From: Rhizomicrobium sp.
Lineage (GTDB): Bacteria; Pseudomonadota; Alphaproteobacteria; Micropepsales; Micropepsaceae
Direction of reading: 5' to 3'
Assembly (NCBI GenBank): GCA_037200385.1
Contig: JBBCGL010000001.1
Coordinates: 2,991,418-3,055,417 of the forward strand
DNA: 64,000 nt
Position numbers and translations under genes: made by a program. A model generated the notes under the pieces. It did not search any database and was not told the origin of the DNA. It worked only from the letters and a program-made list of their open reading frames with translations. This document shows, in pieces, positions 1 through 64,000 of the stretch (its first letter is position 1; each line of letters opens with the position of its first letter).

Positions 1-87
1 GGCGTCATTCCCGACAGCGGCCACTGGATCATGGAAGAGAATCCCGAGGCGACGATGACGCTGGTGATGGCGTTCCTGGAAAAATAG
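1..87 (+). CDS. C-terminal end of an alpha/beta hydrolase (partial)
   Basis: The first 28 codons of the window are the end of a gene that begins upstream, closing with TAG. The peptide has the pattern SGHWIMEENPEAT followed by a final helix (LVMAFLEK). This is the usual C-terminus of epoxide-hydrolase and haloalkane-dehalogenase-like alpha/beta hydrolases, where the His of GHW is the catalytic-triad histidine. Substrate cannot be told from this fragment. It converges with the histidine kinase downstream. Confidence 0.7.
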   Translation, partial: GVIPDSGHWIMEENPEATMTLVMAFLEK

Positions 88-129
88 AGAACACGGTGCC
101 GGGATAGCTGTCCAACGGCGGACCGCTGC

Positions 130-1788
130 TTATCGCAGCGCGCCGCTCGCCTCCCGCCGCTCCAGCACGCGCGCGGCCGGCAGGGTGATTGTCACGCTGG
201 TGCCGCGGCCGGGCGCGCTGTCGAGGAAAAGATCGCCGCCATGCAGCTGCATGAGCGCCTTGGCGATGGGAAGGCCGAGGCCCGTGCCCTTGGATTCGCG
301 CGCGATGCTGGATTCGACCTGCCCGAACGGGATCAGCGCCACCGCCATCTCGTCCGGCGACATCCCGATGCCGGTGTCGGACACGCGCAGCGCCAGCTCG
401 GCGCCCGGCGCCGACGCGGCGGCGACGGTTATCGCGCCGCCGCGGCCGGTGAATTTCAGCGCGTTGGAGATCAGGTTGAGCAGGACCTGTTTCAGCAGGC
501 GCCGGTCGGCGCGCAACGCCGGCAGACCGGCGGATTCGGAGCGGATCGCTATGCCCGCCGCCTCCGCCAGGCCGCGGAACGACCCGATCACCTCCGCCAG
601 CATGTTGCCGAGGCCGAACTCGGATTCGTGCAGCTCGAACTTGCCGGCTTCGAGCTTGGAGATGTCGAGGACGTCGTTCACCAGGTCCAGCAGGTGCTGC
701 CCGCTCGCATGGATGTCGTTGGCATAGTCGACATAGCGATCCTGCACCGGACCCACGATCTGCTCCTTGATCATCTCGGAGAAGCCCAGGATGGCGTTCA
801 GCGGCGTGCGCAATTCGTGGCTCATCGTCGCGAGGAACGCGCTCTTGGCGCGGTTGGCGGCATCGGCCTCTTCCTTGGCCGCCATCAGCGCCCGTTCGGT
901 CTGCTTGCGCGCGGTGATGTTCTGCACGGCGCCGACCATCCGCAGCGGCCGGCCGTCGCCGTCGAAGAAGAACTTGATCGACGCCTGGGCCCAGGCCTCC
1001 GCCCCGTCGGGACGGCAGATGCGGTAGACCGGCCGGAACGGCGTGCCGTTCTCGACATGATCCCGCCATGCCGCCGCCACCGACTCGTGATCGCGCGGAT
1101 CGATGGTCGCAAAGAGGTTCCGGGAGAGGCTCTCGAAGGTCTGCGGCACGGCGAAGAACGTGTCCTCCGCCCCGGCCTTGCTCAATTCGCGCCGCTTGTA
1201 ATCGATCTCCCAGACATGGACGTCGGCCAGCGCGAGCGCGATCTGCAGGCGCGATTCCGTTTGCGCGCTCCGCTCGAGCGCGCGATCGCGCTCATGCAGC
1301 GAATGCGCGAGCGCCGCCACCGCCCGGGCGCGCCGCCATTCGTCGGCGACGAAATCGGCGATGTCCTCCAGCCGCGCCGCCTTGGCGGCATCGAAGGGCT
1401 GAGGCCGGCGCCCCGAGACGCTGAGCACGCCGGGCGTCGAGCCGTCCTCCAGGCGGATCGGAACCGCGACCGTGAAGCACAGATGGGGCGGGCCGCAGAC
1501 GAGCGGATGATCGCGCAGCGTGGCGTCCAGCCGCGCGTCCTCGATCCAGCGCAGCGCGCCACCCTGCAGCACCTGCTCGATGAAGGGGTCGTGCGGCGGC
1601 AGGACATCCGCGTGGCGGCTGCGCCACAGGCAGCCGTCCTGCGCCAGGATGATGGAGGCGTCGGCCGACTCGAACAGGCCGCGCGCCAGGCGCGTGGCGC
1701 GATCGAACACCGCCACCGACAGGTCCAGGCCGGGCGGCCCTTCGCCGGTGTCGTACGTCGCGCTGCGCGTGGCGGCGTGGTGCCTCAT
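130..1788 (-). CDS. GAF/PAS sensor histidine kinase, cytoplasmic
   Basis: This 552-residue protein has no clear membrane segment. A GAF-like input region covers about residues 20-160, a PAS domain with a PAC tail about 185-300, HisKA about 312-380 with phospho-acceptor His324 in SHELRTPLNA, and HATPase_c after 430 with N-box Asn442, G1 box DTGIG (471-475) and G2 box GTGLGL (501-506). The helix after the His (YANDIHASGQHLLDLVNDVLDISK) is of the PleC/DivJ type that acts on cell-cycle regulators in alphaproteobacteria. No response regulator is adjacent, so it is an orphan kinase. A palindromic CCCAAAATGGGTA site lies about 86 bp upstream. Confidence 0.9.
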   Translation of the reverse strand: MRHHAATRSATYDTGEGPPGLDLSVAVFDRATRLARGLFESADASIILAQDGCLWRSRHADVLPPHDPFIEQVLQGGALRWIEDARLDATLRDHPLVCGPPHLCFTVAVPIRLEDGSTPGVLSVSGRRPQPFDAAKAARLEDIADFVADEWRRARAVAALAHSLHERDRALERSAQTESRLQIALALADVHVWEIDYKRRELSKAGAEDTFFAVPQTFESLSRNLFATIDPRDHESVAAAWRDHVENGTPFRPVYRICRPDGAEAWAQASIKFFFDGDGRPLRMVGAVQNITARKQTERALMAAKEEADAANRAKSAFLATMSHELRTPLNAILGFSEMIKEQIVGPVQDRYVDYANDIHASGQHLLDLVNDVLDISKLEAGKFELHESEFGLGNMLAEVIGSFRGLAEAAGIAIRSESAGLPALRADRRLLKQVLLNLISNALKFTGRGGAITVAAASAPGAELALRVSDTGIGMSPDEMAVALIPFGQVESSIARESKGTGLGLPIAKALMQLHGGDLFLDSAPGRGTSVTITLPAARVLERREASGALR

Positions 1789-1873
1789 GGATCTCGGTTC
1801 TTCTACCCAGGCAGTATCGGCTGCGTGCGTAAAGGAATGGTAGGAACGGTCGCAGACTCATGGTTCCCGGCAT

Positions 1874-1919
1874 CCCAAAATGGGTACCCCGCGGGCCGAG
1901 CGGTCCGGTTCGATCGAAC
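1874..1919. promoter_or_regulatory. Two palindromes upstream of the histidine kinase
   Basis: The kinase-prfC intergenic region holds CCCAAAATGGGTA (1874-1886; arms CCCA/TGGG) and a perfect 12-bp palindrome GTTCGATCGAAC (1908-1919). The first site recurs at 43339-43351 at a similar distance from another minus-strand gene. Both look like binding sites for dimeric regulators. The regulator is unknown. Confidence 0.35.
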
Positions 1920-2013
1920 AACCAAGGCCTGAATCGGCACGCGGAGCCCGCGGAGACGCGCGAATGCGGGACTTCCACCTATCAACTCGGTAGATCGCTT
2001 CCGAGGCAGACCC

Positions 2014-3558
2014 TTACTTTTCCGCGTTGACGTCGTGGCGTTCGCGGGTCTTGGCGAGGGTGATGTTCGGGAATTTGTCGGTGACGTAGCCGACCTCCCA
2101 GGCGCTCTTGGCCAGGAACACCGGCGCGCCGTCGCGGTCCGCCGCCATGCCGCCGCGGTTGGAGGCGGCGAATTTCTCCAGCTCCGCTTCGCTGCCGCCG
2201 ATCCAGCGCGCCGTTTCATAGGGCGCGGGCTCGAGATCGGCGTCGAGGCCGTATTCGGCGTTGAGCCGCGACTTGAGCACGTCGAGCTGCAGCGGCCCGA
2301 CCACGCCGACGATCCAGGACGCGCCGATCTGCGGCTTGAAGACCTGGGTGACGCCCTCTTCCGCCAGGCTCTCGAGCGCGCGCGTCAGGTGCTTCTGCTT
2401 CATCGGATCGGCGAGGCGGACGCGGCGCAGGATCTCCGGCGCGAAGTTCGGGATGCCGGTGAACACCACCTCGCCCGATTCCGACAGCGTGTCGCCGACC
2501 CGGAGCACGCCGTGGTTCGGGATGCCGATGATGTCGCCGGGCCAGGCCTCGTCCACCGTCTCGCGCTCCTGCGCGAAGAACAGGATCGGATTGTGCACCC
2601 CGATGGATTTCTTCGTCCCCGACTGGGTGAGCTTCATCCCGCGGCGGAAGCGGCCCGAGGCGAGCCGCAGGAAGGCGACACGGTCGCGGTGGTTGGGATC
2701 CATGTTGGCCTGGACCTTGAACACGAAACCGGTGACTTCCGCATCGGTCGGCTCGACGGACCGCGCCTGGGTCGGCGCCGGTCCGGGCGGCGGCGCGTTC
2801 TTCGCCAGCGCCGAGAGCAGGTCGCGCACCCCGAAATTCTTCAGCGCCGAGCCGAAATAGACCGGCGTCTGGTGGCCCTCGCGATAGGTGCCGTGGTCGA
2901 AGCGCGGCATGCCGGCGCGCGCCAGCTCGACGTCCTCGTCGAGCTTGTCCTTCTCTTCCGGGGAAAGCCGCGCCAGCGTGTTGTCGCCGAACGGCGTGAA
3001 CTTCTCCGTATACAGATCGATGGTGCCGCGGAAATTCTGTCCCATGCCGACCGGCCAGACCATCGGGGCGCATTCGAGCTGGAGCTGGTCGGCGATCTCG
3101 TCCAGCAGCTCCAGCGGATCGCGCGCCTCGCGGTCCATCTTGTTGACGAAGGTCATGATCGGGATGTCGCGCAGCCGGCAGACCTCGAACAGCTTGCGGG
3201 TCTGCGCCTCGATGCCCTTGGCGGCGTCGATCACCATCACCGCGCTGTCGGCCGCGGTCAGCGTGCGGTAGGTGTCTTCCGAGAAATCCTCATGGCCCGG
3301 CGTGTCGAGCAGGTTGAACACCGCGTGCTCGAACTCGAAGGTCATCACCGCGGAGGTGACGGAGATGCCGCGTTCCTGCTCGATCTTCATCCAGTCGGAC
3401 TTGGCGCGCCGCGCCTCGCCGCGCGCCTTGACCCGGCCCGCGGCATGGATCGCGCCGCCGAGCAGCAAAAGGTGCTCGGTCAGCGTGGTCTTGCCGGCGT
3501 CCGGGTGCGAGATGATCGCGAAGGTCCGGCGGCGGGCCGCTTCGTGGGCGAGGCTCAT
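2014..3558 (-). CDS. prfC: Peptide chain release factor 3 (RF3 GTPase)
   Basis: RF3 is the translational GTPase that recycles RF1/RF2 from the ribosome after termination. The 514 residues are close to the family length. The P-loop HPDAGKTT sits at residues 18-25, followed by switch-II DTPGHEDF and NKMD for guanine specificity. The domain-III region has the RF3 signature PQIGASWIVGVVGPLQLDVL. The ATG at 3558 begins the conserved N-terminus. It stands alone, with 85 bp between it and the toxin gene upstream. Confidence 0.96.
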   Translation of the reverse strand: MSLAHEAARRRTFAIISHPDAGKTTLTEHLLLLGGAIHAAGRVKARGEARRAKSDWMKIEQERGISVTSAVMTFEFEHAVFNLLDTPGHEDFSEDTYRTLTAADSAVMVIDAAKGIEAQTRKLFEVCRLRDIPIMTFVNKMDREARDPLELLDEIADQLQLECAPMVWPVGMGQNFRGTIDLYTEKFTPFGDNTLARLSPEEKDKLDEDVELARAGMPRFDHGTYREGHQTPVYFGSALKNFGVRDLLSALAKNAPPPGPAPTQARSVEPTDAEVTGFVFKVQANMDPNHRDRVAFLRLASGRFRRGMKLTQSGTKKSIGVHNPILFFAQERETVDEAWPGDIIGIPNHGVLRVGDTLSESGEVVFTGIPNFAPEILRRVRLADPMKQKHLTRALESLAEEGVTQVFKPQIGASWIVGVVGPLQLDVLKSRLNAEYGLDADLEPAPYETARWIGGSEAELEKFAASNRGGMAADRDGAPVFLAKSAWEVGYVTDKFPNITLAKTRERHDVNAEK

Positions 3559-3642
3559 GGTGGGCGGGGTTTAGCGGGGCCAGAGCGGGCGGGCAATCTC
3601 TTTCGTGCCCGGCGGGGCGGCGGCCCGGCGCATGGGCACCCG

Positions 3643-4002
3643 TCAGTCGCCGGGCAACGGCTGCGACCGCGTACGCGTCTCGTCTATGACGGTGTACCGC
3701 GCATACAGGGCATCGCCTTCAGAGGTGATCGCGTCTTGCAGTCGCCGGCATTTGACTGCCCAGAGCCTGGGCGGGATACGAAGCAGAACGATGCCCAGCG
3801 TCTTGCGGAGTTCGGCGAAGACGATCTCTCCGAAGTCCTTGTCTTCCGTCAGCAGTATGCGGCCGTCCGCCGCCGCTTGATCAGCCAGCGCGCGATCGGA
3901 TGTCTGACGCGCGACCTCAGCCGCATACACCACATCGTGGCCACTTGCGCGAAGATAGCGGACAATTTCGGCATGCAGGCATTCGTCCGCGAGCCAGCGC
4001 AA
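3643..4002 (-). CDS. DUF5615 PIN-like toxin
   Basis: The protein has 119 residues. The N-terminus MRWLADECLH and the TEDKDFG motif near the middle are the acidic-residue positions of the DUF5615/Mut7-C-like PIN fold, a predicted RNase. Translation starts at a TTG (4002-4000), 5 bp after the stop of the DUF433 gene, so the two are co-transcribed and probably coupled. DUF433 and DUF5615 proteins are a recognised toxin-antitoxin pairing. Activity is inferred from the fold and context only. Confidence 0.8.
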   Translation of the reverse strand: MRWLADECLHAEIVRYLRASGHDVVYAAEVARQTSDRALADQAAADGRILLTEDKDFGEIVFAELRKTLGIVLLRIPPRLWAVKCRRLQDAITSEGDALYARYTVIDETRTRSQPLPGD

Positions 4003-4007
4003 GACGG

Positions 4008-4223
4008 CTACTCGGCCGCCGGCAACGTCATATATAGATCCGCGAACAGGCGTGCGGCCTCGACATCGGTCGCGGTCAGACGCGGGTGAGCATCAAGAAT
4101 CTCACCGGCCGTCATTCCGCCTGCCAGTTCGCGCATGATGTGCTCGACAGTCAGACGGGTGCCTTTGATGACCGGCTTGCCCATCATCACCTCGGGATTG
4201 ACCTCGATGCGCTCGTGCTTCAT
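4008..4223 (-). CDS. DUF433 antitoxin
   Basis: This 71-residue protein has the DUF433 pattern NPEVMMGKPVIKGTRLTVEHI and later GEILDAHPRLT, a small winged-helix domain. It precedes a DUF5615 PIN-like gene by 5 bp, the usual antitoxin-first order. The ATG at 4223 begins the conserved domain; the frame is open further upstream but that part is not family-like. Autoregulation is likely through the GCTAC/GTAGC inverted repeat just upstream. Confidence 0.82.
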   Translation of the reverse strand: MKHERIEVNPEVMMGKPVIKGTRLTVEHIMRELAGGMTAGEILDAHPRLTATDVEAARLFADLYMTLPAAE

Positions 4224-4241
4224 GGCCGTATGCCGCGGGAC

Positions 4242-4261
4242 GCTACGCTGGTAGTGTAGCA
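4242..4261 (-). promoter_or_regulatory. Extended -10 promoter and operator of the DUF433 pair
   Basis: On the minus strand TGCTACACT (4261-4253) fits an extended -10. It is overlapped by an inverted repeat GCTAC-N9-GTAGC (4242-4260), the expected arrangement for a self-repressed toxin-antitoxin promoter. No clear -35 was seen. The start codon is about 30 bp downstream. Confidence 0.35.
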
Positions 4262-4290
4262 CGAACGGCCGATTTGGGGGAGCCGGCGCG

Positions 4291-4848
4291 ATGGGATTTT
4301 TGAGAACCGGCCTTGCGGCGTCGCTGCTGCTCCTGCTGCCCGCGCGCCCCGCCGCCGCCGACTCGCCGACCCGGCATGTCGACTGCAGCGCCGGGCCGAT
4401 CGCCGACAAGCCGCTCTCCGGCACCGTGAACGGGGCGCCCTTCCTGCCCAAGCAGGCGACCGTCCACATCACCAAGGACGGCATGGAGGTCGGCAGCGCG
4501 AAATTCGACCGCTACGTGCTCTCGCTGATCACCGACGGCATCTTCAACGAGGCGACCGTCGACATGCTGGTGCCGCTGGGCAAGAAGGCCGACGGGCGCA
4601 CCTTCCGGGTGCTGCCGATCGACTCGATCAGCGCGCAGCCGGCGGCCGCCGAGGGCACGCCCGAGGTACAGGGCTGGAGCATCGAACTCGAAGCGGCGCA
4701 TGTCGACACCAGCTTCACCGAGACCACCGCTTCGATCCGCGTCGAATGGGGCGTGCGCAAGGGCGACGCGATCCCGGGCAGGATCCATATCTGCGTGCCG
4801 TCGGTGAAGGCCGACATCCAGGGCAGCTTCACCGCGACCTTCGAGTAG
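4291..4848 (+). CDS. Exported protein of unknown function
   Basis: The 185-residue product begins with a signal peptide (MGFLRTGLAASLLLLLPARP, cleavage near AAADS), so it is probably periplasmic. The mature part holds two Cys (residue 32 and near the C-terminus in HICVPS) that could form a disulfide. It is rich in beta-strand patterns and ends in FTATFE. I do not recognise the family. It is divergent from the DUF433 pair and converges on the TMEM175 gene with 8 bp between stops. Confidence 0.75.
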   Translation: MGFLRTGLAASLLLLLPARPAAADSPTRHVDCSAGPIADKPLSGTVNGAPFLPKQATVHITKDGMEVGSAKFDRYVLSLITDGIFNEATVDMLVPLGKKADGRTFRVLPIDSISAQPAAAEGTPEVQGWSIELEAAHVDTSFTETTASIRVEWGVRKGDAIPGRIHICVPSVKADIQGSFTATFE

Positions 4849-4856
4849 CGCGGACG

Positions 4857-5483
4857 CTACAGCCGGTCGAGCGGCCAGAAGCGCGGCCCGATCACGTAGA
4901 TCAGCTGCACGGTGAAGATCATCGCGATGCTCCACCAGGTCGAGAAGACGCAGAGCGCCGCGCCGACGGCGTAGAGCGCCTGGGCCCGCAGCACGCGGTT
5001 CAGGAAGGCGTCGTCGACGCCCTGGGGCGCCTCGGCGCTGACGAGGCCGAACGCCTTGGCGCGGTACCAGCCGGCCAGGAGCAGCATGCCCAGCGCGAGG
5101 ATGTTGAACCAGTAGACCAGCAGCGCGAGGCGGAAGGTGATGAACTCCGCCAGCAACGCGGTGGAGAAGGGCAGCACGCAGACCGCCATCAGGAAGCCCA
5201 GATGCAGCCAGGTGTAGGACCGGTCGCTGTGGCTGAGCGCATCGTGCTGGGTCTGCTGCCCCACCCAGAAGATGCCCAAGGTCATAAAGCTCATCACGAA
5301 GGTCAGGAGGCGCGGGCCGAGCTGCCACAGCGCATGCGCCAGCGCCGCCTCGTCCGCGATGCCGGCCAGCGCGGGCGGGCGGATGTCGAGCACCAGCACG
5401 GTCATCGCGAAGGCGAAGACGCCGTCCGACAGCGCGGCGAGCCGTTCCCGGTTGCGCCCCGCAATGATGTTGTAGATTCGCAT
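4857..5483 (-). CDS. TMEM175/DUF1211 family membrane protein
   Basis: The 208-residue protein has five to six predicted membrane helices. The first carries RLAALSDGVFAFAMTVLVLD, the R-x3-(F/L)SDGVFA signature of TMEM175 (DUF1211) proteins. Family members in bacteria and lysosomes are leak-type potassium channels with this motif lining the pore. Bacterial copies usually have one or two repeats; this one looks like a single six-helix unit that would need to oligomerise. Function is inferred from the family. Confidence 0.85.
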   Translation of the reverse strand: MRIYNIIAGRNRERLAALSDGVFAFAMTVLVLDIRPPALAGIADEAALAHALWQLGPRLLTFVMSFMTLGIFWVGQQTQHDALSHSDRSYTWLHLGFLMAVCVLPFSTALLAEFITFRLALLVYWFNILALGMLLLAGWYRAKAFGLVSAEAPQGVDDAFLNRVLRAQALYAVGAALCVFSTWWSIAMIFTVQLIYVIGPRFWPLDRL

Positions 5484-5539
5484 CGCAGGAGATTAGCTGC
5501 CGGCCGCGCGGCATTCACGCGAAGATTCTTCCCGCGGCA

Positions 5540-5995
5540 TCACAGCGCGAGGGCCAGCATCAGCGCCGGATTCTCGGGATTCCACAGCAGCGGAAATTCC
5601 TCGAGGGCCAGGAATCCCGACGCTTCGTAGAAGGCACGGGTCTCGGCATAGGCCGGATCGGGGTGGGATGGCGCGAGCGTCTTCACGGTCAGAAACCGCG
5701 CCCCGGCCTGCCCGGCATGGGCGGCCGCGCCTTGCACCAGCGCGCGGCCTGCGCCGCGGCGATGCTGCGCCGGCCGGACGCCCATCACATGGATCTCGAA
5801 GGCATGCGGGGTATGGCGCTTCAGGGCCAGGAAGCCTTGCGCGACGCCATTCTCCAGCGCCGCGAACACCGGCAAATGCTCGACCGCGCGGACATAGGCG
5901 GCATTGGCTTCGGCGCTGCCGAACCAGTCCGGCAGCGCAGCGAGGATTTCGGCGCAGAGCGCACCTTTGGACCGGGTGATCCCGACGACCTCCAT
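5540..5995 (-). CDS. GNAT family N-acetyltransferase
   Basis: The 151-residue protein shows the acetyl-CoA binding motif A, VMGVRPAQHRRGAGRALV (compare V-x-x-x-x-R-G-x-G-x-G/A), and motif B, RAFYEASGFLALEEFPLLW. The start ATG at 5995 was chosen because the fold begins there; the frame runs upstream into the neighbouring DUF1491 gene. It lies 8 bp downstream of DUF1491, so the two are probably co-transcribed. The acceptor substrate is unknown. Confidence 0.85.
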   Translation of the reverse strand: MEVVGITRSKGALCAEILAALPDWFGSAEANAAYVRAVEHLPVFAALENGVAQGFLALKRHTPHAFEIHVMGVRPAQHRRGAGRALVQGAAAHAGQAGARFLTVKTLAPSHPDPAYAETRAFYEASGFLALEEFPLLWNPENPALMLALAL

Positions 5996-6003
5996 GGCTG
6001 CCC

Positions 6004-6336
6004 TCACACGATCGGTTCGTCGACGAAGCTGCGGCCGGCGCGGTCCTCGATCTCCACGATCCACAGATCGGGATCGTAGCCGATCTGGCGCTCGAGATAG
6101 CCCCGCGCCTTCTCTTCATCCGTCCAGTCGCCGAGCGGCCGCGCCCAGATAAGCGCGCCCGCACCGTCGCGCGCCTGGGTGAGGACAAGGATGCTGCCGT
6201 CGAGACGGTTGATCTTCAGCAGCACCGCGCCGGACTCCTCGATCCCCTTGCGCGCGACATAGGCCTGGGCGCCGGCGACTTCGGCGCGGCGGATCAGGGC
6301 ACGTACGAACAGGCCGGATTTGAGGCGTGGGAGCAT
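6004..6336 (-). CDS. DUF1491 family protein
   Basis: The protein has 110 residues. The N-terminus PRLKSGLFVRALIRRAEVAG and the central GAVLLKINRLDG followed by a C-terminal DPDLWIVEIEDR match DUF1491, a small cytoplasmic family almost restricted to alphaproteobacteria and without assigned function. It heads a probable two-gene operon with the acetyltransferase. Confidence 0.85.
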   Translation of the reverse strand: MLPRLKSGLFVRALIRRAEVAGAQAYVARKGIEESGAVLLKINRLDGSILVLTQARDGAGALIWARPLGDWTDEEKARGYLERQIGYDPDLWIVEIEDRAGRSFVDEPIV

Positions 6337-6380
6337 GGCGCATCATAGGGGAGAGCGGCGCGCCTGTCCGCTTGCCGGCG

Positions 6381-7832
6381 CTAGTTCTCGAGGCCCGCGC
6401 CGGCCGGTGCCGTGGGGGGAACCGCTTCGACTTCGGCGTGCCACACCCAGCCGTCATGCTGGATGATCGCCCAGGCGCGCAGCGGCAGATAGAAGAGCGA
6501 GAAGGCCGCGGTACCGACCGCCAGGCCGACGGCCATCCCCTCGATGCCGAAACGCGGTGCGAGCAGGCTGCCGCACAGCAGCGCGGCAATGCCCTCCAGC
6601 ACATAGATCTTGCCGAGACCGCCGAGCTTGGCCATCGCCGCCAGCACGTTGAAGTGATAATCCGACAGCATCCAGACCATGAAATACAGCGCCATCGCGC
6701 TGATGAAGAAGCGCGTGATGCCGAGATCGGCGCGCATCCAGTGGAGCGCGAGCCAGGGGCCCGCCAGGCCGCATACGATCGCGACGAGGCCGGTGACCGC
6801 GACCGTCAGGCCGAGGCCGCCGAAATAGGCCTTGCGGAACCAGCGCTTGTCGCCATGGCTGTGCGCATTGGCCATCGCCGCCAGCAGCGGCTGATAGATC
6901 GCGGCGAAGCCGCTCGCCGCCAGCATCATCAAGGTGATCACCGTCCCGAAGGCGGCGATGTTCTGCGCCGATTGCATATGGCCCAGGACCAGGACCGCAC
7001 CGGACGACATCAGGAAGAAGGACACCTGCTTGAGCACGGCATTGAGCGAAACGGGCAGCAACCGGCGCATCGTCTGCACCGGGTGCCAGTCGCCGCGCAC
7101 CAGATAGGGGCGCCGCACGAGCAGCAATACGTAGTCGAGCGCGAGCAACGTCACGATCGGCGCATAGCTGTAGCAGAACACCAGCCAGAGCGGGCTTCCC
7201 GGCGGCAACGCGAAGACGACCAGGCCGATCACGAGAAGATTGGCGAGCGTCGTCATGACATAGACGCGCGACAATTCCTGATAGCCGCTGCGCACGGCGG
7301 TGACGATCGAGACCATGAAGCGCAAGCCGATGAAGAACGCGATGGCGGCGAACCCGTTCGCGACCTCGCCCGCGCGGAGCCCGCCCGGCAGGTGCAGCAG
7401 GCGCTGCGGCCCGATCAGCATGCCGATCGCGAACGTCGCGCCTGCAGCCAGCGCGCCGACCAGGACCACGAGGACGGTGGTGGTGAGCACGAGCTGCCGT
7501 TCCTCGTGGCGGTCGTCGTGGATCGCGGCCGCCGAGAGGAACCGCGGCAGCGCGATGGCAATGCCGAGGCCCAGCAATCCGAACCAGCCGAACGACGCCT
7601 GCAGCTGGATGTAAGCGGCGTAGTGGCTGGTGCCGAGCACCGCGAGCACGATGGGAAGCGCAATGACCTGGACGAGCAGTCCGGCCGTGCGCGACACGAT
7701 CGCGGAAGCAACCGACGCGATCAGCCGCGCGCGGCGATCCTTGCTGGCATTTACGTGATGTGATTCCATCTCAAACGCCACGGCACGCGCAAGGGCGACG
7801 CTATTCGAGTTGCGGTGACTGACGTCGGTCAT
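6381..7832 (-). CDS. Polysaccharide flippase-like (MATE/Wzx-type) membrane protein
   Basis: The product has about 483 residues with some 12 to 14 hydrophobic helices along its length, and the starting RLIASVASAIVSRTAGLLVQ resembles Wzx-type lipid-linked oligosaccharide flippases. Such proteins move undecaprenyl-linked sugar units across the inner membrane. I place the start at ATG 7832; ATG 7769 is also plausible and would begin nearer the first helix. No glycosyltransferases are adjacent, so the substrate is unknown. Confidence 0.8.
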   Translation of the reverse strand: MTDVSHRNSNSVALARAVAFEMESHHVNASKDRRARLIASVASAIVSRTAGLLVQVIALPIVLAVLGTSHYAAYIQLQASFGWFGLLGLGIAIALPRFLSAAAIHDDRHEERQLVLTTTVLVVLVGALAAGATFAIGMLIGPQRLLHLPGGLRAGEVANGFAAIAFFIGLRFMVSIVTAVRSGYQELSRVYVMTTLANLLVIGLVVFALPPGSPLWLVFCYSYAPIVTLLALDYVLLLVRRPYLVRGDWHPVQTMRRLLPVSLNAVLKQVSFFLMSSGAVLVLGHMQSAQNIAAFGTVITLMMLAASGFAAIYQPLLAAMANAHSHGDKRWFRKAYFGGLGLTVAVTGLVAIVCGLAGPWLALHWMRADLGITRFFISAMALYFMVWMLSDYHFNVLAAMAKLGGLGKIYVLEGIAALLCGSLLAPRFGIEGMAVGLAVGTAAFSLFYLPLRAWAIIQHDGWVWHAEVEAVPPTAPAGAGLEN

Positions 7833-8041
7833 TGGCCCCAATGAGCGCGCAGCAGGATACGCAGTCGTGATTTGTACTACGCGACGTTCGGCCAACGAAC
7901 AAGCGTAGAATGGGTTCCGGCACGAACTTAAATTTTTCTCTCAAATTGTCGCAACGTTCCCGGCACGGAAGACCGCGGAAAAGCCGGCAATTCGGCGAAA
8001 TTGCCGTCGGTCCGCTGCGGCCCGACGGGCGCTCGCGCTTC

Positions 8042-9802
<1,761 letters not shown>

Positions 9803-9814
9803 GGGTCGGCAAAC

Positions 9815-9830
9815 TTAACGAACCTTGAAC
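9815..9830. promoter_or_regulatory. CtrA-like box between divergent histidine kinases
   Basis: TTAA-N7-TGAAC at 9815-9830 differs at one position from the CtrA consensus TTAA-N7-TTAAC. It lies between the divergent kinase genes at 9802 and 9980, with GANTC methylation sites at 9781-9785 and 9877-9881. This suggests cell-cycle control. It is a pattern match only. Confidence 0.3.
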
Positions 9831-9979
9831 GCGCGGGAACTTCATTCGTTAATTGGCAACACCTGTGGCGGGCGGCGATTCAGCTTCCGTTAGCGATGAT
9901 GGCGCGATTCGGGAGGAGTCCGGTATCGTCTAACCAATCCGCAAGGACTCCCCCGCGAAGCTGCCGGCCGTCGAAAGGA

Positions 9980-11596
9980 ATGGCCGTGGGGCTGGCGAAT
10001 GCACAGAAAGTGCGCGCGGTCGCCGATGAGGCGCCGCTGACCGGCATATTGCCGGATGCACTCGATTGCCTGCGGATCGCGATCACGATCTACGATGCGG
10101 GCGAGCGGCTGGTCTATGCCAATCAGCATCTCGACTACCTGTTCCGCAAGCTGCCCAAGCGCGACGCGCTGCTCGGGCTTTGCTATGGCGACATCGTGCG
10201 GCTGGAAGCGGCCGGCGGCGAGATCGCCGACAGCGCTTTGAGCGGCGGCGTCGAAGCCTTCGTGGCGCGGCGGCGCGGCCAGCTCGTCAGCGGCGACTTC
10301 CGGCCTTTCGACCTGCCGCTCGCCGACGGCCGCATCCTGGAGATCAAGTCGCGGCGCACCGCCGCGGGCGGCTGGATCGCGCTGTGGAGCGACGTGACGC
10401 TGGCGCGGCACGCGCTGGGCCGGCTGGAAAGCGCCATCGAGCTGTCGGCCGACGCCTTCGCCTTCTTCGACCACGCCGACCGCCTCGTCGTGTGCAACCG
10501 GGACTATGCGGCGCTGCACGGCCGCAAGCTCGAGAGCATACGCGGCGCCTCGTTCCGCGAGTTGCTGGCCGACGCCGTGGGCCGCGGCCGGGTGCGCATC
10601 GAAGGCGACGCGGAGGCCTGGATCGAGCGCCGCCTCGACCTGCACCGTTCGCCGGCCGGCGCGATGACGCTGGAGCTGACCTCGGGCATCGCCTATCTGG
10701 TGCGCGACCGCCGCACGCGCGACGGCCACGTCACCGTGCTGACCGACATCACCGACGAGCGCCGCGTCGAAGCCGCGCTGGTCAAGACCAAGGCCGAGCT
10801 GGCGCACAGCCAAAGCCGGGCCGAAAGCCAGGCGTCCTATCTGGCGGATCTGACCAGGCGCCTCGATGCCGCCGCGACCTCGGCCGACACGACCAAGAAA
10901 ACGCTGCTGCGCACCATGAGCCACGAGCTCAAGACGCCGCTCAACGCGATCATCGGCTTCTCCGACCTCTTGGAGCAGATGGCGGAGCGCTTCGACGCCG
11001 CGCAGGTCCGCGAATACGCCTCGCTGATCCATGCCGGAGGCCGCAACCTGCTGCGCCTGATCAACCAGATCCTCGACCTCACCAAGCTGGCGGCGGGACG
11101 CTATGAGCCGCGGCCGGCGCGGATCGATGTCGGCGGCGCGCTGTGGCTCGCCAAGGACGGCTATGCCGAACGGGCCGGAGCCAAGGGCTTGACGATCGAC
11201 GCGGACGGCGCCCCTGTCGGCCTGGTCACGCTGGCCGACGAACACGCCTTCGAGCAGATCGTCACGCAGCTCATGGACAATGCGGTGGCGTTCACGCCGG
11301 AAGGGGGCACCATCTGGCTCAGCGCCACGACGGCGGGCACGCAGATCGGCCTGCGCATCGCCGACAGCGGCCCGGGCGTGAAGGCGGAAGATCTCGCCCG
11401 CGTCATCGAACCGTTCGAGCAGGCGGGCCGCTCGACCACCGACCACACCAACGGCGCGGGTCTCGGCCTCACCTTGGTCAAGGCCTTCGCCGAGCTGCAT
11501 GGCGGCGCGCTGCGCATCGAGAGCGAGCCGGGCCGCGGCTTCGCCGCCACGGTCGAGCTGCCGAGCGCGGGACCTGTCTCCTCTTCATCCAATTGA
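9980..11596 (+). CDS. Double-PAS sensor histidine kinase, cytoplasmic
   Basis: The protein has about 538 residues and no membrane segment. Two PAS-like domains occupy about 25-145 and 150-265; a coiled-coil linker follows. HisKA carries His315 in MSHELKTPLNA, and HATPase_c has DSGPGV and GAGLGLTLVK boxes. ATG 9980 directly abuts AAGGA, so the in-frame GTG at 9986 is better spaced and could be the real start; the frame also extends to 9896. It diverges from the DivJ-like kinase and has no adjacent response regulator. Confidence 0.88.
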   Translation: MAVGLANAQKVRAVADEAPLTGILPDALDCLRIAITIYDAGERLVYANQHLDYLFRKLPKRDALLGLCYGDIVRLEAAGGEIADSALSGGVEAFVARRRGQLVSGDFRPFDLPLADGRILEIKSRRTAAGGWIALWSDVTLARHALGRLESAIELSADAFAFFDHADRLVVCNRDYAALHGRKLESIRGASFRELLADAVGRGRVRIEGDAEAWIERRLDLHRSPAGAMTLELTSGIAYLVRDRRTRDGHVTVLTDITDERRVEAALVKTKAELAHSQSRAESQASYLADLTRRLDAAATSADTTKKTLLRTMSHELKTPLNAIIGFSDLLEQMAERFDAAQVREYASLIHAGGRNLLRLINQILDLTKLAAGRYEPRPARIDVGGALWLAKDGYAERAGAKGLTIDADGAPVGLVTLADEHAFEQIVTQLMDNAVAFTPEGGTIWLSATTAGTQIGLRIADSGPGVKAEDLARVIEPFEQAGRSTTDHTNGAGLGLTLVKAFAELHGGALRIESEPGRGFAATVELPSAGPVSSSSN

Positions 11597-11751
11597 CGGG
11601 ACGCAGCACACGAAGCAAAGCCGCCCGAAACGGAAGTGCTTCTTGTTCTATTGTGCGACTGTTTGGCCCCCAATACTTCGCGCGCCTCCCCCAATATTGC
11701 TTTGTGTCTGACTAACATGCCAGTCTGCTGCCCTGCGGCGGGGGCCAGGGC

Positions 11752-12552
11752 ATGCACAATACGGCGATATGGCGGACGCTGGCCTGTGCCTGCGTGGCAA
11801 TCGGTTTCGGCTGCGCAACCGCTCATGCCGAGGCGGCGCGCGTTCTCGACAACGATATCGCCTGCGCGCCCGGCACGAACGGTCCGGATATCGTGGATGT
11901 CGTCCCGCAACTGGCGCTCAATGATTTCGGCGCGGTCCACCAGCAGATCGGCGCGGTGGCCGGCGTCTACACGACATGCGACCCGAACCGGAACGCCCGC
12001 TGGGATTTCGAAGGCACACTCTCGGCCGTTTCGCAGCCGGGGGGCGTGGCCTATTCCGGGCTGCTGGGGGTCGGATACGAGTTCAAGCTGTGGGACGAGA
12101 TCATCGTCATCCCGCTGGCCCGCCTGGGATTCGATCACTTCCCCTTCGGCGAAACGGACGCCGTGGAAAGCGGCGAAGTCGCCATAGAGGCCAATCTTCC
12201 CGCGTTCGGAAACAGGAACGTCCGGATCATCCTGGACGACACGCCATCCTATACGGGCGTCGAGACCGCGACGACCGCAATCCCGGGTCCGGGCAAGAGC
12301 CAGGCGACCTTCGCCAACCTGTCCGTCGCAGGCGTCGATTTCCCCGTAGGGCACCATTGGCGCATGAAAACCAGCGTCGCCTACAACTATATCGCCGACA
12401 ACGGACCGGTGAATTCCATCGGAAGCGCGATCGTGTCGCTGCGGGACGAGGGCAGCGACGGCAAATTCCACAACAGCTACGAAGTCGAATACAGCCACGG
12501 CGACGGCCATTTCGACGGCGTGCTGTTCTCCATCGACTTCCACTGGGAATAG
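11752..12552 (+). CDS. Exported, probably outer-membrane protein of unknown function
   Basis: The product has 266 residues with a signal peptide (about 1-26, ending TAHAEA). The mature protein alternates short beta-strand stretches (GLLGVGYEFKLWDEIIVIPL, WRMKTSVAYNYI, HFDGVLFSIDFHW) and ends in an aromatic-containing strand, as outer-membrane barrels do. Family not recognised. It is the first gene of a four-gene run with 10 bp or less between members, the later ones also exported or membrane-bound, so they probably form one envelope-related unit. Confidence 0.7.
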   Translation: MHNTAIWRTLACACVAIGFGCATAHAEAARVLDNDIACAPGTNGPDIVDVVPQLALNDFGAVHQQIGAVAGVYTTCDPNRNARWDFEGTLSAVSQPGGVAYSGLLGVGYEFKLWDEIIVIPLARLGFDHFPFGETDAVESGEVAIEANLPAFGNRNVRIILDDTPSYTGVETATTAIPGPGKSQATFANLSVAGVDFPVGHHWRMKTSVAYNYIADNGPVNSIGSAIVSLRDEGSDGKFHNSYEVEYSHGDGHFDGVLFSIDFHWE

Positions 12553-12562
12553 GCGGGACGCG

Positions 12563-13066
12563 ATGTTCGAACTGATCGACATATTGCACCACATATACGG
12601 GTTGGTCGGCCCGGCCGGAACGGGGATAGCCGCCATCTTCCTGATCGCGGGCTCCATGGCCCTGGGTGCCCTCAACGTCTTTGCCCGCGGCGACAAGCCG
12701 TGGGGCATATTGAGCGGCGCGGTCGTGACGATGATCATCGCCGGCTGGCTGTTCCATCACCACCAGCACAGCGAATCCCGGATCGCGGCGCAGGTGCTGG
12801 AAGGCAAGTGGCGCGGCGCCGACGCGAATTGCGACTATCCGATGGTCTTCACGCTCGAAGAGCTGTCGTTCGGCGAGACGGATCTGGTCGTGACGACCGC
12901 CGACCTGCCGCACCGCTATGCGGTCTACATGCAGGAATCGACGCCGGACCTGATCGTCGTCCACAGCCTCCCCGACAAGGCCGTGCAGAGCTATCGGCGC
13001 GAAGGCGACCATCTGGTCGTGAGCGCCGATGCCCAGCCGCAGAAGACGTATTACCGATGTCCTTGA
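12563..13066 (+). CDS. Small membrane protein with C-terminal extracytoplasmic domain
   Basis: The 167-residue protein has two membrane helices (about 14-38 and 48-64) followed by HHHQH and a roughly 95-residue soluble domain with two Cys, one in ANCDYP and one at the extreme C-terminus (YYRCP). The domain resembles small lipocalin-like lipid- or hydrophobe-binding folds in its strand pattern, but I cannot assign a family. Second gene of the 11752-14318 operon, 10 bp after the first and overlapping the third. Confidence 0.65.
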   Translation: MFELIDILHHIYGLVGPAGTGIAAIFLIAGSMALGALNVFARGDKPWGILSGAVVTMIIAGWLFHHHQHSESRIAAQVLEGKWRGADANCDYPMVFTLEELSFGETDLVVTTADLPHRYAVYMQESTPDLIVVHSLPDKAVQSYRREGDHLVVSADAQPQKTYYRCP

Positions 13067-13848
13067 GAGCGGTGCCGGCCCTCCTCTTCGCATGCGCCGC
13101 GTTCTGGGCCCTCCCGCATTCCGCGAGCGGCGTCGAGGAGTCGGACGATTGCCGTCAGCTGCGCGCACAAACGACATTCCGCCACATCGCCATCTGCGAG
13201 ATGAAACAGCAGCAGGCGGCACATCTGCTCCAGCTGTCCATGCGCAACGTTTGCACGGCGATAAAACGCGAGATTGAGGGCTGCGCCTTCTATCCCCTGA
13301 TCACCCAGCCGGCTCCTGCCGCGCCGCCGCCGCACGCGCTATCGACGCACGCGCCGCCGCCCGCAACCTCGATGCCGGCGGCGGCGCCACAAAGGCCTAT
13401 CGAAGCCCGCCATCCGCCAACCCGGCCGATCGAGGTCGCCCCGGACGCGCAGCCGCGTGACGTGCTGGCGAGCATCCGGCTCAAGAGCGATCCCGGCGAG
13501 GTCCTGCCGAACTGCGACGGTCCCGACGCCGTGGGCTGGCTTGCCGCGGCCGCCTATGTCGGAGCGCATGGCACACAGACGGTCTATGACGTGCATTTTG
13601 CGGCGCAGCCGGCCTCGCGATCGGGGCGGCCCGATCAATTGCCCGGCGTGGGAGAGGTGTTGACGTTCTCGCCGCGATATCCGGCGCCGGTCTATTCGGC
13701 GTCCATCGCCTGCGTGACCGACGAATGCCGCACCGCGCCGGTCGCCGGCCAGTTCACGATCCTTCGCCGCATTCATTATTCCGGTTTGAACGGCGCGACC
13801 TATTGGCAGCTATGCATCGGCCGCGCCAAGGGAGGTAAGGACATATGA
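13057..13848 (+). CDS. Exported Cys-rich, Pro-rich-linker protein of unknown function
   Basis: The 263-residue product starts with a signal peptide (MSLRAVPALLFACAAFWALP, cleavage near ASGVEE). A short Cys-containing helical module (to about residue 80) is followed by a Pro/Ala-rich linker (about 87-130) and a C-terminal domain with four more Cys, probably disulfide-bonded in the periplasm. The ATG at 13057 overlaps the previous gene by 10 bp, which supports translational coupling. Family not recognised. Confidence 0.65.
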   Translation: MSLRAVPALLFACAAFWALPHSASGVEESDDCRQLRAQTTFRHIAICEMKQQQAAHLLQLSMRNVCTAIKREIEGCAFYPLITQPAPAAPPPHALSTHAPPPATSMPAAAPQRPIEARHPPTRPIEVAPDAQPRDVLASIRLKSDPGEVLPNCDGPDAVGWLAAAAYVGAHGTQTVYDVHFAAQPASRSGRPDQLPGVGEVLTFSPRYPAPVYSASIACVTDECRTAPVAGQFTILRRIHYSGLNGATYWQLCIGRAKGGKDI

Positions 13849-14318
13849 GAAAGCTTCGTCAGGCGGCGGCCGTCCTCGCATTCGCGACGTTCGCCGCGGC
13901 GCCCGCCCTTTCACAGGACCGGGCCCCTTATGCGCATCTGTGCCTCGAAGATTACAGCGCGGGCGCCGGCGAGGCGCGGTTTCGCGTGACCGTCGATTGG
14001 AACGGCCTGCCGGCGGGCCAGTATGCGCGTATCGATCTCGTCGCGAAGGACGGCTCGGTGGCGTACTGGCCGCAATTCCACGACGACCGGCTGCAGCCGG
14101 GCCCGGACAGCTCCATCGAGACCTTCACCGTGTCCGACGTATCGCGCTATCCGCTGAGCTTCTCGCTGGTCGGCCTGTCGAAAGAGGCGGCCGACGCCTT
14201 CGATTCCGACTGCGCCCGCGGCTTCTGCTCGCTTCGGACCAATGCGCCCGGCACGACGCGGCTGGGCGGCGGCGATGTCGTGGCCCATCCCACGCCCGAC
14301 GGACGCCGCTGCGAATAA
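13845..14318 (+). CDS. Exported protein of unknown function, last gene of the operon
   Basis: The 157-residue protein has a signal peptide (about 1-23, cleavage near LSQDR). Mature residues include LCLEDY near the start and four Cys in all, two of them in DCARGFC. The ATG overlaps the preceding stop as ATGA, indicating coupling. The fold looks like an all-beta immunoglobulin-like domain, but no family could be named. Confidence 0.65.
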   Translation: MRKLRQAAAVLAFATFAAAPALSQDRAPYAHLCLEDYSAGAGEARFRVTVDWNGLPAGQYARIDLVAKDGSVAYWPQFHDDRLQPGPDSSIETFTVSDVSRYPLSFSLVGLSKEAADAFDSDCARGFCSLRTNAPGTTRLGGGDVVAHPTPDGRRCE

Positions 14319-14352
14319 CGCGCCTCGCGGCCGTCCCATCTCGGCACAATCC

Positions 14353-14412
14353 GATTCAAATTTGATTCAACGACGCCGAAAACTCGTCGCGAATTCGCAC
14401 AAAACTCGACTC
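14353..14412. promoter_or_regulatory. Cluster of three GANTC (CcrM-type) sites
   Basis: GATTC at 14353 and 14364 and GACTC at 14408 fall in 60 bp of an AT-rich, gene-free stretch (14319-14574). GANTC is the CcrM methylation site and is usually under-represented in alphaproteobacterial genomes; clusters in promoters can mark GcrA/CcrM control. I saw no convincing -35/-10 pair here. Confidence 0.25.
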
Positions 14413-14574
14413 AAGCCCGAACGAAATCGGCAGTTTTTCGTTTCCGGAAAGGCATGCAAGCGCCTGAATTAACCGGATTGTTTCGAACTTTACCGAAACG
14501 TTTCAGTCCCGCGAAAAGGGCCCTGCGCATGATCGCTGCATGAGAGGCGAACGAGCCGAACAAGGTGGGTCCAA

Positions 14575-14871
14575 ATGATACTGCGCGCGATCTTCTGGGT
14601 GGGCCTGATCTCCCTCCTGATGCCGCATGAGCCCGATCTGGGCTTCGGACGTCCGGGTGTGCAAGGCGCCGCGGCGGCCGCCACCACCCCCGCCTCGATC
14701 GGGGCGCTGATCCAGGCGGTCGACGTCAAGGACGCCTGTGCCGCGCACAAGGAGGCCTGTGCGGGCAACCTCTCGATCCTCGAGGGCTGGGGCGGGCTGA
14801 AGCACGTCGCGGTCCGCTCGATCGACGAGGTGCGTGCCGACCTCGCGGCCAACAGCACCAGGCTGCACTGA
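14575..14871 (+). CDS. Small exported/membrane-anchored protein, DUF5330-like
   Basis: The 98-residue protein opens with a hydrophobic helix (MILRAIFWVGLISLLMP) and has a Cys pair (DACAAHKEACAG) followed by a helical tail. This layout resembles the small DUF5330 proteins of Rhizobiales, but I am not certain of the family. AAGGTGGG lies 5-6 bp before the ATG. A 12-codon reading frame (14540-14578) ends overlapping this start. Confidence 0.6.
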   Translation: MILRAIFWVGLISLLMPHEPDLGFGRPGVQGAAAAATTPASIGALIQAVDVKDACAAHKEACAGNLSILEGWGGLKHVAVRSIDEVRADLAANSTRLH

Positions 14872-14916
14872 AAGCCGGCGGATCGACCTCTCCGGACGGG
14901 AGGGGTAGAAGGCCAT

Positions 14917-15381
14917 ATGAGCTTCGATCCGCAAACCCATCGCGTCGTGCCGCTGCGCGGCTTCGACGAGCTGACCCTGGGCGAGGTGTTCGCCCTGCCC
15001 TCCCGCACCCTCACCGAGGCCAATTTCGCCGCCTTCCAGACGGTGAGCCTCGACAACCATCCGATCCATTACGACACCGAATATTGCCGCCGGCTCGGCT
15101 ACAAGGCGCCGCTGGCGCATGGCCTGCAGGTGCTGAGCTTCACCGCGGCCGGAGCCGGGCTGTTTCCGCATGTGATCGGCGAGAAGCTGATCGGCTTCAT
15201 CGAGGTGAGCGCGAAATTCCTCAAAGGCGTCTTTCCCGGCGACACGCTGTATCCCGCGCTCACCATCGCCGAACTGACGCGGCAGAACAGCACCGGAATC
15301 GTCGCGATGCGCGCCACGGTGCACAACCAGGCGCGCGAGCTGGTGCTGGACGGGGTGCACAGATACCTGATGAGGCTGTGA
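14917..15381 (+). CDS. MaoC-like (R)-specific enoyl-CoA hydratase/dehydratase
   Basis: The 154-residue protein is a single hot-dog domain. The hydratase-2 motif is visible as DNHPIHYDTEYCRRLGYKAP followed by LAHGLQVLS, with the Asp/His pair that activates water. Such enzymes hydrate enoyl-CoA or dehydrate hydroxyacyl-CoA. A strong GGAGGGG ribosome site sits 11 bp before ATG 14917. It converges on the DUF6456 gene. Confidence 0.88.
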   Translation: MSFDPQTHRVVPLRGFDELTLGEVFALPSRTLTEANFAAFQTVSLDNHPIHYDTEYCRRLGYKAPLAHGLQVLSFTAAGAGLFPHVIGEKLIGFIEVSAKFLKGVFPGDTLYPALTIAELTRQNSTGIVAMRATVHNQARELVLDGVHRYLMRL

Positions 15382-15391
15382 CGATCGTCCC

Positions 15392-16183
15392 TCACGGGAT
15401 GGATTGCGATTCCTCCATCGCCCAGGCGCGCAGCCGGGCCTTGCCGCGCGTGTGCAGGCCGTAATGCTCCGCCAGCCGGTCGAGCGCGATGCCGAGCACC
15501 ACGCGGCCGGCGCGGCTCGGCCAGGCATTGGCGCGCTCGGCCTCTTCGAGGCCGCGCAGGTGACAGCAGACATCGAACAGGAGATCGCCCAGGCCGGGCC
15601 CTGCGGCGCGCATCGCATTGGCGAAGCGCTGCTTGGCGGCGAGCACGACGTCGTTGAAATCGCTTTCGCCCTTCTGGCCGCGCCGCCCCAGCACCACCGG
15701 CGCCGAATAGTCGACGCCCAGCCGCGGCATCAGCCGCGCCAGGGTGAAATCGCGGCGCAGCTTCTCGCCGGCATCGAACTGCGCCCCGGTCAGCAGGCCG
15801 CGCTGCTTGAGGCGCGACAGCGGCGATTCGGCATCGTCCGTCACGACCCGCTGCGTCCGGCCCTGCGGATCCGTCACCAGCCGCGTGCGGCGCAGCTGGT
15901 GCTGCGCGGCGAAGGGCTCGTCATCGGCGGTGGCACGCGCCAGCCAGCCCTCGCCCGCGTCGCTGAGCACATAGCATTTCGCGCCGCCGGCGCGGCGGAG
16001 CCAGCCCGCTTTCACAAAGGCATCGACCACCGCCGCGCCGAGCGGGGCACTGCGCCGCGCCGCATCCTCGCGGCTCGCGATGCGATAGAGCCCGTCGCCG
16101 CCGGGGCGCAAATGCGCGCCGGGCACCAGCAGCTTGCAGAAGACGCGGCGCGCCTCGCGTTCGATCTCGCCGGCGGCGCTCAT
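15392..16183 (-). CDS. DUF6456 domain protein
   Basis: The 263-residue cytoplasmic protein carries in its C-terminal half the DUF6456 pattern: ESPLSRLKQRG, QFDAGEKLRRDFTLARLMPR and GDLLFDVCCHLRGLEEAER followed by LGIALDRLAEHYG. The N-terminal half looks like a winged-helix module (residues 20-85). DUF6456 genes are alphaproteobacterial and usually neighbour a DnaA-like HTH gene, as here, where the two overlap by ATGA. A role with DNA is likely but unproven. Confidence 0.85.
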   Translation of the reverse strand: MSAAGEIEREARRVFCKLLVPGAHLRPGGDGLYRIASREDAARRSAPLGAAVVDAFVKAGWLRRAGGAKCYVLSDAGEGWLARATADDEPFAAQHQLRRTRLVTDPQGRTQRVVTDDAESPLSRLKQRGLLTGAQFDAGEKLRRDFTLARLMPRLGVDYSAPVVLGRRGQKGESDFNDVVLAAKQRFANAMRAAGPGLGDLLFDVCCHLRGLEEAERANAWPSRAGRVVLGIALDRLAEHYGLHTRGKARLRAWAMEESQSIP

Positions 16184-16530
16184 GGCTCCTGCTCCAGCAC
16201 GCCGCGCAGCGTCGCCTCGAGCCAGCCCAGCGTGCGGTTGAGCTCGGGATCCTCGCGCAACTCCTCGACCCGCTGGATGGCATGGCGGGCGGTGGAACGG
16301 TCGCGCCCGAAGCCCCGCGCCACGTCGGCCATGGTCATCGAGAACACGACATGGGTGAGGTACATCGCGATCTGCCGCGCCCGCGCCGCACGCCCGACAC
16401 CGCGCGACCGCGCCCGGATGGCGTCGAGCGGCACGCCATAGGCGTGCGCCACCACGAGTTGGGTCATCCCGGCGCGCAGTTGCGGCGCCGCGTCCTGCCG
16501 GGACCGAGAAGGACTGTATGCCTGATTCAT
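16180..16530 (-). CDS. DnaA domain-IV-like helix-turn-helix protein
   Basis: The 116-residue protein is largely a DnaA C-terminal DNA-binding domain without the AAA+ ATPase part: RQIAMYLTHVVFSMTMADVA, then GFGRDRSTARHAIQRVEEL, where DRSTARHA corresponds to the DnaA signature that reads the 9-mer box. The start ATG 16530 was chosen over a longer frame to 16617. It is translationally coupled (ATGA) to the DUF6456 gene. A perfect DnaA box lies 137 bp upstream, suggesting it binds its own control region or competes with DnaA there. Confidence 0.85.
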   Translation of the reverse strand: MNQAYSPSRSRQDAAPQLRAGMTQLVVAHAYGVPLDAIRARSRGVGRAARARQIAMYLTHVVFSMTMADVARGFGRDRSTARHAIQRVEELREDPELNRTLGWLEATLRGVLEQEP

Positions 16531-16666
16531 GAAATACCCCTGTTGCCAATGGCGGACCGCTTCCGAATCCGACCGTTGGAGGAATACTATCCTACTTTTG
16601 CGGGTGTTGGATAACAATTACAACTTTTGCGGGAAACGCTGGAGAAATAAGGCCGCAAAGGCGGAC

Positions 16667-16675
16667 TTATCCACA
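16667..16675 (+). promoter_or_regulatory. Perfect DnaA box upstream of the DnaA-like HTH gene
   Basis: TTATCCACA is the exact high-affinity DnaA box. It lies in the 271-bp AT-rich gap between the HTH gene (16530) and the receiver gene (16802). A 7/9 match in opposite orientation (GTTGGATAA, 16606-16614) and a TGTGGGATAA variant near 16763 are in the same gap. It could regulate the DnaA-like gene or be a DnaA titration site. Confidence 0.5.
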
Positions 16676-16801
16676 CAGGGCGTAGGCGGATTCGTACAGG
16701 TGTGCCGGCGCGAAATTCAGTTAACGCCGCGGCCATAGTTCCCTCATGCAACCCATCAGGTTGTGGGATAAAAATCGTAACTAAGATGGAAATCCCAGCG
16801 C

Positions 16802-17356
16802 CTACACCAGCGCGACGTCATCCACCGGCGTGACGTCCGGGCGGGCCAGCTTGGCCTTGCGGGCGGCGCGGACGCGGCGTTCGTCACCGCTCCACAGCGT
16901 GTGGCGGTGGGCGCGGCGGTCGGGGCCGAAGAAGCCCGGCGCCACGATGAAGGGACGCGGCGCCGTGATCGCGCTGGCGAGCTTGCGCGCGATGGTGGCG
17001 GCGCTCACCGGATGGGTCAGCACGTCGGTGACGCCGACGTCGCGCGCCTGTTCGACCTGGCGCTGGCGGGCATGGCTGTAGATCATGAACAGCGGCGCCA
17101 TCGGATCGAGGATGCCCTCGGCGCGGCGGGCCGCGACCGGAAAGCTCATGCCGCGATAAGGCTCGGCCGCCGCGTCGCAGAAGATCGCCGCGAAGCTCTG
17201 GGCGCGCAGGATCTCGATCGCGCGCGCGGATTCGGCGACCACGCCCACCTGCCGGACGCCGAGCAGGCCGAACGCGGTGCGCAGCACCGCGATGCTCGCC
17301 GGGCGCCCGCCGACGAGCAGCACCCGCAGATTCCTGATCTCCGCCGATCCGTCCAT
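16802..17356 (-). CDS. Divergent response-regulator receiver protein
   Basis: The protein has 184 residues. A CheY-like fold is visible (NLRVLLVGGRPASIAVLRTA; a phospho-acceptor-like Asp in AAIFCDAA; DVLTHPVSAATIARKL with the receiver helix-5 pattern). The first acidic pocket residues are replaced by GG, so phosphorylation is doubtful. The tail contains GFFGPDRRAHR, common in alphaproteobacterial receiver proteins. The start could be ATG 17365 or 17356. It could serve any of the orphan kinases, which is speculation. Confidence 0.75.
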   Translation of the reverse strand: MDGSAEIRNLRVLLVGGRPASIAVLRTAFGLLGVRQVGVVAESARAIEILRAQSFAAIFCDAAAEPYRGMSFPVAARRAEGILDPMAPLFMIYSHARQRQVEQARDVGVTDVLTHPVSAATIARKLASAITAPRPFIVAPGFFGPDRRAHRHTLWSGDERRVRAARKAKLARPDVTPVDDVALV

Positions 17357-17461
17357 GATCACCATATCCCAGGTTCCGAACGTAAAGAGGGCGGCTTAAA
17401 CCGCCGTTAATCGCGCCGCCTGCGAGTTCGCAAGCCGGTGCCGGCCTGATACAGTGGGGCG

Positions 17462-17788
17462 ATGACAAACGTTTTTCGCACCATCGTCGTGGTGGCGCTT
17501 TCGCTGGCGCTGAGCGGCTGTATCTTCTTCGAGACGCCGCGCGAGCGCGCGATGCGCAAGGATCCCAACTTCCAGGCCGGCTACGGCGACGGCTGCGCCA
17601 GCGCCAATGCCCGCGGCACCGATTACCGCCGCGGCAACACGATCCGCGACGACGCGCTCTACCAGGCGAGCAAGCCCTACCGCTCGGGCTGGGCGGCCGG
17701 CTATTCGACCTGCAACAACGAGCGCGGCGCGACGTCCAATCCCGATATCGGCGGCATGCCGACGAACCGGGCCCCGGGACAATTGTGA
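17462..17788 (+). CDS. Small lipoprotein of unknown function
   Basis: The 108-residue product has a lipoprotein signal with lipobox LSGC (Cys20), so it should be lipid-anchored in the envelope. The mature part has FQAGYGDGC and WAAGYSTCNNE, two similar glycine/aromatic segments each ending in Cys, as in small alphaproteobacterial outer-membrane lipoproteins. Its stop overlaps the GTG of the next gene. Confidence 0.7.
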   Translation: MTNVFRTIVVVALSLALSGCIFFETPRERAMRKDPNFQAGYGDGCASANARGTDYRRGNTIRDDALYQASKPYRSGWAAGYSTCNNERGATSNPDIGGMPTNRAPGQL

Positions 17789-18051
17789 GCCGGCTGCTGC
17801 AGGCGCCGCCGCTTCGCGCCGCGGCGCTGACGCTGTTCGGCGTGCTGCTCTTCTGCTTCGGATCGCTGTTTGCCGCCTATGGCCAGGCCGATCCTTGCCG
17901 CGCCCTGGCGGTGGAGAAGGCGCGGCGCCAGGCGGCGGCCAGCCTCGCCGAGCCCTGGCTGCGGGCCCAGACCAGCCAGATGTCGACTGCGGCCTGCGCC
18001 AGCGGATTGCTGGATTCCTGGGGCGAGCGGCTCACCCATTACATGCGTTGA
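17785..18051 (+). CDS. Small exported/membrane protein of unknown function
   Basis: The 88-residue product starts at a GTG overlapping the stop of the lipoprotein gene (GTGA), so the two are translationally coupled. It has one N-terminal hydrophobic segment (about 10-32, signal or anchor) and two Cys in a helical remainder (DPCRALAVEKARRQ, TAACASGL). Its partner is probably the lipoprotein. Family not recognised. Confidence 0.55.
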   Translation: MSRLLQAPPLRAAALTLFGVLLFCFGSLFAAYGQADPCRALAVEKARRQAAASLAEPWLRAQTSQMSTAACASGLLDSWGERLTHYMR

Positions 18052-18141
18052 CGCCGCGGCGGCCGTGGCCTGCGGGACACGGCGGCCTGCTTAACGCGCC
18101 GTTAACCGTTTTCCCCGATATTGGGCGCTTGACCGGGCCGC

Positions 18142-18160
18142 GTGACAGGCAAACTGTCAC
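18142..18160. promoter_or_regulatory. GTGACAG/CTGTCAC operator-like palindrome
   Basis: A perfect 7-bp inverted repeat GTGACAG-GCAAA-CTGTCAC lies 46 bp upstream of the start of a 36-codon ORF with a strong ribosome site. It has the size of a TetR/GntR-type operator. The regulator is unknown. Confidence 0.4.
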
Positions 18161-18205
18161 ATTATCCGTGTACGTCGGTATTGCTCTCTATAAGGAGCTT
18201 TCGCG

Positions 18206-18316
18206 ATGCTGGGATTGCTGGTTTCAAACCGCGCGCCGTTCGAGCCGTTGCAGCCGAGCGCCCCCATCCTTCCCCGCTTCGTCCGCCGCGCGCTCCAGGC
18301 GCTGTTCCGGCGGTAG
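18206..18316 (+). CDS. Possible 36-residue basic peptide
   Basis: ATG 18206 is preceded by AAGGAG at 8 bp spacing, one of the best ribosome sites in the window. The peptide starts MLGLLVSNRAPFEPLQPS, is rich in Pro, and ends RRALQALFRR, a short amphipathic basic helix. It is flanked by a palindromic operator upstream and a stem-loop downstream, which together suggest a genuine small transcription unit. No homology can be claimed. Confidence 0.4.
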   Translation: MLGLLVSNRAPFEPLQPSAPILPRFVRRALQALFRR

Positions 18317-18327
18317 CACGTTCGGTG

Positions 18328-18353
18328 CCTCCCCCCCGTTGCAACGGGGGAGG
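18328..18353. terminator. Bidirectional stem-loop between convergent genes
   Basis: CCTCCCCC...GTTG pairs with CAACGGGGGAGG in a 12-bp GC-rich stem (two extra C in one arm). It sits between the 36-codon ORF and the end of the DUF4424 gene. There is no T-run, so termination efficiency is uncertain. Confidence 0.4.
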
Positions 18354-18359
18354 AAGATC

Positions 18360-19361
18360 TCAATTCTGCTCCGCCGTCGGCCGTTCCAGGACCAGCAGCC
18401 GGATATCGGCCTTCGGCGCGAAATTCGTCAGCGTCGACTCGAAGCGCGTCGCGCCGGTCTTCTGCACATCGCCCGGCCAGCAGAACGACACGATGTTGGA
18501 GGGCTTCAGCTTGTCGACCGTCAGGTGGAAGCGCCCGATCGGGCCCTTCCAGTTGTTCGCGGTGACGATGACGAAGTCGGTGGTGTACTGGTTGAACATC
18601 CCGTCGCTGCCGGTATTCGTTTTCATCGCCGCGAAGCCGGCGCGCGCGGCGGCGAGCACCGGCGCGTCCGTGCAATAGGTCCGGGCGTAGTCGGCCGCCT
18701 GCGCCTTGTCGCTCAGGGCATAGGTCGTGAAGAAGGTCTGGCCGGTCACCGGCTGATAGGCATGGTCGACCGCGACCGTGCCGCCGGCCGGAAAATGCAT
18801 CTTCCACCAGAACTTCGTGGTCGTGGTCCATTTGGCGTGCACCACCTCGTCGCCGCCCGCTCCCTCGATCAGTCCGGCCTTCAGCAGCGCGTCATGCGCC
18901 GGCTTCGCCAGCTTCTGCAGCTTGTCGTAGCCGCCGCCGATCACGATGTTGAGCGGCAGGCCGGCGGCGCGCACCTGGGCCGAGACGTCCCTGCCGTTCA
19001 GCATGGCACGCTCTTCCGGCGTGGGCGTCACCTCCTTGCCGTCGATCCTGAGCTTGAAGCCGACGAAATTGGGCGTGGTGTCGATGGTGGTGCCGATCGG
19101 CGATTCCGCGAGCTCGTAATTGTCGACGTCGGGCAGTGGGAAGGCGACGATGGTGTCGATGTCGCGGCCGCTGTCGTTGACGAAGGTGTAATGGACCTTG
19201 ATCGCCTTGGGGCTGATGTAGAGGTCTTCGCTCGCCATGCGGATGTCGGCGCTCTTCGTCAGCACGATGCCGCCCGCGCCCAGCATGGCGGAGCTGTCGT
19301 CGGCGAGCGCCGGCGCGGCGAACGCGAAAACGGATGCGAGAAGCGCGAGCCTGACTTTCAT
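18360..19361 (-). CDS. DUF4424 family exported protein
   Basis: The 333-residue protein has a signal peptide (about 1-20, cleavage ALADD). The pattern after it (DDSSAMLGAGGIVLTKSADI, then VHYTFVNDSGRDIDTIVAFPLPD) is that of DUF4424, periplasmic proteins of unknown function with a sandwich-like fold. Cys residues near DYARTYC and IVSFCWPGD may pair. It is monocistronic, ending at the stem-loop at 18328-18353. Confidence 0.85.
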   Translation of the reverse strand: MKVRLALLASVFAFAAPALADDSSAMLGAGGIVLTKSADIRMASEDLYISPKAIKVHYTFVNDSGRDIDTIVAFPLPDVDNYELAESPIGTTIDTTPNFVGFKLRIDGKEVTPTPEERAMLNGRDVSAQVRAAGLPLNIVIGGGYDKLQKLAKPAHDALLKAGLIEGAGGDEVVHAKWTTTTKFWWKMHFPAGGTVAVDHAYQPVTGQTFFTTYALSDKAQAADYARTYCTDAPVLAAARAGFAAMKTNTGSDGMFNQYTTDFVIVTANNWKGPIGRFHLTVDKLKPSNIVSFCWPGDVQKTGATRFESTLTNFAPKADIRLLVLERPTAEQN

Positions 19362-19487
19362 GTGGTCCCCCGAGACAAATCTTGATCATCTCCAGCGTGC
19401 CTTGGCGCACCGTCGAACACAAACAGGATTGTCGTCCCCGGCGAGGCGCGCGAAGCGTGCCGAGGTAAGGGGTGTGCGTTGCGCGCC

Positions 19488-20390
19488 TTACGAATACGTC
19501 CGCTCGTCCCACCACGGGAAATAGGGCGGCATGTCCTTCGAGACGCTCTGGGTGAATTTCGCCGGGCGCTTCTCGAGGAACGCCACCACGCCTTCCTTCA
19601 CATCCGCCGAGGCGCCGCGCGCATAGATGCCGCGCGAGTCGACCTTGTGCGCCTCCATCGGGTGATCCATGCCGAGGCCGCGCCACATCATCTGGCGGAT
19701 CAGCGCGACGGAGACCGGCGCGGCATTGTCCACGATCTCCCTAGCGATGGCGCGGGCGCGCGGGATGAGCTGGTCCGGCGGCACGACCTCCTGCACCAGG
19801 CGGCCGGCGAGCGCTTCCTGCGCATCGAACACCTTGCCCGAGAAGCACCAGGACAGCGCCTGTTGAATCCCCACGATACGCGGCAGGAACCAGCTCGAGG
19901 CCGCTTCCGGCACGATGCCGCGGCGCGCGAACACGAAGCCGAACTTCGCGCTCTCCGAGGCGATGCGGATATCCATGGCGAGCTGCATCGTGGTGCCGAT
20001 GCCGACGGACGGGCCGTTGACCGCGGCGATCACCGGCTTGAGACACTCGAAGATCTCCAGCGTGACGCGACCGCCGCCGTCGCGGATCCGTTCGTCGGAC
20101 CAGTTGAAATCCTCGGCATCGGCGGGGCCGGCGTTGCGCTCCGGCCGGTCGGCGCGCTTGGTCGCGTCGAAGGTCGCGGCGCCCGCCGACAGATCGGCGC
20201 CGGCGCAGAAGGCGCGGCCCGCGCCGGTGACGATGATGACGCGGACCTCGTCATCGGCATTCGCGGCGCGGAAGGCGTCGATCAGCTCGGTCATCATCGT
20301 GCCGGTGAAGGCGTTGAGCTTCTCCGGCCGGTTCAGCGTGATGGTGAGGATGTTGTCCGAGATCTCGGTGAGGATTTCCTTGTACGGCAT
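19488..20390 (-). CDS. Enoyl-CoA hydratase/isomerase (crotonase family)
   Basis: The protein has 300 residues. Crotonase oxyanion-hole segments are visible in GRAFCAGADLSAGA and in VNGPSVGIGTTMQLAMDIRI; the second catalytic position in FARRGIVPEAASSWFLPRIV has Glu, as in hydratases. It should act on enoyl-CoA in fatty or amino acid catabolism. ATG 20390 begins the family-like MPYKEI; a frame extension to 20423 is not conserved-looking. A half copy of an intergenic palindrome (around 19424-19470) follows the gene. Confidence 0.92.
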   Translation of the reverse strand: MPYKEILTEISDNILTITLNRPEKLNAFTGTMMTELIDAFRAANADDEVRVIIVTGAGRAFCAGADLSAGAATFDATKRADRPERNAGPADAEDFNWSDERIRDGGGRVTLEIFECLKPVIAAVNGPSVGIGTTMQLAMDIRIASESAKFGFVFARRGIVPEAASSWFLPRIVGIQQALSWCFSGKVFDAQEALAGRLVQEVVPPDQLIPRARAIAREIVDNAAPVSVALIRQMMWRGLGMDHPMEAHKVDSRGIYARGASADVKEGVVAFLEKRPAKFTQSVSKDMPPYFPWWDERTYS

Positions 20391-20437
20391 GGGAACGGAC
20401 CTTCTTGCGTGTCGCGCAAGCATAACCGAAGGCGCGG

Positions 20438-20476
20438 TTGCCGCACGGGCAGTGACGTGCTACATATGTGCTACAT
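20438..20476 (+). promoter_or_regulatory. Promoter and repeat operator of the Phd/PIN module
   Basis: TTGCCG (20438-20443), 17 bp, and TACATA (20461-20466) preceded by TGC form an extended -10 promoter. The sequence TGCTACAT occurs twice (20458-20465 and 20469-20476), covering the -10 and the start site, so the antitoxin could repress by binding there. The GTG start is about 17 bp from the predicted transcription start. Confidence 0.45.
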
Positions 20477-20489
20477 TGGAGATGCCGGC

Positions 20490-20750
20490 GTGCGGAAAGT
20501 CAATCTCAGAGAGGCCAATCAGCGGTTTTCCCGGCTTGTGCGCGAGGTGCAGGAAACGGGCGAGCCTGTCTCGGTATACCGCCATGGGGAGCTTGCGGTC
20601 GAGATCCATCCACCTGCGTCGCGCGATACCGCGCGCGTTCTCACGCCCGAGCAGCAGGCCGCGCTCAAATCGCTGATCGAGCTGTCACATCGCATTCGCG
20701 GAAAATCCGACGGCCGCAAGATGACGCGCGACGAGATGCATGAGCGCTAG
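20490..20750 (+). CDS. Phd/YefM-type antitoxin
   Basis: The 86-residue protein begins VRKVNLREANQRFSRLVREV, the N-terminal DNA-binding fold of the Phd/YefM family, and continues GEPVSVYRHGELAVEIHP. I choose GTG 20490 because GGAG lies 8 bp upstream; an ATG at 20466 would fall inside the predicted -10. The C-terminal half should wrap the toxin. It overlaps the PIN gene by 11 bp. Confidence 0.82.
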   Translation: MRKVNLREANQRFSRLVREVQETGEPVSVYRHGELAVEIHPPASRDTARVLTPEQQAALKSLIELSHRIRGKSDGRKMTRDEMHER

Positions 20751-21198
20751 ACGCTTTTCGCTCGACTCCAATGTGCTGGTTTATTTTTTCGACCATCGCG
20801 ACAAGATCAAGCAGTCGATCGCGGAACAGATCATCGTCGCCGCACCCGCGCGCGATTGCATGATCGGCTTGCAAGCGGTCGGCGAGTTCCATGTTGCTTC
20901 GACCCGCAAGAAAATCCTGCAGGCCGCCGAGGCGAGCCGCGGCGTCTCGTATTATCTCGCGACGTTTTCGACCTTCCAGCCGACTCCGGACTCGCACCGC
21001 ATCGCGGCGCGCGAGGCGGCGGCGGGGCGGTTTTCCTATTGGGACTGTGTCCTTCTGGCCTCGGCTGCCGAGGCCGGCTGCACAATGCTCTTGAGCGAGG
21101 ACATGCAGGACGGGACGCGCCTCGGAAACATCGCCGTGCGCAATCCGTTCGGTGCGAAGGGCTTGAGCGCGGCGGCGGCCGCCGCGCTCGCGCCGTGA
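20740..21198 (+). CDS. PIN-domain toxin (VapC-like RNase)
   Basis: The 152-residue protein has the PIN active-site acids: Asp9 in SLDSNVLVYFFD, Glu49 in VGEFH, Asp102 in YWDCVLLASA and Glu120/Asp121 in LSEDMQDG. PIN toxins cut tRNA or other RNAs with magnesium. It follows the antitoxin with an 11-bp overlap. Its stop abuts the stop of the convergent MerR gene. Confidence 0.87.
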   Translation: MSARRFSLDSNVLVYFFDHRDKIKQSIAEQIIVAAPARDCMIGLQAVGEFHVASTRKKILQAAEASRGVSYYLATFSTFQPTPDSHRIAAREAAAGRFSYWDCVLLASAAEAGCTMLLSEDMQDGTRLGNIAVRNPFGAKGLSAAAAAALAP

Positions 21199-21621
21199 CT
21201 ACTCCGCCGCGACCTGATGCAGTGCCGCGGGGCTGAGCCGGCCCTTGGCGACGGCGTCGTCGACCGCGCTGATCGCGCGCTTGAGCTCGACCAGCGAATC
21301 CTCGATGTCGACCTTCTGGCGCTCGAGCTTGTGCAGCTGCTCCTCGAACTTCTTGCGGGCATGCAGCGTCTGCGTCACGCCGCCATCATGGTGCGTGTCG
21401 TAGAGGTCCAGGATCTCGCGGATCTCCGCGAGGCTGAAGCCGACGCGGCGGCCGCGCAGGATCAGGATGATGCGGGCGCGGTCGCGGCTCGCATAGATGC
21501 GGGTCTGGCCGCGCCGCTCGGGCGCGATCAGGCCTTCATCCTCGTAGAAGCGCAGCGTGCGCGCGGTGACGTCGAACTCCTTGGTGAGCTGACGGATCGT
21601 GAAAGTGCGATTGATGTTCAT
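21199..21621 (-). CDS. MerR-family regulator, LiuR-like
   Basis: The 140-residue protein has the MerR winged helix (FTIRQLTKEFDVTARTLRFY, then LIAPERRGQTRIYASRDRAR) and a dimerisation coiled coil (about 85-125). Without conserved metal-binding Cys it fits the LiuR type, which controls branched-chain amino acid and acyl-CoA catabolism in proteobacteria. The ATG 21621 is preferred to an in-frame TTG at 21630. A tandem ACGT site upstream suits autoregulation. Confidence 0.82.
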   Translation of the reverse strand: MNINRTFTIRQLTKEFDVTARTLRFYEDEGLIAPERRGQTRIYASRDRARIILILRGRRVGFSLAEIREILDLYDTHHDGGVTQTLHARKKFEEQLHKLERQKVDIEDSLVELKRAISAVDDAVAKGRLSPAALHQVAAE

Positions 21622-21704
21622 CTGTTTCAAACGGGTCGCTCGGCTTGCTCGCCTTGTCGCCCGGCCTCCCTGACAATTTCTCAGTCCGGGGATTTTGCTT
21701 GCCG

Positions 21705-21721
21705 CTTACGTCAACGTCAAG
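21705..21721. promoter_or_regulatory. Tandem ACGT site upstream of the MerR gene
   Basis: CTTACGTCAACGTCAAG holds two ACGT boxes two bases apart, making the core palindrome ACGTCAACGT. ACGT-containing palindromes of this kind are known for LiuR-type MerR regulators. It lies 84 bp before the MerR start codon. Confidence 0.4.
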
Positions 21722-21798
21722 CGGTTTGGAGAAAATTTGTCCCGTGCCAGACAACCGAGAACTCCGCGCCTTTCCAAGGCTTTACGGAAAGCCCGCTG

Positions 21799-23049
21799 TC
21801 AATCGCAGACTTTTCGCTCCTGGAGCGCGGCATAGATCGTGTCCAGGCGCTCCTCCGCGAAGCCGCAGAGCGGGTTGCCCAGGGCGCGCGCTTCATCGGG
21901 CCGGTTCTCATAGGCCACGACCAATGCCAGCAGCACCGTGACGGTCTTGGTGAATTCCGGTGCGAGCTGCGCCGCCAGCACGTCCTTGGTCGCGAGGGCC
22001 TGGCGCAGCTGCTCCTCGGCATCGGCGAGATCGTGGTCGTATTTGAGGAAAGCATAGCCGCGCAGCAGATGGACTCGCGGGTCGTGCGGATAGCGCGTCA
22101 CCAGCGCGCGCGCCGTATCCGAGTCCACGGCGTTGAGCGCGGGCAGCTCGCCTTCGGGGACGAGGCCGGCGGGCGGTGGCGGGACGCCCGCGACCTGCGC
22201 ATCGCCGGGCTGGGTGCCCAGCAGGAACGCAGCGAGCGCCGCGACCGCCCCGAACGCGGCGATGCCGGCCGCGAGATTGCCCAGGGCGGGGCGGTCTTCG
22301 CCGGGCGCCCAGACCATCTGCAATATCGCGCCGGTGACGAGGCCGATGAGGATGCCGCCGAGATGGCCCGCGAAGTCGGTGTTAAGATGGCTGGCATCCG
22401 CTGCCATCGGGATGAGCGCGGGCAGGATCAGCCAGAGCGCCCATTTCTGCATCCGCTTGCCCCTGGGGCCGGTGCGCGCGCTGGCACCGCACAGGAAGGC
22501 CGCGCCCAGCACGCCCATGATCGCGCCCGAGGCGCCGACCGCGGGGATGTCGGGCTCGTTGAGCAGGACCGATCCGAGCGAGCCGCCGATCGCGCCGATG
22601 GTGAACAGACCGGCGAACCAGCGTGCGCCGATCAGCGGCTCGAGCATGACGCCGATGATGGCGAAGACGACGAGGTTGCCGATGAGGTGTCCGAGGCTGC
22701 CATGCAGCAGCGGCGCGGTGAGGATGCGCCAGACCTGGCCGTGCCCGAACACCAGTTCGCCGTCGATCGCGCCATAGGCGATCAGCGAGCGCACCGGCGG
22801 CGACATGCCGGGATAGAGCCGCGGCGCGCTGTGCACCTCGAAGGCGAAGACCGCGGCGAGCACGAAGATCAGCACGATGGTGACGATGGGAACGCGCAAG
22901 GCCGGCATTGCGGTGGCGGGCCGCGCCGCGCGCGCCGGCATTTCCGTTGCCGGCGCCCGGCCGGACGCCAGCACCGGCGCTGCCGCCATGGCGCGCGGCG
23001 CATAGCTCCGCGCCGTGGATGTCCCGCGCTTGCCGAAGGTCCCCGCCAT
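21799..23049 (-). CDS. Rhomboid family intramembrane serine protease
   Basis: The 416-residue protein has a basic N-terminus, then seven or so helices. The rhomboid catalytic dyad is Ser174 in GASGAIMG and His229 in DFAGHLGG; the HGSLGHLIGN motif (116-125) supplies the oxyanion-side residues. After the membrane part, about residues 290-416 form a soluble helical region with a TPR-like repeat (LLRGYAFLKYDHDLADAEEQ). It cleaves transmembrane substrates that cannot be named here. ATG 23049 has AGAGG upstream. Confidence 0.9.
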   Translation of the reverse strand: MAGTFGKRGTSTARSYAPRAMAAAPVLASGRAPATEMPARAARPATAMPALRVPIVTIVLIFVLAAVFAFEVHSAPRLYPGMSPPVRSLIAYGAIDGELVFGHGQVWRILTAPLLHGSLGHLIGNLVVFAIIGVMLEPLIGARWFAGLFTIGAIGGSLGSVLLNEPDIPAVGASGAIMGVLGAAFLCGASARTGPRGKRMQKWALWLILPALIPMAADASHLNTDFAGHLGGILIGLVTGAILQMVWAPGEDRPALGNLAAGIAAFGAVAALAAFLLGTQPGDAQVAGVPPPPAGLVPEGELPALNAVDSDTARALVTRYPHDPRVHLLRGYAFLKYDHDLADAEEQLRQALATKDVLAAQLAPEFTKTVTVLLALVVAYENRPDEARALGNPLCGFAEERLDTIYAALQERKVCD

Positions 23050-23117
23050 CGCCGCCTCTTCCGGATGACGGACCCTACGACGAGGACGTTCCCCAAGACT
23101 TAAGGGACAAGGTGAAC

Positions 23118-23155
23118 GCAAATAAAGCAAAGGCCGCGGGCGACGCCGCGGCCTT
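23118..23155 (-). terminator. Rho-independent terminator of sodB
   Basis: On the minus strand a perfect 10-bp stem AAGGCCGCGG/CCGCGGCCTT (23130-23155, 6-nt loop) is followed by the T-rich TTTGCTTTATTTG. It begins about 23 bp after the sodB stop. Confidence 0.75.
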
Positions 23156-23177
23156 CGTACGGTGCAAGGTCCGCCTG

Positions 23178-23816
23178 CTATTCGGCCGCGGCGCGGATCG
23201 CATTGTCTTCCTTGCGGAGATTCTCCGCCGCGAAGTCCCAGTCGATCAGCTTGGCGAGCGCCGCCTGGAGATATTTCGGACGCTCGTTCTGATAGTCGAG
23301 ATAATAGGCATGCTCCCACACGTCGAGGGTGAGCAGGCAGTTCACGCCCTTCGCCATCGGATCGACCGCGTTCGCGGTCTTCTCCACCGAGAGCTTGCCG
23401 CCCTGCGAGGTGAGCCACACCCAGCCGGAGCCGAACTGCTCCTTGCCGTCGGTCGCGAGCTTCTCCACCAGCTTGTCGACCGTGCCGAAGTCGCGCTCGA
23501 TCGCGCGCGCCAGCTCGCCCGACGGCTTGCCGGATTTGGGCGTCAGCGAGCGCCAGTAGAAATCGTGGTTCCACACCTGCGCCGCGTTGTTGAAGATCTT
23601 CTTCTCGTCGGTGCCTTCGCGCGCATTCAGCGTCGCCTGCACCACGCGTTCCAGCGGCATGTCGGCATATTGGGTGCCGGCGACCAGCTTGTTGAGCGTA
23701 TCCACATAGGTCTTGTGATGCTTGTGATAGTGAAACTCGATGGTGCGCGCCGAGATGGTGGGCTCCAGCGCGGATTCCGCCCAGGGCAACGGCTTGAGTT
23801 CGAAGGGTCCGGTCAT
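23178..23816 (-). CDS. sodB: Fe/Mn superoxide dismutase
   Basis: The 212-residue enzyme converts superoxide to peroxide and oxygen. Metal ligands are visible as His29 in EFHYHKHHKTYV, His in QVWNHDFYW, and Asp and His in LDVWEHAYYLDY. The FNNAAQVWNH segment and the Gln before the SGW motif (EQFGSGWVWL) lean towards the iron type, though Mn use is not excluded. No signal peptide, so it is cytoplasmic. It is monocistronic with its own terminator. Confidence 0.93.
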   Translation of the reverse strand: MTGPFELKPLPWAESALEPTISARTIEFHYHKHHKTYVDTLNKLVAGTQYADMPLERVVQATLNAREGTDEKKIFNNAAQVWNHDFYWRSLTPKSGKPSGELARAIERDFGTVDKLVEKLATDGKEQFGSGWVWLTSQGGKLSVEKTANAVDPMAKGVNCLLTLDVWEHAYYLDYQNERPKYLQAALAKLIDWDFAAENLRKEDNAIRAAAE

Positions 23817-24033
23817 GATGTCCTCTAAGGATGCAGCGCGGAACGCAGTCCCGCTTTACAGTGCCACACGGGATAAGGCGCGAAGCCGCCGGCGGTTCCT
23901 GAGAAATGTGTGAAATTTCGTCGCCGCGACGCTTGCAAAAACTTCGTGAACTTGCCGACCGCGATTGTCACTCGACTTACACAGCGCCGGAGTAGAGAAC
24001 CGATGCCAGCGGGGCACTTCGTTGGAGGACACG

Positions 24034-24282
24034 ATGCCTGCCTATGAAATCTGCTATCTGGAAGAAGACGGGTCTCTCGCCTGCGCCTTTTCGGTGCAGT
24101 TCGAGACCGAGATGCGCGCCAAGATCCTGGCGCATGCGATGAAGCCCGCAGACTGCCGCGTGCTGGAAGTGTGGAGCGGCAAGGAGCTGATCTACCGCCG
24201 GCCGGAAGACAGGCTTGACGCCCCGCGCTTCCTGGCGCACAGCCCGGCCGATGGCGCGGGAAAACTCGACTGCTTTGCTTGA
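24034..24282 (+). CDS. Small protein of unknown function
   Basis: The 82-residue protein starts MPAYEICYLEEDGSLACAFS with GGAGG at 6 bp spacing. Its first 60 residues (ending VLEVWSGKELIYRRPE) read like a compact alpha-beta domain. The last 32 bp overlap the nucleotidyltransferase gene, so the two are likely coupled. I do not recognise the family. Confidence 0.6.
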   Translation: MPAYEICYLEEDGSLACAFSVQFETEMRAKILAHAMKPADCRVLEVWSGKELIYRRPEDRLDAPRFLAHSPADGAGKLDCFA

Positions 24283-25114
24283 GACGCTCGCCGCGGCGCT
24301 GAAAGGCGTCGGCGGGGTGCGCGCGATCGTGCTGGGCGGCTCGCGCGGCCGCGGCACGGCGCAGGCGGGATCGGATTACGACATCGGTCTCTATTACGAC
24401 GGCGCCGGCGGTCTCGACATCGCGGCACTGGAGGCGGCCGCAGTCCTGCTGAACGGCTGCGCCGTGCGTGGGCCGGGCAAGGCGCCGGGCGACCCCTTGA
24501 TGACGCGACCCGGCGGCTGGGGCGAGTGGGTCGACGGCGGCGGCTGGCTTGTCGTCGGCGGCGAGCCCGTCGACCTGCTCTATCGCGAGCTCGCGCGGGT
24601 CGACCGCGTGATCGATGCGGCCGAACGCGGCGAATTCACCATCGCCTATCACGTCGGCCATCCGCACGGCTTCGCGTCGCCGATCTATGCCGGCGAGATC
24701 GCGACCTGCCGCGTGCTGCACGATCCGGAGGGGCTGGTCACGGCGCGCAAGGCGCGGCTGGAGCCTTATCCGGAGGCGCTGCGCGCCGCGGCGATCACGC
24801 GCTTCGGCCGTGAGGGACGGTTCTTCCTGGAGATCGCGCAGAAGGCGGCCGCGCGCGGCGACCTGGTCTATGTCACCGGCTGCGCCTTCCGGGCCGCGTC
24901 CTGCCTGCTGCAGGTCGTGTTCGCGATCAACCGCGAATGGCTGCTGAACGAGAAGGGCGCCGCGGCGCTGGCGGCTGGCTTTGCGCGGGCGCCGAAGGAT
25001 CTGCGCCTCAACCTCGAAGGCGCGCTGGCCGAGCTGGCTGCCGGCCCGCAAGGCATGCTGTCCTGCCTGCGCGCCATCGCCGATCTGTTCGACGAGGCGG
25101 CTGCGCTGGCCTGA
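24251..25114 (+). CDS. Nucleotidyltransferase-fold protein
   Basis: The protein has 287 residues. The polymerase-beta-type motif GGSRGRGTAQAGSDYDIGLY (GGS-x9-DxD) lies near the N-terminus, and a third acidic position follows in EPVDLLYREL. A helical C-terminal domain (about 180-287) resembles those of antibiotic or protein nucleotidyltransferases. It could transfer AMP to a small molecule or protein; the target is unknown. ATG 24251 overlaps the preceding small gene. Confidence 0.82.
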   Translation: MARENSTALLETLAAALKGVGGVRAIVLGGSRGRGTAQAGSDYDIGLYYDGAGGLDIAALEAAAVLLNGCAVRGPGKAPGDPLMTRPGGWGEWVDGGGWLVVGGEPVDLLYRELARVDRVIDAAERGEFTIAYHVGHPHGFASPIYAGEIATCRVLHDPEGLVTARKARLEPYPEALRAAAITRFGREGRFFLEIAQKAAARGDLVYVTGCAFRAASCLLQVVFAINREWLLNEKGAAALAAGFARAPKDLRLNLEGALAELAAGPQGMLSCLRAIADLFDEAAALA

Positions 25115-25250
25115 ATCACGGCTCCTTGCCCGACAAGCGGCGCCTTCGGCGATCCCTTGGGCAGGGCGATGGAGATCTTCTGGACCTTGCCGGCCATGGC
25201 GGCCTGCGATGGCAGGAAGAAGTACGATTTATCCTACCGCCGGGAGCGGT

Positions 25251-26570
25251 TCAATCGCGCGCCGCGGGGATCGCCTGGCCGTCGGCAGTGATCGAGTCGA
25301 AGCCGGCGATCTTGCCGCCCGCGCGCCGGAAGCGCACCCGGACCTCCGGATTGTTGTCCAAGGCGAAGAGGTCGTCGGCCAGCGGCGTCAGCGTGGTCGC
25401 TTCGCGGCCCTCGCGCTGGTACTGCAGCACGCCATCGGCGAGCCAGATCTTCCGCGCGCCGTATTTTCCGGCATAGGCGGCCAGGGCCGCGGCGTCGAGG
25501 CGCGGCGGATGCAGCGCGGCGTCGGCGGCGACCAGCGCCCAGGCATAGTCCTCGCGATGCGCCGTATCGCTTGGCCGGGCGAGCAGTCCGGTCAGCGCCA
25601 GCACCTCGGCCTGCGCCAGCGCCTGGCCCGGCGCGGCGGCGACGTCGGGCGCCAGGCCGATGCGCTCCCAATTGCCGTGCATGACGGGATGCTCGGTCCG
25701 GCCGACCGAGATGCTCTGGACGAAAAAGGGCGCGATCGGGAAGCCGTGATCGTTGTTCGCCGCGCCCGCCGTGTTCGATCCCACCAGCGTGCCGAGCTTG
25801 AAATAGCGGATATGGGCGGTGAACTCCTCCGCCGCGGAACCGGTATGGCTGCTGATCAGGACATAGAGCGGAATACCGGTGAGGCGCGGCGCATCGAGCT
25901 TGTCGATCACCCGCGTGGAGAAGTCCTTGCCTTCGAAGGTGTCGTGGAAATTCATCAGCACCCTGCCGTCGGGCGGCAGGAAATAGCTCACCAGCGCCTT
26001 CACCGCGTCGCCCGAGCCGCCGCCATTGCCGGCGATGTCGAGGATGATGGCGTCCGCGCCGTGCAGGAAGCGCGCGACGTCGGCGACCACCCGGGTGGTG
26101 ACGTCGCCGCTCCATTCGAAACCGCTGAGCCGGACATAGCGCACATTGCCCGGCAGGATGCGCATCTCCTCATAGCCCTGGTTGTCGCGCAGCGCCGCGG
26201 CGTCGGATAGCGGATCGCTGTCGTTCGCATCGCGCGGCAGCAGCGCGGCGCGGTAGGCGGCGGGGTCGTAGGCGAACCACATGTGGCGGTCCTGTGAGAT
26301 GGCGACCATGTCGTCGCTCAGGACGCGCGCGAACTCCGCCGGATTGGCGATCGTGTAGCGGCCGGCGGCCTCGCGGCGTCGCAGCTCCGCGACGATGCCG
26401 GCGCGCATGTCGGGGAACACGTAATGCGCCGACACCAGGCGCGCGACTTCGTCGATCACCGCGTGATCCTGGGCCGGCGTCAGGGCCGGCGGCGCTTCGG
26501 CACCGGCGCCCGACCAGCCGCAGAACAGCAGACCGGCCGCGACGACGAGCCGCCTGGCGATATCAGTCAT
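25251..26570 (-). CDS. S41 (C-terminal processing) family peptidase, exported
   Basis: The 439-residue protein has a signal peptide (cleavage near GAGAEAPP). An N-terminal cap helix region resembles IRBP/tricorn-type S41 enzymes. The catalytic segment shows DIAGNGGGSGDAVKAL and SSHTGSAAEEFTAHI, where the Ser of TGS is the nucleophile. A C-terminal beta domain follows. It overlaps the MarR gene by 8 bp, so its expression probably follows that regulator. Confidence 0.87.
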   Translation of the reverse strand: MTDIARRLVVAAGLLFCGWSGAGAEAPPALTPAQDHAVIDEVARLVSAHYVFPDMRAGIVAELRRREAAGRYTIANPAEFARVLSDDMVAISQDRHMWFAYDPAAYRAALLPRDANDSDPLSDAAALRDNQGYEEMRILPGNVRYVRLSGFEWSGDVTTRVVADVARFLHGADAIILDIAGNGGGSGDAVKALVSYFLPPDGRVLMNFHDTFEGKDFSTRVIDKLDAPRLTGIPLYVLISSHTGSAAEEFTAHIRYFKLGTLVGSNTAGAANNDHGFPIAPFFVQSISVGRTEHPVMHGNWERIGLAPDVAAAPGQALAQAEVLALTGLLARPSDTAHREDYAWALVAADAALHPPRLDAAALAAYAGKYGARKIWLADGVLQYQREGREATTLTPLADDLFALDNNPEVRVRFRRAGGKIAGFDSITADGQAIPAARD

Positions 26571-27078
26571 GGGCTTTTTTCCTTTTTGCCTTCGGTGCCT
26601 TGCGGAGCAGTTCGGCGACGCGTTGCGGCACCGGCGTCTGCGCCATCGCGTCTTCGATCCGGTTGAACGCATCGATCAGTCCGGGCGCGGCCTGCGCGCA
26701 GATCGTCTCGACGGCGTCGGCGATGGCGGTCCAGAGCGGCGTGAGCGCGGCGATCGCGCGCCGGCCCTTGGGCGTCAGCGCGAGGATCTGGCGGCGGCGA
26801 TCCGCCGGGTCGGCGCGGCCCGCCACCAGGCCGGCCTTGATCACCTCGCCGCGCACCTGGCTGACCGCGGCATGGCTGATGCCCAGGACCGACGCGAGCT
26901 CGCCCACGCTCATGGCGCCACGCTCGTCCAGCAAGGTGACGACGGCGAACCAGCGCGGCTGAAAGACGACCGCCTGCGCGCGGTAGACCGCCTCGACCTG
27001 GCGGTCGAGCCGCTCCGACAGCCGCCGTAGGCGCGTCCCGAAGGCGGCAAAGCGTTTTTCGCGGAGAATGTCGCTCAT
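26563..27078 (-). CDS. MarR family transcriptional regulator
   Basis: The 171-residue protein has a MarR winged helix: FAVVTLLDERGAMSVGELAS, then GISHAAVSQVRGEVIKAGLV and the wing DPADRRRQILALTPKGR. The C-terminus is Lys-rich. It is the first gene of an operon with the S41 peptidase. An inverted repeat GTAAG-TG-CTTAC lies 3 bp before its start codon and is the obvious autoregulatory site. Confidence 0.9.
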   Translation of the reverse strand: MSDILREKRFAAFGTRLRRLSERLDRQVEAVYRAQAVVFQPRWFAVVTLLDERGAMSVGELASVLGISHAAVSQVRGEVIKAGLVAGRADPADRRRQILALTPKGRRAIAALTPLWTAIADAVETICAQAAPGLIDAFNRIEDAMAQTPVPQRVAELLRKAPKAKRKKAHD

Positions 27079-27108
27079 TCCGTAAGTGCTTACACAATTG
27101 GCGGAATG
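27076..27108. promoter_or_regulatory. Nested inverted repeats at the MarR start
   Basis: GTAAG-TG-CTTAC (27082-27093) is nested inside CATTCCG/CGGAATG (27076-27082 and 27102-27108). The inner repeat has the form typical of MarR operators. Binding here would block transcription and initiation of the marR-S41 operon. Confidence 0.5.
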
Positions 27109-27186
27109 CCGGCAAGCGCGGCCGCGCGCGGGGCGGCATTGCGCGGATGGGAGGCGTCGCCGACTAGTGTCCGGAGCCGATCGATC

Positions 27187-27361
27187 TAGGGTCCGGACTC
27201 AATTGGGATTCGCAGTGTCACTGTCATGGCCCGCAAAAGCGGGCCTTCCAGGTGACGCCGCCACAATCGTCGAAAGCACGAGCGCACCAACGGGATGGCC
27301 CGCTCTCCGGCGGGCCATGACAAGCCTTTGAATGACTCAGGGCAATTGAGTACGGACCCTA
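27187..27361. mobile_element. MITE-like element with TA target duplication
   Basis: A 171-bp element (27189-27359) is bounded by 17-bp terminal inverted repeats, GGGTCCGGACTCAATTG and CAATTGAGTACGGACCC, with one mismatch, and is flanked on each side by TA. This is the structure of an IS630/mariner-type miniature element. The interior has two GGCCCGC/GCGGGCC hairpins and no coding capacity. It sits in the 460-bp gap between marR and the aminotransferase. Confidence 0.6.
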
Positions 27362-27375
27362 AACCGAAAATACCT

Positions 27376-27507
27376 TGTCATCGCGGCCGACCCCGGCGAA
27401 AGCCGGGGAGAGCCGGGACCCATCGAGACGCGATATGCGATGGGTCCGTCCGCACGCTGTCGCTACGGACCGGCGCGATGCTGACGCATCGCTTGGCCGG
27501 GATGACA
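27376..27507. repeat. Intergenic palindromic repeat, copy 1
   Basis: This member is bounded by TGTCATCGCGGCCG and GGCCGGGATGACA. Inside are ACCCATCG...CGATGGGT and the family core ACGCTGTCGCTACGG followed by GATGCTGACGCATC. It is one of four long palindromes of the same family in the window (others near 28992, 31905, 61717). Confidence 0.65.
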
Positions 27508-27538
27508 GTTCGATTGCGCTGCTTGAACGCGATCAATC

Positions 27539-28924
27539 CTACGCCGCGATCAGCTTTTCCCGCGTCGCCCAGTCGAGCGCCTTGGCGAGGGCGCGTTCCA
27601 GCCGGTCGAACAGCTCGCCGATCTCGGCTTCGGTGATCACCAGCGGCGGGCAGAGCGCGACGCGGTCGCCCAGAAGCGCACGCACGATCAGCCCCTCTTC
27701 CTGCGCGAAGTTCATCAACGTGGCACCGGCCTGCTTCGCCGCCTCGAAACTCTGTTTCGTTTTCTTGTCGGCGACCAGCTCGATCGCACCGATCAGGCCG
27801 ACGCCCACCGCTTCGCCGACCAGCGGATGCTCCGCCAGCGCCTTCAGCCGCTGCTGGAACAGCGGCGCGACGTGGCGGACGTGCCCGACCAGATCGCGGC
27901 GCTGATAGATCTCGATGGTCTTGAGCGCGACGGCGGCCGAGACCGGATGGCCGCTATAGGTGAAGCCGTGGCCGAAGGTGCCGATCCTGCCGGACTCCTG
28001 CTCGACGATGTCGGCGAGCTCGGGCGACAGCAGCACGGCGCTGATCGGCAGATAGGCGCTCGACAGCGCCTTGGCGATCGACATGCTGTCCGGCTCGAAG
28101 CCGTAAGTCGCGCTGCCGAACCAATTGCCGGTGCGGCCGAAGCCGGTGATCACCTCGTCGGCGATCAGCGGGATGCCGTGCCGCGCGAGCACTTTGACGA
28201 CGGCGTCGAAATAGCCCTCGGGCGGCAGGATCACGCCGCCCGCGCCCATCACCGGCTCGGCGATCATCGCGGCGATGGTGTCGGCGCCTTCGGCCTCGAT
28301 CAGCGCGTTCAGGTTCGCGCCCATCCGCGCGGAGAATTGCTGCTCGCTCTCGCCGGGCTCGGCATTGCGGTAATAGTGCGGGCAGTCGGCGAAGCGCGCG
28401 AAGTCGAAGGGCAGGTCGAAGCTCCGGTGGTTGTTGGCGAGGCCGGTGAGCGAGGCGCTCGCCAGCGTCACGCCGTGATAGGCCTTGGTGCGCGACAGGA
28501 TCTTCTTCTTTTTGCCCTGGCCGCGGGCATTCGCGGCGTACCAGTAGAGCTTGACCTGGGTGTCGTTGGCCTCCGAGCCGGAATTGGCGAAGAACACCTT
28601 GCCGACGGCAAAGGGCGCGATCTCCTTCAGCTTCTCCGCCAGCGCGATCGCCGGCTCGTGGCTCTTGCCGCCGAACAGATGGCCGAAGGACAGCTTGCGC
28701 ATCTGTTCCGCCGCGGTCTCGGCCAGCTCGTTGTCGCCCCAGCCCAGCGCGGTGCACCACAGCCCCGCCATCGCCTCGATGTAATCCTTGCCGCTCTCGT
28801 CATAGACCCGCACGCCCTGGCCGCGCTCGATGATCATCGGTCCGGTCTCGCGGAATTTGATGAGATTGGTGTAGGGGTGCAGCACGCTCTGCACGTCGCG
28901 CATCTGGGCATTGGAAAGCGGCAT
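27539..28924 (-). CDS. Class III PLP-dependent aminotransferase
   Basis: The 461-residue protein belongs to the omega-aminotransferases (beta-alanine/pyruvate or amine/pyruvate type). The internal-aldimine lysine is in DSMSIAKALSSAYLPISAV, and the cofactor Asp in LIADEVITGFGRTG. The glycine-rich FFANSGSEANDTQVKL binds the phosphate. ATG 28924 has GGAG upstream and starts the conserved helix. Amino donor unknown. Confidence 0.92.
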   Translation of the reverse strand: MPLSNAQMRDVQSVLHPYTNLIKFRETGPMIIERGQGVRVYDESGKDYIEAMAGLWCTALGWGDNELAETAAEQMRKLSFGHLFGGKSHEPAIALAEKLKEIAPFAVGKVFFANSGSEANDTQVKLYWYAANARGQGKKKKILSRTKAYHGVTLASASLTGLANNHRSFDLPFDFARFADCPHYYRNAEPGESEQQFSARMGANLNALIEAEGADTIAAMIAEPVMGAGGVILPPEGYFDAVVKVLARHGIPLIADEVITGFGRTGNWFGSATYGFEPDSMSIAKALSSAYLPISAVLLSPELADIVEQESGRIGTFGHGFTYSGHPVSAAVALKTIEIYQRRDLVGHVRHVAPLFQQRLKALAEHPLVGEAVGVGLIGAIELVADKKTKQSFEAAKQAGATLMNFAQEEGLIVRALLGDRVALCPPLVITEAEIGELFDRLERALAKALDWATREKLIAA

Positions 28925-28991
28925 GGGGGGACTCCGATAAACGGCTCGCTGTATAGCAGACGTCGGGACGCATCTCGAAATGCAGCTCATT

Positions 28992-29141
28992 TGTCATCCC
29001 CGGCCGAACGCCGCGAAGCGGCGTGAGCGGAAGGGGGCCCAGGTGAGAAATACTGTCACGGTGTTTCCCGCCTGGGTCCCCTTACGCTGTCGCTACGGGG
29101 TCCCTTCGCGATGCTGACGCATCGCTCAGCCGGCGATGACA
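28992..29141. repeat. Intergenic palindromic repeat, copy 2
   Basis: The copy runs from TGTCATCCCCGGCCG to CGGCGATGACA. It contains the paired GCCCAGGTG/CGCCTGGGTCC arms and ACGCTGTCGCTACGGGGTCC plus GATGCTGACGCATC. It lies just upstream of the aminotransferase gene in the 395-bp gap before the patatin-like gene. Confidence 0.7.
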
Positions 29142-29149
29142 GGCGAGTA

Positions 29150-29251
29150 CTATGTCGCGAAAAGCGCTCGCAGCACGATGGGCGTGATCGGATCGTAGCC
29201 GCCGCCCAGCACCGGGCAAACGACCTTCGCGAAATCTGCACGGGCGTGCAT
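29150..29251 (-). CDS. Possible 33-residue ORF or decayed gene tail
   Basis: A minus-strand frame from ATG 29251 to TAG 29150 encodes 33 residues, MHARADFAKVVCPVLGGGYD and on to a hydrophobic LRALFAT end. It reads more like the tail of a conserved protein than random sequence. The repeat at 28992-29141 begins right after its stop. It could be a small gene or what is left of a larger one. Confidence 0.3.
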   Translation of the reverse strand: MHARADFAKVVCPVLGGGYDPITPIVLRALFAT

Positions 29252-29319
29252 CGAATACTTCGCTTTCCAAACAAATCACAGTATTGTCGCACCGTTTATT
29301 CTGGCGGGCGGGGGCTCAC

Positions 29320-31896
29320 ATGGACGAGGCGCAAAAATCGGACCGCGCGGGGGAGCGGGTCTGGTGGGGCGGGATCGCTTGGCGGGCGCGCGCCGCGCTG
29401 GCCGTGTTCGGGCTGGCCGCGCTGGCGCTGATCCTGCCGCCGCAGGTCCAGGACATGCTGGCCAATCTCGCGGACAGCGTCGACATGTCCACCGAGGCCT
29501 GGCTGCACGCGCTGGGCTTCCATTTCGCCATGATCCTGATGGCGGTGGGCCTGTGGTACTGGGCCCGCGCCGTGCTGCTCGCCTGGTTCCGCATCCCCGA
29601 CAACCAGCAGTCGCGCGCGGCGTTCAAGAGCCTGCTCGGCACCGCGACGGCGAATGCCGGCCTCGCGGCGGAGCGCGCCAATGCCTGCCGCGCCTTCGAT
29701 TTCCTGCCCCGGGCGCTCGCGGTCGGCACCGCGCTCGCCGCCGCGCTGGCGACGATCCGCAGCGACAAATACCTGCAGGCGGCGATCGCGCTTGTGTGGG
29801 GCGCCGCGCTCTACTGGCTGCTCGAGCACCGCCTCGCCATCCAGGCGCGGCTCGGCATCCACGAAGCGGCCGCGATCCCGCCGCGGCCGCCCGGCCGCTG
29901 GTGGCTCGCGCGGCTGTGGCAGCGGCTGAAGGAGCTGCTCGACTACGCGCCCTTGGGACGCTGGATGGCGGCGTGGTCGCTGGCCTTTGCGAGCGCGCTG
30001 TTCGTCCTGAGCTTCCTCACCGCTTTCGTGCCGCATTCCATCTTGTGGAAGACCTATCTCGCGCATCTGCTGCCCGGCCCGTCGGTCTTCCTGTTCCTGC
30101 TGGGCCTGAGTGTCGCGCCGCTCACCGTGCTCACCTATGTGGTCGACAACGCGACGCGGTCGATCAGCTGGTGGGGCACGCCGCGCCGGCTGCGCTATGC
30201 GCCGGTGCTCACCCTGCTGCTGGTCCTGATGGGTATCGGGGCGCAGATCCTGAACCTGCACGCGCTGCGCCTCGTCGACGAGCCGAATGCGATGACGCCC
30301 GAGCAGCGCCAGCCACTCTCCGTGCTGTTCAAGGCCTGGGTCGCCAAATGCGCCCCCGGCGACGGGCCGGTGCAGCCGGTGATCGTCGCGGTGTCGGGCG
30401 GCGCCAGCCGCGCCAGCCTGTGGGCGGCGCGCGTGCTCGACGTGGTCGACGACAGCGTGCGCCGGAGCGGCAGCAAGAGCGCCTCGATCTTCGCGGTCAG
30501 CTCGGTCTCGGGCGGCTCGCTCGGCACCGCCGCTTATCTCGCGATGCGCGCCGGCCTGTCGGAGAAGGGCACCGCCTGCGCCCTGCCCCCGGTGCCGAAC
30601 GAGACGCGCGACATCGCCACCATCGAGGCGATGCGCGCCGACGCCATCGGCCCCGCGCTGGCCGGCACCATGCTGGGCGACGCGCCGCGCGCCTTGGCCG
30701 CCTATTTCGCCTGGCCCGTCGTGAAGGTGCAGGCCCTGCTGCGCGCCGAAAGCGACCACAGCGACCAGATCCGGCTGCTGCGCGCCAACGACCGTGCCGA
30801 GGCGCTGGAGCGCGCCTTCGAATACAATTGGCAGGTCAACGGCGTCGATTCCATCAAGGCCGTGCAGGCGCCGCCGCTCGGGCTGGAGCGGCCCTATCTC
30901 TCGCTGTTCTACGGTCCCGGCGCGACGCCGCGCGGCGACGTTCCGCTGTGGATCAGCAACGGCACCGACGTGTCGACCGGCGACCGGCTGCTCACCCTGC
31001 CCTTCGCGGTCAATGCCGAGCGCTTCTGCACCGGCGACGGCAAATGGTACGCGCCGGACGATATCCCGCAGCCCGGCTGCGGCAAGCCGCATGCCGCCTA
31101 TTTCTGGCAGGCGCGCGGGCCGTTCCTGGCGGCGCGCGACGTGCTCACGCTGATGCGCGCCGACGTGCCGATCTCCACCGCGATCGACAACACCTCGCGC
31201 TTCCCCTTCCTCAGCCCGTCCGGCGAGCTCACCCCGCTGTGGAATCCCAAGCCGCCGGGCGTCAAGAAGCCCGACGACGCGCAGATCATCGACGGCGGCT
31301 ATTTCGAGAATGACGGGATCATGAGCGCGATGGAGCTGGCGGCATGGCTCAAGGCCTATGGGCCGAGCCTGATCGGGCGGCCGGTCTGGCCGATCGTGGT
31401 CGAAGCCATCGCCGACGCCGATCCGGGCAAGGAGGAGCGCGACATCCCGCGCTGCGGCAACCTGCTGCCGCTCAATCCCGGCGTCGCCAATGCGCAGCCG
31501 CGCGACTCGCAATTCCTCGTGCCGCTGATCGGCCTGGCCGCGGTGCGCAGCGGCCATTCGCGCGCCCTGCTGCAGCAGGCGCTCGAGGATTTCTGCGGCG
31601 AGGGCGGACAGCAGGCCTTCTTCGACTTCTATCTCTACAGCGCGCCGGATTTCACCATCCCGCTCAACTGGTCGCTGTCGGAACGGGTCGCCGATTTCAT
31701 CTGGGACGGTTCGATGGCGACCTGCGGCAATGTCGCGGAGCGCCGCAACCTGGTCGCGACGCTGACCCTGCCCGGCACGGCGTGGAAGACCGGCGGCGAC
31801 CTGGGCGGCCGCAGCCTCTATGCCTGCCGCGGCGATCCGTTGAAGGTGACGACCGTGACGCTGCCGAAGCTGCCGCCGGCGGGCGGGGGACCGTAA
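29320..31896 (+). CDS. Large membrane protein with patatin-like phospholipase domain
   Basis: The 858-residue protein has an N-terminal membrane part with about six helices (roughly 20-330) and a C-terminal patatin-type hydrolase. In the latter VAVSGGASRASLW forms the glycine-rich oxyanion loop, SSVSGGSLGTAAYLA carries the nucleophile Ser, and IIDGGYFENDG carries the catalytic Asp. It should release fatty acids from membrane lipids; several Cys suggest an outside-facing domain. ATG 29320 is preferred over an upstream TTG. A palindromic repeat follows the gene. Confidence 0.82.
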   Translation: MDEAQKSDRAGERVWWGGIAWRARAALAVFGLAALALILPPQVQDMLANLADSVDMSTEAWLHALGFHFAMILMAVGLWYWARAVLLAWFRIPDNQQSRAAFKSLLGTATANAGLAAERANACRAFDFLPRALAVGTALAAALATIRSDKYLQAAIALVWGAALYWLLEHRLAIQARLGIHEAAAIPPRPPGRWWLARLWQRLKELLDYAPLGRWMAAWSLAFASALFVLSFLTAFVPHSILWKTYLAHLLPGPSVFLFLLGLSVAPLTVLTYVVDNATRSISWWGTPRRLRYAPVLTLLLVLMGIGAQILNLHALRLVDEPNAMTPEQRQPLSVLFKAWVAKCAPGDGPVQPVIVAVSGGASRASLWAARVLDVVDDSVRRSGSKSASIFAVSSVSGGSLGTAAYLAMRAGLSEKGTACALPPVPNETRDIATIEAMRADAIGPALAGTMLGDAPRALAAYFAWPVVKVQALLRAESDHSDQIRLLRANDRAEALERAFEYNWQVNGVDSIKAVQAPPLGLERPYLSLFYGPGATPRGDVPLWISNGTDVSTGDRLLTLPFAVNAERFCTGDGKWYAPDDIPQPGCGKPHAAYFWQARGPFLAARDVLTLMRADVPISTAIDNTSRFPFLSPSGELTPLWNPKPPGVKKPDDAQIIDGGYFENDGIMSAMELAAWLKAYGPSLIGRPVWPIVVEAIADADPGKEERDIPRCGNLLPLNPGVANAQPRDSQFLVPLIGLAAVRSGHSRALLQQALEDFCGEGGQQAFFDFYLYSAPDFTIPLNWSLSERVADFIWDGSMATCGNVAERRNLVATLTLPGTAWKTGGDLGGRSLYACRGDPLKVTTVTLPKLPPAGGGP

Positions 31897-31904
31897 GGCT
31901 CCGT

Positions 31905-32056
31905 TGTCATCCCCCGCGCGAACGCCGCGTCGCGGCGTGAGGGGACTGCGTAGCGACCGCGTACGCAGACCCAGGTGGCAAATTCCGTCACGGTGTTCCC
32001 ACCTGGGTCCCCTTCCCTTCGCACTCGCTGACGCTCGCGCTCAGCCGGGGATGACA
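31905..32056. repeat. Intergenic palindromic repeat, copy 3
   Basis: Bounded by TGTCATCCCCCGCGCG and CCGGGGATGACA, with the inner pair GACCCAGGTGG/CCACCTGGGTCC. It starts 8 bp after the patatin-like gene and may end its transcript as a long hairpin. Confidence 0.7.
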
Positions 32057-32064
32057 AGTTGTGT

Positions 32065-32199
32065 CTATAACCTACCCAGCGCCCCGCGCTCGGCCGCCGT
32101 CAGGTACAGCCCGCGCGCGACGGCGAATTGCTTGCGCGCGTCGTCGAGCGCTTCGGCCGCGGCGCCGCCGCCGGAGGCACCGTCCTCGCCCTCAGCCAT
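32065..32199 (-). CDS. Possible 44-residue small protein
   Basis: ATG 32199 opens a 44-codon frame: an acidic Gly/Ala-rich start (MAEGEDGASGGGAAAEALDD) and a helical C-terminus ending YLTAAERGALGRL. The helical half looks constrained. No strong ribosome site is present. It lies alone between a repeat and the acyl-CoA ligase gene on the opposite strand. Confidence 0.35.
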   Translation of the reverse strand: MAEGEDGASGGGAAAEALDDARKQFAVARGLYLTAAERGALGRL

Positions 32200-32364
32200 G
32201 CCTGTTGTCCGCGTTATCGGCCATGGAATCCCTCGTGCGCTTATAGCGCGGCAGGGGGCGCCGCCAAATGCGCTGCATCCGGCGCGGCCGCGACGACAAA
32301 GCGGCACATTTGCCCGCGCCGCTCGGGCTTCCTATTATATCGGCAAGAAACAGAGGGTTACGCC

Positions 32365-33999
32365 ATGCAGGGCCTCATGCAGGACTGGCCGTTGCTGGTC
32401 CACAAGATCATCGACCACGCCGCGATCAACCACGGCGACCGCGAAGTCGTGACCCGCTCGGTCGAGGGGCCGATCCATCGCACCACGTATGGCGAGATCG
32501 CCGCACGGTCGCACAAGGTGGCGGCGGCGCTGGACCGGCTCGGCATCCGCGAAGGCGACCGCGTCGCGACGCTGGCGTGGAACACCTGGCGCCATATCGA
32601 GACCTGGTACGGCATCGCCGGCATCGGCGCGGTCTATCACACCCTCAATCCGCGGCTGTTCCCCGACCAGCTCGCCTACATCGCCAACCATGCCGAGGAC
32701 AAAGTCCTGTTCTTCGACATCACCTTCGCGCCGCTGGTCGAGCAGCTCGCGCCGCACCTGCCCACTGTCGAGCTCTACATCGCGCTGACCGACGCGGCGC
32801 ATCTGCCCAAGGCGAACATCCCCAATCTCGTGGCCTACGAGGAATTCATCGCCGGCGCCGACGAGAATTTCCCCTGGAAGGCGGTCGACGAGACGGCGGC
32901 CTGCGGGCTCTGCTACACCTCGGGCACGACGGGCAACCCGAAGGGCGTGCTCTACTCCCACCGCTCCAACGTGCTGCATGCGCTGATGGCGGCGCAGACC
33001 GATGCGCAGGGCCTGTCGGGCCGCGACTCGATCCTGCCCGTGGTGCCGATGTTCCATGCCAATGCCTGGGCGCTCGCCTTCACCGCGCCGATGGTCGGCG
33101 CCAAGCTGGTGATGCCGGGCCCCAAGCTCGATGGCCCCTCGGTTTGCGAATTGATGACGGACGAGAAGGTCACGATGACTGCCGCGGTGCCCACCGTGTG
33201 GCTGGCGGCGCTGCAATATCTGGAATCCCAGGGCCGCACCCTGCCGCACCTCAAGCGCGTGCTGATCGGCGGCTCGGCCTGCCCGCGTTCGATGATCGAG
33301 ACGTTCGAGACCAAATACGGCGTGCAGGTCATCCATGCCTGGGGCATGACCGAGATGAGCCCGCTGGGCACCACCGGCACGCTCAAGCACCATGTCGCCG
33401 AGCTGCCTTACGACCAGCAGCTCGACTACAAGGTCAAGCAGGGCCATGCGGTGTTCGGGGTCGAGATGAAGATCACCGACGACGACGACAAGGCGCTGCC
33501 GCGCGACGGCAAGGCGTTCGGCCACCTGAAGGTGCGCGGCCCGGCGGTCGCGAAGGCGTATTTCCGCGGCGAGGGCGGCGACGCCTTCGACAAGGACGAC
33601 TGGTTCGACACCGGCGACGTCGCGACCATCGACCCGGAAGGCTATATGACCATCACCGACCGCTCGAAGGACGTGATCAAGTCGGGCGGCGAATGGATCT
33701 CGTCGATCGAGATCGAGAACCTCGCGGTCGGCCATCCGGCCGTCGCCGAGGCCGCGGTGATCGGCGTGCACCATCCCAAATGGGACGAACGGCCGCTGCT
33801 GATTGTCGTGCTCAAGCCCGGCAAGAGCGCGACGCGCGAGGAGATTCTGGGCTATCTGGGCGGCAAGATCGCCAAGTGGTGGATGCCCGACGACGTGCAG
33901 TTCGTCGCCGAGATCCCCCACACCGCGACCGGCAAGATCCAGAAGACCGCCCTGCGCGAGCAGTTCGGCGCCTATCGCCTGCCCACCGCCGCGGAGTAG
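32365..33999 (+). CDS. Long/medium-chain fatty acyl-CoA ligase
   Basis: The 544-residue enzyme activates fatty acids with ATP and CoA. The AMP-binding P-loop is [16 protein letters not shown], the A5 motif [12 protein letters not shown], the A7/A8 region [20 protein letters not shown], and the A10 catalytic Lys lies in [21 protein letters not shown] lies 7 bp before ATG 32365. It likely feeds the beta-oxidation genes elsewhere in the window. The DUF1499 gene follows after 10 bp. Confidence 0.93.
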
Positions 34000-34009
34000 C
34001 CTCAGCGTC

Positions 34010-34774
34010 ATGCGCTCACAGTACGTCGCAGCCGTCCTTTCGCTTGTCTGCTTCGTCCTCGGCGCGGCGATCGCGCTGACCGCCTCGCATGGCGTGAGCC
34101 ATCATTGGTGGAGCTACCAGAGCGGGCTGGAGATCGCGGCGCCGGGCTTCCTGCTCGGGCTGGTCGGCGCCGGGGCCGGCGGATTGTGGCTGGCGCGGGC
34201 GCTGAACCTCAACGACAGCGCGGGCTGGAAGTCCGGCGCGCTGGGGCTGGCGGGCTCGCTGCTGCTGATCTTCTTTCCGCTCAACCAGCTGCGGCTCTAT
34301 CTCGTCTCGCCGCCGATCCACGACATCTCGACCGATCCGGAATATCCGCCGCCCTTCGTAGCGCTGCTGCCGCTGCGGGCGGGCGCGCCGAACGGGCCGG
34401 AGTATGACGGCATGAAGCTCGTCACCTATGGCGGCAAGCGCACCCATGTCGCGGCGGCGCAGAAGAAGGCCTATCCCGACATCAAGCCGGCGCGGCTGCT
34501 CTCCAAGCCCTCGGTGATCTTCTGGCGCGCCTTCGAGCGGGCCAAGGACATGGGCTGGAACGTCGTCTATTTCAGCGAGAAGGACGGCCGCATCGAGGCG
34601 ACCCATACCAGCTTCTGGTTCGGGCGGGTCGCCGACATCTCGATCCGGGTGATGCCCGCGGGCCGGATCGGCGCCCGCCTCGACATCCGCGCCAAGAGCC
34701 GCAGCGGCGAGAGCGACATGGGCGCCAGCGCCGCGCTGGTCATGGCCTATCTCAAGGCGATCGAGGGGAAGTAG
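34010..34774 (+). CDS. DUF1499 family membrane protein
   Basis: The 254-residue protein has three N-terminal membrane helices (about 5-27, 43-65, 72-95) and a soluble DUF1499 domain with ISTDPEYPPPF near its start and IEATHTSFWFGRVADISIRV in the middle. The function of DUF1499 is unknown. It follows the acyl-CoA ligase by 10 bp and probably shares its transcript. Convergent with the ArsR gene. Confidence 0.85.
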   Translation: MRSQYVAAVLSLVCFVLGAAIALTASHGVSHHWWSYQSGLEIAAPGFLLGLVGAGAGGLWLARALNLNDSAGWKSGALGLAGSLLLIFFPLNQLRLYLVSPPIHDISTDPEYPPPFVALLPLRAGAPNGPEYDGMKLVTYGGKRTHVAAAQKKAYPDIKPARLLSKPSVIFWRAFERAKDMGWNVVYFSEKDGRIEATHTSFWFGRVADISIRVMPAGRIGARLDIRAKSRSGESDMGASAALVMAYLKAIEGK

Positions 34775-34781
34775 CACGCCG

Positions 34782-35480
34782 TCACTCCGCTGGGACGACG
34801 GTGCCGACAAACATCTTCTCGAACGCCTTCAACCCCGGCGGCGTGAAGGTCACCGCGCGCGAATCCCTCTCCCGTTTCGCCCAGCCCAGGGCGTAGATCC
34901 GCGCCAGCAGCGCCGCGCCCAGCGCGCCCGCGAGATGGCTGCGGCGCACGCTCCAGTCGAGGCAGTCCTTGCACAGCGCCCGCCGCGCGGACATCGCCGC
35001 TGCGAGATCGATTCCGAACGCGCGCAGGAACGCTTCGCCCCTGCGCGTCAACGCCAGCCCGTCGCCGCGGCGGGCGAGCAGACGGCGCGCCATCATCCCG
35101 TCGAACAGCGCGACGCCGAGGTCGCCCGCCAGATGGTCGTAGCAGACCCGGGCGCGGCGCAGCGCCGGCTCGGCCGGCCCGGTGCGCGCGCGGCGATGAC
35201 CGGTCCGCTCGGCGAGGCTCATGAGGGTTTCGAGCAGGCCGGCGACATCGGCGCCCGCCAGCGCGTAATAGGCATGGCGGCCCTGGCGGCGCGGCACGAC
35301 CAGCCCGCCGGCGCTGAGCTTGCCCAGATGCGCGCTGGCGGTCTGCGCCGTGACGCCGGCCTCGCGCGCCAGCTCGCCCGCGGTGAGCGCCTGGCCGCCG
35401 AGCAGCGCGGTCAGCATGTTGGCGCGCGCCGGATCGCCCAGCAGGGCAGCAAGCGCGGCGATGTCGGGGCCGGATTTCAT
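34782..35480 (-). CDS. ArsR/SmtB-type regulator with long C-terminal domain
   Basis: The 232-residue protein starts with an ArsR winged helix ([20 protein letters not shown], then [20 protein letters not shown] and [11 protein letters not shown]). The extra C-terminal half has [20 protein letters not shown], a conserved Cys pair that could sense a metal or thiol. It diverges from the NIPSNAP gene across 74 bp containing TTCGA-N6-TCGAA, a candidate operator. Confidence 0.85.
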
Positions 35481-35554
35481 CCTTCGAGCGTAGTCGAAAC
35501 ATGGCCGCCGGTCCATGGCCTAGCCTGCCGCCATCCTTCGATGGAGACCGCACC

Positions 35555-35857
35555 GTGACCGTGACCTGCTGCATCCGCTACGTGCTCGATCCTTACAAGC
35601 GCGACGCGTTCGAGGCCTATGCGAAGGCGTGGGCATCGATCATCCCGGCCTGCGGCGGCGATCTCGTCGGCTACTGGATGCCGCATGAAGGGACGGACAA
35701 CATCGCGCTGGCGCTGATCTCGTTTCCGTCGCTGGCCGCCTATGAGCAATACCGCGCGCGGCTGAGGGCGGACGCGAAAGCGATGGAGAATTTCGCCTTC
35801 GCGCAACGCGAGCGCTTCATCGTGAGCGAAGAGCGGACGTTTCTGCGCAGGGCGTGA
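35555..35857 (+). CDS. NIPSNAP family protein
   Basis: The 100-residue protein has the dimeric ferredoxin-like pattern of NIPSNAP ([38 protein letters not shown]). Its reaction is unknown. GTG 35555 was chosen because GGAG lies 8 bp upstream; a longer frame starts at ATG 35501. It is divergent from and probably controlled by the ArsR regulator. Confidence 0.82.
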
Positions 35858-35859
35858 CG

Positions 35860-37059
35860 CTAATCGGAGAACCATCTCCCATCCGTCATCACGAAGGCGG
35901 GGTTCGCGAGCACATCGAGATCCGCCACGGGATCGCCGCCCACCGCGACGAGATCGGCGACGAACCCCTCCGCGACGCGGCCCAGCGTGTCCGCCCGCCG
36001 CAGCACAGCGGCATTCACCGCGGTCGCGGCCGTCAGCGCCTCTTCGTTCGTCATCCCCAGCCGCGCCATCGCGCGCAGCTCGTCCAGATTGGTGCCGTGC
36101 GCGAAGACGCCGACATCGCTGCCGCAGCCGATGGTCACGCCCGCATCGCGTGCCGCGGCAAAGGCGCGTGCGGCCTCCGCCATGCGCGGCGATGGTGGAC
36201 CGCCCGGCGTATATTCGCCGCGGTAGAGGCTGATCGCCTGCGCCGCCATCAGGGTCGGGAAATACGCGATGCCCTTGAGCCGCATCAGCGCGAAGGTCGC
36301 GGGGCTGCCGCCATAGCCGTGCTCGATGCTGTCGACGCCCGCCAGGATCGAGCGGCGCATGCCTTCGTCCGAGGTCGCGTGACTGGCCACCGGCCGCCCG
36401 AGGGAATGGGCCGTGTCGCAAGCCGCGCGCAGCTCGTCGATCGAGAAGGTCGGCACCGTCTCGCCCCGTGGCCCGGCGCCGTAGTCGGCATAGAGCTTGA
36501 TCCAGTCCGCGCCATGCGCCGCCTGGTGGCGCACGGCGCGCACCACTTGGTCGATGCCGCTCGCTTCTTCGGCGCCTTGCGGGAAGCAGCAATCGGGCCG
36601 GTAATTCCGCCGTGCCGGACCGTAGGAGCCGGTCGCCACGACGGCCGGGCCGGCGACGAACAGGCGCGGCCCCGGCGTCACGCCGTCCGCGATGGCGCGC
36701 TTGAGCGCGACATCGGCATAGCCCGCACCCTCGGTCCCCAGATCACGCAGCGTGGTGAAGCCGGCCGCCAGCGTGGCGCGCGCGTGGTTCACCGCCCGCA
36801 CGGTGCGATAGGCCTCGGCCTCTTTCAGAACCTGGTCGTCCCAGGACCTCTCATTGTAGGGATGGAGAAACAGATGTGAATGCAGGTCCATCAGGCCCGG
36901 CAGCAAGGTGCAGCCCGGCAGCTCGACGTCCTGCGCCGCCGCGCCCAGTTCGCTCCGCGGCGCGATCCTCGCGATGTGCGTCCCGTCGATGAGGACCGAC
37001 AGCCCCACGCGCACGCCGTCACCGGCGCTCCAGACGCGGGCGGGATGCAGCGCGATCAT
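35860..37059 (-). CDS. Amidohydrolase (imidazolonepropionase/prolidase-like)
   Basis: The 399-residue protein shows the binuclear amidohydrolase pattern: LMDLHSHLFLHP (HxH), the Lys in WIKLYADYG, His in PVASHATSDEGM, His in DSIEHGYGG and Asp in IGCGSDVGVF. It should hydrolyse a C-N bond, perhaps of a dipeptide or cyclic amide. Its ATG overlaps the VapC stop as ATGA, so translation is coupled to the toxin gene, an odd arrangement. Confidence 0.9.
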   Translation of the reverse strand: MIALHPARVWSAGDGVRVGLSVLIDGTHIARIAPRSELGAAAQDVELPGCTLLPGLMDLHSHLFLHPYNERSWDDQVLKEAEAYRTVRAVNHARATLAAGFTTLRDLGTEGAGYADVALKRAIADGVTPGPRLFVAGPAVVATGSYGPARRNYRPDCCFPQGAEEASGIDQVVRAVRHQAAHGADWIKLYADYGAGPRGETVPTFSIDELRAACDTAHSLGRPVASHATSDEGMRRSILAGVDSIEHGYGGSPATFALMRLKGIAYFPTLMAAQAISLYRGEYTPGGPPSPRMAEAARAFAAARDAGVTIGCGSDVGVFAHGTNLDELRAMARLGMTNEEALTAATAVNAAVLRRADTLGRVAEGFVADLVAVGGDPVADLDVLANPAFVMTDGRWFSD

Positions 37060-37439
37060 GTTTCGCGCCAGGCCAGCGGATGCGCCGCCAAGGCGCGGTC
37101 CACCGTCACAAGACGAAGACCCTCGACCTGACACTGCGCGAGCAGGAGGCGATCGAAGGGGTCGCGCGTTGGCGGCTCAGGCTGGGCAAGCGCGAGCGCA
37201 TGATCCGCCGAGATGTCGATGACGGAAAAGCGGGCGCGCTCGAGAAAGCCCGGAAAGGCATCGAGCGGCCGGGTGAGCGGCAGTTTGCCGAGGCGTACCT
37301 TGATCGCGATCTCCCAAAGACTGGCGACGCTGGCAAACAACGCATTGTCGGCGTCCATCATGGCTTTCATCAAACGACCGGGGAGCACTGTCCGCTCGGC
37401 CAGCGCGATCAGGATATGCGTATCGGCAAGGAGCCTCAT
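37056..37439 (-). CDS. VapC-type PIN toxin
   Basis: The 127-residue protein has PIN acids Asp6 (LLADTHILIAL), Glu in SLWEIAIKVRLGKLPL, Asp in RDPFDRLLLAQC and Asp in TVDRAL. It matches the common VapC subgroup with LWEIAIK. It overlaps its antitoxin gene by 4 bp (ATGA) and the amidohydrolase gene by 4 bp. Confidence 0.9.
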   Translation of the reverse strand: MRLLADTHILIALAERTVLPGRLMKAMMDADNALFASVASLWEIAIKVRLGKLPLTRPLDAFPGFLERARFSVIDISADHALALAQPEPPTRDPFDRLLLAQCQVEGLRLVTVDRALAAHPLAWRET

Positions 37440-37702
37440 TTCTCCGGCAACGGCCGCAGAAGGATGTCTTCGGGAAGCGGGTCGTCGAAATCGCGCGGAA
37501 CGTCGCCGAAGAAGCCGTCGATGCCTTGTTCGGTGAGGTACCTGTGACCGGCTTCCAGATCCAGCCCGCCGCGCTTGCCCAGCGGCGCGATGACGAAGGC
37601 CGGCTTGCCGTTCCGCGTGACTGTGATCGTCTCGCCATTCTCGGCCGCGCGGCCGAGCTCGGTGAAGCGGTTTTTGGCGTCCTTGATCGAGACGGTCGTC
37701 AT
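37436..37702 (-). CDS. Phd/YefM-type antitoxin of the VapC module
   Basis: The 88-residue protein begins TTVSIKDAKNRFTELGRAAE, the Phd/YefM DNA-binding fold, with GETITVTRNGKPAFVIAPL following. The C-terminal acidic segment (VPRDFDDPLPEDILLRPLPE) probably fills the toxin groove. The predicted promoter puts the transcription start at the A of its ATG, so the mRNA may be leaderless. Confidence 0.88.
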   Translation of the reverse strand: MTTVSIKDAKNRFTELGRAAENGETITVTRNGKPAFVIAPLGKRGGLDLEAGHRYLTEQGIDGFFGDVPRDFDDPLPEDILLRPLPEK

Positions 37703-37708
37703 GGCAAA

Positions 37709-37737
37709 AAAGTAGCTACCGGTAGCTACCGTGTCAA
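37709..37737 (-). promoter_or_regulatory. Leaderless promoter with 18-bp palindromic operator
   Basis: On the minus strand TTGACA (37737-37732), 17 bp and TACTTT (37714-37709) make a good promoter whose start falls on the antitoxin ATG (37702). The spacer and first bases of the -10 are a perfect 18-bp palindrome, GTAGCTACCGGTAGCTAC (37712-37729), so a bound antitoxin would exclude RNA polymerase. Confidence 0.6.
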
Positions 37738-38612
37738 GACAACCGATATTTATCGCCGTCGCGCAGCACCTTTCCCTCGCGGTCCAGCTTGATCAGGTGC
37801 GCCAGGACCGAACGCGAGGCGGCGGGATGCAGCCGTACATCGACGTCGGCATAGATGCGCGCGACCATCGCGGGAATGGTGTCGAGGCCGGCCGTGATCG
37901 CGGCCAGGACCTGGCGCTCGCGGTCCATGCGGTGCTCGCGATAGGCGGCGAGGAAGGGCTTGGGCGCGGCGATCGGCGCGCCATGGGTGGGATAGAGCAC
38001 GCGGTCGTCGCGGCGTTCGAGCTTCTCGACGCTCGCGATGTAGTCCGCCATGTCGCCGTCGGGCGGCGTCACCACCGTGGTCGACCAGCCCATGATGTGG
38101 TCGCCGGTGAACAGCGCCCGCTCTTCGCGCAGCGCAAAGCACATGTGGTTGGAGGTGTGCCCTGGCGTGTGGACGCATTCGAAGCTGAAGTCCTTGCCGG
38201 CGAGCAGCTGGCCGTCGGTCACCCGCTCGTCCGGCATGAAATCCAGGTCGCCGCCGGCCTCGAGCTTGGGACCGTCCTGGCGTCCCGCATTGTGCGGCCC
38301 GAAGGCATAGGTCTTGGCGCCCGACCACGCCTTCAGCGGCCTTGCGGCCGGCGAGTGGTCGCTGTGGCAATGGGTGACGAGGATATGCGTGACGCGGCGT
38401 CCGGCCAGCGCCCGCTTCAGGGCTTCGACGTGCTCGGGCAGGTCGGGACCCGGATCGATCACCGCGACCTCGTCGCCGCCCACGATGTAGACGCCCGTGC
38501 CCATGAAGGTGAACGGCCCGGGATTGTTCGCGACGATGCGCGAGACCAGCGGCGTGACGCGCACCTCCTCGCCATAGCGAGGCTCGAATTCGCGGATGAA
38601 GGGGATGGCCAT
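37734..38612 (-). CDS. MBL-fold metallo-hydrolase (LACTB2/glyoxalase-II-like)
   Basis: The 292-residue protein has the beta-lactamase-fold zinc motif HCHSDHS (81-87), then His in VHTPGHTSNHMC, Asp in LFTGDHIMGW and His in LYPTHGAPI. A C-terminal winged-helix-like tail (DVRLHPAASRSVLAHLIKLD) matches the LACTB2 group, whose members are ribonucleases or thioester hydrolases. Function is not resolved. The membrane-protein gene lies 10 bp upstream. Confidence 0.88.
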   Translation of the reverse strand: MAIPFIREFEPRYGEEVRVTPLVSRIVANNPGPFTFMGTGVYIVGGDEVAVIDPGPDLPEHVEALKRALAGRRVTHILVTHCHSDHSPAARPLKAWSGAKTYAFGPHNAGRQDGPKLEAGGDLDFMPDERVTDGQLLAGKDFSFECVHTPGHTSNHMCFALREERALFTGDHIMGWSTTVVTPPDGDMADYIASVEKLERRDDRVLYPTHGAPIAAPKPFLAAYREHRMDRERQVLAAITAGLDTIPAMVARIYADVDVRLHPAASRSVLAHLIKLDREGKVLRDGDKYRLS

Positions 38613-38622
38613 GCCGGACGTC

Positions 38623-38949
38623 CTAGCTGTTGCCGTCCGTGCCGTCGGGCGGGCGGGTCATGATGCGCTGCTTGCGCAGGATCGCCGCCGGATGCGAACG
38701 GTGCACGATCCGGCCGATCTTCTTGGGGGCGCGACGGGCGAAATGCTCGAGCATGTAGGACAGCCAGCGCACGCGGTGGCGGGCACGCTGGATCGCGCGC
38801 CGCATGGTGCGCGAATGGTGGATCAGGATCGCCAGTCCCGCCATCAGCGGCAGCAGGCCGATCAGCGGAATCGGGATCGGCATGGGGGTCAGCAGCGCGC
38901 CGATCACCGTCAGGACCCAACCCGCCGCGAGAATGAGGATTTTGCGCAA
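38623..38949 (-). CDS. Small membrane protein of unknown function
   Basis: The 108-residue protein has two adjacent hydrophobic segments (ILILAAGWVLTVIGALL and IPLIGLLPLMAGLAILI) and a strongly basic C-terminus. The Pro-rich hairpin resembles PGPGW-type small membrane proteins. The frame begins with TTG at 38949. It lies 10 bp upstream of the MBL gene and is probably co-transcribed. Confidence 0.65.
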   Translation of the reverse strand: MRKILILAAGWVLTVIGALLTPMPIPIPLIGLLPLMAGLAILIHHSRTMRRAIQRARHRVRWLSYMLEHFARRAPKKIGRIVHRSHPAAILRKQRIMTRPPDGTDGNS

Positions 38950-39105
38950 AACCTGTTCCGATGCGCGGCACGCGCCGCGCTGTGTCAGTCCCGCCTATGA
39001 TAATGCGGGCGGGACGGAAAAGGAACGCCGCGGCTTTCCGCTGCGGCGTGTTTGACGCCCCCGGCTGGCCTGCCTAGCGTCCACGCAAAACACCGGGAGG
39101 CGATC

Positions 39106-39717
39106 ATGAAGCTCTACAATTCCATCGGACCCAATCCGCGCGTCGTGCGCATGTTCATGGCGGAGAAGGGCATCGCGCTTCCCCTGGAGGAGGTGAACCT
39201 GATGGCGGGCGAGAACCGCCGGGAGCCGCATCTGGCGCGCAATCCGCACGGCCAGATGCCGTGCCTCGAACTGGACTGCGGGTCCTATCTCTCCGAGATC
39301 GTTCCGATCTGCGAATATCTCGAAGACAAGAGCCCGACGCCCGCCCTTATCGGCAGCACGCCCGAGGAGAAGGCCGAGACGCGGATGTGGACCCGGCGCA
39401 TCGACCTCAACATCTGCGAGCCGCTGGCCAACGGCTTTCGCTACAGCCAGGGGCTGCCGCTGTTCCAGAACCGCGTCGTGACGGTGCCGGAGGCGGCCGA
39501 CGGTCTCAAGCGCGTCGCGCAGGATCGCCTCAAATGGCTCGATGGCCAGATGGCGGGCAAGGATTTCGTCGCGGGCAGCCGCTTCACGCTGGCCGACGTG
39601 CTGCTCTATTGCTTCCTCGATTTCGGCGGCCAGGTGGGGCAGCCGCTCAATCCGGAATTCCGCAATCTCACCGCCTGGTTCGTCCGGGTGAAGGACCGCC
39701 CGTCCGCCAAGGCCTGA
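39106..39717 (+). CDS. Glutathione S-transferase family protein
   Basis: The 203-residue protein has an N-terminal thioredoxin-like domain (MKLYNSIGPNPRVVRMFMAE, then NPHGQMPCLELDCGSYLSEI with the cis-Pro and the ES/SE glutathione-contact position) and an all-helical C-terminal domain (FTLADVLLYCFLDFGG). GGGAGG lies 5 bp before the ATG. Substrate unknown. Confidence 0.9.
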   Translation: MKLYNSIGPNPRVVRMFMAEKGIALPLEEVNLMAGENRREPHLARNPHGQMPCLELDCGSYLSEIVPICEYLEDKSPTPALIGSTPEEKAETRMWTRRIDLNICEPLANGFRYSQGLPLFQNRVVTVPEAADGLKRVAQDRLKWLDGQMAGKDFVAGSRFTLADVLLYCFLDFGGQVGQPLNPEFRNLTAWFVRVKDRPSAKA

Positions 39718-39737
39718 GGTTCCGGGCGGGAACCGGC

Positions 39738-39789
39738 GTTAAGCATGGCCGGAGAATCCGCCACAAAACAGCGGCGGGACATGCTTAAC
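39738..39789. repeat. Inverted repeat between GST and membrane-protein genes
   Basis: GTTAAGCATG (39738-39747) and CATGCTTAAC (39780-39789) are a perfect 10-bp inverted repeat around a second CCGCC/GGCGG pairing. It ends 8 bp before the next start codon. It may be a terminator, a leader structure or a regulator site. Confidence 0.45.
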
Positions 39790-39797
39790 ATTCCGGC

Positions 39798-40400
39798 ATG
39801 GAAAACGCGGACCATAGCGGCGGTCATCTCGCGCGCAATGTCTGGCTGGCATGCCTGACGCTGGTTCTGGGCCCGTCGCTGCTGGCCTGGAGCGTGCGCG
39901 GCGTCGCGCTGGCGGCACGATGCGCGCCCGGCCCCGATGTCTGCCGCGGCCTGGCGCTCGGCGGCGGCCTGCGCGACGCGCTCGATCTCGCCTGGATCGT
40001 CAATGGCGACACGATGGTGCTGGTCGGCGTCGCCTTGCTTGCGGCGATCGCGTGCCTGTTCGCGCATCGTCCGCTGCTAGCTGCGTTCACGCTGCTGCTC
40101 CTGCCGCTGGCGGGCCTCATGCTGCCGATGGCGGTGGTGCACAGCGCGCTCTATCCCGGCTGCTCGGTCAGCGAGGCGGGCATCGGCGACTGCACGCTGT
40201 GGGGGGCGCAGATGGGAATGAGCTTCCACACCGCGGCGAGCGTGCCCTGGCTGATCTACGGCTTCGTGCCGTATTCCTTCGCGCTGGCCTTGATGCTGGG
40301 TGCCATCGGCTGGTTCCTGCTGCGCGTCCGGCCGGCGGCAGGACATGCGACGGCCAACCCGCACCGCTTCCCGGACGAGCGCTTCACGCATCGCGACTGA
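39798..40400 (+). CDS. Membrane protein of unknown function
   Basis: The 200-residue protein has four to five hydrophobic segments (about 14-34, 74-90, 93-113, 145-174). Four Cys lie in the loops (ARCAPGPDVCRG, YPGCSVSEAGIGDCTLWG), suggesting disulfides on the periplasmic side. No family recognised. It follows the GST gene after 80 bp containing a strong inverted repeat. Confidence 0.65.
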   Translation: MENADHSGGHLARNVWLACLTLVLGPSLLAWSVRGVALAARCAPGPDVCRGLALGGGLRDALDLAWIVNGDTMVLVGVALLAAIACLFAHRPLLAAFTLLLLPLAGLMLPMAVVHSALYPGCSVSEAGIGDCTLWGAQMGMSFHTAASVPWLIYGFVPYSFALALMLGAIGWFLLRVRPAAGHATANPHRFPDERFTHRD

Positions 40401-40405
40401 GCCGT

Positions 40406-40762
40406 TCAGGCGATATAAGGCCGCGAGTCCAGCGCCGCGAGCAGGCCGCGGATGGTGCGGTAGAGGAAATAGACGAAGGCCGCGGCGATCACCAGGAAGC
40501 CGACGAAGAACAGCCAGGTCGTCGCCCAGCCCACGACATAGAGCGCGAACCAGATCCAGAACGTCTCGATCGCGTTGTTGAAATGCGTCTCCCAGACGGT
40601 GCCCCGCGCCTCGTCCCGCTTGATATAAGCGAGGATGACGCCGACCAGACCGGCGGCGCCGAAGGTCACTGCGCCGGCGAGATAGAGTCCGTAGACGATG
40701 ATCACCAGTGTGCGCGTCTCGGTAATCGGCGGCGCGACGATCGGAGGCTGGACGTCGGTCAT
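40406..40762 (-). CDS. DUF4870-like small membrane protein
   Basis: The 118-residue protein has three membrane helices (about 20-45, 67-88, 90-108) with IIVYGLYLAGAVTFGAAGLV followed by ILAYIKRDEARGTVWETHF, the pattern of DUF4870/Tic20-like proteins. Function unknown. ATG 40762 was preferred to a longer frame starting at 40891 because it begins just before the family region. Confidence 0.75.
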   Translation of the reverse strand: MTDVQPPIVAPPITETRTLVIIVYGLYLAGAVTFGAAGLVGVILAYIKRDEARGTVWETHFNNAIETFWIWFALYVVGWATTWLFFVGFLVIAAAFVYFLYRTIRGLLAALDSRPYIA

Positions 40763-41000
40763 GCGGCTCTCCCGGAGACTGCTTGTCAGATGGGGATCGG
40801 CGGGTTGGCCGCCAAGGAAATCGCCCACGCCCTCCGACACGATTGATGATAACGCAGCGGCGCATGATGCGTTCCGCCATCGCTCCGTCATCGCTGCGTG
40901 TCAGCGAAAAGATCGATGGCAGCGCGCTTTCCGCGCGCTTCGCCGTTCTCGTGCGGCGGCAAATGGTCTAGGCTCCGGCCAACTTCAGGAGGATCATTTC

Positions 41001-41678
41001 ATGCTCGGATTGCACAAGCTCGCCACTCGGTTCGCACTCGGCGCGGCACTCGCCGCGGCCGCAACATTCCTGCCGGCCCAGGCCTCGGACCAGACCGAAT
41101 TGCTGTCGCGCGCCGATCGCACCGTCAGCCACCTGCGCAGCGACCCCGCCTTCGCGCAGGCCGCGCGCACGATCCATTCCGCCCGCGCCGTGCTGATCGT
41201 GCCGCGCCTGGTCAAGGGCGGCTTCATCTTCGGCGCCGAGGGCGGCGACGGCGTGCTGCTCAAGCGCAGCGGCCGCAGCTGGAGTTCGCCGGCGTTCTTC
41301 ACGCTGGCCTCGGCGTCGTTCGGATTGCAGATCGGCCTGCAGCAGGCGGAGCTGGTGATGATCATCATGACCGAGCGCGGCCTGCGCGGCATCCAGCAGG
41401 GCGAGACCAAGCTCGGCGCCGGCGCCGGCCTCACCGTCGTGACGCTGAGCTCGGCCGCGGAAGGCGCCACCACGGTGCGCGGCGGCGACATCATCGTGTG
41501 GAGCTCGGGCACCGGTGCCTATGGCGGCCTGACTTTCAACGGCTCGGTGGTGAAGGCGGACGAGGACCGCAACGCCGATTTCTACGGCCGCGACGCCAGC
41601 GTCTCGGGCATTCTCGCCAACCGCTTCAAGAATCGCGCGACGGCGCCGCTGCAGCGCAATCTCGCTTCGGTGTGGTGA
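41001..41678 (+). CDS. SYLF/YSC84 domain lipid-binding protein, exported
   Basis: The 225-residue protein has a signal peptide (cleavage near AQASDQ) and a SYLF domain: AVLIVPRLVKGGFIFGAEGG, FFTLASASFGLQIGLQQAEL and GGLTFNGSVVKADEDRNADF. SYLF proteins bind phosphoinositides in eukaryotes; bacterial exported forms are of unknown role. AGGAGG lies 8 bp upstream. The next exported gene follows after 7 bp. Confidence 0.9.
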   Translation: MLGLHKLATRFALGAALAAAATFLPAQASDQTELLSRADRTVSHLRSDPAFAQAARTIHSARAVLIVPRLVKGGFIFGAEGGDGVLLKRSGRSWSSPAFFTLASASFGLQIGLQQAELVMIIMTERGLRGIQQGETKLGAGAGLTVVTLSSAAEGATTVRGGDIIVWSSGTGAYGGLTFNGSVVKADEDRNADFYGRDASVSGILANRFKNRATAPLQRNLASVW

Positions 41679-41685
41679 GGTGCAC

Positions 41686-42078
41686 ATGAAACGCGATGTC
41701 CTGACCGGCGCCGCGCTGGCGGCGCTGCTGCTGGCGCCGCTGCCGGTCCTGGCAGCCGATCCCGCGGGCGAGATCGTGACGGCCTCGACTCATGCCGATC
41801 TCGCGGCCAAGGCCGGCGATCTCGCGGGGACGCAGATGCATCTGCATCATGCGCTCAACTGCCTGGTCGGTCCGGGCGGGGCGGGCTTCGACGCCAAGAG
41901 CCTCAACCCTTGCGCCAATGCCGGCGCCGGCGCGATCCCCGATACGGCGGACGCGGGCAAGAAAGCGACGCTGGAAGCCGCGGCCGACACCGCACGGGCC
42001 GGCCTCGCCGCGCCCGACCTGGCGACGGCGCACAAAAAGGCGTCCGACGCCGCGGCGACGCTGATGGCGATCAAATAG
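41686..42078 (+). CDS. Small exported protein of unknown function
   Basis: The 130-residue product has a signal peptide (cleavage near VLAADP). The mature part is helical with THADLAAKAGDLAGTQMHLH and two Cys (ALNCLVG, LNPCANAG) typical of a small conserved proteobacterial periplasmic family without a name. It is co-transcribed with the SYLF gene and ends at a strong terminator stem. Confidence 0.65.
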   Translation: MKRDVLTGAALAALLLAPLPVLAADPAGEIVTASTHADLAAKAGDLAGTQMHLHHALNCLVGPGGAGFDAKSLNPCANAGAGAIPDTADAGKKATLEAAADTARAGLAAPDLATAHKKASDAAATLMAIK

Positions 42079-42108
42079 ATCGGCGGCCCTCGCGCGAGCG
42101 ACAAACCA

Positions 42109-42138
42109 TTCGGGGAGGGATGCCCATCCCTCCCCGAA
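42109..42138. terminator. Bidirectional stem-loop terminator
   Basis: TTCGGGGAGGGATG and CATCCCTCCCCGAA form a perfect 14-bp inverted repeat with only two bases between. It lies between convergent genes ending at 42078 and 42156 and is followed by a short T-containing run on the plus strand (CGTTTCTC). Confidence 0.65.
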
Positions 42139-42155
42139 ATCGTTTCTCGCCGTCT

Positions 42156-42707
42156 TCAGCCGCCGCCATTCAGCGCGCCGCTGTTCAGCAGCACCGTGAA
42201 CAGCCGGCGCAGGTTCTGCGCCTGCGGTTCCAGCGCCGCGATATATTCCGGCGCGCGATTGAGATCGGGCATGGCCCGCAGGCCGCCCGGCAATTCGAGG
42301 ATCCAGCCTTTCGCCAGCAGCTTGGCCACCTTGCGCCGCACCGTCTCGCGCGGCAGGCCCGTCGCGCGCGCTAGCGCCATCCGGCTGATCAGCAACGCAT
42401 GCTCCGGCGGGATCGTGGTCTTGTAGCTGCCGTAGATCTCGCGCAGCTTGGGATCGCTCATCACCTTCTCCGAATTGCGGTTGGAGATGGTCATGAAGAG
42501 GATCGCCGCTTCGTAGTCGTGATCGAACACCTCGCTGACGCCTTCGGCGGAGCGCAGGATGAACTCCGAGACGAAATGCGCGACCAGGCGCGAATGGGGG
42601 TGGTCGCGCACCGAGGGGCCGGGCTCGGCCAGACCCCCGGGCGGAACCGCGCGCGGCAGGGGCGCCGCAACGGCACCGGGATCACGCTTCTTGCTCGCCT
42701 CGGCCAT
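42156..42707 (-). CDS. Winged-helix regulator, paralog A
   Basis: The 183-residue protein has a Pro/Ala-rich N-terminal tail, then a helical region FVSEFILRSAEGVSEVFDHD and a winged helix (LISRMALARATGLPRETVRR, then KLLAKGWILELPGGL). The C-terminal helix ends QNLRRLFTVLLNSG. The neighbouring gene at 42799-43242 shares this order of segments. ATG 42707 has AGGA at 6 bp; the frame continues to 42770. Confidence 0.75.
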   Translation of the reverse strand: MAEASKKRDPGAVAAPLPRAVPPGGLAEPGPSVRDHPHSRLVAHFVSEFILRSAEGVSEVFDHDYEAAILFMTISNRNSEKVMSDPKLREIYGSYKTTIPPEHALLISRMALARATGLPRETVRRKVAKLLAKGWILELPGGLRAMPDLNRAPEYIAALEPQAQNLRRLFTVLLNSGALNGGG

Positions 42708-42798
42708 AGGGGGTCCTTTCGCTCCCGGTGGCTGAGTCGCATCGCGGGGCATGGCCGACTCCGCGGCCACCCCGGAGTCTAAGCCTACCAGCCGCGCT

Positions 42799-43242
42799 CT
42801 AGTCCAGAGCTACGCCCAGCGCCTTCAGGTTGTGGAACAGGGTGCGGAGCTGCTGCAGATTGAAGGCCTGCAGGGCCGCGTTGTCGCCGAGCCCCAGCGG
42901 ATTGTCCGGCATGAACACCAAGCCGTCCGGCCGCGCCGCCAGCACCTGGCGCGCAATCAGACCGGCGACCCGGCGGCGCACCGTCTCCAACGGGATGTTG
43001 AGCGCGCGGCTGACCGCATTGCGGCTGATCCCGATATGCGCCGGCGTCCGCCGTGCCCCGAGAGCCGTGTCGCCGGGACCGGCTGCGAGATTGGCATTCG
43101 AGACGGCGGTGACGATCAGCAGATCGACGAGGTCGATGGGAATCGTCCGCAGCACTTCGCCGACCAGGCTCAAGATATAGGCGGTCGCAAGCCGGGCGGC
43201 TGTAGCCACCGCGTCGTCCTTTACGCCATCAACATGCGCCAT
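42799..43242 (-). CDS. Winged-helix regulator, paralog B
   Basis: The 147-residue protein parallels the downstream gene: a helical region (ATAYILSLVGEVLRTIPIDL), a winged helix (GISRNAVSRALNIPLETVRR, then GLIARQVLAARPDGLVFMP) and the same C-terminal helix (NLQQLRTLFHNLKALG). The two genes lie 91 bp apart in the same orientation, a likely tandem duplication. A CCCAAAATGGGTA palindrome lies 97 bp upstream. Targets unknown. Confidence 0.75.
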   Translation of the reverse strand: MAHVDGVKDDAVATAARLATAYILSLVGEVLRTIPIDLVDLLIVTAVSNANLAAGPGDTALGARRTPAHIGISRNAVSRALNIPLETVRRRVAGLIARQVLAARPDGLVFMPDNPLGLGDNAALQAFNLQQLRTLFHNLKALGVALD

Positions 43243-43338
43243 GTGTCCCCCTCGCAGCAAACGCCAAGCGGTGCGATACAAGCGAAAGCTGCGCTGCCTC
43301 GCTAGCAAGTGTCTCCGGTTGTCACCAGATCGGGCACG

Positions 43339-43351
43339 CCCAAAATGGGTA
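43339..43351. promoter_or_regulatory. Second CCCAAAATGGGTA palindrome
   Basis: The 13-mer is identical to that at 1874-1886, including the TA after the palindrome. Both lie 85-100 bp upstream of minus-strand start codons. It is probably a regulator-binding site in the promoter of the winged-helix gene at 43242. Confidence 0.4.
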
Positions 43352-43485
43352 TCACGGCGCTTCCCGCGACGTTCGGCGCGGTTGCACCCGGGCGGCCTAC
43401 CCATCATGTGCAGCGACGGAACTTTGGAATGCGGGAGCGGTTTGCGCGCTGGCGCGTTCAAAAAAGACAGGCTGGGATGGAAAGC

Positions 43486-43632
43486 ATGGCGGCATACGAA
43501 AACAGACGGCCGTACCGGACGGATGCCCGCGTCCGCCCGAGCTGGCTGCCGCACCCGGCGGTGGTGGCGTTCATCATGGCGCTATGGGCGACAGCCGGCA
43601 TCTTGCAGTTCGGGCACGTCCTGCCGCACTAA
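43486..43632 (+). CDS. Small single-helix membrane protein
   Basis: The 48-residue protein has a basic N-terminus (ENRRPYRTDARVRPSW) and one membrane helix (PAVVAFIMALWATAGILQFG). ATG codons at 43477 and 43486 are possible starts. It is divergent from the winged-helix gene and ends 2 bp before the WYL regulator stop. Unknown role. Confidence 0.45.
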   Translation: MAAYENRRPYRTDARVRPSWLPHPAVVAFIMALWATAGILQFGHVLPH

Positions 43633-43634
43633 GG

Positions 43635-44366
43635 TCAAATCCGCCGCTCATCCGGACGCGGCCGGTGCTCGCCGCGCGCGATCGCTTCGGCCATCTCCTT
43701 GCGCCATTGCGCCGTCAGCCGCGTCCGCGCCGTGGGATAGCGTTCCGCAAGAAAGTCGGCGGCGCGCACGCGGTCGGTGCGGAAGCTTCGGAACGCCTTG
43801 CGCAGCTCGCACCATGCCACGACGACGCGCACCGTATCCCAATAAGACACCGCGATCGGCCAGATGACGCGCTCGCTGGCGCGGCCCTGCTCATCGGCAT
43901 AGGCGAGCGCGATCTTGGTCTGGGCATGGATCGCGGCGCGCACCCGCGCCATGTCCACCGCATCGACCGCGATGCGCCGCCAGTTCGGCGAGACCAGCGT
44001 CGAGTCCAGCGCCAGCGGCTTCAGATGCGCCGGCACCACCGCGCCGATCTTGGCGACGAGGTCGCGCGCCGCGCGCGTCAGGGATTCGTCGCCGCGCCCC
44101 ATCACCCATTGCGCCCCGAGCATCGCCGCCTCGATCTCGTCCGCGGTCAGCATCAGCGGCGGCATGTCGAAGCCGTCTTCGAGGATATAGCCGATTCCGG
44201 CCTCGCCGCGGATCGGCACGCGCTCGGCCAGCAATTGCGAGATGTCGCGATAGACCGTGCGCAGCGAGGTCTCGAGCTCGCTCGCGATGTCGCCCGCCGT
44301 GATCGGCCGCCGCCTGGAGCGGCGCAGGATCTGGATGATCTGGAACAGGCGCTCGGCCCGCCTCAT
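43635..44366 (-). CDS. YafY-type HTH/WYL transcriptional regulator
   Basis: The 243-residue protein has an N-terminal helix-turn-helix (RRAERLFQIIQILRRSRRRP, then SLRTVYRDISQLLAERVPI), a GYILEDGFDMPPLMLTADE linker and a WYL-like domain (VIWPIAVSYWDTVRVVVAWC, RSFRTDRV). WYL domains sense nucleic-acid or nucleotide ligands. It follows the thioesterase gene by 10 bp and may bind the TGACA/TGTCA palindrome at 44833-44858. Confidence 0.9.
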   Translation of the reverse strand: MRRAERLFQIIQILRRSRRRPITAGDIASELETSLRTVYRDISQLLAERVPIRGEAGIGYILEDGFDMPPLMLTADEIEAAMLGAQWVMGRGDESLTRAARDLVAKIGAVVPAHLKPLALDSTLVSPNWRRIAVDAVDMARVRAAIHAQTKIALAYADEQGRASERVIWPIAVSYWDTVRVVVAWCELRKAFRSFRTDRVRAADFLAERYPTARTRLTAQWRKEMAEAIARGEHRPRPDERRI

Positions 44367-44376
44367 GGCCGCTTCC

Positions 44377-44796
44377 TCATGCCGCGAGCTTCTCGATCGG
44401 CATCAGCCGCGCGCTCGACGTCGCGGTGGCGACGAGCCGGCCGTCGGCGTCGCTGAGCCGCGCCTCGATGAAGGCGACCGTCTTGCCGAGCTGCAGCACC
44501 AGGCCCTCGCCGGTGAAGCGGCCGGGCCGCGCCGCGCGGAGGAACTGCACCTGCATCCCGATGGTCACGACATAGGCGCGGCCCGCGCTGGCGACCAGCA
44601 CCGCCGGCCCCATCGTGTCGTCGAGCATCGCCGAGACGAAACCGCCCTGCACGAAGCCAGAGCCGTTGCAGAATTCGGCGCGTGCCTCGAAGCCCACCTG
44701 CACCCGGCCCTTGGCGGCATCCGCGTCGATCAGATGCCAGCCGAGCAGCGCGGCGCAAGGCGGCATGGCAAAGCGGTCGAACACGGAAAGGGGCAT
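44377..44796 (-). CDS. PaaI-type hot-dog thioesterase
   Basis: The 139-residue protein has the hot-dog pattern FCNGSGFVQGGFVSAMLDDT, in which the G(F/V)-x-GG-x3-x2-D segment holds the catalytic Asp, followed by VTIGMQVQFLRAARPGRFTG. It should hydrolyse acyl-CoA thioesters. It is the first gene of a two-gene operon with the WYL regulator and diverges from a GST-type gene. Confidence 0.87.
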   Translation of the reverse strand: MPLSVFDRFAMPPCAALLGWHLIDADAAKGRVQVGFEARAEFCNGSGFVQGGFVSAMLDDTMGPAVLVASAGRAYVVTIGMQVQFLRAARPGRFTGEGLVLQLGKTVAFIEARLSDADGRLVATATSSARLMPIEKLAA

Positions 44797-44832
44797 GGCA
44801 GTCCTCCATCTGGCCGCCGATCCTGCTGCCAG

Positions 44833-44858
44833 ACTGCTGACAGCATGTTGTCAGCAGT
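44833..44858. promoter_or_regulatory. Perfect 10-bp inverted repeat in a divergent promoter
   Basis: ACTGCTGACA-GCATGT-TGTCAGCAGT lies between the divergent thioesterase/WYL and GST-type genes. It is a strong candidate operator for control of both sides, with the WYL regulator the obvious candidate protein. Confidence 0.55.
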
Positions 44859-44899
44859 GGGCCCTTAAGAGAAGCGCCGATTTCGACGCGGGATTTTCC

Positions 44900-45601
44900 A
44901 TGCTCATCCTGTTCTCCTTCGGCCCGGCTTTCGGCCTGCCCGACCCCAGCCCGTTCGTGATGAAGACCGAGGTCCAGCTCCAGATGAGTGGCCTGCCCTA
45001 TGTCCGCGAGCGGGCCGCGCCACCCGCCGCACCCAAGGGCAAGGTGCCGTTCATCGAGGACCGCGGCTTCCGGATCGGCGATTCGACCTTCATCCGCGCC
45101 CATCTGGAGGAGGTCCATGGCGTCGATCTCGACGCCCATCTGACGGCGGAGCAGAAGGCGCTCGCCTGGGCGGTGGAGCGCATGCTCGAGGATCACCTCT
45201 ACTTCGCGCTGCTGCACGCCCGCTGGATCGACGACGGCAATTTCGCCAAGGGCCCGGCGCTCTTCTTCGAAGGCGCGCCAGACGGCGTGCGCGAGGCGGC
45301 GCGCCAGCGGACGCGGGACTACCTGCAGGGCCAGGGCCTCGGCCGGCACTCGCCCGCCGAGATTGCGCAGCTCGCGGCGAAGGACATCGCGAGCCTCGCC
45401 GCGATCCTGGGCGACAAGCCCTATCTCATCGGCGAAGCGCCCTGCGGCGCCGACGCCACGGCCTTCGCGATGCTGGCGGGCGTGCTGACGCCGCATTTCG
45501 ACACGCCGCTGCGCGCGACCGCGCTGGACCATCCCAACCTCGTCGCCTATCGCGACCGAATGATGGCGCGCTTCTATCCGGCGTTCGCGGGCGCGGCTTA
45601 G
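44900..45601 (+). CDS. Glutathione S-transferase-like (metaxin/FAXC-type) protein
   Basis: The 233-residue protein starts with LILFSFGPAFGLPDPSPFVM, a thioredoxin-like strand and helix, followed by KGKVPFIEDRGFRIGDSTFI and a helical C-terminal domain (GEAPCGADATAFAMLAGVLT). The arrangement is like the failed-axon/metaxin GST group, often linked to small-molecule catabolism in bacteria. Substrate unknown. Divergent from the thioesterase gene across a palindromic operator. Confidence 0.82.
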   Translation: MLILFSFGPAFGLPDPSPFVMKTEVQLQMSGLPYVRERAAPPAAPKGKVPFIEDRGFRIGDSTFIRAHLEEVHGVDLDAHLTAEQKALAWAVERMLEDHLYFALLHARWIDDGNFAKGPALFFEGAPDGVREAARQRTRDYLQGQGLGRHSPAEIAQLAAKDIASLAAILGDKPYLIGEAPCGADATAFAMLAGVLTPHFDTPLRATALDHPNLVAYRDRMMARFYPAFAGAA

Positions 45602-45628
45602 GGCAGTCTTGGCTTGAGAAAACCTGTC

Positions 45629-45713
45629 CGTCATTGCCCGGCTCGTCCGGGCAATCCATCTCTCGGCACAGAAGACAAAATGGATCGCCCGCATGAAGCG
45701 GGCGACGACGGAC
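45629..45713. repeat. REP-type double hairpin
   Basis: CCGTCATTGCCCGG...CCGGGCAAT and ATCGCCCGC...GCGGGCGA form two adjacent hairpins inside the outer pair CCGTC/GACGG. Similar GCCCGC hairpins occur at 55158-55177 and inside the MITE. It fills the gap between the GST-type gene and the UPF0114 gene. Confidence 0.55.
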
Positions 45714-45743
45714 CTAAATGGGTCAACTCACATCAGATCGGCC

Positions 45744-46304
45744 TTACCCTTCGCCCGGCGGCAGACGGGCCGGCAGGTCCTTGTCCGTCAGCGAGGCAAG
45801 CCAGTCCATCAGCGCGAACAGCACGCCCGAGACGATGAAGGTCAGGTGCAGGATCACCATCCAGCGCAGCCGCGCCTCGTCCACCGGCTGGATGCTCTCC
45901 TGCACCGTCATGAAGGCGCGCAGCAGCGAGATCGCCGAGATCGCGACGATCGAGCCGATCAGCTTCATCTTGAGGCCGGAGAAATCCAGCGTGCCCATCC
46001 AGTCCGGCCGGTCCTCGCTGCCGCCGGTGTCGATTTTGGAGACGAAGTTCTCATAGCCCGAGAACACCACGATCAGCACGAGGTTGAGCGCCAGCGACAG
46101 GTCGATCAGCGACAGCACCGAAAGGATGACCTCCTCCGGCGTCAGGTGCAGCAAATTGGGCAGCGCCGTGAACAGTTCGCGCCCGAAGGCGAAGAGCAGC
46201 ATGACCAGCGACACGACCAGCCCGAGATAGATCGGCGCGAGCAGCCAGCGCGAATTGAAAAGCAGCGATTCGAGCGCCTTCTCGACGGCATTGCGCGTAT
46301 GCAT
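45744..46304 (-). CDS. UPF0114 (YqhA) family membrane protein
   Basis: The 186-residue protein has four membrane helices and the family pattern: FNSRWLLAPIYLGLVVSLVM, IDLSLALNLVLIVVFSGYEN, then the conserved LKMKLIGSIVAISAISLLRA. Its molecular role is unknown. It is monocistronic, bounded by a REP hairpin downstream and an AT-rich gap upstream. Confidence 0.92.
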   Translation of the reverse strand: MHTRNAVEKALESLLFNSRWLLAPIYLGLVVSLVMLLFAFGRELFTALPNLLHLTPEEVILSVLSLIDLSLALNLVLIVVFSGYENFVSKIDTGGSEDRPDWMGTLDFSGLKMKLIGSIVAISAISLLRAFMTVQESIQPVDEARLRWMVILHLTFIVSGVLFALMDWLASLTDKDLPARLPPGEG

Positions 46305-46641
46305 GGTGCTGGTCTTTCCCGACAGGCGTTCGAACGGCGCCGACTATGCTTGCGCGGCATGCCGGCGGCAACCGCTTCATCGCAGCGGCGGCGATTCCCG
46401 CCCGGCCCCGCAAATCGGCTTCGAAGGCGGCGCCGGCTTCGTTTGTCCACACTCTTTTCCGGAGGCCGCGCCCGAAGTTTTATTTCGTTTTCTTTGGACC
46501 TGTTTGATTACATTCGGTTTTCAAGTCGATCTACGCTTCGGGGAAAAAACAAATCGTCTGTGAATAAGAACAGCGCGCATGTATCCCGCGTCATCCATTG
46601 ACGAATACCGTCGTGTCCTAGTCATGGAGGGGGCGTGTATC

Positions 46642-47013
46642 GTGAAATTCAAAGCCAAGGCGGGCCAGCCCGTCATTCTGAAGCCACAGATAAGCAATAT
46701 CACCCCGGGCGTTAAGGCGAATTTCGATCTTTACGCGATCGCAAACGACGGCTCGGCAACAGCAATCGCAAAGCAGGAAAACGGCACATTCGCCGTGCCG
46801 GGCGGGCCCGCGGCGACGATGACGACTTTGCGGCTCGATACGACGCCCGCATTCAACGGCGCGACGAGCGCGGATGTCACCGTCCCCGCGACCCAGGGAG
46901 GCGCCGCCCTCCAAAACAGCGAGCAGGCGCCGGGCCATTCCAACGATTGGCTCAGCTCGGTCACGAAAGAAGGCGTGACCGACGCCGAGCACATCAAAAT
47001 CTCCTTCAACTGA
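46642..47013 (+). CDS. Small beta-rich protein of unknown function
   Basis: The product has 123 residues from GTG 46642, preceded by GGAGGGGG at 8 bp; ATG 46579 and 46624 are alternatives without a good ribosome site. It lacks a signal peptide. The sequence (VKFKAKAGQPVILKPQISNI, later NDWLSSVTKEGVTDAEHIKI) looks like a compact all-beta domain. It is 19 bp upstream of a large exported protein, with which it likely forms an operon. The 337-bp gap before it is AT-rich at 46470-46620 but shows no sure promoter. Confidence 0.6.
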   Translation: MKFKAKAGQPVILKPQISNITPGVKANFDLYAIANDGSATAIAKQENGTFAVPGGPAATMTTLRLDTTPAFNGATSADVTVPATQGGAALQNSEQAPGHSNDWLSSVTKEGVTDAEHIKISFN

Positions 47014-47032
47014 TATCCGTGCGAGGTCCAAA

Positions 47033-48589
47033 ATGACGATTCTGCGATCGCGCGCGCATCTGCGCGCGCTCACCGTGCTGCTGTGCGCGGCACCCTTTTC
47101 CGCCGCCCTGGCGGACGCGCCCAGTCCGGCCGCACCCCTGCAGATCATCCAGCAGGCTGCGACCAACAAGAACCTGTTCACCTTCGACTATGGCATCCCG
47201 ACTTCTCCGGCACTGGCGCTGGTCGGAACGACGAACGCCATATCGTCGCCCTCCGCCGCCCTGAAGCCCTTCGTCTTTTCGGTTCCGGCGAGCTGGGGCG
47301 GCTCGAAGGATTCGCAGGCCTTCTCCTTCGATTTTTCCGCGATGTGGGGGCTGGAGCAATTGGGCTCGGCCCAGACCGACACGTATCAACAATACATCGA
47401 CGGCCATTTCTGGGAGCAGTTGCCGTATCGCACGCGCCTCCAAGGTGCGCTGTTCATGGGTGACGACGGCGGCGGCAGCCCGGCCAAGGCGAAGGCGTCG
47501 CGCCTGGCCTTCGGCTTCAGCGCGTCGCTCTTCGGACAAAGCGATCCGCTCACGGCGACGGACGCGAAGGGCGGCTATGTCTGGAGCGATTGCGTCGACG
47601 GGGTCTTCGACGGCACGGCGATGAATCAATACAAGGTCGCGTTCAACGGCGACAACGACGTCATGGCCTACAACTTCTTTTCCCGCACCTCCGACCGCGT
47701 CGAAAACGCCACCGACAACCCCGGCGTCGCGGCGGCCGTGGCGGACGGCTATGCCGCGCTCGACGACTGCCTGAAGCCGGGCCAGGTCTGTGCGCGATTC
47801 GATGCCGACAAGGCGATACAGAAGGCCGTCGACGCCAAGGACCTGCCGGGCGCCTTGCAAGCCATGCGGGCCCTCGACCCGAAAGTCCGGGCCGCGATCG
47901 ACACGTCGGCCGAGACCCTGTCGAAGAAGTTCGGCATCGCCACCGCGCTCGATGCCTGCGTGACGAAGGCGAACGCGGCCGCGCGTCTGGGCGCGGATCT
48001 CGATATCGGCGGCGGCGTGGTGTGGTCCGGGACGCCCGGCAAGGTCGAGAACTTCACCGATACCAGCGGCGTGATCTGGATCTCCGGGCGGCTTCCGATC
48101 GGGGTCTTCGATCCCGGCGTCACCAGCGCCAAGAATCTGGGTTCCGACACGACGAGCCTCATGCTCGGCGGCGCCTTGCGGGCGGGCTTCGCCGAGGACG
48201 TGTCCACGGGCGTGACGGCGACGCCGCTCTTCAAGGCCAACGTGTTCGACGCCTGGGTGGGAGTGGAGCGCTATTCCGCCAGCACGCGCTTCGCCGCCCA
48301 GATCGGCTATATGGACACCGAGGCCACGGACGCGGCGTTCAAGACCTTCTCCAAGTCCGGCACGCGCTGGCTGGTCTCGGCGTCCGTGCGCGCCGACAAG
48401 CTGTTCGGCGGCCTGCTGAACGGCACCTTCTTCGCCAACGGCACGTCGGATCCGCCGCAGAACGGGGTCTGGGTCAACGCCACCTACGGCGCCTCGGGCG
48501 GCACCGTGACCACGCTGGACGACAAGACCATCATGCTGTCGCTGAGCTACTCGCCCAGCGATCCCTACAAATTGTTCGGCGACGATTAG
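47033..48589 (+). CDS. Large exported, probably outer-membrane protein of unknown function
   Basis: The 518-residue protein has a signal peptide (cleavage near AALADAPS). The first and last thirds are rich in barrel-like strands (FVFSVPASWGGSKDSQAFSF, WLVSASVRADKLFGGLLNGT), with a helical, Cys-containing middle (about 240-320). It ends SPSDPYKLFGDD, not a classic barrel terminus. Family not recognised. It follows the small gene at 46642 and converges on the radical SAM gene across a stem-loop. Confidence 0.68.
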   Translation: MTILRSRAHLRALTVLLCAAPFSAALADAPSPAAPLQIIQQAATNKNLFTFDYGIPTSPALALVGTTNAISSPSAALKPFVFSVPASWGGSKDSQAFSFDFSAMWGLEQLGSAQTDTYQQYIDGHFWEQLPYRTRLQGALFMGDDGGGSPAKAKASRLAFGFSASLFGQSDPLTATDAKGGYVWSDCVDGVFDGTAMNQYKVAFNGDNDVMAYNFFSRTSDRVENATDNPGVAAAVADGYAALDDCLKPGQVCARFDADKAIQKAVDAKDLPGALQAMRALDPKVRAAIDTSAETLSKKFGIATALDACVTKANAAARLGADLDIGGGVVWSGTPGKVENFTDTSGVIWISGRLPIGVFDPGVTSAKNLGSDTTSLMLGGALRAGFAEDVSTGVTATPLFKANVFDAWVGVERYSASTRFAAQIGYMDTEATDAAFKTFSKSGTRWLVSASVRADKLFGGLLNGTFFANGTSDPPQNGVWVNATYGASGGTVTTLDDKTIMLSLSYSPSDPYKLFGDD

Positions 48590-48593
48590 CAGG

Positions 48594-48615
48594 CCGCTGG
48601 AGACGTCTCCGGCGG
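48594..48615. terminator. Stem-loop between convergent genes
   Basis: CCGCTGGAGA and TCTCCGGCGG pair around CG with a one-base bulge. It fills the 28-bp space between the ends of the 47033 gene and the radical SAM gene. There is no T-run. Confidence 0.4.
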
Positions 48616-48617
48616 GA

Positions 48618-50420
48618 CTAGGCTGTGGCCGCGGCAACGGCCGCAACCGTCTCGCGCGACGCTTCACGCACGACGAGGCTGAGCAGCAGGCCTTCATGTG
48701 CGACGACGAAGCGGCGCGCGATGAGTTCGTCCGCATGGGCGGCCGCGGCGCGGGACAGCTCGCCCGGCCGCCGCGGCCGTTCGAAGAAGGCGAGCGCTTC
48801 GTCGGCATCGTCCGAAAGCGGGATGATCGCCGGCAAGGTCAGGCCGCGCGTGTCCGCGACCATCGGCTTGCCGCCCTTGGTCCGGACCAGCTGCAGCCTG
48901 GGCTTGCGCCCGTCCCGCCACGACGCTTGCCAGCGCTTCACCGCGTCCGCGAACGCGGCGCGCAGCACCGCATCGTCGAGGAACGGCGTCGTATAACGCC
49001 CCCAGAAGTGGTAGGCGATGTCGTCGAGCGGCGCGTCCGGCGGATAAAGACCGTAATAGCTCTCGAACGGCTCCATCGCGGAAATGCCGAAGCTCGGCCC
49101 GTCGCTGTGATAGGGGCTGAAGCGATCGAGCATGATGCGCGAAAAGCCGTCCGGCGGGCACAGATGGACGAGCGCCGGCAGCAACGCGAGGACCTCGCGA
49201 TAGTGCTCGACCTGCTCGCCGGGGAAGCCATAAATCAGGTTCCAGCCGACCCGCACGCCATGGGTCTCGCACAGCCGCAGCAGATTGATGTTCTGATGCG
49301 CCGAAACGCCCTTGCGCATCAGCTTGAGCACGGGGGTCGAGAGCGACTCGATCCCCGGCTGGATCGAGACGATTCCGGCGCGCCGCATCGCGACGATCTG
49401 CGCTTCCTTGAGGTTCGCCTTGACCTCGTAGAACAGGTCCGGCCGGCTTGTCTTGGCGGCGAGACGCGGCAGGACGGCGTCGAAAAAGCTGGTCGGCATG
49501 ATGTTGTCGACCGTGCGGATCAGCCGTCCGGGCCAGGTCTCCGCGACCTGGGCGATCTCGGCGAGGACGCGGTCGGCGGTCTTTTCGCGGAAGGCCATGC
49601 CGCGGGCATTGAGGCCGCAGAACGTGCAGTGGTGCTTGGCGCCCCACCAGCAGCCGCGCGAGGATTCGTAATCGGCGAAGTGCGGCAGGGACGCCGGCAG
49701 CCGGCCGGCGGCCTGGAAGCCGCGCAACGCCGCCGCGAAATCGGTTTCGTCCGCGGCCGGCACCGTCGCCATGTCGGCGACGGGCTCGCAGGGCACGATG
49801 CGCGACGGCGGCCGTATCCCGCGGCGCAGGTAGTCCTCGCAGAACGCCGGAAAGACGATATCGCCTTCGCCGTCGAAGAAATAGTCGATGCAGTCGAACA
49901 CGCGGGCCAATCCCGTCGCCATCACGCCCGCGACATTGGCGCCACCGAGCACGATCAGCGCCTCGGGAAGCACCGCGCGCACGCGGCGCGCGATCGCGAA
50001 AGCGCCCATGCTCTGCTGGAAGGTGCTGGTGAGCGCGACGATGCGCGGATTGTGCGCCGCGATCGCGGCGGCGACCTCGTCCAGGTGCCCGGCGATCGAC
50101 GGCTGCATGAGGTCGATGAGCTCGCGCGAACGCGGCGGCTGGCCGAACTCCGGAATGTCCGACAGCGTCTCGGGCGCATAGGCGAAGGGCTTGAAGACGT
50201 ATTCGCCGGTCTGCTTCGTGGGCAGGACCGCGCAGACCTCCTCATAGAGGTCGTAACCCGCGCGCACGGCGAGCAGGAGGTTGGCGAAGACCGAGCCGAC
50301 CGTGAACCCCCGGGACCGGCAGGCGGCCGTGAGCACCGCGGCACCCAGCGGCGAGTGCTGCACCGACGCGAAAGCCGGTACGACAAAGCAGATGTCGGTC
50401 TGTCGAACGGTCGCGTGCAT
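48618..50420 (-). CDS. B12-binding radical SAM enzyme, RiPP C-methyltransferase type
   Basis: The 600-residue protein has an N-terminal cobalamin-binding-like Rossmann region (about 5-190, with [10 protein letters not shown]) and a radical SAM domain with Cys257, Cys265 and Cys268 in [17 protein letters not shown]. That C-x7-C-x2-C loop with CWWG and CGLN is the hallmark of the RiPP-maturation radical SAM group (TIGR03975). Such enzymes use SAM and B12 to methylate unreactive carbons in precursor peptides. No precursor, leader-binding or transport gene was found nearby. ATG 50420 is preceded by GAGGG. Confidence 0.88.
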
Positions 50421-50532
50421 GCGGGATTCCCTCTGCGCCAGCTTAGCGTGGAACGCGCCCCCCTGCATCTTTCTGTCAGCAGGCGACGGCGGCCGGGCTG
50501 CAAAGGCGTCCGTGAACGCCTATATTGGCCCC

Positions 50533-53004
50533 ATGGCGCACAATAACGGCATGGTTCCCCGCAAATCGAGCGGCAAGGGCTCGCGTTCCAAGGGGATGGA
50601 AGAGGCGGCGGCCAAGTTCCGCGCCGCAGTCGCAGCGGTTCCACTGGCGCCGGCCGGCGATGCCTATGATCCGGCGCCGCCCCCCGTCGGCGGAGCCGAC
50701 ACGCAGGCAACCGCGATCGTCGCGGACCAGGCCGCCGTCTTCGTGCCGCATCGCCCCACCCGCCCGGAAAAATCCGAGGGCGGCAAGCGCTTCAAGCTGG
50801 TCTCCGAATACCAGCCGGCCGGCGACCAGCCGACCGCGATCAAGGACCTCGTCGAAGGGTTGAACAATCCGGACGTCGTCAACCATGGCGTGATCGGCGA
50901 GCGCGACCAGGTGCTGCTCGGCGTCACCGGCTCGGGCAAGACCTATACGATGGCCCAGGTGATCGAGCGTACCCAGCGCCCCGCCCTGATCCTCGCCCCC
51001 AACAAGACGCTGGCGGCGCAGCTCTACAGCGAGTTCAAGAGCTTCTTCCCGGAGAACGCGGTCGAGTATTTCGTCTCGTATTACGACTACTACCAGCCCG
51101 AAGCCTATATCCCGCGCACCGACACCTATATCGAGAAGGATTCCTCGATCAACGAGGAGATCGACCGCATGCGCCATTCGGCGACGCGCGCGATCCTGGA
51201 GCGCGACGACGTGATCATCGTCGCCTCGGTCTCCTGCATCTACGGCATCGGCGCGGTCGAGACCTATAGCGGCACCGCGGTCACCATCACCAAGGGCAGG
51301 AAGCTCGACCGGATGGAGATGCAGCAGCAGCTCAGCGCGCTGCAATACCGCCGCAACGACAACAATTTCGTGCGCGGCGCCTTCCGCGTGCGCGGCGACA
51401 CGGTCGACATCTTCCCGGCGCATTACGAAGACCGCGCCTGGCGCGTCGAGCTGTTCGGCGACGAGGTCGACTCCATCACCGAGTTCGATCCCCTGACCGG
51501 GCGGCCCTATGGCGGGCTCGATACGATCAAGATCTACGCCAATTCGCACTACGTCACGCCGCGCCCGACGCTGCAGCAGGCGATCAAGGGCATCAAGGCG
51601 GAGCTGATCACGACGCTCGCGAACTTCCGCGCCAACGGCAAGCTGCTGGAAGCGCAACGCCTGGAGCAGCGCACGACCTTCGACATCGAGATGATCGAGG
51701 CGACCGGCAGCTGCGCCGGCATCGAGAACTATTCGCGCTGGCTGACGGGGCGCAAGCCCGGCGAGCCGCCGCCGACCCTGTTCGAATATCTCCCCGACCA
51801 GGCGCTGGTCTTCGCCGACGAGAGCCATGTGACGGTGCCGCAGATCGGCGCGATGTACAAAGGCGACTACCGCCGCAAATCGGTGCTCGCCGAATACGGC
51901 TTCCGCCTGCCCTCCTGCATCGACAACCGGCCGCTGAAATTCGAGGAGTGGGACGCGATGCGCCCCGCCACCGTCTATGTCAGCGCGACGCCCGGCCCGT
52001 GGGAGATGGAGCGCACCGGCGGCATCTTCACCGAGCAGGTGATCCGCCCGACGGGCTTGATCGATCCGCCCGTGGAAATACGCCCGGTCGAGCACCAGGT
52101 CGACGACCTGATTGCCGAATGCCGCGACAACGCGCGCAAGGGCTTCCGCGCTTTGGTCACCACGCTGACCAAGAAGATGGCGGAGGATCTCACCGAATAC
52201 ATGCACGAGCAGGGCATCCGCGTGCGCTACATGCACTCGGACGTCGAGACGCTGGAGCGCATCGAGATCATCCGCGACCTCCGGCTGGGCGCCTTCGACG
52301 TGCTGATCGGCATCAACTTGCTGCGCGAGGGCCTCGACATCCCCGAATGCGCCCTGGTCTGCATCCTCGATGCCGACAAGGAAGGCTTCCTGCGCAGCGA
52401 GACCAGCCTGATCCAGACCATCGGCCGCGCCGCGCGCAACGTGGACGGCAAGGTGATCCTCTATGCCGACCGCATCACGGGCTCGATGGAGCGCGCCATG
52501 GCCGAGACCGGCCGGCGCCGCGAGAAGCAGCGCGCCTACAACGCGGCGCACGGCATCACGCCCACCACGATCAAGCGCAACATCGCCGACATCATGGGCT
52601 CGATGTATGAGCGCGACCATGTCGTGGTCGACACGGGGATGAGCGAGGACGGCAAGGAATTCGTCGGCCACAACATCAAAGCCACCATCGCCGACATCGA
52701 AAAGCGGATGAAAGAGGCCGCCGCCGACCTGGAGTTCGAGGAGGCCGCTAGGCTGCGCGACGAGCTCAAACGCCTGACCGCGACGGAGCTGGCGATCAGC
52801 GACGACCCGTTCGCCCGGCAGAGCGAAGTGGACCGCGCGGTGGATGATGCGTTCCTGAAGGCGGTGCGCGATGGGTCCGGGAACGAAGACGGCGAGAGCG
52901 GTGGCCGCAGCGGCGGGCCGAAGCACCAGAAGACGAGCCGGAAGCGGATGCAGCGCGCGAGCCGGCCGGGCGTGCCGAAGACGTTTGGGAGTCGGAGTCG
53001 GTAG
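50533..53004 (+). CDS. uvrB: Excinuclease ABC subunit B
   Basis: The 823-residue protein is the damage-verifying helicase of nucleotide excision repair. It has an alphaproteobacterial N-terminal extension (to about residue 85), then the UvrB start [17 protein letters not shown], Walker A GVTGSGKT, the beta-hairpin [21 protein letters not shown] (Walker B), helicase motif QTIGRAARN and a UVR motif ([20 protein letters not shown]) that binds UvrC. The basic tail ends near the island. It converges on the reverse transcriptase with one base between stops. No LexA box was found upstream. Confidence 0.96.
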
Positions 53005-53005
53005 G

Positions 53006-54382
53006 TCAAACAACACGAAGTCGGCTGGCCTTTTCTTCTGCATCATTGCTAGGCGTGTCGCTCAACAGAGCTATGCCGAGAAGCCGCCTTCGTTGTTCAA
53101 TTTTTCGGGCCGCAATTTGACGTTCAAACCACTTCTGAAATGCTGCGATCCTTTGGTCGACTTTCGAGTCTAGTTGAGCGAATAACAAACGATCATTCGA
53201 CGCGCGAAATGCATCGCCCCAACCACGAATTTTTCTATCAATCAGGGCGAGGCTCTGGATGTAGCGTGGCTCAGCACGACGCAGCTGATCTTCGTTACCT
53301 GCAATTGCGCTCTTCGCTTTGGCGATCGCTTCGTCAATATCTGCAAGAAAGTCACCACAAGCTTGTCGGGACGGAGCTAAGCGAGACGGCTTGAGGTCAA
53401 ACGACAAAAACTGAAATCCAACGTGAACTGGCCCTGCGGCAGCCTTCTTGGAGCCCTTGTCAAATGGGTCGTGACATTCAAATCCCAACTTCTTCAGCAG
53501 CGCCGCGGCAGCGCGAAATGCTTTTTCGGTGGCTATTTTGCCTCGGCCCAATATTACGAAGTCGTCCAAATAACGAATTGTAACGACGCCACGTCGATTA
53601 AACTCAGAGTCAAATTGCGCAAGAACGATGTTGGCGCATAGCGCAGACAGCGCTGAGCCTTGCGGCACGCCGATTTCGCCCTTTGGAAATAGGCGCAAGA
53701 GAGCGCGAACTTCGTCTTCATTTTCGAGCTCTGTGCTGAGAGCATCCATGAATACGCGTACAAACTCTGAATCGGATATATTCTGAGCCAAAAAATCCTT
53801 CACGGCTTGTTTTGGAACCGCCTGAAAGAAGTCCTTCAAATCTGAGCGAACATACCACGTTGCACCGGCTGCCATCGCCTGACCAATCAGAGCTATGGCT
53901 TCGGGCACGCCACGTTCTGGCAGCCCCCCGACACTAGTGGGGCACCGCAAGACCTCGATCAGTCCGCCCAATCTCTTCTTAGTGGTCATATCGTCAGACT
54001 GGCAGACATCTAGTATGGCGCGCTGCACAATCCGGTTTTTGGCAGGAGCGACCACAATGGGCCGGGGTTCCTTTGGAGGTTCGCCTGGGCTCGATTTACG
54101 TTTCTTCAAAATGCCTTTTTGAGGTGAGAATTTATAGCTGCCGTCTCTCAAGGATCTCTGAAGTCTAGTAACGCTGAGATAAACGCTATCGCCGAAGGCG
54201 GCTGCATCTGCACGAGTCCGAGCATCTTTTGATTTTTCCAAGCGTGGGTGTACGCGCCGCCACGCGGCCTCAAGCACCGCTCGACTGGTTGCCCTGTCAA
54301 AGAGAAATGAATGCTTGTGTTGGTTGGGGCTCACTGTTGCCACGCAGTCCCGACCCTCAGATGTCGGCGTCTCTCGGAGCAC
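53006..54382 (-). CDS. Stand-alone reverse transcriptase, group II-like or defence type
   Basis: The protein has up to 458 residues. Motifs are RPIVVAPAKNRIVQRAILDV (107-126), the first catalytic Asp181 in VRSDLKDFFQAVP, GVPQGSALSALCANIVL (238-254), and YLDDF (271-275) with the catalytic Asp pair. The C-terminal thumb (IDRKIRGWGDAFRASNDRLL) resembles group II intron proteins, but no endonuclease follows. GTG 54382 is the longest start; GTG 54343, after GAGGG and outside the repeat, is more likely. It is AT-richer than its neighbours, suggesting transfer. DRT, retron or G2L class cannot be settled by eye. Confidence 0.88.
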   Translation of the reverse strand: MLRETPTSEGRDCVATVSPNQHKHSFLFDRATSRAVLEAAWRRVHPRLEKSKDARTRADAAAFGDSVYLSVTRLQRSLRDGSYKFSPQKGILKKRKSSPGEPPKEPRPIVVAPAKNRIVQRAILDVCQSDDMTTKKRLGGLIEVLRCPTSVGGLPERGVPEAIALIGQAMAAGATWYVRSDLKDFFQAVPKQAVKDFLAQNISDSEFVRVFMDALSTELENEDEVRALLRLFPKGEIGVPQGSALSALCANIVLAQFDSEFNRRGVVTIRYLDDFVILGRGKIATEKAFRAAAALLKKLGFECHDPFDKGSKKAAAGPVHVGFQFLSFDLKPSRLAPSRQACGDFLADIDEAIAKAKSAIAGNEDQLRRAEPRYIQSLALIDRKIRGWGDAFRASNDRLLFAQLDSKVDQRIAAFQKWFERQIAARKIEQRRRLLGIALLSDTPSNDAEEKASRLRVV

Positions 54383-54499
54383 GACGCTTGACCGTGGTCT
54401 AGCGCCGCGTCGATCCCCAACACCACGGCTAGGCCGTCGTGTCGTCCGCGCCCCTCAGCACCAGCATCCGAAGACCCAGCCCGCGACAGCGCGATCGAA
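54363..54499. repeat. 137-bp direct repeat, proximal copy
   Basis: This copy is identical base for base to 54721-54857. It contains a long stem-loop: CACGACG and CCGTGGT on one side pair with ACCACGG and CGTCGTG on the other. Its last 20 bp overlap the longest possible start of the reverse transcriptase. Orientation relative to that gene suggests a leader or template RNA. Confidence 0.85.
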
Positions 54500-54720
54500 G
54501 CCGCGATTATTGCGCAAAGCGCAACAATCAGTTGCGCCAATCTGGCGCGTTTTTACAGAACCGCATTTGCATCTCTCCAGCCTCTACCCTAGCGGGTTTT
54601 TGGCAAAGTCAAGCCGCAAAGCGACCCCGGCGACCGCCCTGCCCGTGTAAGAAAACCTATTCGCCGATTGATGTACGATTATTCGTAGCGTGGCCTCGGC
54701 GTTGAGGCTTATGGACCAGG
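54500..54720. ncRNA. Structured spacer between the repeats, candidate ncRNA
   Basis: On the minus strand, towards the reverse transcriptase, GCGCCA-GAT-TGGCGC (54534-54548) is followed by TTGCGC-TTT-GCGCAA. On the plus strand the first hairpin is followed by TTTTT (54550-54554), so it could end a plus-strand transcript. No convincing gene lies here. An RNA spanning repeat, hairpins and repeat is plausible but not shown. Confidence 0.35.
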
Positions 54721-54857
54721 GTCGGCGTCTCTCGGAGCACGACGCTTGACCGTGGTCTAGCGCCGCGTCGATCCCCAACACCACGGCTAGGCCGTCGTGT
54801 CGTCCGCGCCCCTCAGCACCAGCATCCGAAGACCCAGCCCGCGACAGCGCGATCGAA
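54721..54857. repeat. 137-bp direct repeat, distal copy
   Basis: This is an exact duplicate of 54363-54499, 358 bp further from the reverse transcriptase. Sequences on both sides differ from those of the other copy, apart from a short CAGTTGCGC(C)AATCT match that follows each at 30-41 bp. The stem-loop is preserved. Confidence 0.85.
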
Positions 54858-54861
54858 ACAG

Positions 54862-54957
54862 ATGGAACATGGGGAACTGAGCGAGTCGGATCAAGAGCAG
54901 TTGCGCAATCTTCCTGTCGACAACCGAAAGAAGATCGAGGAATCCGCAGGCCCCTAG
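54862..54957 (+). CDS. Possible 31-residue helical peptide
   Basis: ATG 54862 to TAG 54957 encodes MEHGELSESDQEQLRNLPVD and a further 11 charged residues, a strongly helical composition unlike random GC-rich sequence. The frame is open upstream through the repeat to 54706. It may be a small gene or the tail of a lost one within the island. No ribosome site is clear. Confidence 0.3.
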   Translation: MEHGELSESDQEQLRNLPVDNRKKIEESAGP

Positions 54958-55150
54958 CCAGACTGAGTGAAGCAGTCTGTGTTCGCTAGCGAGGAAACCA
55001 CCCCTGGCCTCTTATCTCCGAGCACTCCAAACCTCTCCCTGCTGCGCGCCTTCGCCTTTGCCGCCTCCACCTCGCGGTCCCGCGGTGGCGCCGCCGTCAC
55101 CAGGTCTTCGAGAAGGTGATGCGCCGGGTACGCATTTGGTGGCTTAGGAA
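54954..55150 (-). pseudogene. Decayed coding remnant at the island edge
   Basis: A minus-strand frame without a start codon reads PKPPNAYPAHHLLEDLVTAA, then acidic/basic helix (PRDREVEAAKAKARSRERFG) and stops at 54954. Codon use is GC-rich like the host, unlike the reverse transcriptase. It looks like the C-terminal piece of a host gene cut by the island or by the GCCCGC hairpin at 55158-55177. Identity unknown. Confidence 0.3.
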
Positions 55151-55210
55151 AATTGGGTCGCCCGCATGCGCGGGCGATGACGATGGGAAGGGGCTCAAGC
55201 TATCTCATTT

Positions 55211-55220
55211 CTGGTATATT
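55211..55220 (+). promoter_or_regulatory. Extended -10 of a leaderless XRE gene
   Basis: TGGTATATT (55212-55220) is a good extended -10. With six bases before ATG 55227, transcription should start at or next to the start codon. No -35 is apparent. Confidence 0.4.
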
Positions 55221-55226
55221 TCGGGG

Positions 55227-55505
55227 ATGAAGAGCTTTACCGCCTGGAAGCGCCAACAGCTGAAAGACCCCAGGGTCAAAGCGGCCTACGACGCGCTCGA
55301 AGAGGAGTTCGCGCTGATCCACGAGTTGCTCGCCGCGCGCACCCGCGCCAAGCTCACCCAGGCGCAGGTCGCGCGGCGCATGGGGACCTCGCAGTCCGCC
55401 GTGGCGCGGCTGGAGAGCGGGCGGTCGCCGTCGCTCGCCTCGCTGCGCAAACACGCCAAGGCGACCGGCAGCAAGGTCGAGATCAAACTGTCCAAGGCGG
55501 GCTAG
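55227..55505 (+). CDS. XRE/HigA-type helix-turn-helix antitoxin, orphan
   Basis: The 92-residue protein has an N-terminal helix (RVKAAYDALEEEFALIHELL) and an XRE helix-turn-helix (LTQAQVARRMGTSQSAVARL, then ESGRSPSLASLRKHAKATG). This is the layout of HigA antitoxins that sit next to RelE/HigB toxins. No toxin gene flanks it. The gene borders the reverse transcriptase island, and its predicted promoter gives a leaderless message. Confidence 0.85.
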   Translation: MKSFTAWKRQQLKDPRVKAAYDALEEEFALIHELLAARTRAKLTQAQVARRMGTSQSAVARLESGRSPSLASLRKHAKATGSKVEIKLSKAG

Positions 55506-55791
55506 TCTGGCGCGTGTTGGAAGCTTTGACGGTGCGCGCGGCGCGGCGGTTCTGCGCTCGCGGCCCGGCCGGTGGCGCCGGGCGGGTTCGCGGTATGCGC
55601 TGCGAGACCGATCGTCCCGCGCGATCAGTCACTTGAGAGCCGAGAACCCGATTGGCATGCCGGACAGGCGGCGCCCCCTCCCCCTCTCTTTCCGTGGTTT
55701 GAATGGGCGAAAATTGCGCACCGCCGTCCCGGCCACGTCTCGCGCAACAATCTTGCCGGCGACGGGTGTCCCGGGTTCCCCCGTTCCTCTC

Positions 55792-55821
55792 TTGCTATTC
55801 CGTTAGGAAAGGCGCTTATCC
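55792..55821 (+). promoter_or_regulatory. Possible cold-shock gene promoter
   Basis: TTGCTA (55792-55797), 18 bp and TTATCC (55816-55821) lie about 170 bp before the cold-shock gene, which would give it a long leader as in other csp genes. The rest of the 55506-55993 gap shows no gene. Confidence 0.3.
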
Positions 55822-55993
55822 GGCTTACGTGGTTTCACGGCCCCGTCAGACGAAGCGCTCCCAAGACACTGACCCGCTCAGCAGGCGCGCCGGCCGATGG
55901 AAACCCTTCCCGACAATCCTGATGTCCGTGCCGCCCGTCCGTTCGCGCGATGATCGCGCGCGCGGGAAATCGCTTTAGACCAGGAAAACGACC

Positions 55994-56197
55994 ATGACGA
56001 TCGGCACCGTAAAGTTCTTCAATACCTCCAAAGGCTTCGGCTTCATCGCACCGGACGGCGGCGGCAAGGACGTGTTCGTCCACGCCACGGCCCTCGAAGC
56101 GGCCGGCATGCGCACGCTCAACGAAGGCGACAAGGTCTCCTTCGACACGCAGCCCGATGCCAAGGGCAGCAAAGCCGTCAATCTGAAGTCGGCCTAA
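55994..56197 (+). CDS. cspA: Cold-shock protein (CspA family)
   Basis: The 67-residue protein is a single cold-shock domain, an RNA chaperone binding single-stranded nucleic acid. RNP1 is KGFGFIAPD and RNP2 VFVHATAL. AGGA lies 8 bp upstream of the ATG. A 488-bp gene-free stretch precedes it and could carry a regulatory leader. A GC-rich hairpin follows. Confidence 0.95.
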   Translation: MTIGTVKFFNTSKGFGFIAPDGGGKDVFVHATALEAAGMRTLNEGDKVSFDTQPDAKGSKAVNLKSA

Positions 56198-56208
56198 GTC
56201 GGATCGGC

Positions 56209-56238
56209 GCGCGGCGGCGGCTCCGGTCGCCGCCGCGC
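56209..56238. terminator. GC-rich stem-loop after the cold-shock gene
   Basis: GCGCGGCGGCG and CGCCGCCGCGC form an 11-bp stem with an 8-base loop, 12 bp after the stop. There is no T-run, so it may act as a pause, attenuator or mRNA end protector. Confidence 0.35.
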
Positions 56239-56261
56239 CGCCTCCTCCGCAAGGACATCCC

Positions 56262-56534
56262 ATGGCCTTCCACGATCCCCGCAATCCGCCGCCACGCAGC
56301 CGTGAAGGCATCCGCCGCAAGGCGATGGACCAGTTCGCCGTGCCGCGCCAGCCCGGCGGCACCATCCAGCGCGAGCTCGCGCTCGAGCGCGTCGCCGCCG
56401 ACGCCAACACCGCCAAGCTGCGCGCCCTGCGCCTCGCCAAGGAAGAGAGCGACCGCGAAGCCGCCGCCCTCGCCGCCGCGAACGCGCCGCCGCCCAAGCC
56501 CAAGAAGCCGCGCAAGACCTTCATCCTCGGCTGA
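56262..56534 (+). CDS. Small basic hypothetical protein
   Basis: The 90-residue protein has a Pro/Arg-rich start (FHDPRNPPPRSREGIRRKAM), a central helix (LALERVAADANTAKLRALRL) and a Lys/Pro-rich tail (PPPKPKKPRKTFILG). Composition suggests nucleic-acid contact. AAGGA lies 7 bp before the ATG. It follows the cold-shock gene by 64 bp and may be read through from it. Confidence 0.65.
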   Translation: MAFHDPRNPPPRSREGIRRKAMDQFAVPRQPGGTIQRELALERVAADANTAKLRALRLAKEESDREAAALAAANAPPPKPKKPRKTFILG

Positions 56535-56546
56535 CGCGCCGCGCCG

Positions 56547-56930
56547 TTACAGCAGATCCAGCACGCGTTCCGGCGGACGGCACAGCGCCGCCCGCATCGG
56601 CGCGCCGCCGCCCGGCTCCACCACCACGATGGGCCGGTTGAGCAGCACCGGATGCGCCGCCAGCGCGTCCAGCAGCGCCGCATCGCCGGCCGCTGCGAGG
56701 CCGAGTTCGGTGTAAGCCGCTTCCTTCGTCCGCATCATCCCGTCGCGCAGGCCGGGCCAGGCTGCGCCCGCCGTCGCCGCGAGACGGTTCGCGAGTTCGG
56801 CCAGCGCTTCGCGCGACAGCGGCGTCTCGAGATAGTCCACGATCACCGGCGCGATGCCGCGTGCCGTCAGCAGCGCCAGCGCGCCCCGCGAATTCGAACA
56901 CGCCGGGTTGTGATAGAGCGTGACCGTCAT
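56547..56930 (-). CDS. arsC: Arsenate reductase (ArsC/glutaredoxin type)
   Basis: The 127-residue protein starts TVTLYHNPACSNSRGALALL with the catalytic Cys11, and has KEAAYTELGL and HPVLLNRPIVVV as in ArsC. It reduces arsenate with glutathione and glutaredoxin; the related YffB and SpxA proteins share the fold, so arsenate as substrate is probable, not certain. No arsenite pump is adjacent. Its ATG overlaps the tdk stop (ATGA). Confidence 0.85.
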   Translation of the reverse strand: MTVTLYHNPACSNSRGALALLTARGIAPVIVDYLETPLSREALAELANRLAATAGAAWPGLRDGMMRTKEAAYTELGLAAAGDAALLDALAAHPVLLNRPIVVVEPGGGAPMRAALCRPPERVLDLL

Positions 56931-57553
56931 GCGCCGCTCTCCACACCAAGCGGCGCGTAACAGGCGCGGCAGCGCACCTGGTATTCGCCGGCGTCGCCGA
57001 CCACGAGCTGCGCCTCGCCCGGCACGATGCGGTGGGAGATGTGACCATGGTCGCTGCCGCACACCATGCAGACGCCGGTGAGCTTCTCGACCGAATCCGC
57101 GATGGCCATCAGGCCGGGGATCGGCCCGAACGGATTCTCCTGGAAGTCCATGTCGAGCCCGGCGACGATGATGCGCAGCGCGCTGTCGCGCCGCTGCCGC
57201 AGCAAGGCGCGCACCGCGCGGCCGAACCAGCCCAGGCTGTCGCGCAGCGGCGCGTCCAGCGGGAAGAACTGCGCCTCGTCGACCGCCAGCACGTCGTAGT
57301 CGTCGGCGCCCGCGATGCGCCAGAACTCCTCTTCAGAGCGCACCATCGCGGCGGAGAGCGTGTCGGTCACCTCGGTCGTGCCGTCGGGATTGACCGCGCG
57401 CGACGCGATGAAGCCCTGGGTCCGCGTGTCATGCGCCGGCTTGATGATGCGCAGCCGCTTCCTGGCATAGAGCGCGCGGTGCAGCCGCGCGATCAGCAGC
57501 TCGGTCTTGCCCGAGAACATCGGCCCGACGATGAGTTCCAGCCTTGCGGTCAT
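56927..57553 (-). CDS. tdk: Thymidine kinase
   Basis: The 208-residue enzyme phosphorylates thymidine in pyrimidine salvage. The P-loop is GPMFSGKTELL (10-20), Walker B VLAVDEAQFF, the lasso region GLDMDFQENPFGPIP, and the zinc Cys are in GVCMVCGSD and VRCRACY. It is translationally coupled to arsC and lies 61 bp after the transsulfuration gene, so all may share the phoD operon. Confidence 0.95.
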   Translation of the reverse strand: MTARLELIVGPMFSGKTELLIARLHRALYARKRLRIIKPAHDTRTQGFIASRAVNPDGTTEVTDTLSAAMVRSEEEFWRIAGADDYDVLAVDEAQFFPLDAPLRDSLGWFGRAVRALLRQRRDSALRIIVAGLDMDFQENPFGPIPGLMAIADSVEKLTGVCMVCGSDHGHISHRIVPGEAQLVVGDAGEYQVRCRACYAPLGVESGA

Positions 57554-57614
57554 GCGGTTCGCTCTTGCCTCGCCTCCCGCCTTGCACGATTCGCGGCGGC
57601 CCGTGAAGGCCGCG

Positions 57615-58793
57615 TCAGCGCTGCGCCGCCGCCAGCGCGGCCGCGAAATCGGCGACCAGGTCGGCCGTTTCCTCGATCCCCACCGAAAGCCGCAGCAGGT
57701 CCTTCGGGCACGACGTGTCGGGGCCTTCGACGCTGGCGCGCTGTTCGATCAGGCTTTCGACCCCGCCGATGGAGGTGGCGCGCTTCCACAGCCGGACATG
57801 CGCGGCGGTCGCGATCGCCGCCGCCTCGCCGCCCTTGACGCGGATCGACAGCATGCCGCCGAAGCCGCCGGTCATCTGTCGCGCCGCGATTTCGTGGCCG
57901 GGAAAATTCGTCAGCCCGGGATAGAGCACATCCTCGACCAGGGGGTGGCCGCGGAAATGGTCGGCGATGGCCATCGCGCTCGCCGCCGCGGTGCGGACCC
58001 GCGGGAACAGCGTGCGCATGCCGCGCAGCAGCAGCCAGGCCTCGAACGTCCCCGGCACGCCGCCGAGCTGGGAGCGCAGCGTCTTCAGCCGCGCCCAGGC
58101 CGCGTCCTCCGTCCGCGTCACCAGCGCGCCGCCCACGAGGTCGGAATGGCCGTTGAGATATTTGGTCGCCGAATGCATCACGAGATCGGCGCCGAGATCG
58201 AGCGGCCGGGTGAACACCGGCGTCGCCACCGTCGAATCCGCCGCCAGCCGCGCGCCCGCCGCATGCGCGATCTCGGCAGCGGCTGCGACATCGGTGATCT
58301 CCCAGGTGGGATTCGCCGGCGTCTCCAGCCAGACCAGCTTCGTCCGGCCCGGACGCATTGCGGCCTTCAGCGCCGCGAGATCCGTCATGTCGACAAGATC
58401 GACGTCGAGGCCCCATCGGGTCGCGAAGTCCAGCAGCCAGCTGCGCAGCAGCCAATACATCACCTTGGGCGCCACGACATGGTCGCCGGGTTCGAGCGAC
58501 AGGAACACCGCGGTCGCCGCCGCCATGCCGCTGGCGAACAGCGCCGCGCCGGCGCCGTTCTCCAGGCTCGCCAGCACCGCCTCCGCCTGGTCGTAGGTCG
58601 GGTTGTCGGCCCGGGCATAGACCCGGCCGGAGCGGTACTGGTTGTCCGGATCGCGCAGGAAGGTCGAGGAGGGATGCAGCGGCGGCGAGACGCCGCGCGT
58701 CTTCTCGTCGATCCAGCCGAGCGCCTGCGCCGCGACCGTCGCGGGGCTCATCTTCGGCGCATCGTCGTTACCGGCCATGCGTGATGCTCGCAT
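57615..58793 (-). CDS. Cys/Met metabolism PLP enzyme (cystathionine beta-lyase/gamma-synthase family)
   Basis: The 392-residue protein has YARADNPTYDQAEAVLASLE near the N-terminus, the glycine-rich ASGMAAATAVFLSLEPGDHV, and the cofactor Lys in MHSATKYLNGHSDLVGG. Members make or cleave cystathionine or related thioethers; the exact reaction is unresolved, though a lyase is likely. Starts at 58793 or 58778 are possible. It lies 9 bp after phoD. Confidence 0.9.
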   Translation of the reverse strand: MRASRMAGNDDAPKMSPATVAAQALGWIDEKTRGVSPPLHPSSTFLRDPDNQYRSGRVYARADNPTYDQAEAVLASLENGAGAALFASGMAAATAVFLSLEPGDHVVAPKVMYWLLRSWLLDFATRWGLDVDLVDMTDLAALKAAMRPGRTKLVWLETPANPTWEITDVAAAAEIAHAAGARLAADSTVATPVFTRPLDLGADLVMHSATKYLNGHSDLVGGALVTRTEDAAWARLKTLRSQLGGVPGTFEAWLLLRGMRTLFPRVRTAAASAMAIADHFRGHPLVEDVLYPGLTNFPGHEIAARQMTGGFGGMLSIRVKGGEAAAIATAAHVRLWKRATSIGGVESLIEQRASVEGPDTSCPKDLLRLSVGIEETADLVADFAAALAAAQR

Positions 58794-58802
58794 GGCCCGG
58801 CG

Positions 58803-60365
58803 TTACGCGGCAACCGGCCCGGGCTTGCCGTTCTCGACCACGAAGGTCTGGAGCGTCGACAGGGCCGCGTTGGGATCCTTCACGTCGGAGACGGTCTGGA
58901 ATTTCGCCGTCATCGCGTCGGCGGTGAGCGCGACGCTGACATAGCCGCGCGGCCGGCTGTCGAAGAATTTCACATGCGGGTTGTCGGGCAGGAAGCCCTT
59001 GAACACCTCGTAAGGCGGCGGGTTCGAGGTGATGGAGGTGCCCACCAGCTCGCTGGCGATCACCGGCGATGCGGCATCGTCGAAATCGGCCTTGAGATCG
59101 TTGGCCCAGAAGGAATGGATGTCGCCGGTGATGGCGACGGGATTGGACGGTTTCGCCGCCGCGATATGCTGCAGCAGGCGCTCGCGGCTCTTGGGATAGC
59201 CGTCCCAGTCGTCGGTCCAATAGCTGTCCTGTCCGCCCTGGCGCAGACGCGCCATCAGCACGTCATTGGCGATCACGTTCCAGTGCGCCTTCGAGGTCGC
59301 CAGTCCGTCGAACAGCCATTTCTCCTGGACGAGGCCGATCAGCGAGCGCGACGGGTCCATCAGCTCCGGGCAGCTCGCCGGCGTCTCGATATGGCCGCCG
59401 CCCTTCTTGGGCTGGCCGTAGCAGGCCTCGCGGCTGCGATATTGCCGCCCGTCGATCAGATCGACGCGCAGCAGGTCGCCGAAATCATAGCGGTCGTAGA
59501 GCCGCATGTTCGGGCCATGCGGCTGCGAGAACACCGGCTTGACCGGCATGAATTCGTAGAAGGCGCGATAGGCGGCGGCGCGGCGCGCCAGGAAGGCCTG
59601 CGGATCCTGGAAATCCTCGCCCCATTTGTCGGCATAGTCGTTCTGCACCTCGTGATCGTCCCAGGTCACCAGCGCCGGCACGCTCGCATGGAGGAACTGA
59701 AGATTGGGATCGAGGCGGTATTGGGTATAGCGGGCACGGTATTCGGCGAGCGTCTCGCACTCCTTGCCGCCCGAATGGGTGCGCACCGTGGGATGCTTGG
59801 TGTCGACATATTCGTAGATGTAGTCGCCGAGGAAGATCGCGAAATCCGGATTCTCCTCCGCCGCGTGGCGGTAGGCGGAGAAATAGCCCGCCTCGTAATT
59901 CGAGCAGGAGAAATAGGCGAAGTTCAGCGCCGCGTTGCGCGGATCGGGCAACGTCATGGCGCGCCCGATCGTGCTGTCCGCCGCACCCGAGGTGAAGCGA
60001 TACCAATAGGGCCGCCCGGGCTCGAGGCCGCGCACCTGGTGGTGCACCGAATGGCCATAAGCCGCGTCGGCGACCGCCGTGCCGCGCTGCACGATGCGAT
60101 GCATCGCATCGTCGCTCGCGATCTCGTAGCCGATATGCTGCGACCCACCGGTCATGCCGGAGTCGTCGGCCAGCGGCTGCGGCGCCAGCCGCGTCCACAG
60201 CACGAAGCCGTCGCGCGACGGTGCGCCGGCCGCGACGCCGAGGCTGAACGGATTGCCGCTCCAGGAGGGCGCCGCCAGCCCTTTCGCGAGGGCAGGCGCC
60301 GCGAGGGCGCTCAGACCGAGGCCTTTGAGAAGCGTGCGCCGCGACGGCAGGACGAGGTCGACCAT
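58803..60365 (-). CDS. phoD: Alkaline phosphatase D, Tat-exported
   Basis: The 520-residue protein has a twin-arginine signal (PSRRTLLKGLGLSALAAPAL) and the PhoD domains: an N-terminal fibronectin-like part with GVAAGAPSRDGFVLWTRLAP, then metal sites in YFSCSNYEAGYFSAY, FLGDYIYEY, VTWDDHEVQNDY and ITGDIHSFW. It hydrolyses phosphate mono- and diesters in the periplasm with Fe/Ca. It heads the run phoD, transsulfuration enzyme, tdk, arsC. No Pho box was recognised upstream. Confidence 0.93.
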   Translation of the reverse strand: MVDLVLPSRRTLLKGLGLSALAAPALAKGLAAPSWSGNPFSLGVAAGAPSRDGFVLWTRLAPQPLADDSGMTGGSQHIGYEIASDDAMHRIVQRGTAVADAAYGHSVHHQVRGLEPGRPYWYRFTSGAADSTIGRAMTLPDPRNAALNFAYFSCSNYEAGYFSAYRHAAEENPDFAIFLGDYIYEYVDTKHPTVRTHSGGKECETLAEYRARYTQYRLDPNLQFLHASVPALVTWDDHEVQNDYADKWGEDFQDPQAFLARRAAAYRAFYEFMPVKPVFSQPHGPNMRLYDRYDFGDLLRVDLIDGRQYRSREACYGQPKKGGGHIETPASCPELMDPSRSLIGLVQEKWLFDGLATSKAHWNVIANDVLMARLRQGGQDSYWTDDWDGYPKSRERLLQHIAAAKPSNPVAITGDIHSFWANDLKADFDDAASPVIASELVGTSITSNPPPYEVFKGFLPDNPHVKFFDSRPRGYVSVALTADAMTAKFQTVSDVKDPNAALSTLQTFVVENGKPGPVAA

Positions 60366-60528
60366 GGGATTCCTCCGGTGAGCACCGCTTCAAAGCAGAG
60401 TTGCATGACGGTCTGGTATCGGTGCAAGGCCGTTTCCGCTGCGGCAATTAAAAAGACGCAATATTGGGCGGTGCGGCGCGCTTTCCCCGGTGCTAAAACA
60501 ACCGCCAGAAAACACGGGAGTTAGAGTC

Positions 60529-61701
60529 ATGGGTGAAGCGTATATCGTGGCCGCGGCACGCACCGCGGGCGGCAAGCGCGGCGGCAAGCTGAAGGACTGG
60601 CATCCGGTCGATCTCGGCGCGCAGGTGATCAACGCCTTGCTGGACCGCAGCGGAGCCGATCCGGCCTTGATCGAGGACGTGATCTGCGGCTGCGTCAGCC
60701 AGGTCGGCCAGCAGGCGATCAATGTCGCGCGCAATGCGGTGATGGCCTCGCGCCTGCCCGAGCATGTGCCGGGCACCTCGGTCGACCGCCAATGCGGCTC
60801 GTCGCAGCAATCGCTGCATTTCGCGGCGCAGGCCGTGATGTCCGGCGCGATGGACGCCGTCATCGCGATGGGCATCGAGAGCATGACGCGGGTGCCGATG
60901 GGCGCCAGCGCCGCGCTGCCGATGCAGAACGGCATGGGCACCTATATGAGCCCGCAGCTGCAGGCGAAGTATCCGAACATCCAGTTCAGCCAGTTCATCG
61001 GCGCCGAGATGATGGCGACCAAGTACGGCCTCAACAAGGAGATGCTCGACCAGTTCGGCTATGACAGCCACAAGAAGGCGATCGCGGCGACCCAGGGCGG
61101 CAAGTTCAAGGACGAGGTCGTGCCGCTGGCGATCAAGGCCGAGGACGGCACCGAGTCGCAGCACACCGCCGATGAGGGCATCCGCTTCGACGTCTCGCTC
61201 GACGGCATCAAGGGCGTGAAGCTGCTGCGCGAAGGCGGCGCGATCACCGCGGCGACCTCGTCGCAGATCTGCGACGGCGCCTCGGGCGTGCTGGTCGTCA
61301 ACGAGAAGGGCCTGAAGGCGCTCGGCGTCAAGCCGCTCGCCCGCATCCATCACATGACGGTGATCGGCGGCGATCCGGTGATCATGCTCGAAGCTCCGCT
61401 GCCCGCGACCAAGCGCGCGCTGGAGAAGGCCGGCATGAAGATCGACGACATCGACCTGTTCGAGGTCAACGAGGCGTTCGCCTCGGTCCCCGTCGCCTGG
61501 CTGAAGGACACAGGCGCCGATCCGTCGCGCCTCAACGTCAACGGCGGCGCCATCGCGCTCGGCCATCCGCTCGGCGCCTCGGGCACCAAGCTGATGACCA
61601 CGCTTCTCCATGCGCTCAAGGATCGCAACAAGACGTGGGGCCTGCAGACGATGTGCGAAGGCGGCGGCCTCGCCAATGTGACGATCGTCGAGCGGCTGTA
61701 A
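60529..61701 (+). CDS. Acetyl-CoA C-acyltransferase (thiolase)
   Basis: The 390-residue thiolase has the nucleophile Cys89 in SVDRQCGSSQQSLHF, the NEAFA motif in LFEVNEAFASVPVAW, the His in NGGAIALGHPLGASG and the second Cys in TMCEGGGLANVTIVE. It cleaves or forms 3-ketoacyl-CoA. It is followed, across a 194-bp palindromic element, by two acyl-CoA dehydrogenases, which fits a degradation cluster. Divergent from phoD. Confidence 0.94.
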   Translation: MGEAYIVAAARTAGGKRGGKLKDWHPVDLGAQVINALLDRSGADPALIEDVICGCVSQVGQQAINVARNAVMASRLPEHVPGTSVDRQCGSSQQSLHFAAQAVMSGAMDAVIAMGIESMTRVPMGASAALPMQNGMGTYMSPQLQAKYPNIQFSQFIGAEMMATKYGLNKEMLDQFGYDSHKKAIAATQGGKFKDEVVPLAIKAEDGTESQHTADEGIRFDVSLDGIKGVKLLREGGAITAATSSQICDGASGVLVVNEKGLKALGVKPLARIHHMTVIGGDPVIMLEAPLPATKRALEKAGMKIDDIDLFEVNEAFASVPVAWLKDTGADPSRLNVNGGAIALGHPLGASGTKLMTTLLHALKDRNKTWGLQTMCEGGGLANVTIVERL

Positions 61702-61716
61702 GTAACAAGCTGCGCT

Positions 61717-61910
61717 TGTCATCCCCGGCCGAACGATCCGAAGGATCGTGAGGGACCCCGTAGCGACAGCGTGCGGGGACCCAGGTGGTGCGACAAGTGC
61801 GGTGCAGATAATCTGTCGAGAGTTTTTCTTTCGGCAACACCTGGGTCCCCGCACGCTGTCGCTACGGGGTCCCTCACGCTCGCTGACGCGAGCGCTCGCC
61901 GGGGATGACA
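61717..61910. repeat. Intergenic palindromic repeat, copy 4 (longest)
   Basis: The copy runs from TGTCATCCCCGGCCG to CGCCGGGGATGACA. Inner arms CCCGTAGCGACAGCGTGCGGGG and its complement, plus ACCCAGGTG/CACCTGGGT, pair over nearly the whole length, leaving an AT-rich loop near 61803-61836. It lies between the thiolase and acyl-CoA dehydrogenase genes and ends 12 bp before the latter's ATG. Confidence 0.75.
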
Positions 61911-61922
61911 GCGGAGCTTAAA

Positions 61923-63104
61923 ATGGACCTCTCCTACGGCCCCGAATATCAAGCCTTCCGCGACGAAGTCCGCGCCTTCACGGCGAAATATGCGGACCGC
62001 GCGCCGCGCGGCGCCCTGGGCGGCGACATGCGCGACTGGCAGCTCCTGCTGATCGAGCACGGCTATGCCGCGCGCACCATCCCGAAGGCCTATGGCGGCT
62101 TCGGCGCCGCGCCGGACGTCCTCAAGTCGCGCATCATCGCGGAGGAATTCCTCGCCGCCGGCCTGCCCATGGGCATGAGCGGCCAGGGCATCTCCATGCT
62201 GGTGCCCACTTTGCTGGAAGTCGGCTCCGAGGAACAGAAGCGCAGATACATCGCGCCCACGCTGCGCGGCGAGATCATCTGGTGCCAGGGCTATAGCGAG
62301 CCGGGCGCCGGCTCCGACCTTGCGGCGCTCACCACCCGCGCCATCGAAGACGGCGACGACTTCGTCATCAACGGCCAGAAGATCTGGACCTCGACCGCGG
62401 CGCAGGCCGACATGATGTTCTGCCTGGTGCGCACCGAGCCCGACGCGCCCAAGCATGAAGGCATCTCCTATCTGATCTTCCCGATGACGACGCCCGGCAT
62501 CGAGGTGCGGCCGCTGGTGACCATGACCGGGCGCGCCGAGTTCAACGAAGTGTTCTTCACCGATGTGCGCGTGCCCAAGACCGATGTCGTCGCGGGGCGC
62601 GGGCAAGGCTGGATGGTCGCCAACGCGACGCTCAAGCATGAGCGCGGCATGCTGGGCGATCCCAACCAGGCGGGCACGCGGCTCAAGGCCATCGTCGAAT
62701 TGATGCAGACGGAGGATGTCGACGGCCGGCGCCTGATGGACAATCCGGCGCTGCGCGACCGCCTGCTCAAGCTGCAGGCGCGGGTGCATGCGATGGAATT
62801 CCACGGCCTGCGCCTGCTGACGGCCGGCCTCAAGGGCGAGGATCCCGGCGTGGCGCGGCTGATCGTCAAGCTGATGGGCTGCGAGCTCAACCACCAGCTC
62901 GCGGCGTTCGCGATCGACGCGCTGGGCGAGCTCGGCATGCTCTACAACAATTCGCCGCACATCCGGAACGGCGGCAATTGGCAATGGAGCTACATGTTCG
63001 ACCTCGGCCTGATCATCGGCGGCGGCACGGCGCAGATCCAGAAGAACATCATCTCCGAGCGCGGGCTGGGCATGCCGCGCGAGCCGAAGCCGGCGAAGGT
63101 TTAG
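61923..63104 (+). CDS. Acyl-CoA dehydrogenase
   Basis: The 393-residue FAD enzyme has WCQGYSEPGAGSDLAALTTR (flavin contact), IWTSTAAQADMMFCLVRTEP, the substrate-side MTGRAEFNEVFFTDVRVP and a C-terminal GGTAQIQKNIISERGLG motif. It introduces a 2,3 double bond into acyl-CoA. ATG 61923 with GGAG at 6 bp is preferred to ATG 61905, which is inside the palindromic repeat. A second dehydrogenase follows after 4 bp; such pairs can form heteromers. Confidence 0.93.
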   Translation: MDLSYGPEYQAFRDEVRAFTAKYADRAPRGALGGDMRDWQLLLIEHGYAARTIPKAYGGFGAAPDVLKSRIIAEEFLAAGLPMGMSGQGISMLVPTLLEVGSEEQKRRYIAPTLRGEIIWCQGYSEPGAGSDLAALTTRAIEDGDDFVINGQKIWTSTAAQADMMFCLVRTEPDAPKHEGISYLIFPMTTPGIEVRPLVTMTGRAEFNEVFFTDVRVPKTDVVAGRGQGWMVANATLKHERGMLGDPNQAGTRLKAIVELMQTEDVDGRRLMDNPALRDRLLKLQARVHAMEFHGLRLLTAGLKGEDPGVARLIVKLMGCELNHQLAAFAIDALGELGMLYNNSPHIRNGGNWQWSYMFDLGLIIGGGTAQIQKNIISERGLGMPREPKPAKV

Positions 63105-63108
63105 CGCA

Positions 63109-64000
63109 ATGGAATTCGGCCTGACCTCCGACCAGAAGATGATGCAGGAGAGCCTGGGGCGCACGCTGGAGCGCGTCTGCCCGCTCGAGCGGGTGCGCAA
63201 GGCGGCGGACGGCGCCGCGCCGGACGTGCTGAAGGCCATCGCAGAACTCGGCGTCACCGGGATCCTGGTGCCCGAGGAATTCGGCGGCCTCGGCCTGCGG
63301 CTGCTCGATGCGGCGCTGGCGGCGGAGATGCTCGGACGCCACGTCGCGCCGGTGCCCTTCATCGCCAGTTCGGTGATGGCGCCGCTGGCCTTGCTCGGCG
63401 CCGGCTCCCAGGCGCAGAAGGAGCGATACCTCCCCAATCTCGCAACCGGCGAATTGATCGCCGGCGTCGCGCTTTCCGAACACGCCGCGGGCGCGCGCGC
63501 GAAAGCGGGCGTGGCGGCGAAGAACGGCAAGCTCTCGGGCAAGGCTCTGTTCGTGCTCGACTTCGCGGGAGCGGACATCTTCGTCGTCGCCGACGCGTTC
63601 GGCGGCTTGCACATCGTCGACGCCGAGGCGAAAGGGCTGGAGCGCACCGCGCTCCCGACCATTGATGCAACCCGCGCCATCGGCGAGCTGAACTTCGACG
63701 CCGTCGACGCCGAGCCGCTGTCCGAGAATCCGCAAGCCGCGCTCGACCGCATGGTCGATGCGGGCCGCGTGATGCTGGCGGCCGATACGCTGGGCGCCGG
63801 CGGCCGCATGATCGAGAAAGCGGTCGATTACGCCAAGGAACGCAAGCAGTTCGGCCGCGTCATCGGCTCCTTCCAGGCGGTCAAGCATCTATGCGCCGAG
63901 ATGATCGCCGAGCTCGAGCCTTGCCGCGCGCTCATCTGGTACGCGGCTTACGCTTTCGATGAATTCCCCGACCAGGCACGGCGGATGGCGGCGCATGCCA
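63109..64000 (+). CDS. Acyl-CoA dehydrogenase, second subunit-like (partial)
   Basis: The first 297 residues are in the window and the gene runs off the end. It begins MEFGLTSDQKMMQESLGRTL and has VPEEFGGLGL, a shortened flavin region (GVALSEHAAGARAKAGVAAK) and AVDYAKERKQFGRVIGSFQA. The usual WxTxG-type strand is weak (LSGKALFVLDFAGADIFVVA), which suggests a partner subunit of the preceding dehydrogenase, as in heterotetrameric steroid-type enzymes. Confidence 0.9.
   Translation, partial: MEFGLTSDQKMMQESLGRTLERVCPLERVRKAADGAAPDVLKAIAELGVTGILVPEEFGGLGLRLLDAALAAEMLGRHVAPVPFIASSVMAPLALLGAGSQAQKERYLPNLATGELIAGVALSEHAAGARAKAGVAAKNGKLSGKALFVLDFAGADIFVVADAFGGLHIVDAEAKGLERTALPTIDATRAIGELNFDAVDAEPLSENPQAALDRMVDAGRVMLAADTLGAGGRMIEKAVDYAKERKQFGRVIGSFQAVKHLCAEMIAELEPCRALIWYAAYAFDEFPDQARRMAAHA

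What the first reader, a model, noticed from the sequence alone, without database searches (positions are those of the whole stretch)
54363..54857. Reverse transcriptase preceded by two identical 137-bp stem-loop repeats
54363-54499 and 54721-54857 are identical over 137 bp, while the sequence around them differs. Each copy folds into a two-part hairpin (CACGACG/CGTCGTG and CCGTGGT/ACCACGG). The proximal copy ends at the start of the reverse transcriptase gene, in the place where retrons and DRT systems carry their template RNA. Perfect identity of a non-coding unit points to recent duplication, perhaps by reverse transcription of the leader RNA, or to selection on an RNA with two template domains.
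Basis: partly seen in the sequence, partly recalled or inferred. Interest (0 to 1): 0.8.

Follow-up and report, generated by a model that had tools for sequence, protein, structure and literature searches.

The report
Repeats let RT assemble hidden gene
Two identical DNA repeats in front of a bacterial reverse transcriptase appear to be conserved parts of a device in which the enzyme copies an RNA end over end and so joins up a small membrane-protein gene that does not exist in one piece in the chromosome.

Summary
In detail: 137 bp, identical, 358 bp apart, in a one-contig genome. It is not a recent accident. The enzyme is a group II intron-like 4 (G2L4) reverse transcriptase, a family published as a DNA-repair enzyme. 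Of 71 related loci with enough upstream sequence, 51 carry two or three copies of a repeat R, mostly 100-150 nt, in the same place; 15 of the other 20 have one recognisable R. R differs between loci; within a locus the copies are nearly or fully identical. The layout is R-spacer-R-RT. A small gene is split across it: start and membrane segment in the spacer's 3' end, middle in R, end in the spacer's 5' part. With the frame set at the membrane segment, it stays open into the sequence after R1 in 49 of 50 loci, but into the sequence truly following R2 in 8 of 50. The gene is whole only in spacer-R-spacer DNA, which R-to-R template switching would make. This resembles DRT2, with another RT, long repeats and a stop. 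No transcript, cDNA or protein was seen.

The parts
53006..54343 (-). G2L4-type reverse transcriptase gene (stop at 53006-53008, likely GTG start 54343-54341; catalytic motif YLDD)
   Evidence: RVT_1 50.9 bits; best PDB match G2L4 RT 9d5x, E 4.5e-62, 213 bits, next a group II intron RT at 60.5 bits; GTG position; YLDD
54363..54499 (-). R2, the RT-proximal repeat copy; middle of the split gene and structured RNA
   Evidence: 100% identity; frame continuity; RNA covariation in relatives
54721..54857 (-). R1, the distal repeat copy
   Evidence: same layout in 51 of 71 related loci
54500..54720 (-). spacer (221 nt) between R1 and R2; with R it forms a 358-bp unit
54866..54894 (-). P1, promoter-like TTGATC-17-CATGTT whose -10 ends 8 nt before R1, so that transcripts would begin about at R1; weak
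   Evidence: coordinates; a -10-like hexamer lies 5-9 nt before R1 in 33 of 58 loci against 4-17 in the other bins; strict two-box pattern 9 of 57 against 1.7 expected
54586..54612 (-). P2, promoter-like TTGACT / TAGGGT (15 nt apart) inside the spacer, pointing to R2 and the RT
   Evidence: coordinates; pattern in 51 of 57 spacers against 6.0 expected, 83-120 nt before R2 in 49 of the 51
54549..54572 (-). short leader ORF: ATG at 54572 after GGAG, in phase with TGT AAA AAC (54557-54549), the proposed -1 frameshift site
54534..54548 (-). possible hairpin GCGCCAGATTGGCGC directly after the AAAAAC
   Evidence: coordinates; the lowest-energy fold of the 32 nt after the window's A-run pairs a different, later stem, so this hairpin has a competitor here
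54363..54552 (-). first piece of the hidden gene: membrane segment (54552-54500) read into R2; in the real DNA this frame ends 29 nt after R2
54587..54857 (-). second piece of the hidden gene: R1 read into the 5' part of the spacer (54720-54587), stop TAG at 54586-54584

Best explanation
A G2L4 reverse transcriptase with a template RNA in cis, whose two identical ends let it build a gene. Inferred steps: (1) P1 starts an RNA about at R1; it runs R1-spacer-R2. (2) The RT copies it toward the 5' end; having copied R1, the cDNA end pairs with R2 of the same or another RNA (as in strand transfer between retroviral R repeats) and goes on, giving (R-spacer)n cDNA, or a circle. (3) The double-stranded product has spacer-R-spacer junctions. 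There P2 drives one complete small gene: ribosome site and start codon, in most loci a -1 frameshift at AAA AAC, a membrane segment at the spacer/R junction, R, then the 5' part of the spacer and a stop. (4) The product, a ~110-aa membrane-anchored or secreted protein, is probably a growth-arresting effector, perhaps against phage. Shown from sequence: conserved layout, near-identity within loci, open split frame, membrane segment, promoter-like sites, RNA covariation, RNase H fused to the RT in six scanned loci. Not shown: the RNA, the cDNA, the frameshift, the protein, its effect.
For: Layout in 51 of 71 loci. Open split frame in 56 of 57 loci against 12.1 expected from shuffles. With the frame set by hydrophobicity at the spacer/R2 junction (and R2 open), it stays open >=100 nt into the post-R1 sequence in 49 of 50 and into the true post-R2 sequence in 8 of 50; the other two frames pass R and 100 nt more in 2 of 100. 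A hydrophobic stretch spans that junction in 50 of 57 in this frame, 2 and 2 in the others, 0 on the reverse strand. Amino-acid conservation over the whole gene is best in this frame in 8 of 8 clusters; pN/pS in R 0.47 against 1.27 and 1.30 in cluster A. R is more conserved than the RT gene in all 13 pairs that I chose. P2 pattern 51 of 57 against 6.0. The AAAAA motif at -40 to -95 is absent from the 10 loci classed as in-frame starts. RNase H fusions. In two three-copy loci the gene is contiguous.
Against: In 19 disjoint pairs the third-position excess is significant only in R (p 0.0098), not in the spacer parts. Clusters C and F show little pN/pS contrast in R, and in single spacer segments another frame scores as well or better in some clusters. 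The reverse strand is also open in 28 of 57, and the frame is open 45 nt upstream of R1 in 30 of 57. The frame was chosen as the open one, and stops in the other frames count against them. 18 of the 43 frameshift-class loci also have a loosely defined in-frame start candidate. 15 of 71 loci have a single R. The strict P1 count is modest (9 of 57 against 1.7). Published work treats G2L4 RTs as free-standing enzymes of double-strand break repair (PMC12337344, passages). DNA recombination between R1 and R2 would make the same circle without RT.
Confidence: 0.6

Rival explanations
1. The complete gene is made by homologous recombination between R1 and R2 at the DNA level, which excises an R-spacer circle; the RT does something else, such as DNA repair.
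For: 15 loci have one recognisable R, by eye mostly with the flank that precedes R1 in relatives; one record holds the same locus twice, differing by exactly one 373-bp unit; three-copy loci exist. Published G2L4 activity is end joining.
Against: The repeats are tied to this RT family across several clades, and no other partner gene recurs among 20 neighbour genes scanned from 18 loci. RNase H fused to the RT in the six long RTs scanned points to RNA-DNA hybrids. Solo R in short-read assemblies may be collapse.
Confidence: 0.15
2. R1 and R2 are two structured domains of one non-coding RNA bound by the RT (a scaffold or a two-template RNA); the open frame is a by-product of GC-rich, structured sequence.
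For: R has a lower energy than the shuffled mean in 10 of 10 copies folded and covaries in cluster A (22 both-side cells against 4.8 shuffled; 15 pairs against at most 9 when slid). Codon-position signal in the spacer is absent in disjoint pairs; the reverse strand is open in 28 of 57.
Against: The frame-specific membrane segment exactly at the junction, and the contrast 49 of 50 against 8 of 50 after the same R sequence, are not expected from RNA structure.
Confidence: 0.12
3. Two ordinary small genes share a domain: one runs spacer-3' to R2, the other R1 to spacer-5', both translated from the chromosome.
For: Both halves are open in the DNA as it stands; the frame is open 45 nt upstream of R1 in 30 of 57 loci; in cluster A most R copies begin with ATG codons.
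Against: A hydrophobic start across the upstream/R1 junction in the same frame exists in only 12 of 50 loci. By eye, not counted, many other loci, the window among them, have no start codon with a ribosome site at R1. Nucleotide identity of the two R copies would need another cause.
Confidence: 0.07
4. A mobile retroelement: the repeats are LTR-like and the cDNA is re-inserted in new places.
For: R begins about at a promoter-like site; RNase H fusions; some loci lie beside integrase-like genes or in viral contigs.
Against: Both repeats are on one side of the RT, no integrase recurs in the neighbours scanned, one element only in the window genome, and the main block of homology between two related loci runs from just before R1 to the RT end.
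Confidence: 0.06

Closest known systems
G2L4 (group II intron-like 4) reverse transcriptases
   Same: The RT is a member by sequence: 213 bits to PDB 9d5x against 60.5 for the next family. No intron RNA family is found nearby.
   Different: In the passages seen (PMC12337344, PMC4244168) the RT is treated as free-standing and active in end joining, without upstream repeats, template RNA or hidden gene; a term search of PMC13015716 gave no hit for repeat, upstream or ncRNA. The active site is YLDD in the window, not YIDD.
DRT2 (Neo gene synthesis)
   Same: RT next to an upstream RNA region; repeated units in cDNA that complete a reading frame absent from the linear genome (PMC11100668, PMC12039810; passages).
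   Different: The RT is not DRT2 (33.1 bits against cutoff 390). Template jumping there uses short ACA motifs and a 120-nt unit, here ~130-nt repeats and a ~360-nt unit; Neo has no stop, this gene does in most loci; the DRT2 promoter forms at the junction, here P2 is intact in the DNA.
DRT10 / UG17
   Same: Repeat addition by realignment of cDNA between two identical segments of the RNA, A-B-A' (PMC12632851, passages); UG17 is the best named DRT model (118.9 bits).
   Different: A and A' are 2-4 nt there, the Eco3 repeat is 9 nt, and a SLATT protein is required; the passages seen report no encoded protein. The generic RT model scores higher than UG17 (126.6 bits).
Group II intron RT/maturase
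   Same: NCBIfam group_II_RT_mat is the best NCBIfam match (116.6 bits).
   Different: Well below its cutoff of 300, and no intron RNA in the Rfam scan.
Retroviral R repeats and strand transfer (recalled, general knowledge)
   Same: Identical repeat at both ends of the RNA, the first beginning about at the transcription start; RNase H fused to some RTs.
   Different: No gag or integrase found, no flanking LTRs; both repeats lie upstream of the RT.

Membership tests
G2L4 reverse transcriptase | Sequence relationship to known G2L4 RTs, above other RT groups | tested here: met
   213 bits (G2L4) against 60.5 (group II intron RT); profile A2 458 against 131 bits. PDB sequences only
G2L4 reverse transcriptase | YIDD at the catalytic site (PMC4244168) | tested here: inconclusive
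   7 of 10 rows of A2 read YIDD; the window and L024 read YLDD, L010 FIDD
G2L4 reverse transcriptase | No group II intron RNA | tested here: met
   Rfam scan of 52500-56500 at E up to 1 found only a weak cspA match
G2L4 reverse transcriptase | Double-strand break repair activity | not testable with these tools
   Biochemistry needed
DRT2 | Drt2 RT family | tested here: not met
   33.1 bits, cutoff 390
DRT2 | Gene completed only in repeated cDNA | tested here: inconclusive
   Predicted from sequence; no cDNA seen
DRT2 | Stop-less, never-ending frame | tested here: not met
   In the window the frame stops at TAG 54586-54584; most loci stop within the unit or soon after
DRT10/UG17 | UG17 RT with SLATT partner and short A-B-A' template | tested here: not met
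   Generic RT model beats UG17; repeats ~130 nt. Window neighbours are an HTH gene and, by eye, uvrB and a cold-shock-like gene. SLATT was not searched for as such
Retron | Retron RT family | tested here: not met
   St85 model 34.6 bits, cutoff 235; no retron RNA in the Rfam scan
Diversity-generating retroelement | Template and variable repeat that differ at adenines | tested here: not met
   R1 and R2 identical in the window and in 35 of 58 loci; the few differences in the three loci printed are not confined to adenines
LTR retroelement | Repeats flank the RT gene, with integrase | tested here: not met
   Both copies upstream of the RT; no recurring integrase in 20 neighbours scanned

The most novel reading that the evidence does not exclude
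G2L4 reverse transcriptases, until now described as repair enzymes without an RNA of their own, are gene assemblers. Retrovirus-like transfer between two long identical R repeats on one RNA turns a permuted, chromosomally split gene into a complete one with its own promoter, a programmed -1 frameshift and a stop, and the gene's membrane protein is the effector. This would be a second, independent origin of genes that exist only as cDNA, and would put strand transfer between terminal repeats in bacteria.
Probability: 0.5. Interest if true: 0.95.

Novelty: new variant of a known kind. Interest (0 to 1): 0.87.

Why it matters
If right, it gives a family of well-studied enzymes (G2L4) a natural template and a different job, shows that gene assembly by reverse transcription is not a peculiarity of DRT2, and shows that annotation misses genes written in permuted order. 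It is directly testable, because it names the junction that must appear. The long R repeats may also explain why many draft assemblies break or lose a unit here.

Tried and rejected
Recent accidental duplication: rejected, the layout is conserved. Retron and DGR: rejected by RT family and by the lack of adenine-specific differences. Known RNA family: none near the repeats. Two repeats as assembly artefact: unlikely in the window (one contig) and in records called complete, such as NZ_CP131792.1 and AP019701.1. A contiguous version of the hidden protein in the phage or plasmid collections: no match with one 108-aa query from one locus; viral or genome contigs were not searched with it. Third-codon-position excess in disjoint pairs: significant only in R, a negative result for the spacer parts. 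Full-promoter count for P1: only 9 of 57 against 1.7 expected. Defence context: of 20 neighbour genes from 18 loci, two have integrase-like domains (one weak) and one is a restriction-modification methylase, and no partner recurs, so defence remains inference. Structure prediction of the hidden protein was not tried. Literature: ten papers hold 'G2L4' (listing); searches brought no listed paper whose title or abstract start describes these repeats or a split gene (one search listed 10 of 20). Park et al. 2022 (Cell, PMC9530004) is not held and was not read.

Dropped rows: the 80 loci are the best 80 of 106. L010, L012 and L023 were left out of the 58-locus set as duplicates of L066, L090 and L105; L095 (59-nt repeat) was left out of counts of 57; nine loci with under 500 nt upstream were left out of the 71. 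L092 and L093, both among the 71, look like one locus held twice.

Full report
Observation. The RT gene is on the minus strand, so in its direction the order is P1, R1 (54857-54721), spacer (54720-54500), R2 (54499-54363), RT (from GTG 54343). On one side an ORF that I take by eye for uvrB ends at 53004, one base before the RT stop codon; four genus relatives match the window up to there (52997-53005) and again only from 55045 or later, so the RT unit lies in a stretch that these relatives lack.

What the RT is. Pfam RVT_1; no named NCBIfam family reaches its cutoff. A profile of ten relatives (A2) hits the solved G2L4 reverse transcriptase with 458 bits, far above group II intron RTs (131) and Drt2 (41). 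The window protein alone gives 213 bits, the P. aeruginosa relative 402 bits. So this is G2L4, reported to act in double-strand break repair (PMC12337344, passages; PMC13015716, start of abstract).

The repeats are a family trait. In the first relatives, three of six loci showed pairs of 120-137 nt, and a fourth has one R by later comparison; of eight close viral-contig loci, six showed pairs of 120-138 nt and two begin at the RT. A scan of species genomes gave 106 relatives, of which 80 were kept. Nine have under 500 nt upstream because the contig ends there; of the other 71, 51 have a repeat pair scoring 100 bits or more, with R2 ending 48-98 nt before the RT match; two of these have three copies. 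Together with the window and six other loci this makes 58 loci: R median 133 nt, unit median 361, R1 and R2 identical in 35 of 58; the least alike are L032 (87.8%) and L067 (94.7%). Of the 20 without a pair, 15 have one R by blastn (partial in L042, L099 and L111) and 5 are unresolved.

Concerted evolution. In 13 related pairs that I chose, R is more alike than the RT gene in all 13, for example 99.3% against 78.3% (L009/L018) and 76.8% against 58.0% (L043/L049), while within a locus the two copies differ at 0-3 positions, apart from one locus (L084) with a length difference.

RNA structure. R has a lower energy than the mean of its dinucleotide shuffles in the ten copies folded (z -1.0 to -4.4; the window is the weakest). 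In 20 R sequences of cluster A (19 distinct), the RNAalifold structure has 15 of 41 pairs with both-side changes (4.0 in shuffles; at most 9 in slid versions); as the structure came from this alignment and the rows are related, the controls flatter it.

The split gene. Reading spacer end, then R, then spacer start (an order that exists only if two units are joined), a frame runs through R in 58 of 58 loci, and strictly in 56 of 57 against 12.1 expected; but the reverse strand passes in 28 of 57, and the linear reading from 45 nt upstream of R1 in 30 of 57, so openness alone is weak. Stronger: a hydrophobic segment spans the spacer/R2 junction in this frame in 50 of 57 loci, in the other two frames in 2 and 2, on the reverse strand in none. 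Taking the frame from that segment, with R2 open as a condition (50 loci), it stays open at least 100 nt into the sequence that follows R1 in 49, but into the sequence that actually follows R2 in only 8; at 60 nt the counts are 49 and 15; the other frames, through R and 100 nt on, do so in 2 of 100 cases. The one failure, L084, has a length difference in R1. Amino-acid conservation against column shuffles, with stops penalised, is best in this frame for the whole gene in 8 of 8 clusters; taken segment by segment another frame is as good or better in the spacer 3' part of clusters C, D and H and in the spacer 5' part of B, D and G. pN/pS in R is 0.47 against 1.27 and 1.30 in cluster A, with weaker contrasts in the spacer parts and hardly any contrast in clusters C and F. 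Against: in 19 disjoint pairs the third-position excess is significant only in R.

Start and promoter. A TTGNN-TANNNT pattern is in 51 of 57 spacers (6.0 expected), 83-120 nt before R2 in 49 of the 51. Ten loci I class as in-frame: a ribosome site and ATG or GTG lie directly in the gene's frame. Forty-three I class as frameshift loci (40 by the script, three by eye): the start leads in phase into NNN AAA AAC (AAG once), and the gene continues in the -1 frame. In 18 of these 43 the script, with its loose ribosome-site rule, also lists an in-frame start. Four of the 57 (L032, L044, L046, L084) fit neither class. The AAAAA motif is found at -40 to -95 in 45 of 57 loci; in most the fold of the next 32 nt begins pairing within a few bases, but mean z against simple shuffles is only -0.88, and in the window the best fold is a later stem. 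The motif is absent from the 10 in-frame loci. Compensatory changes in the hairpin were seen by eye and not counted. Unit length is 1 mod 3 in 36 of 43 frameshift loci and 2 mod 3 in 8 of 10 in-frame loci, as expected if the distance from stop to next start is kept; many of the 43 are close relatives (17 of 24 outside cluster A). The window is of the frameshift type; its frame has a TAA just before the AAA codon, and the script found no in-frame start with a ribosome site.

R at the transcription start. A -10-like hexamer ends 5-9 nt before R1 in 33 of 58 loci, against 4-17 in other bins; the strict two-box count is lower (9 of 57 against 1.7). If right, the RNA begins with R and carries R again further on, which is what strand transfer needs.

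RNase H. Six of six long RTs scanned (L010, L044, L046, L048, L054, L055) carry a C-terminal RNase H domain; ten loci, L066 among them (the same locus as L010), have C-terminal extensions of 158-182 aa.

Mechanism. I think the RT copies R1-spacer-R2 RNA, switches from R1 to R2, and makes (R-spacer)n DNA in which P2 expresses the complete small membrane protein. DRT2 provides the precedent (PMC11100668, PMC12039810; passages), with different RT, different jump and a stop-less product. G2L4's reported annealing of short complementary ends fits such a switch. Effector and phage defence are inference; neighbours give little support. Recombination between R1 and R2 remains a live rival: one record (CP051228.1) holds what looks like the same locus twice at 99.9% identity, differing by exactly one 373-bp unit.

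Novelty. In the library searched I saw no paper that describes these repeats or this gene (listings, and passages of the papers named); the founding G2L4 paper is not held.

Noticed in passing
L092 and L093 (CP051228.1, 46 kb and 4.895 Mb): The same locus twice in one record, 99.9% identical but for exactly one 373-bp R-spacer unit; probably overlapping contig ends that caught both states, or an assembly error.
   Followed up: partly
L050 and L080, upstream of the RT: Three R copies with periods of 376 and 361; here the otherwise split gene is contiguous in DNA.
   Followed up: partly
L044, L046, L048, L054, L055, L010/L066 RT genes: RNase H domain fused to the C-terminus of a G2L4-like RT.
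   Followed up: yes
L036, L047, L052, L062, L068, L073, L083, L098, L109, L019, L020, L013, L014: Contigs that end within about 450 nt upstream of the RT or at it, as expected if the repeat breaks short-read assemblies.
   Followed up: partly
window 50281-53004 and L048 259-3297: A uvrB gene (by eye in the window, by Pfam in L048) next to the RT element in two distant genomes, in different orientation; may be chance.
   Followed up: no
spacers of 53 of 57 loci, about 90-150 nt before R2: A second AAAAA(C/G) motif lies in the P2 region and sometimes, by eye, also looks followed by a small hairpin; unexplained.
   Followed up: no
window 55929-56240: Weak match (22.4 bits, gathering 78) to the cspA thermoregulator at a cold-shock-like gene.
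   Followed up: no
L009, P. aeruginosa plasmid NZ_CP131792.1: The RT unit sits near genes annotated as site-specific integrase, recombinase and TIR-domain protein.
   Followed up: no
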